Shown here: in pieces, positions 1-20,434 of the stretch
How positions within the stretch are numbered: the stretch's first letter is position 1
Layout of the letters: every line of letters starts with the position of its first letter
Source: a virus
DNA: 20,434 nt
IMG/VR virus record: IMGVR_UViG_3300031758_000712
Location: 1 to 20,434 of that record
Strand: one strand, 5' to 3'
The notes under the pieces: generated by a model
Told to the model about the DNA's origin: nothing
The model's input: only the letters and a program-made list of their open reading frames with translations
Databases searched by the model: none
Program-made: the position numbers and the translations under genes

Positions 1-1742
1 ATGCAAAATGTGCAAATGATACCGCATACGCACTAAAAACATATTTACAAACATATGACAACACACAATCAAAATACGTTCCTTTAGAGTTATTTAACGA
101 CCAGGTTACATTAGTTAAGGATTACGACGAATGTGAGGAAAATATCGCATTAAAATACCGACAAGCAGGAGTATCAACTGTAACCTCAGCTTGGGCTTCA
201 AAAAGACTTGTATTTGCAAGAAAGGAAAAACCAGAAAAAATTCTAATTATTGCCAACAAACTTGACACCGCAGTTGAGATGGCAAATAAAGTTAGGGCTT
301 TTGTTGATCAATGGCCAAAATGGATGGGTGTTGGTTTCTCATCTGAGAAGAACTCACAAAGACACTTTAAATTAACAAATGGTTGTGAAGTTAAAGCGGT
401 TGCAACCTCAAAAGATGCCCTTCGTGGTTATACACCAACAATTCTAATATTTGATGAGGCTGCGTATATTGACGCCGATGAAGATTTCTGGTCAGCGTGT
501 ATGGCTTCCCTATCAACGGGAGGTAAAGTTATTGTAATTTCAACACCAAACGGATTTGACCCAATTTATTATTCAATTTATAATCAAGCTATCAAAGGGA
601 TGAATGATTTTAGGATTACCGAGATGTATTGGTGGCGAGACCCAAGATATTCCAAGGACTTAAAACTTATTAAGTGTGACGATATTGTTCATTATATGTT
701 AAATAGAGCTGATTACAAGGACGATGAGATAACAATTGACTATACGGATACAAAAGTTAGAGAAAGAGACTTTGAGGACATTAAAATAAAAATTGAGAAT
801 GGGTATAGGGCTTATAGTTCGTGGTTTGAAGCAATGGCCAAAAAACTAAAGTTTGATAGGAGAAAAATATCCCAAGAGTTGGAATGTAATTTTCTTGGGT
901 CTGGGGATAACGTAATACCCCCAGAAACAATGAAGAAAATTAAAGATAACTTCATTAAGGAACCAGAAAATAGATTTATGGGTGGTGTTTTGTGGCAGTG
1001 GAAAGAACCGGTAGCTGGACATCGTTACATAATGGGTTGTGACGTTAGTCGTGGGGATAGTGAAGATTTCACCACATTTACAATTATTGATTTTGACGAA
1101 AGAGAACAAGTACTGGAATATATGGGAAAAGTTCCACCAGATGTCGTTGCCGAAATTGCATATAAATGGGCCACGATGTATAATGCTTTCATTGTAATTG
1201 ATATAACCGGAGGTATGGGCGTTGCAACATCAAGGAAACTTCAAGAAATGGGTTATAAAAATCTATATGTTGATGGTGTTAACCACGCAGATAAATGGAA
1301 GTGGGATCCGAAAGCACAAGAAAAAATTCCAGGAATTAATTTTAACTCAAAAAGAGTTCAGATTATTGCCTCATTTGAGGAAGCACTAAGACATGATTTT
1401 GCTGTAAGGTCACAAAGGTTATACAACGAATTAAACACATTTGTTTATGTTAATGGTAGGCCAGATCACCAAAAAGGACAACACGATGACTTGATTATGG
1501 CAATGGCGATGGCCTTATATGTTGGTGAGACATCATTTGCCAAACTTGAAAAGGCGACAGAACATGCAAAAGCTATGTTGGAATCTTGGTCTGTTGAATC
1601 CAATAATTATTCTGATAGTTATACGAATTTTAATCCCGGTTTACCAGTTTCCTCACCCAATATGGATCAGTTTGGTAGAACCCAATTAACCAAAAGCGAT
1701 TACGAGAAGTATTTATGGTTATTCGGGGGTAAAAGAGTTTAA
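1..1742 (+). CDS. Terminase large subunit (T4 gp17-like), 5'-truncated
   Basis: This is the ATP-driven DNA-packaging motor with a C-terminal headful nuclease; it docks on the portal. The reading frame is open from base 3, so the gene starts before the window and the ATG at 279 is internal; about 579 residues are visible (T4 gp17 has 610). Upstream of base 279 the frame encodes KYRQAGVSTVT, a deviant Walker A in which the lysine stands at the front of the motif, as in many terminases. Walker B with the catalytic Glu is ILIFDEAAYI (near base 450), followed by the coupling motif ISTPNG. The nuclease domain shows three acidic motifs: GCDVSRGDSEDF (near 1040), VIDITGG (near 1195) and HDDLIMAMAMAL (near 1485). 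The portal gene follows 41 bp downstream; unlike T4, no tail sheath or tube gene lies between. The family is certain; the exact start is outside the window. Confidence 0.95.
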   Translation, partial: AKCANDTAYALKTYLQTYDNTQSKYVPLELFNDQVTLVKDYDECEENIALKYRQAGVSTVTSAWASKRLVFARKEKPEKILIIANKLDTAVEMANKVRAFVDQWPKWMGVGFSSEKNSQRHFKLTNGCEVKAVATSKDALRGYTPTILIFDEAAYIDADEDFWSACMASLSTGGKVIVISTPNGFDPIYYSIYNQAIKGMNDFRITEMYWWRDPRYSKDLKLIKCDDIVHYMLNRADYKDDEITIDYTDTKVRERDFEDIKIKIENGYRAYSSWFEAMAKKLKFDRRKISQELECNFLGSGDNVIPPETMKKIKDNFIKEPENRFMGGVLWQWKEPVAGHRYIMGCDVSRGDSEDFTTFTIIDFDEREQVLEYMGKVPPDVVAEIAYKWATMYNAFIVIDITGGMGVATSRKLQEMGYKNLYVDGVNHADKWKWDPKAQEKIPGINFNSKRVQIIASFEEALRHDFAVRSQRLYNELNTFVYVNGRPDHQKGQHDDLIMAMAMALYVGETSFAKLEKATEHAKAMLESWSVESNNYSDSYTNFNPGLPVSSPNMDQFGRTQLTKSDYEKYLWLFGGKRV

Positions 1743-1783
1743 ATATTATAAAAAACTCTTATTTTTTAAACAAATAGAAAATT

Positions 1784-4762
1784 ATGGCAGAAAATAAATT
1801 AACGGTTTGGCAGAGGTTAGGGAAAGTATTTGGTCCGACATCCACATTGGATCAACAATCACCTGTGTTTAAATTTGATAAGAAACAACTATTAAAAACA
1901 ACAGATAAAAATGAGTTTGAAAGGGAGAAACTTGAAGCCCAACAAACCATGTATATTGGTAAACAATGGCAGAAGGTTGAGAGTAATTTATACCAACAAG
2001 CGGTGTACTATGAACCAACCAGAATGGCTTCATATTATGATTATGAGGCCATGGAGTACTCAATCCATGGGGACACCAAAATTGCCACTCCTGATGGTTT
2101 TATGACCATAAAAGAGCTTTCAGACAAGGGTAGAGATTATGAATTTATAACATACGCTTATGACCATAATTTGAAAAAAGTAGTACCAGCAATCGCCAGA
2201 AATGCTCACTATACCAGAGATGAAATGGCTTATAAAATTACGTTTGATGATGGGTCACATATTATCGCAACTTATGGTCATAGGTTCTTAAAAAGGGATG
2301 GTGTTTTTTGTGAGGTTGAAAACCTTAAACCGGGGGATTCAATGATGCCATTTTATAGAAAATCTTTTTACAATAATCAAAATTACCATTGGGTTTATAC
2401 TTGTAATTCAAACGAGGGTCATCATGGTTGGATATCTGAACACAATTTAATTGCGGAGTGGTATTATAAAAGAAAAATTAATGAAGACGAAGAAGTTCAT
2501 CATAAAGATTTCAATGGTAAAAATAACAAACCGGAAAATTTACAAATAATGAATATTTCCGAACATAGAGCTTATCATGCGAGATTAAACAACGAAAAAT
2601 TATGGGCAAACCCCGAATATAGACAAAAAATGTCTGAAGTTGCTAGAAGAACCGGTAAGTATAGTTGGGAAGGGAAAAGAGCTAAAGAGAATAATCCGGC
2701 ATATATAAAATTATCATTTGATTTGATTGTTGAAAAAGCAAGAGAACATAGAACGTTAATGGAAACTGCCACCTCACTTGGTGTTTCATTTAGAAAAATA
2801 CAGAATGAACTTAGATTCAATGGGTTTAAAAATTGGTTTGATTTTTTGGATGTTTATGGAATTGATAAAAGTAATAGTGATACTTACGGTGAAAAAAACA
2901 ATAACTTCAAAAAAATCGCTTGGGATTTATTAATTGAAATTGCTAGACAAGAAAATAGTATTACAAATACGGCCAAAAGATTGAATGTAAGTAGAAATAA
3001 AATTTTAAAAACAATAAAAGAAGGGGGATTTAATAATTGGATTACATTTTTGGAATCATATGGTATTGAAAAATCAAAACACCACCACCCAAAAAATGAA
3101 GAACCAGTTATTAATCACAAAATAGTATCAATTGAACCATATGGTGTTGTACCAGTTTATGACTTAACTGTGCCGGGTTATAAGAACTTCGCTACAGATA
3201 CCATTTTCTCACACAATACACCTGAGATCTCTGCCGCTCTTGATATTTACTCTGAAGAATCCACCACTCCTGACCAAGACGGACACATTTTAAAAGTCTA
3301 CTCTGAATCAAAAAGAATTAAACAAGTATTGGTTGATTTGTTTGTAAATAGACTTGATATAAACACCAATTTACCGATGTGGACAAGAAACACTTGTAAA
3401 TTTGGCGACAATTTCACATATTTAAAGTTAGACCCAGAAAAAGGGGTTGTTGGGTGTCAACAATTACCAAATATCCAAATTGAAAGATTGGAAAAGGGAA
3501 TGAGATTTCAACCGGACAAATATTCACAAGAAATGGAAAACGATGCTTTGAAATTTGTTTGGAAAGAAAAAAATATGGAGTTCAATACGTGGGAAATTGC
3601 CCACTTTAGAATACTTGGAGATGACCGAAAATTACCTTATGGGACATCTATGTTGGAGAAGGCTAGACGTATATGGAAACAGCTCCTTTTATCGGAAGAT
3701 GCGATGATGATTTACCGGGTATCAAGAGCACCAGAAAGAAGGGTATTTAAAGTATTTGTCGGAAATATGGATGACAAAGATGTTGATTCATATGTACAAC
3801 GTGTGGCAAACAAATTTAAAAGAGATCAGATTGCGGACCCTAAAACTGGAAATGTGGATATGAGATACAACCAATTGGCCGTAGATCAAGATTACTTTAT
3901 CCCGGTTAGAGACCCTTCCCAAACCAATCCAATTGAAACATTGCCGGGTGGTACAAACTTAGCCGAAATTGCTGATATTGAATATATCCAAAAGAAACTG
4001 GTAACTGCCCTTAGAATACCAAAGGCGTATTTAGGTTTTGAAGAAGCAGTAGGTAATGGACAAAACTTATCTTTACTTGATATTAGATTTGCAAGAACAA
4101 TCAACAAAATTCAAAAATCAATGTTGGCCGAACTTAATAAGATTGCCATTATTCATTTATTTTTATTAGGGTTTGAAGATGAACTAACAAACTTTACGTT
4201 GGGGTTACACAATCCATCAAAACAATCCGAACTTCTTTCATTGGAATTGTGGAAAGAAAAAATTGAATTATACAAAAATGCGGTAGCTGAAATCGCAAAT
4301 TCGGTTGCACCAACCTCAGCTTCTTGGGCTAAAAAGAATATTCTAGGTTTCTCAGATGAGGAGATCAGATTGGATTTACAACAACAACGAATTGAAAGGG
4401 CTGTTGCAGCTGAACTTGCTAAAACACCTGAAGTCATTACAAAAACTGGATTGTTTGATAATATTGATCAATTATATGGTAAAAAACCAGGTGAACCGGC
4501 AGGTGAAGCACCAGAAGGTGGAGAAGAACCTGGAGGAATGCCACCAATGGGTGGAGGATCTGAACTAGGAGGACCACCCCCACCACCGGGACCAGAACCA
4601 GGAGGTGAAGTAGGAGTAACACCAGAATCAACCAAGAAAAATGATTTAAATTTAATTCTGGAAGATAACTTATATTATGGTAAAACCTCTCTTGATTTAT
4701 CAAAGGGTAGATTAACCATTAATGAAATTGATGACAAATTAAAAGATTTATTGGATAAGTGA
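1784..4762 (+). CDS. Portal protein (T4 gp20-like) precursor containing an intein
   Basis: This forms the ring at the head vertex through which DNA is packaged and ejected. The 992-residue precursor comprises an N-extein (residues 1-92), a 386-residue intein (93-478) and a C-extein (479-992); splicing would leave 606 residues (T4 gp20 has 524). The junction falls in the conserved segment reading MEY then TPEISAALDIYSEE. Recognisable portal segments in the C-extein are the region around GDDRKLPYGTSMLEKARRIWKQL and the stretch RIPKAYLGFEEAVGNGQ. The extra length is partly a Gly/Pro/Glu-rich low-complexity stretch (bases about 4480-4620) before a short helical end. Start ATG 1784 has the AAAATTATG context common in this window. 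Position directly after terminase supports the call. A homologue alignment would settle extein boundaries; I am confident in both portal and intein. Confidence 0.93.
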   Translation: MAENKLTVWQRLGKVFGPTSTLDQQSPVFKFDKKQLLKTTDKNEFEREKLEAQQTMYIGKQWQKVESNLYQQAVYYEPTRMASYYDYEAMEYSIHGDTKIATPDGFMTIKELSDKGRDYEFITYAYDHNLKKVVPAIARNAHYTRDEMAYKITFDDGSHIIATYGHRFLKRDGVFCEVENLKPGDSMMPFYRKSFYNNQNYHWVYTCNSNEGHHGWISEHNLIAEWYYKRKINEDEEVHHKDFNGKNNKPENLQIMNISEHRAYHARLNNEKLWANPEYRQKMSEVARRTGKYSWEGKRAKENNPAYIKLSFDLIVEKAREHRTLMETATSLGVSFRKIQNELRFNGFKNWFDFLDVYGIDKSNSDTYGEKNNNFKKIAWDLLIEIARQENSITNTAKRLNVSRNKILKTIKEGGFNNWITFLESYGIEKSKHHHPKNEEPVINHKIVSIEPYGVVPVYDLTVPGYKNFATDTIFSHNTPEISAALDIYSEESTTPDQDGHILKVYSESKRIKQVLVDLFVNRLDINTNLPMWTRNTCKFGDNFTYLKLDPEKGVVGCQQLPNIQIERLEKGMRFQPDKYSQEMENDALKFVWKEKNMEFNTWEIAHFRILGDDRKLPYGTSMLEKARRIWKQLLLSEDAMMIYRVSRAPERRVFKVFVGNMDDKDVDSYVQRVANKFKRDQIADPKTGNVDMRYNQLAVDQDYFIPVRDPSQTNPIETLPGGTNLAEIADIEYIQKKLVTALRIPKAYLGFEEAVGNGQNLSLLDIRFARTINKIQKSMLAELNKIAIIHLFLLGFEDELTNFTLGLHNPSKQSELLSLELWKEKIELYKNAVAEIANSVAPTSASWAKKNILGFSDEEIRLDLQQQRIERAVAAELAKTPEVITKTGLFDNIDQLYGKKPGEPAGEAPEGGEEPGGMPPMGGGSELGGPPPPPGPEPGGEVGVTPESTKKNDLNLILEDNLYYGKTSLDLSKGRLTINEIDDKLKDLLDK
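2060..3217 (+). other. In-frame intein with HNH homing endonuclease and two HTH repeats, inside portal
   Basis: This is a self-splicing protein element of 386 residues. It begins with Ser1 (S-I-H-G-D-T-K-I-A-T, the block A pattern with Ser instead of the commoner Cys). Block B has the TxxH signature, TYGH, at residues 71-74. The C-terminal blocks are VYDLTVPGYKNF (367-377) and FSHN (383-386), with the canonical penultimate His and last Asn. The +1 extein residue is Thr. Between the splicing halves is an HNH-type nuclease: VHHKDFNGKNN at 146-156, PENLQIM at 158-164, and His169/His173. Two tandem copies of a helix-turn-helix unit follow (about 218-268 and 287-337), each ending NW-x-x-FL-[DE]-x-YGI-[DE]-KS; these presumably read the homing site. 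No sign of decay: frame and splice residues are intact. Inserting in an essential, conserved portal segment is typical of homing elements. Confidence 0.93.
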
Positions 4763-4771
4763 TATATTTAT
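4763..4771 (+). promoter_or_regulatory. ATATTTAT box (TATATTTAT), candidate promoter
   Basis: The box lies just after the portal stop codon and 14 nt before ATG 4786. It is one of ten sense-oriented copies of an NATATTTAT-like box ahead of genes in this window, and it resembles the Bacteroidota -7 element TAnnTTTG. Promoter activity is inferred. Confidence 0.4.
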
Positions 4772-4785
4772 TATAAAAACAAATT

Positions 4786-5514
4786 ATGAATACATTTGGT
4801 AAAATAAAAACAATGTTGGAGGAAGCGTCAGTTGTTTCTTATAAAAAGAATGAATTTTCTAAATATATGACCGTTTTTAAAAATATGGTTTTGGAAAATA
4901 AAGATATCTGTGAACTATATTATATCTATGACGATCTCTCAACAAATAAAGGTCTGGATAGGGATATCGCTGATGATTACATCAATGAAAATGTTGAATA
5001 TTCAAAAGTGTTGGTTTCTGAAAATGAAAAAACATTAAATAAACTATCAAACTGGTTGGAGAATATCGTTGAGTCAACTTCAAACAACTACAAAAATATT
5101 GATACATTAATTTATAATGATTCAATCAAAAACTTGGAGAAAGTTTTGGAATCCAAAAAACAAATTAAAAATGTTTTAATTAAAGAGTCTGTTAAACTTG
5201 AAAATAAAGAGACAGTAAATATGCCGTTACAAACAATGGTAAAAATGTATGAGTCCACTTTAAAAAGTAATATTAACTTAAATGAAAATGAGATTAAAGA
5301 AATTTCAGAATTAAAAAGTTTAAGTAAAAATGAAATTGAAAATGAAATCTCAGAATTAAAAGAATCTATTATTTCAAAATTAAAGGTCACATTAAACGAA
5401 TCAAAGGATGGTGAATTGAATTCAACGATCAATGACACCATTTCCAAAATTTCAGATACAGAAGTTGACCACTACAATCTTTATAAATTAAGAAAATTAA
5501 ATTCCGACTTATGA
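4786..5514 (+). CDS. Helical protein in prohead-core gene position
   Basis: A 242-residue Lys/Glu/Asn/Ser-rich protein, predicted by eye to be almost all alpha-helical with a coiled-coil look in residues about 150-215; no cysteine-rich, catalytic or membrane motif apart from a single Cys. I do not recognise the family. In T4, the genes between portal (gp20) and protease (gp21) encode prohead-core proteins gp67 and gp68, themselves cut by gp21; this gene sits in that interval. Its N-terminus MNTFGKIKTMLEE|A ends in LEE|A, which fits the (I/L)xE|(A/G) rule for T4-type prohead protease cleavage at residue 13. That suggests an internal head protein, but this is inference from position and one short site. 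Its stop overlaps the next start (ATGA), implying translational coupling. Confidence 0.75.
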   Translation: MNTFGKIKTMLEEASVVSYKKNEFSKYMTVFKNMVLENKDICELYYIYDDLSTNKGLDRDIADDYINENVEYSKVLVSENEKTLNKLSNWLENIVESTSNNYKNIDTLIYNDSIKNLEKVLESKKQIKNVLIKESVKLENKETVNMPLQTMVKMYESTLKSNINLNENEIKEISELKSLSKNEIENEISELKESIISKLKVTLNESKDGELNSTINDTISKISDTEVDHYNLYKLRKLNSDL

Positions 5515-5771
5515 GTAAATTTATAAAATCATTGTTGGGTTCCGGAACACAAACGTTATCATCAAAAAGATTTGTTGGGATTTTGTGTGTACTATCACTA
5601 ATCACGGCTTTATTCATTTCCTTATTCTCAAAAGGTAAATTTTGTCCCAATGATGGTATTGTTGACGTTATCGGTTTACTTGCGTTTGGTACACTTGGTT
5701 TAACTTCAACTGAATCTATTTTTGGAAAAAAATATGACAACAAAAAAAGTAACGATCAAGAAGAAATTTGA
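5511..5771 (+). CDS. Small two-helix membrane protein, holin-like
   Basis: An 86-residue protein with two predicted membrane segments, FVGILCVLSLITALFISLF (about residues 21-39) and GIVDVIGLLAFGTLGL (about 49-64). A short polar loop with one Cys separates them, and the tail is strongly charged (KKYDNKKSNDQEE). The pattern SSKR before helix 1 and a charged Lys/Asp/Glu end resembles small holin-like proteins in many phages, so a role in inner-membrane permeabilisation is possible; a prohead membrane anchor is an alternative because of the head-gene setting. The start ATG overlaps the preceding stop as ATGA. Its last 16 bases overlap the 3' end of the convergent bS21 gene. Confidence 0.7.
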   Translation: MSKFIKSLLGSGTQTLSSKRFVGILCVLSLITALFISLFSKGKFCPNDGIVDVIGLLAFGTLGLTSTESIFGKKYDNKKSNDQEEI

Positions 5772-5944
5772 TTTTTTTGTTTGTACTGTGCTTTCTTTTT
5801 TTCTTCTCTTTTAATTACAGACGGTTTTACAAATTCCTTTCTTTCTTGAAGTTGTTGAATTTGTTTTGTTTTGGAAACCTTAAACTTATATTGTTTAAGT
5901 GCTTGCTCCAATGATTTTTCATTTTTAACGGGAATAATTATCAT
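5756..5944 (-). CDS. rpsU: Ribosomal protein bS21, phage-encoded
   Basis: A 62-residue basic protein of the small ribosomal subunit, which sits near the 3' end of 16S rRNA and affects mRNA start-site selection. Residues follow the Bacteroidota bS21 pattern closely: MIIIPVKNEKSLEQALKQYK, then KTKQIQQLQER, then FVKPSVIKREEKKKAQY. Length matches the family (about 60-70). It is the only minus-strand gene in the head-gene block, transcribed against its neighbours and overlapping the 3' end of the upstream membrane-protein gene by 16 bp. It has its own ATATTTAT box 18 nt before the ATG (5963-5971), which supports it as a real gene. bS21 homologues are known in some phage genomes and, in Bacteroidota, bS21 helps hide the anti-Shine-Dalgarno sequence; a role in biasing host ribosomes towards phage mRNA is inference. 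Confidence 0.88.
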   Translation of the reverse strand: MIIIPVKNEKSLEQALKQYKFKVSKTKQIQQLQERKEFVKPSVIKREEKKKAQYKQKNQISS

Positions 5945-5962
5945 AATTTTTTGTTTTACAAC

Positions 5963-5971
5963 ATAAATATA
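5963..5971 (-). promoter_or_regulatory. ATATTTAT box, candidate promoter for the bS21 gene
   Basis: Minus-strand TATATTTAT, 18 nt before the bS21 ATG at 5944. It lies back-to-back with a plus-strand sigma70-like promoter beginning at 5979. The leader between box and ATG is A-rich and holds no Shine-Dalgarno sequence. Confidence 0.45.
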
Positions 5972-5978
5972 ATGATTT

Positions 5979-6007
5979 TTGACAAATGTAAAAAGTTTTG
6001 TTATATT
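5979..6007 (+). promoter_or_regulatory. Consensus-like promoter TTGACA-N17-TATATT
   Basis: TTGACA at 5979-5984 is separated by exactly 17 bases from TATATT at 6002-6007. This is a perfect -35 and a five-of-six -10 with ideal spacing by the general sigma70 rule. It would start RNA near 6014, about 26 nt before ATG 6040. It is the only such hexamer pair I noticed, although I did not scan exhaustively. Bacteroidota primary sigma factors prefer other elements, so activity in the host is uncertain. Confidence 0.45.
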
Positions 6008-6039
6008 TTTTCAAACAATAAACTTGAAAGATATGGAAA

Positions 6040-6501
6040 ATGAAAAAAGGAAAAACATCAAAACTAAAAATTTTTGATGACGCAAAATGTCATTATGGGA
6101 CAGTGGACTCAAAAGAACTAAAATCAATTTATGTGGTATTACAAACTTGGATTGAACCCTTGGATGACGAAGAAAATTGGAACAGAATAACTGGAGTTAT
6201 AAAAAGACAAATTCAACACACGTTATTGGAAGTTGTTGACCCATTAACGTTTGAAAAAAAACAAATAGTTGATCTTGATTTAAGAACAAGTGGAATTCAA
6301 AAAAATAAAAGAAGTTTTTTAAATCTGGAAATTACTTTATTTGTTCACGACAAAACCTTGGATTTTAAATCATTAATTTTAAGGTCAAAAATCAAAAATA
6401 TAATATCATCAATCTATTTGGATGATTTAAAAAAATCAAAGTATTTCACATTAAGTCTCACAAAAACTAAAGAAACTGAAGTTAGTGAATATTTATCATA
6501 A
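6040..6501 (+). CDS. Unknown protein between bS21 and prohead protease
   Basis: A 153-residue protein I do not recognise. It has a basic start (KKGKTSKLKIFDD), a mixed alpha/beta central part with the segment SIYVVLQTWIEPLDDEENWNRI, and alternating hydrophobic strands (FLNLEITLFV), without signal peptide, membrane helix or metal motif. The ATG at 6040 is preceded by a purine-rich stretch but no proper Shine-Dalgarno; an ATG at 6033 is out of frame. It lies directly downstream of the TTGACA-N17-TATATT promoter and its stop is 9 bp before the protease start, so it probably shares a transcript with the protease. By T4 order it could be a small head-assembly factor, which is only a positional guess. 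Confidence 0.75.
   Translation: MKKGKTSKLKIFDDAKCHYGTVDSKELKSIYVVLQTWIEPLDDEENWNRITGVIKRQIQHTLLEVVDPLTFEKKQIVDLDLRTSGIQKNKRSFLNLEITLFVHDKTLDFKSLILRSKIKNIISSIYLDDLKKSKYFTLSLTKTKETEVSEYLS
6488..6496 (+). promoter_or_regulatory. ATATTTAT box, candidate promoter for prohead protease
   Basis: AATATTTAT overlaps the last codons of the upstream gene, 14 nt before ATG 6511. The spacing matches the boxes at 4763 (14 nt) and 7511 (15 nt). Confidence 0.35.
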
Positions 6502-6510
6502 AAATATATT

Positions 6511-7215
6511 ATGAAAATATTAGGACCAAACGATACGGGTAAGGGGATTCTTGTGGAATGGGATGCTGGAACTATCAATCCAAATGATACCAGAAATAAT
6601 CTAGTGATAAAAGAATCTTACGGACAACTTGACCATTCAAAACCTTTTGTGTTTTATGCCACACTTCAAAAATATGGTGTACCAAATAGAAACGGAAGAA
6701 TTTACCCTGAGAAAATATTAAAAAGGGAAGCTGAGAAATACAAAGATATGATTAATCGTGGAATGTCAATTTCAGAACTTAATCACCCAGAATCATCACT
6801 AATTGATTTGGATAGAGTAGCTCATCTCATAACTGATGTATGGTGGGAAGATAATGTATTGATGGGAAAAATTAAATTATTAACAACACCCGGATTTCAC
6901 GAGAGAGGAATTGTATCATCAAAAGGTGATGTTGCCGCTAATATGATGAGACAAGGTGTAACAATGGGGGTATCATCAAGAGGTGTTGGTTCTTTGGTTA
7001 AAAAAGGGGAACAAAATGAAGTACAAGAAGATTTTGAATTAATTTGTTTTGATTTGGTTTCTTCACCATCCACACCGGGGGCTTATCTTTATTTAAATCA
7101 AGAAGATAGACCAAAATACGAAGAAAAATTATCTGAACAACAAAATATTGATTCAAATTCATTTTCCAAATCAGTTGACTTAATGAAAAGATTATCCGAT
7201 TATTTAGGAAAGTAA
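6511..7215 (+). CDS. Prohead core protease (T4 gp21-like)
   Basis: A serine protease of the T4 gp21 prohead type, packed inside the immature head, where it trims scaffold, capsid protein and internal proteins before DNA entry. The 234-residue protein has the family landmarks: the early strand YATLQKYGVPNRNGRIYP (about 49-66), the catalytic His in SELNHPESS (His92), the following IDLDRVAHLI, and the serine motif GVSSRGVGS (Ser155/156) with an acidic residue in ICFDLVSSPSTPGAYL. Length is close to T4 gp21 (212). The C-terminal 40 residues are polar. Its presence fits the (I/L)xE sites in the capsid protein and in several nearby proteins. It lies in the canonical place upstream of scaffold and capsid genes, though four extra genes intervene. 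Confidence 0.92.
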   Translation: MKILGPNDTGKGILVEWDAGTINPNDTRNNLVIKESYGQLDHSKPFVFYATLQKYGVPNRNGRIYPEKILKREAEKYKDMINRGMSISELNHPESSLIDLDRVAHLITDVWWEDNVLMGKIKLLTTPGFHERGIVSSKGDVAANMMRQGVTMGVSSRGVGSLVKKGEQNEVQEDFELICFDLVSSPSTPGAYLYLNQEDRPKYEEKLSEQQNIDSNSFSKSVDLMKRLSDYLGK

Positions 7216-7226
7216 AAATTTAAATT

Positions 7227-7436
7227 ATGGATGAAAAGTATTTTGTAGCAAGAGTAACCACTGATATGGTGGATGAGAACTCAGGGAAAGTAAAAAAAAT
7301 GAAAGAAGAAAAGTTGGTTAGAGGTTTCTCACCAACAGATGTTGAAGCGAAGGTGACTAAACTTTATGAATCTTATACAATGGATTGGAGAATTACGGCC
7401 ATTGTTGAGAGTAAAATTGACGAAGTTATTGAATAA
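7227..7436 (+). CDS. Small DUF4494-like protein
   Basis: A 69-residue protein with the pattern YFVARVTTDMVDENSGKVKKMKEEKLVRGFSPTDVEAKV and a beta-rich end (WRITAIVESKIDEVIE). This resembles the DUF4494 family found in Bacteroidota and their phages (strand, E.GK.kk..E.yLV, then [ST]xxEAe), but from memory only and shorter than I expect for that family. Function unknown. It follows the protease by 11 bp and ends 25 bp before a strong terminator, so it closes the protease transcription unit. Confidence 0.75.
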   Translation: MDEKYFVARVTTDMVDENSGKVKKMKEEKLVRGFSPTDVEAKVTKLYESYTMDWRITAIVESKIDEVIE

Positions 7437-7461
7437 TTTCAACTAAAAATTAAATTGTTTT

Positions 7462-7493
7462 AAAGGAGGTATTGCAAAATATCTCCTTTTTTT
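7462..7493 (+). terminator. Rho-independent terminator after protease unit
   Basis: Stem arms AAAGGAGGTA (7462-7471) and TATCTCCTTT (7480-7489) form ten pairs with one G-T, an 8-base loop, and a T run to 7493. The AGGAGGT in the 5' arm looks like a Shine-Dalgarno sequence but is explained by the stem. Confidence 0.88.
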
Positions 7494-7510
7494 GTGTCTT
7501 TTTTTTACTA

Positions 7511-7519
7511 TATATTTAT
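7511..7519 (+). promoter_or_regulatory. ATATTTAT box, candidate promoter after terminator
   Basis: TATATTTAT lies 18 bp beyond the terminator T run and 15 nt before ATG 7535. A terminator followed by this box is what a new transcription unit would need, making it one of the better supported copies. Confidence 0.5.
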
Positions 7520-7534
7520 AATGTAAAATATATT

Positions 7535-7984
7535 ATGAATAAAAGTTTCAGTAAAATTAGACATATCCAAGAATCAAATCAAAGACTGGAAAAAAGGTTA
7601 CTTAAAGAAGATGATGAATTGAAAGATGAAAAACTACAACATATCATTGATGTTGATACCGAACTAGACAATGACCCCGCTTATAAGGAGTATGAAAAAA
7701 TATATTCCATAAATAAAATAAAAAAAATGGTTTCAGATCAAATGGGGATTAATATATCGGATATGAGTGATGAAGAATCACAAGGATTAATTGATATGTT
7801 CACATCTTTTATGGATATAAGTAAAGAAGGTAAGGAGAAAATGACTCGTGAAAAACTTCTTGAGCGTAAGGATAGTGTGATTAATCTTGTTATTGAAATT
7901 ATTGAAATTGCGGTTGAAAATGATGATTTTGAAATGGTTACAAAATTACGAAACTATATTGAACTTTTAGAAGATTATAATTAA
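7535..7984 (+). CDS. Acidic helical protein, possible internal head protein
   Basis: A 149-residue helical protein from ATG 7535, chosen because an upstream TTG start at 7472 would lie inside the terminator hairpin, while 7535 has the usual TATTATG context. The N-terminus MNKSFSKIRHIQESNQRLEKRLLKED is basic and amphipathic, and the rest is Glu/Asp-rich (LQHIIDVDTELDNDP, MSDEESQGLIDMF). I do not recognise a known fold. HIQE|S at residues 10-14 would fit the prohead protease rule (I/L)xE, and the basic leader followed by an acidic body is like its downstream neighbours; the leader is not the 12-residue motif those carry. It is first in the unit 7535-9431. Confidence 0.75.
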   Translation: MNKSFSKIRHIQESNQRLEKRLLKEDDELKDEKLQHIIDVDTELDNDPAYKEYEKIYSINKIKKMVSDQMGINISDMSDEESQGLIDMFTSFMDISKEGKEKMTREKLLERKDSVINLVIEIIEIAVENDDFEMVTKLRNYIELLEDYN

Positions 7985-8000
7985 AAAAAACATAAAAATT

Positions 8001-9041
8001 ATGAAAAAAATAGTAAGATTAACAGAATCGGATTTAACAAGAATAATTAAACGCGTTATTTCCGAACAAACTCAAGGTGAAAGTGGATTTATCCAAACAA
8101 TAGTTGATAAATATAACATTTCAGATGAGTTGAGAAATGAAATTATAAATACTATTAAAAATTCTGAGTGTAAAAATATTACGTTTGAAAAACTTAAAAT
8201 GGGTGATGGATTGGCCTTAGGTGATAAGTTAATTTTAACCCCAAGGACATTAGAGAACACTTTGGGTAGATTCTTATTTATTTTATTTCACGAATTGGCA
8301 CACCAATACCAATTTAAAAAATATGGAATGGAAAAAATGCTTGAATTATATAGTGATGAAATGGATTTAAAAGAAGCCGCACAATTTATGAAACAAGTTG
8401 AAAGTGTGGCGGATGAATTTGCTGTAAGAAAATTAAAAAACCTAGAAAGAAAAGGATTAATTACACCATCAAGATCCGATATGTTTAAAGGTTATGACGG
8501 TATTTCGTTAGAAAGATTGGAAATAATGATTGATATGTTTAGAAATCAATTAAGGAAAAGTAACATTACTGGCGCTAAAAATATTAGTGAGTTTTTATAC
8601 AATATGGTTAAAATTGAACAAACAAACCCACAAGTAAATTCTGAAAAACAAAAACCTTCTGAAATCACACCAACTGAAATAAAAAAAGAAATGAATAAAG
8701 AAAATAGTACAATCAGTGCCGATGAAGTATATTATGAAATTCCAAAAGGTATAAAAAAAGTTGTTGGTAATTTAGATGCTTCGTCAATGGAAGATTTTAA
8801 TGATGTTGAAGTTATAGATGGTAATTTAACTGTTAATAGTGATAAAATCAAATCACTACAAAATATTAAAACTATAAATGGTAAACTTTGGGTTTATGGT
8901 AACAATTTTGAAGACTTTGGTAATTTAAAAACGGTAAAAGGGGATGTAACATTGACTAAAAATACACCATTATTGGATATGTATACTGAAGATGAAATTA
9001 AAGGAATGATTAATATTGGAGGAAACTTACAAATAAAATAA
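8001..9041 (+). CDS. HExxH zinc metalloprotease with capsid-targeting-like leader and beta-repeat tail
   Basis: A 346-residue predicted zinc peptidase. Residues 1-22 are a basic amphipathic leader, TESDLTRIIKRVISE|Q, shared almost exactly with the next gene. The catalytic motif FHELAHQ gives His97, Glu98 and His101. The downstream VESVADEFA (133-141) supplies Glu134 as likely third ligand, a gluzincin-like arrangement seen in minigluzincin/SprT-type peptidases. After a Lys/Glu/Pro linker (about 205-245), residues 250-346 form regular strand repeats (VVGNLDASSMEDFNDVEVIDG, then NLTVNSDKI, IKTINGKLWVYGNNF, TVKGDVTLTKN), as in leucine-rich or receptor-L-like beta-solenoids of Bacteroidota. No signal peptide. 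The leader and the ISE|Q site suggest it is loaded into the head and trimmed by the prohead protease; substrate unknown. Confidence 0.85.
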   Translation: MKKIVRLTESDLTRIIKRVISEQTQGESGFIQTIVDKYNISDELRNEIINTIKNSECKNITFEKLKMGDGLALGDKLILTPRTLENTLGRFLFILFHELAHQYQFKKYGMEKMLELYSDEMDLKEAAQFMKQVESVADEFAVRKLKNLERKGLITPSRSDMFKGYDGISLERLEIMIDMFRNQLRKSNITGAKNISEFLYNMVKIEQTNPQVNSEKQKPSEITPTEIKKEMNKENSTISADEVYYEIPKGIKKVVGNLDASSMEDFNDVEVIDGNLTVNSDKIKSLQNIKTINGKLWVYGNNFEDFGNLKTVKGDVTLTKNTPLLDMYTEDEIKGMINIGGNLQIK

Positions 9042-9053
9042 TTAAATAATATT

Positions 9054-9431
9054 ATGAAAAAAGTAATTAAATTAACAGAATCGGATTTAACTCGTATTGT
9101 TAAACGAGTAATCCAGGAAGTAAACGATGAATTTGACGATGATTCAGTTATTGACAATAATTTCAATCAAGAAGAATATGATGAATTATTGGACCAAGCG
9201 AGGGAATTTTTATGTCGTGAAATTGGTTTAGAAGAAGATGAGGTTTACAATATGAGTGATGACCAAATTATTGGTGAAATTAAATATTATGATAAAGGTT
9301 TATATCGTAGATTAGAAGAACTGAAATATAGTAAACCTGTTGATTTAGATGAACCATACGATTCAATTGGTGGGTATTCAGTAAATGATTTGAGAAGAAC
9401 TTTTAAAAATTATAAATACGACAAAAAATAA
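9054..9431 (+). CDS. Small acidic protein with the same leader as the metalloprotease
   Basis: A 125-residue protein whose residues 1-22, ending TESDLTRIVKRVIQE|V, match the metalloprotease leader at nearly all positions. After it the sequence diverges completely: an acidic helical body (DEFDDDSVIDNNFNQEEYDE, LEEDEVYNMSDDQIIGEI) with one Cys and a basic end (RRTFKNYKYDKK). I do not recognise the body. It starts 12 bp after the metalloprotease stop, so the two are probably co-transcribed, and ends at tandem terminators. Duplicate leader with unrelated body suggests a sorting tag rather than an enzymatic domain. Confidence 0.82.
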   Translation: MKKVIKLTESDLTRIVKRVIQEVNDEFDDDSVIDNNFNQEEYDELLDQAREFLCREIGLEEDEVYNMSDDQIIGEIKYYDKGLYRRLEELKYSKPVDLDEPYDSIGGYSVNDLRRTFKNYKYDKK

Positions 9432-9456
9432 ACAATATTGAGTAATAAAATAATGT

Positions 9457-9482
9457 AATCCACCATAAAAGGTGGATTTTTT
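9457..9482 (+). terminator. Rho-independent terminator, first of tandem pair
   Basis: Arms AATCCACC (9457-9464) and GGTGGATT (9471-9478) around a 6-base loop, with the T run ending at 9482. It lies 25 bp after the stop at 9431. Confidence 0.88.
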
Positions 9483-9496
9483 GTATCTAATAATTG

Positions 9497-9525
9497 GGGA
9501 ATATCAAAAAATATTCCCTTTTTTT
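9497..9525 (+). terminator. Rho-independent terminator, second of tandem pair
   Basis: Arms GGGAATAT (9497-9504) and ATATTCCC (9511-9518) around loop CAAAAA, then seven Ts. Tandem terminators here insulate the scaffold/capsid unit from upstream read-through. Confidence 0.85.
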
Positions 9526-9565
9526 ATATTAAATCCACATTTTTTTAACTTTTTTCAAAGTGACG

Positions 9566-9574
9566 CATATTTAT
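9566..9574 (+). promoter_or_regulatory. ATATTTAT box, candidate promoter of scaffold-capsid unit
   Basis: CATATTTAT, 41 bp after the tandem terminators and 43 nt before ATG 9618. Something must start transcription between the terminators and the scaffold gene, and this box is the best candidate. Confidence 0.5.
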
Positions 9575-9617
9575 TAGGAAAAATAAACTTTTTATAAGGC
9601 AAATATTGCAAAATTTT

Positions 9618-10994
9618 ATGGAAAAAAATAAATCTGTAGTTGAACAAGCTTTATTGCAAATGAAAGCAATAGAAGAGGCTATCAGTGAAAATGCAAAAGG
9701 AATACTTGCTTCTACCATGAAGGAAGAAATCGCAGAACTAGTAAAAGAATCCTTAAAGGAAAAAACTAAACTTACCGAACAAGATGAAGAAGATTCAGAA
9801 ATGGATGTAGAAATGGAAGACGATATGGAGGTTGAAGATGAAACAGGTGATGTTGAATTTGATGCTGAAATGGAAGATGAAGGTGAGGATGATTCAGAAA
9901 TGTTAGATATGGATTTTGACATGGAAGATGATAACGAGGATGAACTACCTCCACTTGACTTAACTCAAGCTTCAGCTGATGAGGTTTTGAGAGTATTTAA
10001 GGCAATGGGTGATGAAGATGGTATCATTATTAAAAAACAAGATGATGGTGACATCCACTTGGTTGATAACAATAATGACACTGAGTATTTAATCACATTT
10101 GGTGGTGAGTCGGCAGAAGCGGAATCTATGAATATGATGGAAAATTATATGGACGAAGAAGAAATGGATGAATCTTGGTCTGAAGAAATGGATGAAGAGG
10201 AAATGGATGAAGAAGAAATGGACGAAGAAGAAATGGACGAAGAAGAAATGGACGAAAACGTTTATGAAATTGATCAAGAAACTTTGGAATCTGTTTTAGA
10301 ATCATTCAAAGCTAAAGGAGTTGGAATGGGTAAACCTGGTTCAGGTATGAGCAAAACATCTGTTAACATGAAGGGTTTTAAAGAAGAAAAGAAATCCGGA
10401 GGTAAAGGTGTTGGAATGGGTAAACCAAATTTCAAATATCCTTCAAAAATGAAAGGTGGAGTAACTGAAACTGAAACTGACGAAATGGAAGAAGCCGAAA
10501 CAACTGAAGCTTCAAGAACTTTAGGTAGTGGAAGAAAGTGGGGAAGAAAAGGTTTACCAAAACCAAAGGCAGCCCCAAGACACCTTGAAGTTGAATCAAT
10601 TCAAAGTGAATTAAACTTGTTAAGAGAAAAGAATGAAGAATACAAAAAAGCATTGGACTTTTTGAGAAAGAAAATGGACGAGGTTGCTGTATTTAATTCT
10701 AATCTAGCGTACGCAACAAGATTGTTTACTGAACATTCAACAACAAAACAAGAAAAAATAAATGTACTTAGAAGATTTGACAATGTTGAAACAATCAAAG
10801 AATCTAAGACACTTTACAAAACAATTAAAGATGAGTTATCCAATGAGACAACAAGTCAATCAATTACTGAAAGTGTACAACAAAAAGTAGTTAAGACTCC
10901 TCAAAACGGATCATCAACAAATTTAATTGAAAGTAAAACGTATGAAAATCCTCAATTTATGAGAATGAAGGATTTGATGACAAAAATAAAATAA
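9618..10994 (+). CDS. Prohead scaffold/core protein (T4 gp22 position)
   Basis: A 458-residue, very acidic protein immediately upstream of the major capsid gene, where T4 has its main scaffold gp22. ATG 9618 is preferred over an in-frame TTG at 9606 because of its TTTTATG context. Residues about 55-220 are Glu/Asp/Met-rich with five EEMDE repeats; a Gly/Lys-rich stretch with GVGMGKP twice follows. The C-terminal third is helical coiled coil, with VAVFNSNLAYATRLFTE then KINVLRRFD and TIKESKTLYKTIKDEL, a pattern I associate with scaffold proteins of T4-like phages. Several (I/L)xE sites (ISE|N, LTE|Q, ITE|S, LIE|S) fit degradation by the prohead protease. Function is assigned from position, composition and the C-terminal pattern. 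Confidence 0.8.
   Translation: MEKNKSVVEQALLQMKAIEEAISENAKGILASTMKEEIAELVKESLKEKTKLTEQDEEDSEMDVEMEDDMEVEDETGDVEFDAEMEDEGEDDSEMLDMDFDMEDDNEDELPPLDLTQASADEVLRVFKAMGDEDGIIIKKQDDGDIHLVDNNNDTEYLITFGGESAEAESMNMMENYMDEEEMDESWSEEMDEEEMDEEEMDEEEMDEEEMDENVYEIDQETLESVLESFKAKGVGMGKPGSGMSKTSVNMKGFKEEKKSGGKGVGMGKPNFKYPSKMKGGVTETETDEMEEAETTEASRTLGSGRKWGRKGLPKPKAAPRHLEVESIQSELNLLREKNEEYKKALDFLRKKMDEVAVFNSNLAYATRLFTEHSTTKQEKINVLRRFDNVETIKESKTLYKTIKDELSNETTSQSITESVQQKVVKTPQNGSSTNLIESKTYENPQFMRMKDLMTKIK
10182..10256 (+). repeat. Five tandem 15-bp units encoding EEMDE
   Basis: Unit GAAGAAATGGAYGAA, five in-frame copies within the scaffold gene; the copies differ at third codon positions, and the last three are almost identical. 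Likely to vary in copy number between relatives by slippage. Confidence 0.9.
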
Positions 10995-11030
10995 ATAAAC
11001 AATAAACTCAAATTTAAAAAACTAGAAAAA

Positions 11031-12851
11031 ATGGGAGCATTATTAGATTCAGGTCTTGTTGGTAACATCGGTTTAAAACACCTTAAAGTTATCAAAGAAG
11101 ATACTATTAACAAATGGGATAAATTAGGATTCCTAGACGGTCTTAAAGGACATATTAAAGAGAACATGGCTCAATTATATGAGAACCAAGCATCTCACCT
11201 AATTAACGAAGCGGCAGCAACTGATAGTTCAGGTTCTTTTGAAACTGTAGTATTCCCTATCGTAAGAAGAGTATTCTCTAAGTTGTTGGCTAACGACATC
11301 GTATCAGTACAAGCTATGAACTTACCAATCGGTAAATTGTTCTACTTTGTACCTAAAATCCAAGGGTATACAACTGCTAACCCTACAACTAACGGTATAC
11401 ATAACCAACCAATTGGAGCACCAGGTTCAACTGCGAACGTAGGTACTGGTTACAATGATGGTACTCAGTATGCTAAAAATCTTTATGATTTATTTTACGA
11501 AGGAGCTGAAGCGGCTTTAGATCCTCCAGGATTGTTTGATTACTCTAAAGGTGAGTGGACAGCGGTTACTGCTTCTAACGTAACTACTGTTGCTTGGTCT
11601 AACGGTACATTGGTTGCTAACGAAACATCTTACGAAACTTCAGGTGTAAGAAAAATGATTATTAAAGTTGGTGGTTTCGCAAGTGCTGGTGTTGGTAAAT
11701 TAATCGGACCAGACGGAAACGAAATTGACAACGAATCATTCCTTTCTGACCTTAAAGTTATCAAAGGTGCTGGTTTAGTTCTTGACCCAGCTTCACCTTG
11801 TGCTGTTCCTGCTAACACACCATTATTATTTAGAGTTGTTACTCAACAATATGGTAAAGGAATTGTTGCTCCAACATCTACTTCTACTCAAGCCACTTGG
11901 CCGGGTACTGGTAATGATGGTTTTTATGACAATATTTGTTCTCAAGACGGATTTATCTATTTAGAAGTTGACCTTTCTTGTCCTGCATGTGTTGATTGTG
12001 GTGCTACTACACTTGATGGTTACACAGGTGCTACTGTTTCTGCTGTAACTTCTGGTACTGCATTTACTGTAACATACAAGAGATACAAAGAAATGGAATT
12101 TGAAGATAGAATCGGTGAAGTTTCTTTTGACCTTGAGTCAGTTACTGTATCTGTTACAGAAAGAAAACTAAGAGCTCAATGGTCTCCAGAATTAGCACAA
12201 GACGTTTCAGCGTTCCATAACATTGATGCTGAAGCTGAATTGACAGCTTTATTGTCTGAGCAAGTTGCTGCTGAAATTGATAGAGAAATCCTAAGAGACC
12301 TTAGAAAAGGTGCTGCTTGGAACCTAAGATGGGATTACAACGGATGGAGAAGAATTCAACAAACAACTTCTTACACTCAAAAAGATTGGAACCAAACTTT
12401 GATTACAGCAATCAACCAATTGTCTGCACAAATCCACAAATCTACTTTAAGAGGTGGTGCAAACTGGATTGTTGTTTCTTCTGAGGTTTCTGCAATCTTT
12501 GATGACCTTGAGTACTTCCACGTATCAAATGCTTCTCCGGAGCAAGATCAATACAACATGGGTATTGAAAGAGTTGGTACATTAGCAGGAAGATACCAAG
12601 TGTATAGAGATCCTTACTTCCCAGCTAACCAAATCCTTATCGGACACAAAGGTTCTTCTTTGTTAGATACTGGATATGTTTATGCTCCGTATGTGCCTCT
12701 ACAATTAACACCTACAATGTATAATCCATTTAATTTTACTCCAATTAAGGGGATTATGACAAGATACGCGAAGAAAATGGTGAACAACAGATTTTACGCG
12801 AGAATTACTGTTGACGGTGTTAGAACGTTTGATTTACAAGAATTGAGATAA
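11031..12851 (+). CDS. Major capsid protein (T4 gp23-like)
   Basis: The shell protein of the head, 606 residues (T4 gp23 521). Family landmarks: FPIVRRVFSKLLANDIVSVQAMNLPIGKLFYFVPK (about 75-109); SVTERKLRAQWSPELAQDV (about 372-390); HNIDAEAELTALLSEQVAAEIDREIL (from 393); and a C-terminal region with GRYQVYRDPYFPANQILIGHKG. The N-terminal 60 residues form a delta domain ending LINE|AAAT, which matches the T4 gp23 cut (LTE|A after residue 65) in sequence and place, so mature protein probably begins at Ala61. Residues about 150-350 are a beta-rich insertion with Cys at SPCAV, NICSQDG and SCPACVDCG, accounting for the extra length. Codon use (many GCT, TCT, AAC codons) differs from neighbours, as expected for the most highly expressed gene. 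A strong terminator follows. Confidence 0.95.
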   Translation: MGALLDSGLVGNIGLKHLKVIKEDTINKWDKLGFLDGLKGHIKENMAQLYENQASHLINEAAATDSSGSFETVVFPIVRRVFSKLLANDIVSVQAMNLPIGKLFYFVPKIQGYTTANPTTNGIHNQPIGAPGSTANVGTGYNDGTQYAKNLYDLFYEGAEAALDPPGLFDYSKGEWTAVTASNVTTVAWSNGTLVANETSYETSGVRKMIIKVGGFASAGVGKLIGPDGNEIDNESFLSDLKVIKGAGLVLDPASPCAVPANTPLLFRVVTQQYGKGIVAPTSTSTQATWPGTGNDGFYDNICSQDGFIYLEVDLSCPACVDCGATTLDGYTGATVSAVTSGTAFTVTYKRYKEMEFEDRIGEVSFDLESVTVSVTERKLRAQWSPELAQDVSAFHNIDAEAELTALLSEQVAAEIDREILRDLRKGAAWNLRWDYNGWRRIQQTTSYTQKDWNQTLITAINQLSAQIHKSTLRGGANWIVVSSEVSAIFDDLEYFHVSNASPEQDQYNMGIERVGTLAGRYQVYRDPYFPANQILIGHKGSSLLDTGYVYAPYVPLQLTPTMYNPFNFTPIKGIMTRYAKKMVNNRFYARITVDGVRTFDLQELR

Positions 12852-12870
12852 TCAATATCTTTAGAATAAG

Positions 12871-12900
12871 AAAAAGGTCAGAGAAATCTGACCTTTTTTT
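12871..12900 (+). terminator. Strong rho-independent terminator after capsid gene
   Basis: Twelve-pair stem AAAAAGGTCAGA (12871-12882) with TCTGACCTTTTT (12887-12898), a GAAA tetraloop, and a T run to 12900. The A-tract/T-tract symmetry may let it work in both directions. Confidence 0.92.
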
Positions 12901-12931
12901 ATTAACCTATTTACAATAATCATTTCTACGT

Positions 12932-12940
12932 TATATTTAT
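12932..12940 (+). promoter_or_regulatory. ATATTTAT box abutting HNH endonuclease start
   Basis: TATATTTAT only 5 nt before ATG 12946, downstream of the capsid terminator. If it is a -10 element, the mRNA would be leaderless or nearly so. Confidence 0.45.
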
Positions 12941-12945
12941 ATTAT

Positions 12946-13626
12946 ATGAAAAAGATAATAATTGATGATGAAACACAAAAAGAAATTGTTAGACTGTATA
13001 ATGATGAAATGTTAGGTAGCCCATCTATTTCTGAAAAACTAAACATCCCTAAACATATAATATTAAGAGTCCTTAAAGAAAATAACGTTAAAGTTGGTGT
13101 ACCTGGTATGAAATATAAAGGTGGTAAAAGCGCATCATATAAAAGAAATTATCATAAATATAAAGATAAAAAATCACAATACCATAAAGAATGGTCAGAA
13201 AAGAATAGAGACCGTTTAAATGAGTATCATAGGGACTGGAGGGACGAAAATAGAGATAAATGGAGAGAAAATAAAAGACTATATCAAAAAAAACGTAAAG
13301 ATAGTGACCCCCTCTATAAATTAATCAGTAATTTCAGAACCGCAATTTACCAAGTACTTAAAGAAAGTAATGTTGAAAAAAATGGACGTTATTTTGAAGT
13401 TTTAAATTATTCAGCTCAAGACCTTATCACACATCTTGAAAAACAATTTAAGGATGGTATGAATTGGGAGAATTATGGTAAATGGCATGTTGACCATATA
13501 TTACCAATTTCATCTTTTGATATTAAAGAAATAGGAGATGAGGAATTTATGAAATGTTGGTCATTAGAAAATCTTCAACCATTATGGGGTCGTGACAATC
13601 TTATAAAATCAAATAATATTTTGTAA
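12946..13626 (+). CDS. Free-standing HNH homing endonuclease
   Basis: A 226-residue DNA nuclease. An N-terminal helix-turn-helix (SPSISEKLNIPKHIILRVLKENNV, about 25-48) is followed by a very basic linker rich in Lys, Arg, Tyr and His (about 58-120, with YHKEWSEKNRDR and YHRDWRDENRDK as imperfect repeats). The C-terminal HNH core is WHVDHILPISSFD (His181, Asp183, His184), then WSLENLQPLWGRDNLIKSN (Asn209, Asn218). The gene sits right after the capsid terminator with its own promoter-like box, the arrangement of mobile homing endonuclease genes beside conserved structural genes in T4-like phages. Its target is probably in or near the capsid gene of relatives lacking it; this is inference. Confidence 0.88.
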   Translation: MKKIIIDDETQKEIVRLYNDEMLGSPSISEKLNIPKHIILRVLKENNVKVGVPGMKYKGGKSASYKRNYHKYKDKKSQYHKEWSEKNRDRLNEYHRDWRDENRDKWRENKRLYQKKRKDSDPLYKLISNFRTAIYQVLKESNVEKNGRYFEVLNYSAQDLITHLEKQFKDGMNWENYGKWHVDHILPISSFDIKEIGDEEFMKCWSLENLQPLWGRDNLIKSNNIL

Positions 13627-13678
13627 ATAAGGTCATCAATTAGGTGTAAAATTGAATGGATTATAAATTTATTTTTTG

Positions 13679-13687
13679 TATCTTTAT
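13679..13687 (+). promoter_or_regulatory. TATCTTTAT box abutting Vsr-like endonuclease start
   Basis: TATCTTTAT, one base different from the common TATATTTAT box and still fitting TAnnTTTAT, ends 3 nt before ATG 13691. Confidence 0.35.
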
Positions 13688-13690
13688 GGT

Positions 13691-15397
13691 ATGAAAACTA
13701 CCCTATCTAATGATGATATTTTGGAGATCATTTCTTTATATCAAAATCAAATTCCCAGTACTCATAAATTGGCCGAAAAGTTTAAAGTTGGTCACAAGAA
13801 AATATCTCAAATTTTAAAAGACCATAATGTTGAGGTCAACAAAAAGGGTGGTCAAATTAAAACAGGACAAACAACTGAAATAGAAATCAACAAAACAAAA
13901 AAATACATACCAACAGATAATACCATTCTGGTTGCAAAATGTAAAAAAACGAACATTACTATTAATGACCCTAATAATTTATCCGGTAAATTAACAAAAC
14001 ATATTATTGAACATTATGGTGATGTAAATATACCCCAAAATAATTACCAACGAAAAAAATATGAACTTGAACATAACAAAAAATGGTTTGAGGGGTATTT
14101 TGATATTATAAGTGAAGAAAAAAAACAAATAAGAAAATGTTCTTTATGTGAATGGGAAACTAGTGATATAAATAATAAAACTGGTTGTTTTGAACAACAT
14201 ATTATAAAAACACATAATCTCACAATGAGTCAATATCTTGATCAATTTCCGACAGAATATGTGTTTCATCCAAATACCATTAAAAAAAATGAATTAAATA
14301 AAAAAGAAAATGTTGTTTTTTGTCAAATTTGTAATGAAAAAATGAAATCAATTACAAATACCCATCTAAAAAACAAACACAATATGGATATTGAACAATA
14401 TAAGTTAAAATTTCCAAATTCAAAAATAGTATCTGAAACAACATCCAAGAAATTAAGTGAAAGTACAAAATTATTAAACCAAACATTGGAACCCACTTGG
14501 ACATCAAAAGGTGAATCCGAAATTAAAGAATTTTTGGAAACATTAGGGTTTGATGTTGTTAAAGGAAAAAATAGAAAAATATTGGAAGGTAAAGAAATTG
14601 ACTTGGTAATACCCAGTTTAAAAATTTGTTTTGAATATGATGGTTTATATTATCACACCGAAAAAATGGGTAAGGATTCAAAATACCATCTAAATAAAAC
14701 TATTGATTGTTCTCTTATGGGTTATAAATTATATCACATTTATGAAGATGAATGGGTTAAGAATAAGGAACTTGTCAAAAATAAAATTAGACATATCCTA
14801 AATAAAAGTGAGGGAACAAAAATTGGTGCCAGACAAGTAAAAATAAAAAACATAACAAAAGAAGAAAAAACCAGATTTCTGGATAATTTTCACATACAAG
14901 GTAATGACAAATCTGATGTCTATTATGGGGCGTTTTTTGGTGATGTTATGGTTGGTATTATGACCTTTAATAAAAAAAGAAATATGACCAAAACGCAAGA
15001 TGGGGAATTTGAGTTATCAAGATATTCAACAAATTCTGGGTTTGTTGTTAATGGGTTGGCCTCAAAGTTTCTTAAAGTGTTTATAAATGATTATAACCCA
15101 AAACAAATCATTAGTTTTGCCGATAGGAGGTGGACCGTTAATCCGGATAATAATTTATATACAAAACTTGGGTTTGAATTAACATCAATTGTTAAACCAT
15201 CTTATTATTACTATAGTTCAAAAATCAACAAATATAAAAGGTTTCATAAATTTTCTATGGGTAAAAATAATTTGAAAAGAAGGTATCCGGATCTTGATTT
15301 CACCAAATCCGAATCACAATTAACCGAAGAACTTGGTTTTGATAAAATATGGAATTGTGGGTTATTTAAGTATGTTTTGGATTTAAATGAAAAATAA
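13691..15397 (+). CDS. Vsr-like (PD-(D/E)xK superfamily) homing endonuclease with HTH and zinc fingers
   Basis: A 568-residue nuclease. ATG 13691 is chosen over an in-frame TTG at 13676, which would lie in the promoter-like sequence. Order of parts: helix-turn-helix (STHKLAEKFKVGHKKISQILKDHNV, about 23-47); finger CSLCEW...H...H (Cys150, Cys153, His170, His175); second finger CQIC...H...H (Cys211, Cys214, His225, His230), each followed by a similar Y-x-x-x-FP segment; then the nuclease core SKGESEIKEFLETLGF, EIDLVIPSLKICFEYDGLYYH (Asp304, Glu315, Asp317, His322) and IYEDEW. This matches Vsr-like EDxHD homing endonucleases such as I-Bth0305I. The C-terminal 190 residues (FADRRW, LYTKLGFE, IWNCGLFKYVL) form the GNAT-like domain often attached to these phage nucleases. 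It lies in tandem with the HNH gene upstream. Confidence 0.9.
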   Translation: MKTTLSNDDILEIISLYQNQIPSTHKLAEKFKVGHKKISQILKDHNVEVNKKGGQIKTGQTTEIEINKTKKYIPTDNTILVAKCKKTNITINDPNNLSGKLTKHIIEHYGDVNIPQNNYQRKKYELEHNKKWFEGYFDIISEEKKQIRKCSLCEWETSDINNKTGCFEQHIIKTHNLTMSQYLDQFPTEYVFHPNTIKKNELNKKENVVFCQICNEKMKSITNTHLKNKHNMDIEQYKLKFPNSKIVSETTSKKLSESTKLLNQTLEPTWTSKGESEIKEFLETLGFDVVKGKNRKILEGKEIDLVIPSLKICFEYDGLYYHTEKMGKDSKYHLNKTIDCSLMGYKLYHIYEDEWVKNKELVKNKIRHILNKSEGTKIGARQVKIKNITKEEKTRFLDNFHIQGNDKSDVYYGAFFGDVMVGIMTFNKKRNMTKTQDGEFELSRYSTNSGFVVNGLASKFLKVFINDYNPKQIISFADRRWTVNPDNNLYTKLGFELTSIVKPSYYYYSSKINKYKRFHKFSMGKNNLKRRYPDLDFTKSESQLTEELGFDKIWNCGLFKYVLDLNEK

Positions 15398-15460
15398 TAA
15401 TTAAAACAACATAAATATTCATCTATATTAAAAGTAAATGAGAAATTAAGGATTTTTACT

Positions 15461-15469
15461 TATATTTAT
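15461..15469 (+). promoter_or_regulatory. ATATTTAT box, candidate promoter of surface-protein unit
   Basis: TATATTTAT overlaps an inverted TATAAATA (15469-15476), so the 15461-15476 block is nearly symmetrical. It precedes the GC-rich leader and lies 83 nt before ATG 15553. Confidence 0.45.
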
Positions 15470-15475
15470 ATAAAT

Positions 15476-15528
15476 ACTCAGCCGGCCCATGGTAGATGGG
15501 GGTTTCCTTATGGTCTCTACAAGTGAGT
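15476..15528 (+). promoter_or_regulatory. GC-rich leader with potential stem structure
   Basis: A locally GC-rich island in otherwise very AT-rich DNA. ACTCA (15476-15480) can pair with TGAGT (15524-15528), and inside this GTAGA (15492-15496) can pair with TCTAC (15516-15520). A competing hairpin CCCAT/ATGGG occurs at 15486-15500. It would be the 5' part of the leader for the gene at 15553. No match to a named riboswitch is apparent; function unknown. Confidence 0.35.
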
Positions 15529-15552
15529 GTAAAAAAAATTAAAACAATTATA

Positions 15553-17550
15553 ATGAAAAATGTTTTTATGTTTATTTTTACATTGTTAATTTCATTCGGA
15601 TATTCCCAATGTAACCAATACTTTATATATGAGAGTTTCTCAACAGCATTGCCTACACAACAAGGGACATGGATAAATACTTCTGTTTTATATGGCACCA
15701 CAGCAGCAACTGCTAGAACAGGAGCAAATTATCTTACATTCAATGCCCTCAATGATGCAATCCGTTTACCCCAAGTATCAAATCCAGGTGTATTAACATT
15801 TTATTATAGAAGAAGTTCAACATCAACTGGTACTCCAAAATTTTCAGTAGAAACATCCCTAAATGGTACAACTTGGACAGAACGTTTAGCAGTAACAACT
15901 TTTTCCACTACATATGCTTTAGCATCTGTTGATATAGGTGTATTAGGATTAACTAATGTTCATATTAGAATTATTGATAAACGTGCTTCGGGTACAGCTG
16001 AACGTTATATTGATGATTTGGGGTTAACATCTACCACTACAAGTTCAAATACATTAATGCCATTCTTGAGCTCATGTAGTTCAACATTAAACTCATCTTT
16101 TACATATTCAATATGTGATGATACAGGACCGCAAGGAACGGGTTTAGGTGGTTATACTAATAATGTTAGTAGAACAGTAACATTAACCCCTTCAGATAAT
16201 ACAAAACGTTTAAGACTTACATTTTCCCATTTAGATTTAGAAACCAGTTATGACTATTTGTATGTATATGATGGAGCAAACACATCAGCAACATTACTAG
16301 CTACACTTAATGGAACAACAACACCCTCAAATATAACTGCTACGAATGCTTCAGGTCAACTTACATTACTTTGGACAACAGATGTTTCAAATGTTGGGAC
16401 ATGGGGTGGATTTTTAGCTACAGTAACATCTATTACTTTACCAATCCCAACATGTATTTCATCACCAACAACTCCAACGGATGGTGCTACTAACATTGGA
16501 TTAACCCCAACATTAAGTTGGCCATCTGCTACCCATGCCACTACTTATGACGTTTATTTTGGAACAACATTACCTTCAACCCCAACAACAAATACTTCTT
16601 TAACATCATATTCACCAGGGACATTATTAACAGGAACAACATATTATTGGAAAATAGTACCTAAAAATTCAGTAGAGGCAACTCCTAGTGGATGCAACAC
16701 TTGGTCTTTCACAACATTCACACCACCTTCAAATGATGATCCTAGTGGAGCAACTCAATTAACTGTAAATAGCAGCATAACATATTCAACATATACAAAT
16801 TTATATTCTACAAATACCACAACAGAATCTACGCCATCATGTGCTTCATATACAGGTGAGGATGTTTGGTTCAAAGTAACAGTTCCACCATGGAATGTAA
16901 ATACCCTAGAATTTGATACACAAACTGAAGATATTACAGATGGGGGGATGACAATTTATAGAGGAACTATTGGTTCGTTAACTGAAATTGAATGTGATGA
17001 TGATGATAGTCCAAATGGATTAATGCCATATATTACTAGATCGGATTTTGTGGCCAATGAAACAATTTACATCCGTTTTTGGGAATATGGGGGTGGAACA
17101 ACGGGTACGTTTAAACTTTCAGTATCAACAAACCAACCTTTACCTGTTGAACTTACTCTTTTTGATGGAATACCTTACCCTTTATTTAATGTTATTAAAT
17201 GGACAACGGCTTCTGAACATAACTCAAGTTATTTTGATCTAGAAAATAGTTTTGATGGTGAGAATTGGAAAATGATATCAAAAGTAAAATCCGCCGGAAA
17301 TTCAACAACCGAACAAAAATACTCATTTATTGATTATAATCAACATCCTTTAAGTTATTATAGATTACAACAATATGATATTGATGGTCAATTTAAAACA
17401 TATGGGCCGATTGTGGTGACAAAAAGTGTTGGTGACAAAAAAGTTGTTAAGTATATAAATTTACTTGGTCAAGAAATTAATCCAGATGAAACAAGTGGTG
17501 TTGTTATTGAAATTTATGAAGATGGGTCTATAAGAAAAATGATAAGATAA
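15553..17550 (+). CDS. Secreted multidomain surface protein with T9SS-like C-terminus
   Basis: A 665-residue exported protein. ATG 15553 is chosen over 15496 because it starts a clean signal peptide (MKNVFMFIFTLLISFGYS then Q) with a TATAATG context. Parts by eye: a lectin/MAM-like beta-sandwich (about 24-160); a CUB-like domain (about 170-290, with FSHLDLETSYDYLYVYDG and WGGFLATV); a fibronectin III domain (about 297-385, TPTLSWPSATHATTYDVYFG, TTYYWKIVPKN); and a PPC-like beta domain (about 392-512, EDVWFKVTVP, IECDDDDS). A C-terminal region LPVELTLFDG...IKWTTASEHNSSYFDLENSFDG...YYRLQQYDIDG and a final INLLGQEINPDE...VVIEIYEDGS follow. The last region is the pattern of T9SS cargo in Bacteroidota, so the product would be shown on or released from the host surface. 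It is probably host-derived. It heads a tight three-gene unit. Confidence 0.85.
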   Translation: MKNVFMFIFTLLISFGYSQCNQYFIYESFSTALPTQQGTWINTSVLYGTTAATARTGANYLTFNALNDAIRLPQVSNPGVLTFYYRRSSTSTGTPKFSVETSLNGTTWTERLAVTTFSTTYALASVDIGVLGLTNVHIRIIDKRASGTAERYIDDLGLTSTTTSSNTLMPFLSSCSSTLNSSFTYSICDDTGPQGTGLGGYTNNVSRTVTLTPSDNTKRLRLTFSHLDLETSYDYLYVYDGANTSATLLATLNGTTTPSNITATNASGQLTLLWTTDVSNVGTWGGFLATVTSITLPIPTCISSPTTPTDGATNIGLTPTLSWPSATHATTYDVYFGTTLPSTPTTNTSLTSYSPGTLLTGTTYYWKIVPKNSVEATPSGCNTWSFTTFTPPSNDDPSGATQLTVNSSITYSTYTNLYSTNTTTESTPSCASYTGEDVWFKVTVPPWNVNTLEFDTQTEDITDGGMTIYRGTIGSLTEIECDDDDSPNGLMPYITRSDFVANETIYIRFWEYGGGTTGTFKLSVSTNQPLPVELTLFDGIPYPLFNVIKWTTASEHNSSYFDLENSFDGENWKMISKVKSAGNSTTEQKYSFIDYNQHPLSYYRLQQYDIDGQFKTYGPIVVTKSVGDKKVVKYINLLGQEINPDETSGVVIEIYEDGSIRKMIR

Positions 17551-18012
17551 ATGTTAAAATGGGATATATTTGAAAGGTTGTTTACATCGGGTTTAGCTAT
17601 GTTACAACCTTTTATTATTTATATGACCATTGGTGATCAATTTGCCATTTCACACTCCTGGAACACATCTTTACAACCCCTATTCATAATCACAAACGCC
17701 CTTGTTAGTTTTTTCTTTTTTAAATTGGAGAAATGGAGAATTCCAGCTTTACTTCTTTTGTTATTGACGGCATTCCCGGTTTGTGACTATTTTTGGTTAC
17801 ACAATATTTTTGCCATATTATTTTTTATATTTTCTGGTATTTCATTGTGGTCAATTAAAAGGATGAGGTATTACTTTTTCATATTTTTATGTTCACTTAT
17901 TTTTATTTTTAATGGGTTATTTTGGTCGGAAACGTTTGGGATTATAACCCTCGCAACCTATCACTTACATTTATTATTGTACAGATATTTATTAAGTAAG
18001 AAAAGACACTAA
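17551..18012 (+). CDS. Polytopic membrane protein, unknown
   Basis: A 153-residue, mostly hydrophobic protein with about five membrane segments: LAMLQPFIIYMTIG (about 16-29), PLFIITNALVSFFFF (43-57), IPALLLLLLTAFPVCDYFW (64-82), IFAILFFIFSGISLW (86-100) and YYFFIFLCSLIFIFNGLFW (107-125), with a basic end KKRH. Aromatic residues are very abundant. I do not recognise a family. Its ATG directly follows the TAA of the surface-protein gene and its stop overlaps the next ATG (TAATG), so all three genes are probably translated from one message. A role beside the exported protein in the envelope (for example exclusion of other phages) is possible but unproven. Confidence 0.8.
   Translation: MLKWDIFERLFTSGLAMLQPFIIYMTIGDQFAISHSWNTSLQPLFIITNALVSFFFFKLEKWRIPALLLLLLTAFPVCDYFWLHNIFAILFFIFSGISLWSIKRMRYYFFIFLCSLIFIFNGLFWSETFGIITLATYHLHLLLYRYLLSKKRH
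17984..17992 (+). promoter_or_regulatory. ATATTTAT box inside upstream gene
   Basis: GATATTTAT lies in the 3' end of the membrane-protein gene, 19 nt before ATG 18012. It could give separate late expression of the downstream gene; being inside a coding region, it is a weaker copy. Confidence 0.25.
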
Positions 18013-18725
18013 TGGATATTAAAAAAATAATAGAGGAAGTTTTAAATGAGGTAAATTCAAGTAGGTACGCTGGTTCCTATAACGGACCATTAACGATGGG
18101 TGAGATTGATTGGAAAAAAGAAACATTAGGTCCTTTTACCACAAAAGTTTCTGATTTTTTTAATGCTGAACTTCAATATGATAGTTATGATGGGTCATTA
18201 GATTCACATAAGAAAGATAGAAAAAAATTGGAGGCTAAATCAAAAAAAATATCAAAATACAATAAAACCCACCATCAGTTAAATGATGATGATGGTAATC
18301 CGATTAATCCAACACCCGGTAAAGGTCAGAAAATCGTTCCAATAGTTAGAGAATGGGTTGAGTTAGATGAAATATCATTAACTGAAGATTTGGCTGTTTG
18401 GTTTGGGAAAAAGAAAAAACCAAAAGGTTCTTCACAACCAAAAGGTCCGTGGGTTAATATCTGTAGAAAAGTTGATGGTAAACATCCCCCTTGTGGTAGA
18501 CCAGATACCAGTAAGGGTGGTTATCCAAAATGTAGAGCTGCCGGTGTTGCTGGAAAAATGAGTGATTCTGAAAAAAGGTCAGCTTGCCAACAAAAAAGAA
18601 AAGCTGAGAAAAAAGACACACAAACAGGTAAAGGTCAAAAACCGGTTATGGTTTCCTACAAACCAAAAAAGACTCAAAATGAGTCTTTGGATATTTTAAT
18701 ACAACAAATATTATCGGTTATTTAA
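18012..18725 (+). CDS. Basic Cys/Lys-rich domain protein with capsid-targeting-like leader
   Basis: A 237-residue protein in three parts. Residues 2-13, DIKKIIEEVLNE|V, are the same motif as in the metalloprotease leader. A polar middle (about 15-120) has no recognised fold. The C-terminal module (about 121-205) reads SLTE|DLAVWFGKKKKPKG, then WVNICRKVDG, PPCGRPD, YPKCRAAG, MSDSEKRSACQQKRKAEKK. That order (L.xWF.K, WV, CGR, YPKC, M[ST]xxE+xSA, RK) matches a small basic domain I recall from phages and giant viruses (DUF6321-like), from memory only. LTE|D just before the module is a second possible prohead-protease site that would free a very basic peptide, as with T4 internal proteins. Its ATG overlaps the upstream stop. 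It faces the minus-strand HNH gene tail to tail. Confidence 0.82.
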   Translation: MDIKKIIEEVLNEVNSSRYAGSYNGPLTMGEIDWKKETLGPFTTKVSDFFNAELQYDSYDGSLDSHKKDRKKLEAKSKKISKYNKTHHQLNDDDGNPINPTPGKGQKIVPIVREWVELDEISLTEDLAVWFGKKKKPKGSSQPKGPWVNICRKVDGKHPPCGRPDTSKGGYPKCRAAGVAGKMSDSEKRSACQQKRKAEKKDTQTGKGQKPVMVSYKPKKTQNESLDILIQQILSVI

Positions 18726-18730
18726 CAATT

Positions 18731-19636
18731 TTAGTCTAACATTAATATTTTATATTCACATTTCCAACCTTTATAGTGTTTTAATTCACCTTTACCTACT
18801 CTATGTAATACACTATCGTTTAGATTATGTTCCACACAAAAATTTCTCAAAGAAGTTAGATTGAATACATCCCCATTTGGTGATGTTAATTTATAAACTC
18901 TTTTTTCAATTGTTTCATTTTTACTTCTGTTTAAAACTATTAAACCTTTTTGTACATTTCTTTTTATTTTTTTTCTGGCAGAACGCAAAGTATTTTGATT
19001 AATATTATTCTGTCTACAATATTCGTGTAAATTTTTGACAACGGTTTCATTTAAATTTTCATCATAAATTACAAATTCATCTTTAGTGTCTAATTCCTGT
19101 ATTTTATTTTTTAAATTAGTAATTTCACAATTTAATTTAGACTCTTCTGATTTACCATTAAATAATAAAGAAATAAAGTTCTGCCAAATATCAACACTTG
19201 TTTCATTTCTTCCGATATTAGCAGCATAACAAGTTAAAACAACATTGTCTTTAGTATAACCTTTAAATCTATCTAATCTATCTATCGAAGGTTGTTGTGG
19301 GTGTTTATTTGTTAGTGTTGGGATTAAAGGAACATTAAACCAATAACATAATCCACCTTGATTTTGATAAACTTCAAGAATTTCATCAACAGTTAATGTA
19401 TTTTCAAAATTTCTTCTTTTTGTTGAATGTAATAAATCGTTAGCCCATAATCTCAATTTTCTTTCTTGTGATTTTAGTTTTTCTTTTTCAATATTTTTTG
19501 GGTCTTGTCTGTACTTTTTTTTGTTGATTCTACCTCGTAATTTGTGGTGATATTTACACAATAAACTTTTTTGTGAAGTATAAAATTCACTTAATGGTTT
19601 TAGTTCATTACATTCTTTACAATACTTTGTTTCCAT
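18731..19636 (-). CDS. Free-standing HNH-type homing endonuclease with NUMOD-like repeats
   Basis: A 301-residue protein from ATG 19636; an in-frame ATG at 19642 would add two residues but overlaps the promoter-like box. An N-terminal zinc-ribbon-like part (KYCKECNELKPLSEFY, then LLCKYHH) leads to a basic helical linker (about 35-70). The nuclease core is GGLCYWFNVPLIP (about 94-106), SIDRLDRFKGYTKDNVVLTC (117-136) and AANIGRNE, the pattern of phage HNH proteins in which SxDRxDxxxGYtxxNv replaces the classic HH. Two C-terminal modules follow, the second reading YKLTSPNGDVFNLTSLRNFC...HYKGWKCEY, as in the NUMOD-type DNA-binding units of homing nucleases. It lies between two capsid-leader genes, so its target may be nearby. 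The gene lies 5 bp from the convergent upstream neighbour. Confidence 0.82.
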   Translation of the reverse strand: METKYCKECNELKPLSEFYTSQKSLLCKYHHKLRGRINKKKYRQDPKNIEKEKLKSQERKLRLWANDLLHSTKRRNFENTLTVDEILEVYQNQGGLCYWFNVPLIPTLTNKHPQQPSIDRLDRFKGYTKDNVVLTCYAANIGRNETSVDIWQNFISLLFNGKSEESKLNCEITNLKNKIQELDTKDEFVIYDENLNETVVKNLHEYCRQNNINQNTLRSARKKIKRNVQKGLIVLNRSKNETIEKRVYKLTSPNGDVFNLTSLRNFCVEHNLNDSVLHRVGKGELKHYKGWKCEYKILMLD

Positions 19637-19640
19637 ATAC

Positions 19641-19649
19641 ATAAATATG
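19641..19649 (-). promoter_or_regulatory. ATATTTAT box abutting minus-strand HNH start
   Basis: Minus-strand CATATTTAT ends 4 nt before ATG 19636, the same tight spacing as in the two other free-standing endonucleases (5 and 3 nt). Confidence 0.4.
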
Positions 19650-19681
19650 TGGAATTTGGGTAAAGTGTCTAAATCTGTAAA

Positions 19682-20110
19682 TTATTTTTTTGTCCACTTA
19701 CCACCTTTTGAGTTATATCTCTTAACTGCGGCACCATTACAATAAGCACTAGGACATACATCATAACGTTGTCTAGCCCAAGCTAAAGATTGTTGCCATA
19801 ATTTTTTATTTGTTGCAACATTCTTTTTTTTCTTACCCTCCTCAATCATATCTTCATCATATGAATCATCACCTTTAACTTCATTCATAATAAAATCAAA
19901 AACCTGATCCATATTGTTTTTTGCTTCAGCGATATGATCTTGAGCCCAATCGTGACCATTTTCCAAAATGGATTCAATTTGATTTTCATCCATTTCAAGT
20001 AACATTTCACATTGTCTTTTCATTTGTTCAAGATTTTGAAAAAACATATATCTATTTGACCCGTATTTCTCCTCTAAGAGGACTTTTTTTATAATTCTAT
20101 CCAATTCCAT
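19682..20110 (-). CDS. Protein with capsid-targeting-like leader and basic PSAYxNG module
   Basis: A 142-residue protein from ATG 20110; an overlapping in-frame GTG at 20113 is possible. Residues 2-13, ELDRIIKKVLLE|E, carry the shared leader motif. The middle is acidic and helical (CEMLLEMDENQIESILENGHDW). The C-terminal 50 residues are basic: GKKKKNVATNKKLW, then WARQRYDVCPSAYCNGAAVKRY and GGKWTKK. The W..A...+...+..vyPSAYaNG...k.Y...GG.W pattern is one I recall from small phage and giant-virus proteins (DUF5872-like), from memory only. IAE|A (near residue 64) and IEE|G directly before GKKKK fit the prohead-protease rule and would release the basic module. It lies 5 bp after the stop of the 59-residue gene. 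Confidence 0.82.
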   Translation of the reverse strand: MELDRIIKKVLLEEKYGSNRYMFFQNLEQMKRQCEMLLEMDENQIESILENGHDWAQDHIAEAKNNMDQVFDFIMNEVKGDDSYDEDMIEEGKKKKNVATNKKLWQQSLAWARQRYDVCPSAYCNGAAVKRYNSKGGKWTKK

Positions 20111-20114
20111 CACT

Positions 20115-20294
20115 TTATGAATTTAAACCAGTAGGACCACCCAAAGTGACCATATTTAATTGAACAACAGTTCCACCTGTTAAGTCAGAATAAACTGGAT
20201 GAGGTGGGTTTAATGTTACCACTGTAGTTCCACCTGATCCGTCACATATTTGTTCACAAAATGTGGTTTCTGTATTTGCGCTTGTTTGTGCCAT
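20115..20294 (-). CDS. Small 59-residue protein, unknown
   Basis: Reading the minus strand from ATG 20294 (context TTAATTATG, as elsewhere here) gives MAQTSANTETTFCEQICDGS, then a Gly/Thr/Val-rich beta-like stretch (GGTTVVTLNPPHPVYSDLTGG) and an end in GGPTGLNS, stop at 20115. CEQIC places two cysteines three residues apart. No family recognised; the composition suggests a small beta structure, perhaps a virion or decoration protein. Tight packing on both sides (5 bp to the next gene, 13 bp from the previous stop) supports it as real. Confidence 0.72.
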   Translation of the reverse strand: MAQTSANTETTFCEQICDGSGGTTVVTLNPPHPVYSDLTGGTVVQLNMVTLGGPTGLNS

Positions 20295-20307
20295 AATTAA
20301 TTATTTT

Positions 20308-20434
20308 TTACTTTTTATTCACAATTTGAAATTGTAGTTCTCTTTTATAAGTATCTATATTTTTGTCGGATACCACTTTTATATCAATAAAATATTCATT
20401 TGGTAATTTATCTCTTGTGTCAAAAACAAAATAA
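20308..20434 (-). CDS. C-terminal end of an unknown protein (partial)
   Basis: A minus-strand open frame enters from the right edge and stops at 20308. The 41 visible residues begin YFVFDTRDKLPNEYFIDIKV and end REL-QFQIVNKK. They alternate charged and hydrophobic residues in a way that suggests beta strands. Nothing more can be said without the rest; it is probably the first visible member of the minus-strand unit that includes the next two genes. Confidence 0.65.
   Translation of the reverse strand, partial: YFVFDTRDKLPNEYFIDIKVVSDKNIDTYKRELQFQIVNKK

Follow-up and report, generated by a model that had tools for sequence, protein, structure and literature searches.

Why should a phage head module encode a protein built like a substrate of the type IX secretion system (T9SS)? 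The question was raised by a sequence-only reading of a complete virus record, IMGVR_UViG_3300031758_000712, which we call the window (the whole stretch of DNA that was analysed, 20,434 bases). We argue below that the cargo gene likely encodes a phage-borne substrate of the T9SS of its host.

Gene context and domain build of the cargo protein

The window carries a T4-like head module in the order terL, portal gp20 with an intein, prohead protease, scaffold-like protein, gp23, two endonuclease-like genes and the cargo gene, and the module that holds the cargo gene is conserved across phage relatives. With three homing-type endonuclease genes in the window, the structural and homing-nuclease setting that had been read from the letters was confirmed. 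The portal gene (1784–4762, +) is split by an intein with an HNH-type endonuclease, and the copies in loci L018 and L020 are intein-free. The features used in this section are as follows:

11031–12851 (+), major capsid protein gp23 (PF07068, 251.5 bits)
15553–17550 (+), T9SS-type cargo gene, 665 aa, ATG start at 15553
15553–15609 (+), Sec signal peptide MKNVFMFIFTLLISFGYSQ (simple h-region test)
16198–16389 (+), CUB domain, residues 216–279 (Pfam PF00431, 26.9 bits, gathering cut-off 21.4)
16441–16728 (+), FN3-like domain, about residues 297–392 (AlphaFold strands; homologous stretch in L029 and L031)
16732–17133 (+), PPC/galactose-binding-like domain, about residues 394–527 (weak GBD_T9SS_assoc match, 14 bits)
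17140–17424 (+), LPVEL...YYRL linker domain, Ig/FN3-like, residues 530–624
17437–17547 (+), putative short C-terminal sorting domain (mini-CTD) KKVVKYINLLGQEINPDETSGVVIEIYEDGSIRKMIR, residues 629–665 (three predicted beta-strands)
17551–18012 (+), 153-aa multi-TM protein of no known family
18012–18725 (+), conserved phage protein phrog_727, whose ATG overlaps the TM-gene stop by one base

The domain build proposed from sequence alone, consisting of a signal peptide, CUB, FN3-like and PPC-like domains and an LPVEL linker pattern, was recovered, with the CUB domain above its cut-off and the remaining domains more weakly matched. Among the window's 19 genes, the cargo gene was the only one in which the simple h-region test found a signal peptide. 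An alternative in-frame ATG at 15496, inside the leader region, is not favoured as its start. Foldseek searches with the full cargo model returned CUB (cubilin, enteropeptidase) and FN3/Ig matches, and those with the C-terminal model returned generic Ig/FN3 matches only. AlphaFold modelled the last 136 residues with a mean pLDDT of 87 and the tail as three strands. The PPC-like part is about 50% identical to Crocinitomicaceae proteins, and bacterial proteins with the same linker mostly end in canonical type A C-terminal domains (CTDs).

The cargo stop directly adjoins the ATG of the TM gene, as it also does in L005 and L183; the TM gene adjoins the cargo gene in divergent order in L011 and L021, giving two arrangements among phages. 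The TM gene had no match in Pfam, PADLOC or host-family genomes. Elsewhere, the window encodes a homologue of ribosomal protein bS21 (5756–5944, −; PF01165, 47 bits), and similar small ORFs were seen by eye in L014 (12002–12190) and L016 (5565–5753). Two different window proteins (8001–8060 and 9054–9113) open with a common tag, MKK(I/V)(V/I)(R/K)LTESDLTRI(I/V)KRVI, which may be a capsid-targeting or processing sequence and is absent from the cargo protein. A comparable repeated N-terminal tag (M-K-x-LKxYExF) occurs in the L008 contig.

The C-terminal tail in bacteria and phages

The C-terminus had been described as T9SS-type, and this description held for the linker pattern (LPVELTLFDG...WTTASE...YYRLQQYDIDG...NLLGQE) but not for the terminal 37 residues, which matched none of TIGR04183, PF18962 and PF13585. 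Profile comparison with hhalign and hmmsearch detected no homology between the tail and canonical type A CTDs, so we base the case for recognition by T9SS on where the tail lies, on its exchange and on its lineage. With respect to position, the tail occupies the same C-terminal place after the same linker as type A domains (TIGR04183/PF18962) and occurs on homologous phage and bacterial proteins, but it lacks their PNP (YPNP) motif and first strands and does not score. It was C-terminal in all 43 distinct bacterial proteins and all 65 distinct phage proteins, 64 of the latter also having the linker. With respect to exchange, the phage proteins of L005 and L008 are alike in passenger and linker types and end in a short tail (L005) versus a canonical FPNP-type CTD (L008), a contrast drawn from this one pair. 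The L008 protein scored 22 bits against Por_Secre_tail (cut-off 27), and a bacterial control also fell below at 26.8.

The lineage evidence comes from searches of bacterial genomes with a model of the tail. Three individual genomes yielded 1, 4 and 4 proteins; across larger samples, the model matched 128 of 200 Crocinitomix-family (Crocinitomicaceae) genomes, with up to 23 copies per genome, 229 of 399 genomes at order level and 2 of 297 in a phylum-wide Bacteroidota sample. Genome G393, which was placed in the Crocinitomix family, has six short-tail matches. Signal peptides were found in 20 of 25 complete bacterial tail proteins, and among those that failed the test, at least two have a clear signal when read from another start codon. 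SprA (SprA_N), the T9SS translocon, was present in all 12 tail-bearing genomes tested.

A short export signal is plausible in light of published work. In a deletion series, GFP export required the last 22 residues of HBP35, which hold motifs D and E (PMC3120885); a review terms these residues sufficient (PMC10202324). In Prevotella intermedia, the only species of the phylum reported with both kinds of CTD, short CTDs of 40–55 aa that are predicted to be three-stranded support cleavage and glycosylation (PMC11969387). The window tail has the three strands, conserved Gly and basic terminus by which those domains are recognized (PMC11969387). It differs in being 37 aa rather than about 40–55 aa long, in having GxV/GxI where the P. 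intermedia domains have GxY in motif D, and in occurring in Crocinitomicaceae and phages, and the two are likened by description, not by sequence. We therefore call the tail a short CTD as a working analogy and not as a statement of homology. It is apparently a short sorting signal that lies outside the T9SS profile models and is common in Crocinitomicaceae and their phages.

A C-terminus that matches no T9SS sorting profile had been named in advance as a refutation, and by that measure the window protein fails. The profiles did recognize several related phage proteins above their cut-offs, and the miss apparently reflects a short CTD that these profiles do not cover. The proteins above cut-off include a 2325-aa protein of L029, a 281-kb contig (TIGR04183, 28.9 bits, cut-off 23), and proteins of L268 and L270 (Por_Secre_tail, 29.1 and 30.9 bits, cut-off 27). 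At 10217–14565 (−) of L179, which is on the same contig as L008, a TonB-dependent receptor adjoins a Por_Secre_tail type A protein (44 bits, cut-off 27). The L008 contig further encodes a CHU_C type B protein (48.4 bits, cut-off 27) and a subtilase with a weak Por_Secre_tail match (19.6 bits). A bacterial origin of this contig, suggested by its many cargo genes and the TonB receptor, was rejected based on phage-like PHROG matches; terL and gp23 were sought in it and neither was found. Secreted subtilases also lie beside the cargo gene in L011 (8903–11266, −), L013 (9230–10699, −) and L183 (2344–3798, +), with a SprB-repeat protein in L011 as well. Their tails of about 36–43 residues, for example ending GYYFVVNNGIITKKIYKN, look like shortened type A CTDs.

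The cargo might be secreted by another route: Sec would export it to the periplasm or outer membrane, and the conserved tail would serve as a beta-strand signal for a system other than T9SS. This would fit the absence of detectable homology to type A CTDs, and what can be read from the sequence amounts to a signal peptide and a C-terminal tail. We consider such a route unlikely, given that the same linker bears canonical type A CTDs in many bacteria and in phage L008, that the leader RNA described below precedes cargo of either tail type and that short CTDs are known in P. intermedia (PMC11969387).

Phage relatives, promoter-like box and leader RNA

Scanning viral sequences with the whole cargo protein gave 30 loci, and scanning with a C-terminal alignment gave 197 viral contigs that encode relatives, far beyond chance. 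The claim of T9SS cargo in a phage genome is well supported. A linker-plus-tail model had one match in each record that holds the family. In many close relatives the cargo gene occupies the same slot after gp23, sometimes inverted. Huge phages in public records have such genes as well: the protein of LR745206 ends in a short tail and that of LR756500 in a canonical-looking CTD. In L026, a 145-kb phage contig, a GroEL-like gene (12786–14402, +) was noted by eye near the cargo gene.

Signal peptides were present in 58 of 61 complete phage relatives, the three misses being one frameshifted sequence, one truncated sequence and one evident signal with a non-ATG start. Based on BLAST coverage, the passengers form three large groups and several small ones, and Pfam identified CUB in 24, GEVED in 18 and fn3 in 7 of 53 phage relatives. 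Nearly all relatives retain the signal peptide and the tail around an exchanged middle.

In a tree of linker and tail, 63 of 64 phage rows formed one clade (support 99/95) apart from bacteria, on an alignment of few columns whose phage rows are the best matches to phage queries and thus a biased sample. The single row outside the clade, L176 from a 281-kb contig, seems to have been acquired separately. Across 84,980 bacterial and archaeal species, the best-matching proteins reached only about 34–52% identity and were no closer than the phage rows. Pairwise dN/dS over the full length was about 0.06–0.4 in informative pairs, with purifying selection covering the tail too, and the window tail is intact relative to bacterial ones. 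Because 63 of 64 tails form one clade and the gene is under purifying selection, these sequences argue for a long-resident phage gene and not a vestige.

If the cargo were a virion protein, such as a tail fibre or capsid decoration, its N-terminal hydrophobic segment and C-terminal motif would be incidental. The slot directly after gp23 is consistent with this, as are the Ig/FN3 domains, which are common on virions, the position of the L027 cargo near genes that appear baseplate-like by eye, and the Flavobacterium phage Immutovirus, where the slot holds an Ig-like repeat protein that has no signal peptide. Against it, the signal peptide and tail persist despite the swapped middle, bacterial secreted proteins share the tail and some phage relatives have canonical T9SS domains, which together make a virion role quite improbable.

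Two further features lie upstream of the cargo gene:

15462–15470 (+), promoter-like box ATATTTATA, consensus [AG]TATTTAT
15476–15530 (+), conserved structured leader RNA, 55 nt, between the box and the start codon (covariance model, 68.6 bits)

Of 64 stretches upstream of phage genes, 25 hold the form ATATTTAT, whereas none of 64 stretches inside the same genes and none of 64 on the other strand do. The form precedes the prohead protease in 5 of 5 cases, gp23 in 3 of 6 and the cargo gene in 5 of 9. Across 52 distinct loci, [AG]TATTTAT lies within 60 bases upstream of the cargo start in 34, with none antisense and a background of 1.4%, and the box also follows gp23 in the Flavobacterium isolate Immutovirus. 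We weighed the T4 late box TATAAATA in sense and set it aside, the enriched form being ATATTTAT on the coding strand. Judged by these patterns, the box resembles a phage promoter, and it may be a late one.

The alternative offered with the original reading, chance capture of a host gene whose sorting signal has decayed or goes unused, could draw on passenger domains that resemble Crocinitomicaceae proteins (the PPC-like part at about 50% identity) and on a tail that matches no T9SS model, but it is contradicted by the well-supported phage clade, purifying selection that includes an intact tail, the conserved signal peptide, the same slot in many phages and the phage promoter box upstream, and we regard it as very improbable.

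The exact core of the leader occurs in 35 viral contigs, and every readable ORF downstream of it looks secreted. When loci found by the covariance model were included, 28 of 30 distinct downstream N-termini passed the signal-peptide test; of the two that failed, one is cut after two residues and the other, L395, has an evident signal with no basic residue. The background at the same loci was 30 of 185 ORFs, some of these being cargo genes themselves. The 16 distinct long ORFs after an exact-core leader comprise 6 with canonical CTDs, 9 with short tails and 1 interrupted; adding the model-found L352, L306, L395 and L029 gives 8, 11 and 1, or a T9SS-type tail in 19 of 20, as called by eye from the C-termini. 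Six of the canonical ORFs scored 17.5 to 30.9 bits against Por_Secre_tail, two of them exceeding the cut-off. Two leaders were reached independently of the exact core: that of L029, which entered via its FN3 domain and has the leader ahead of its TIGR04183 cargo, and that of LR745206, which precedes a 117-aa secreted protein with an end resembling a CTD. The 436-kb viral contig L295 combines the leader and a 1729-aa cargo with a cluster of 11 tRNA genes (8010–9600, −).

Where the box is present, the leader starts 6–8 nt past TATTTAT in all cases but one, a spacing that fits a transcript beginning at or close to the leader. In the leader alignment, 98.7% of cells are paired and three pairs changed on both sides. 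Covariation exceeded that of all 500 shuffles and was much lower in slid versions. Since these are related sequences, found by a pattern search biased towards conserved ones, we take the covariation as support and not as proof. Single-sequence folding was no better than shuffles, and the structure therefore rests on comparison.

The covariance model found the leader in 4 of 84 sources searched, mostly cargo phage loci, and the leader therefore marks a subset of cargo loci. Two loose DNA patterns for further leaders gave mostly chance matches, and only seven more loci scored clearly with the model. None of 92 bacterial loci held the leader, and a strictly filtered search of 240 host-family genomes, run with no positive control, did not find it either. 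Like the cis-regulatory RNAs in Rfam, it is a structured 5' leader, but no Rfam family matched it above the gathering score in the window, L265, L268, L295 or L395; elsewhere in the window, Rfam gave two sub-threshold chance matches. The element could also act at the DNA level, for example as a recombination site that aids passenger exchange. On balance we lean slightly towards a cargo regulon in phages of Flavobacteriales-like hosts, in which a phage-specific, conserved and structured leader RNA, at the 5' end of the transcript and just past the promoter box, marks T9SS cargo genes, whatever their passenger or CTD, and sets the timing or strength with which phage proteins load the host's secretion system.

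Proposed mechanism and significance

If the cargo is a T9SS substrate, as we think likely, transcription would proceed from the promoter-like box common to head genes, and the cargo would presumably be expressed together with them from an mRNA that begins with, or very near, the structured leader. The Sec signal would take the protein into the periplasm, where the short CTD, in place of the usual seven-stranded type A CTD, would engage the host T9SS, whose parts include the PorV shuttle, the SprA/Sov translocon and the PorU sortase. Recognition of the short CTD by this machinery is our inference, and the host is probably a freshwater, Crocinitomicaceae-like member of the Bacteroidota. The CUB-FN3-PPC passenger would then reach the surface of the infected cell or the medium.

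Binding is the usual role of CUB, GEVED, FN3 and PPC-like domains. That the passenger changes while its slot stays fixed suggests that diverse surface targets are selected for, a pattern in keeping with adhesion, exclusion or dispersal. Our guess is that an adhesive, often swapped passenger remodels the infected-cell surface, either binding neighbours or polymer or blocking further adsorption. Taken singly, a block to further adsorption is a tentative proposal, and a role in adhesion or aggregation is equally tentative.

Phage T9SS cargo was thought to be novel when the locus was first read, but it had already been reported in Cryophage (Bellas et al. 2020, PMC7468147), and one cluster of gut phages has been described with T9SS sorting domains near head genes (PMC6949934). 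Cryophage likewise encodes proteins with T9SS C-terminal signals that vary among variants and are proposed to use the host machine, these being type A domains on endoglucanase, GH39 and PA14 passengers (PMC7468147). The present system differs in its short CTD, its phage clade spanning many contigs, the slot after gp23, the promoter box and, in some phages, the leader RNA. Immutovirus (MW353176) is also T4-like and has a Flavobacterium host, a similar gp23 neighbourhood and the TATTTAT box after gp23, but its slot protein, unlike the window cargo, has neither a signal peptide nor a CTD. As far as the open literature shows, preprints apart, the short-CTD phage clade, its Crocinitomicaceae-like link, the promoter box and the leader RNA are new.

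The leader RNA provides both a search handle for phage cargo genes and a regulatory element that can be tested. More broadly, these results suggest that dressing the host surface via T9SS is a habit of many Bacteroidota phages and not the curiosity of a single phage, a habit that would include a maintained signal, a swapped adhesive passenger and regulation of its own.
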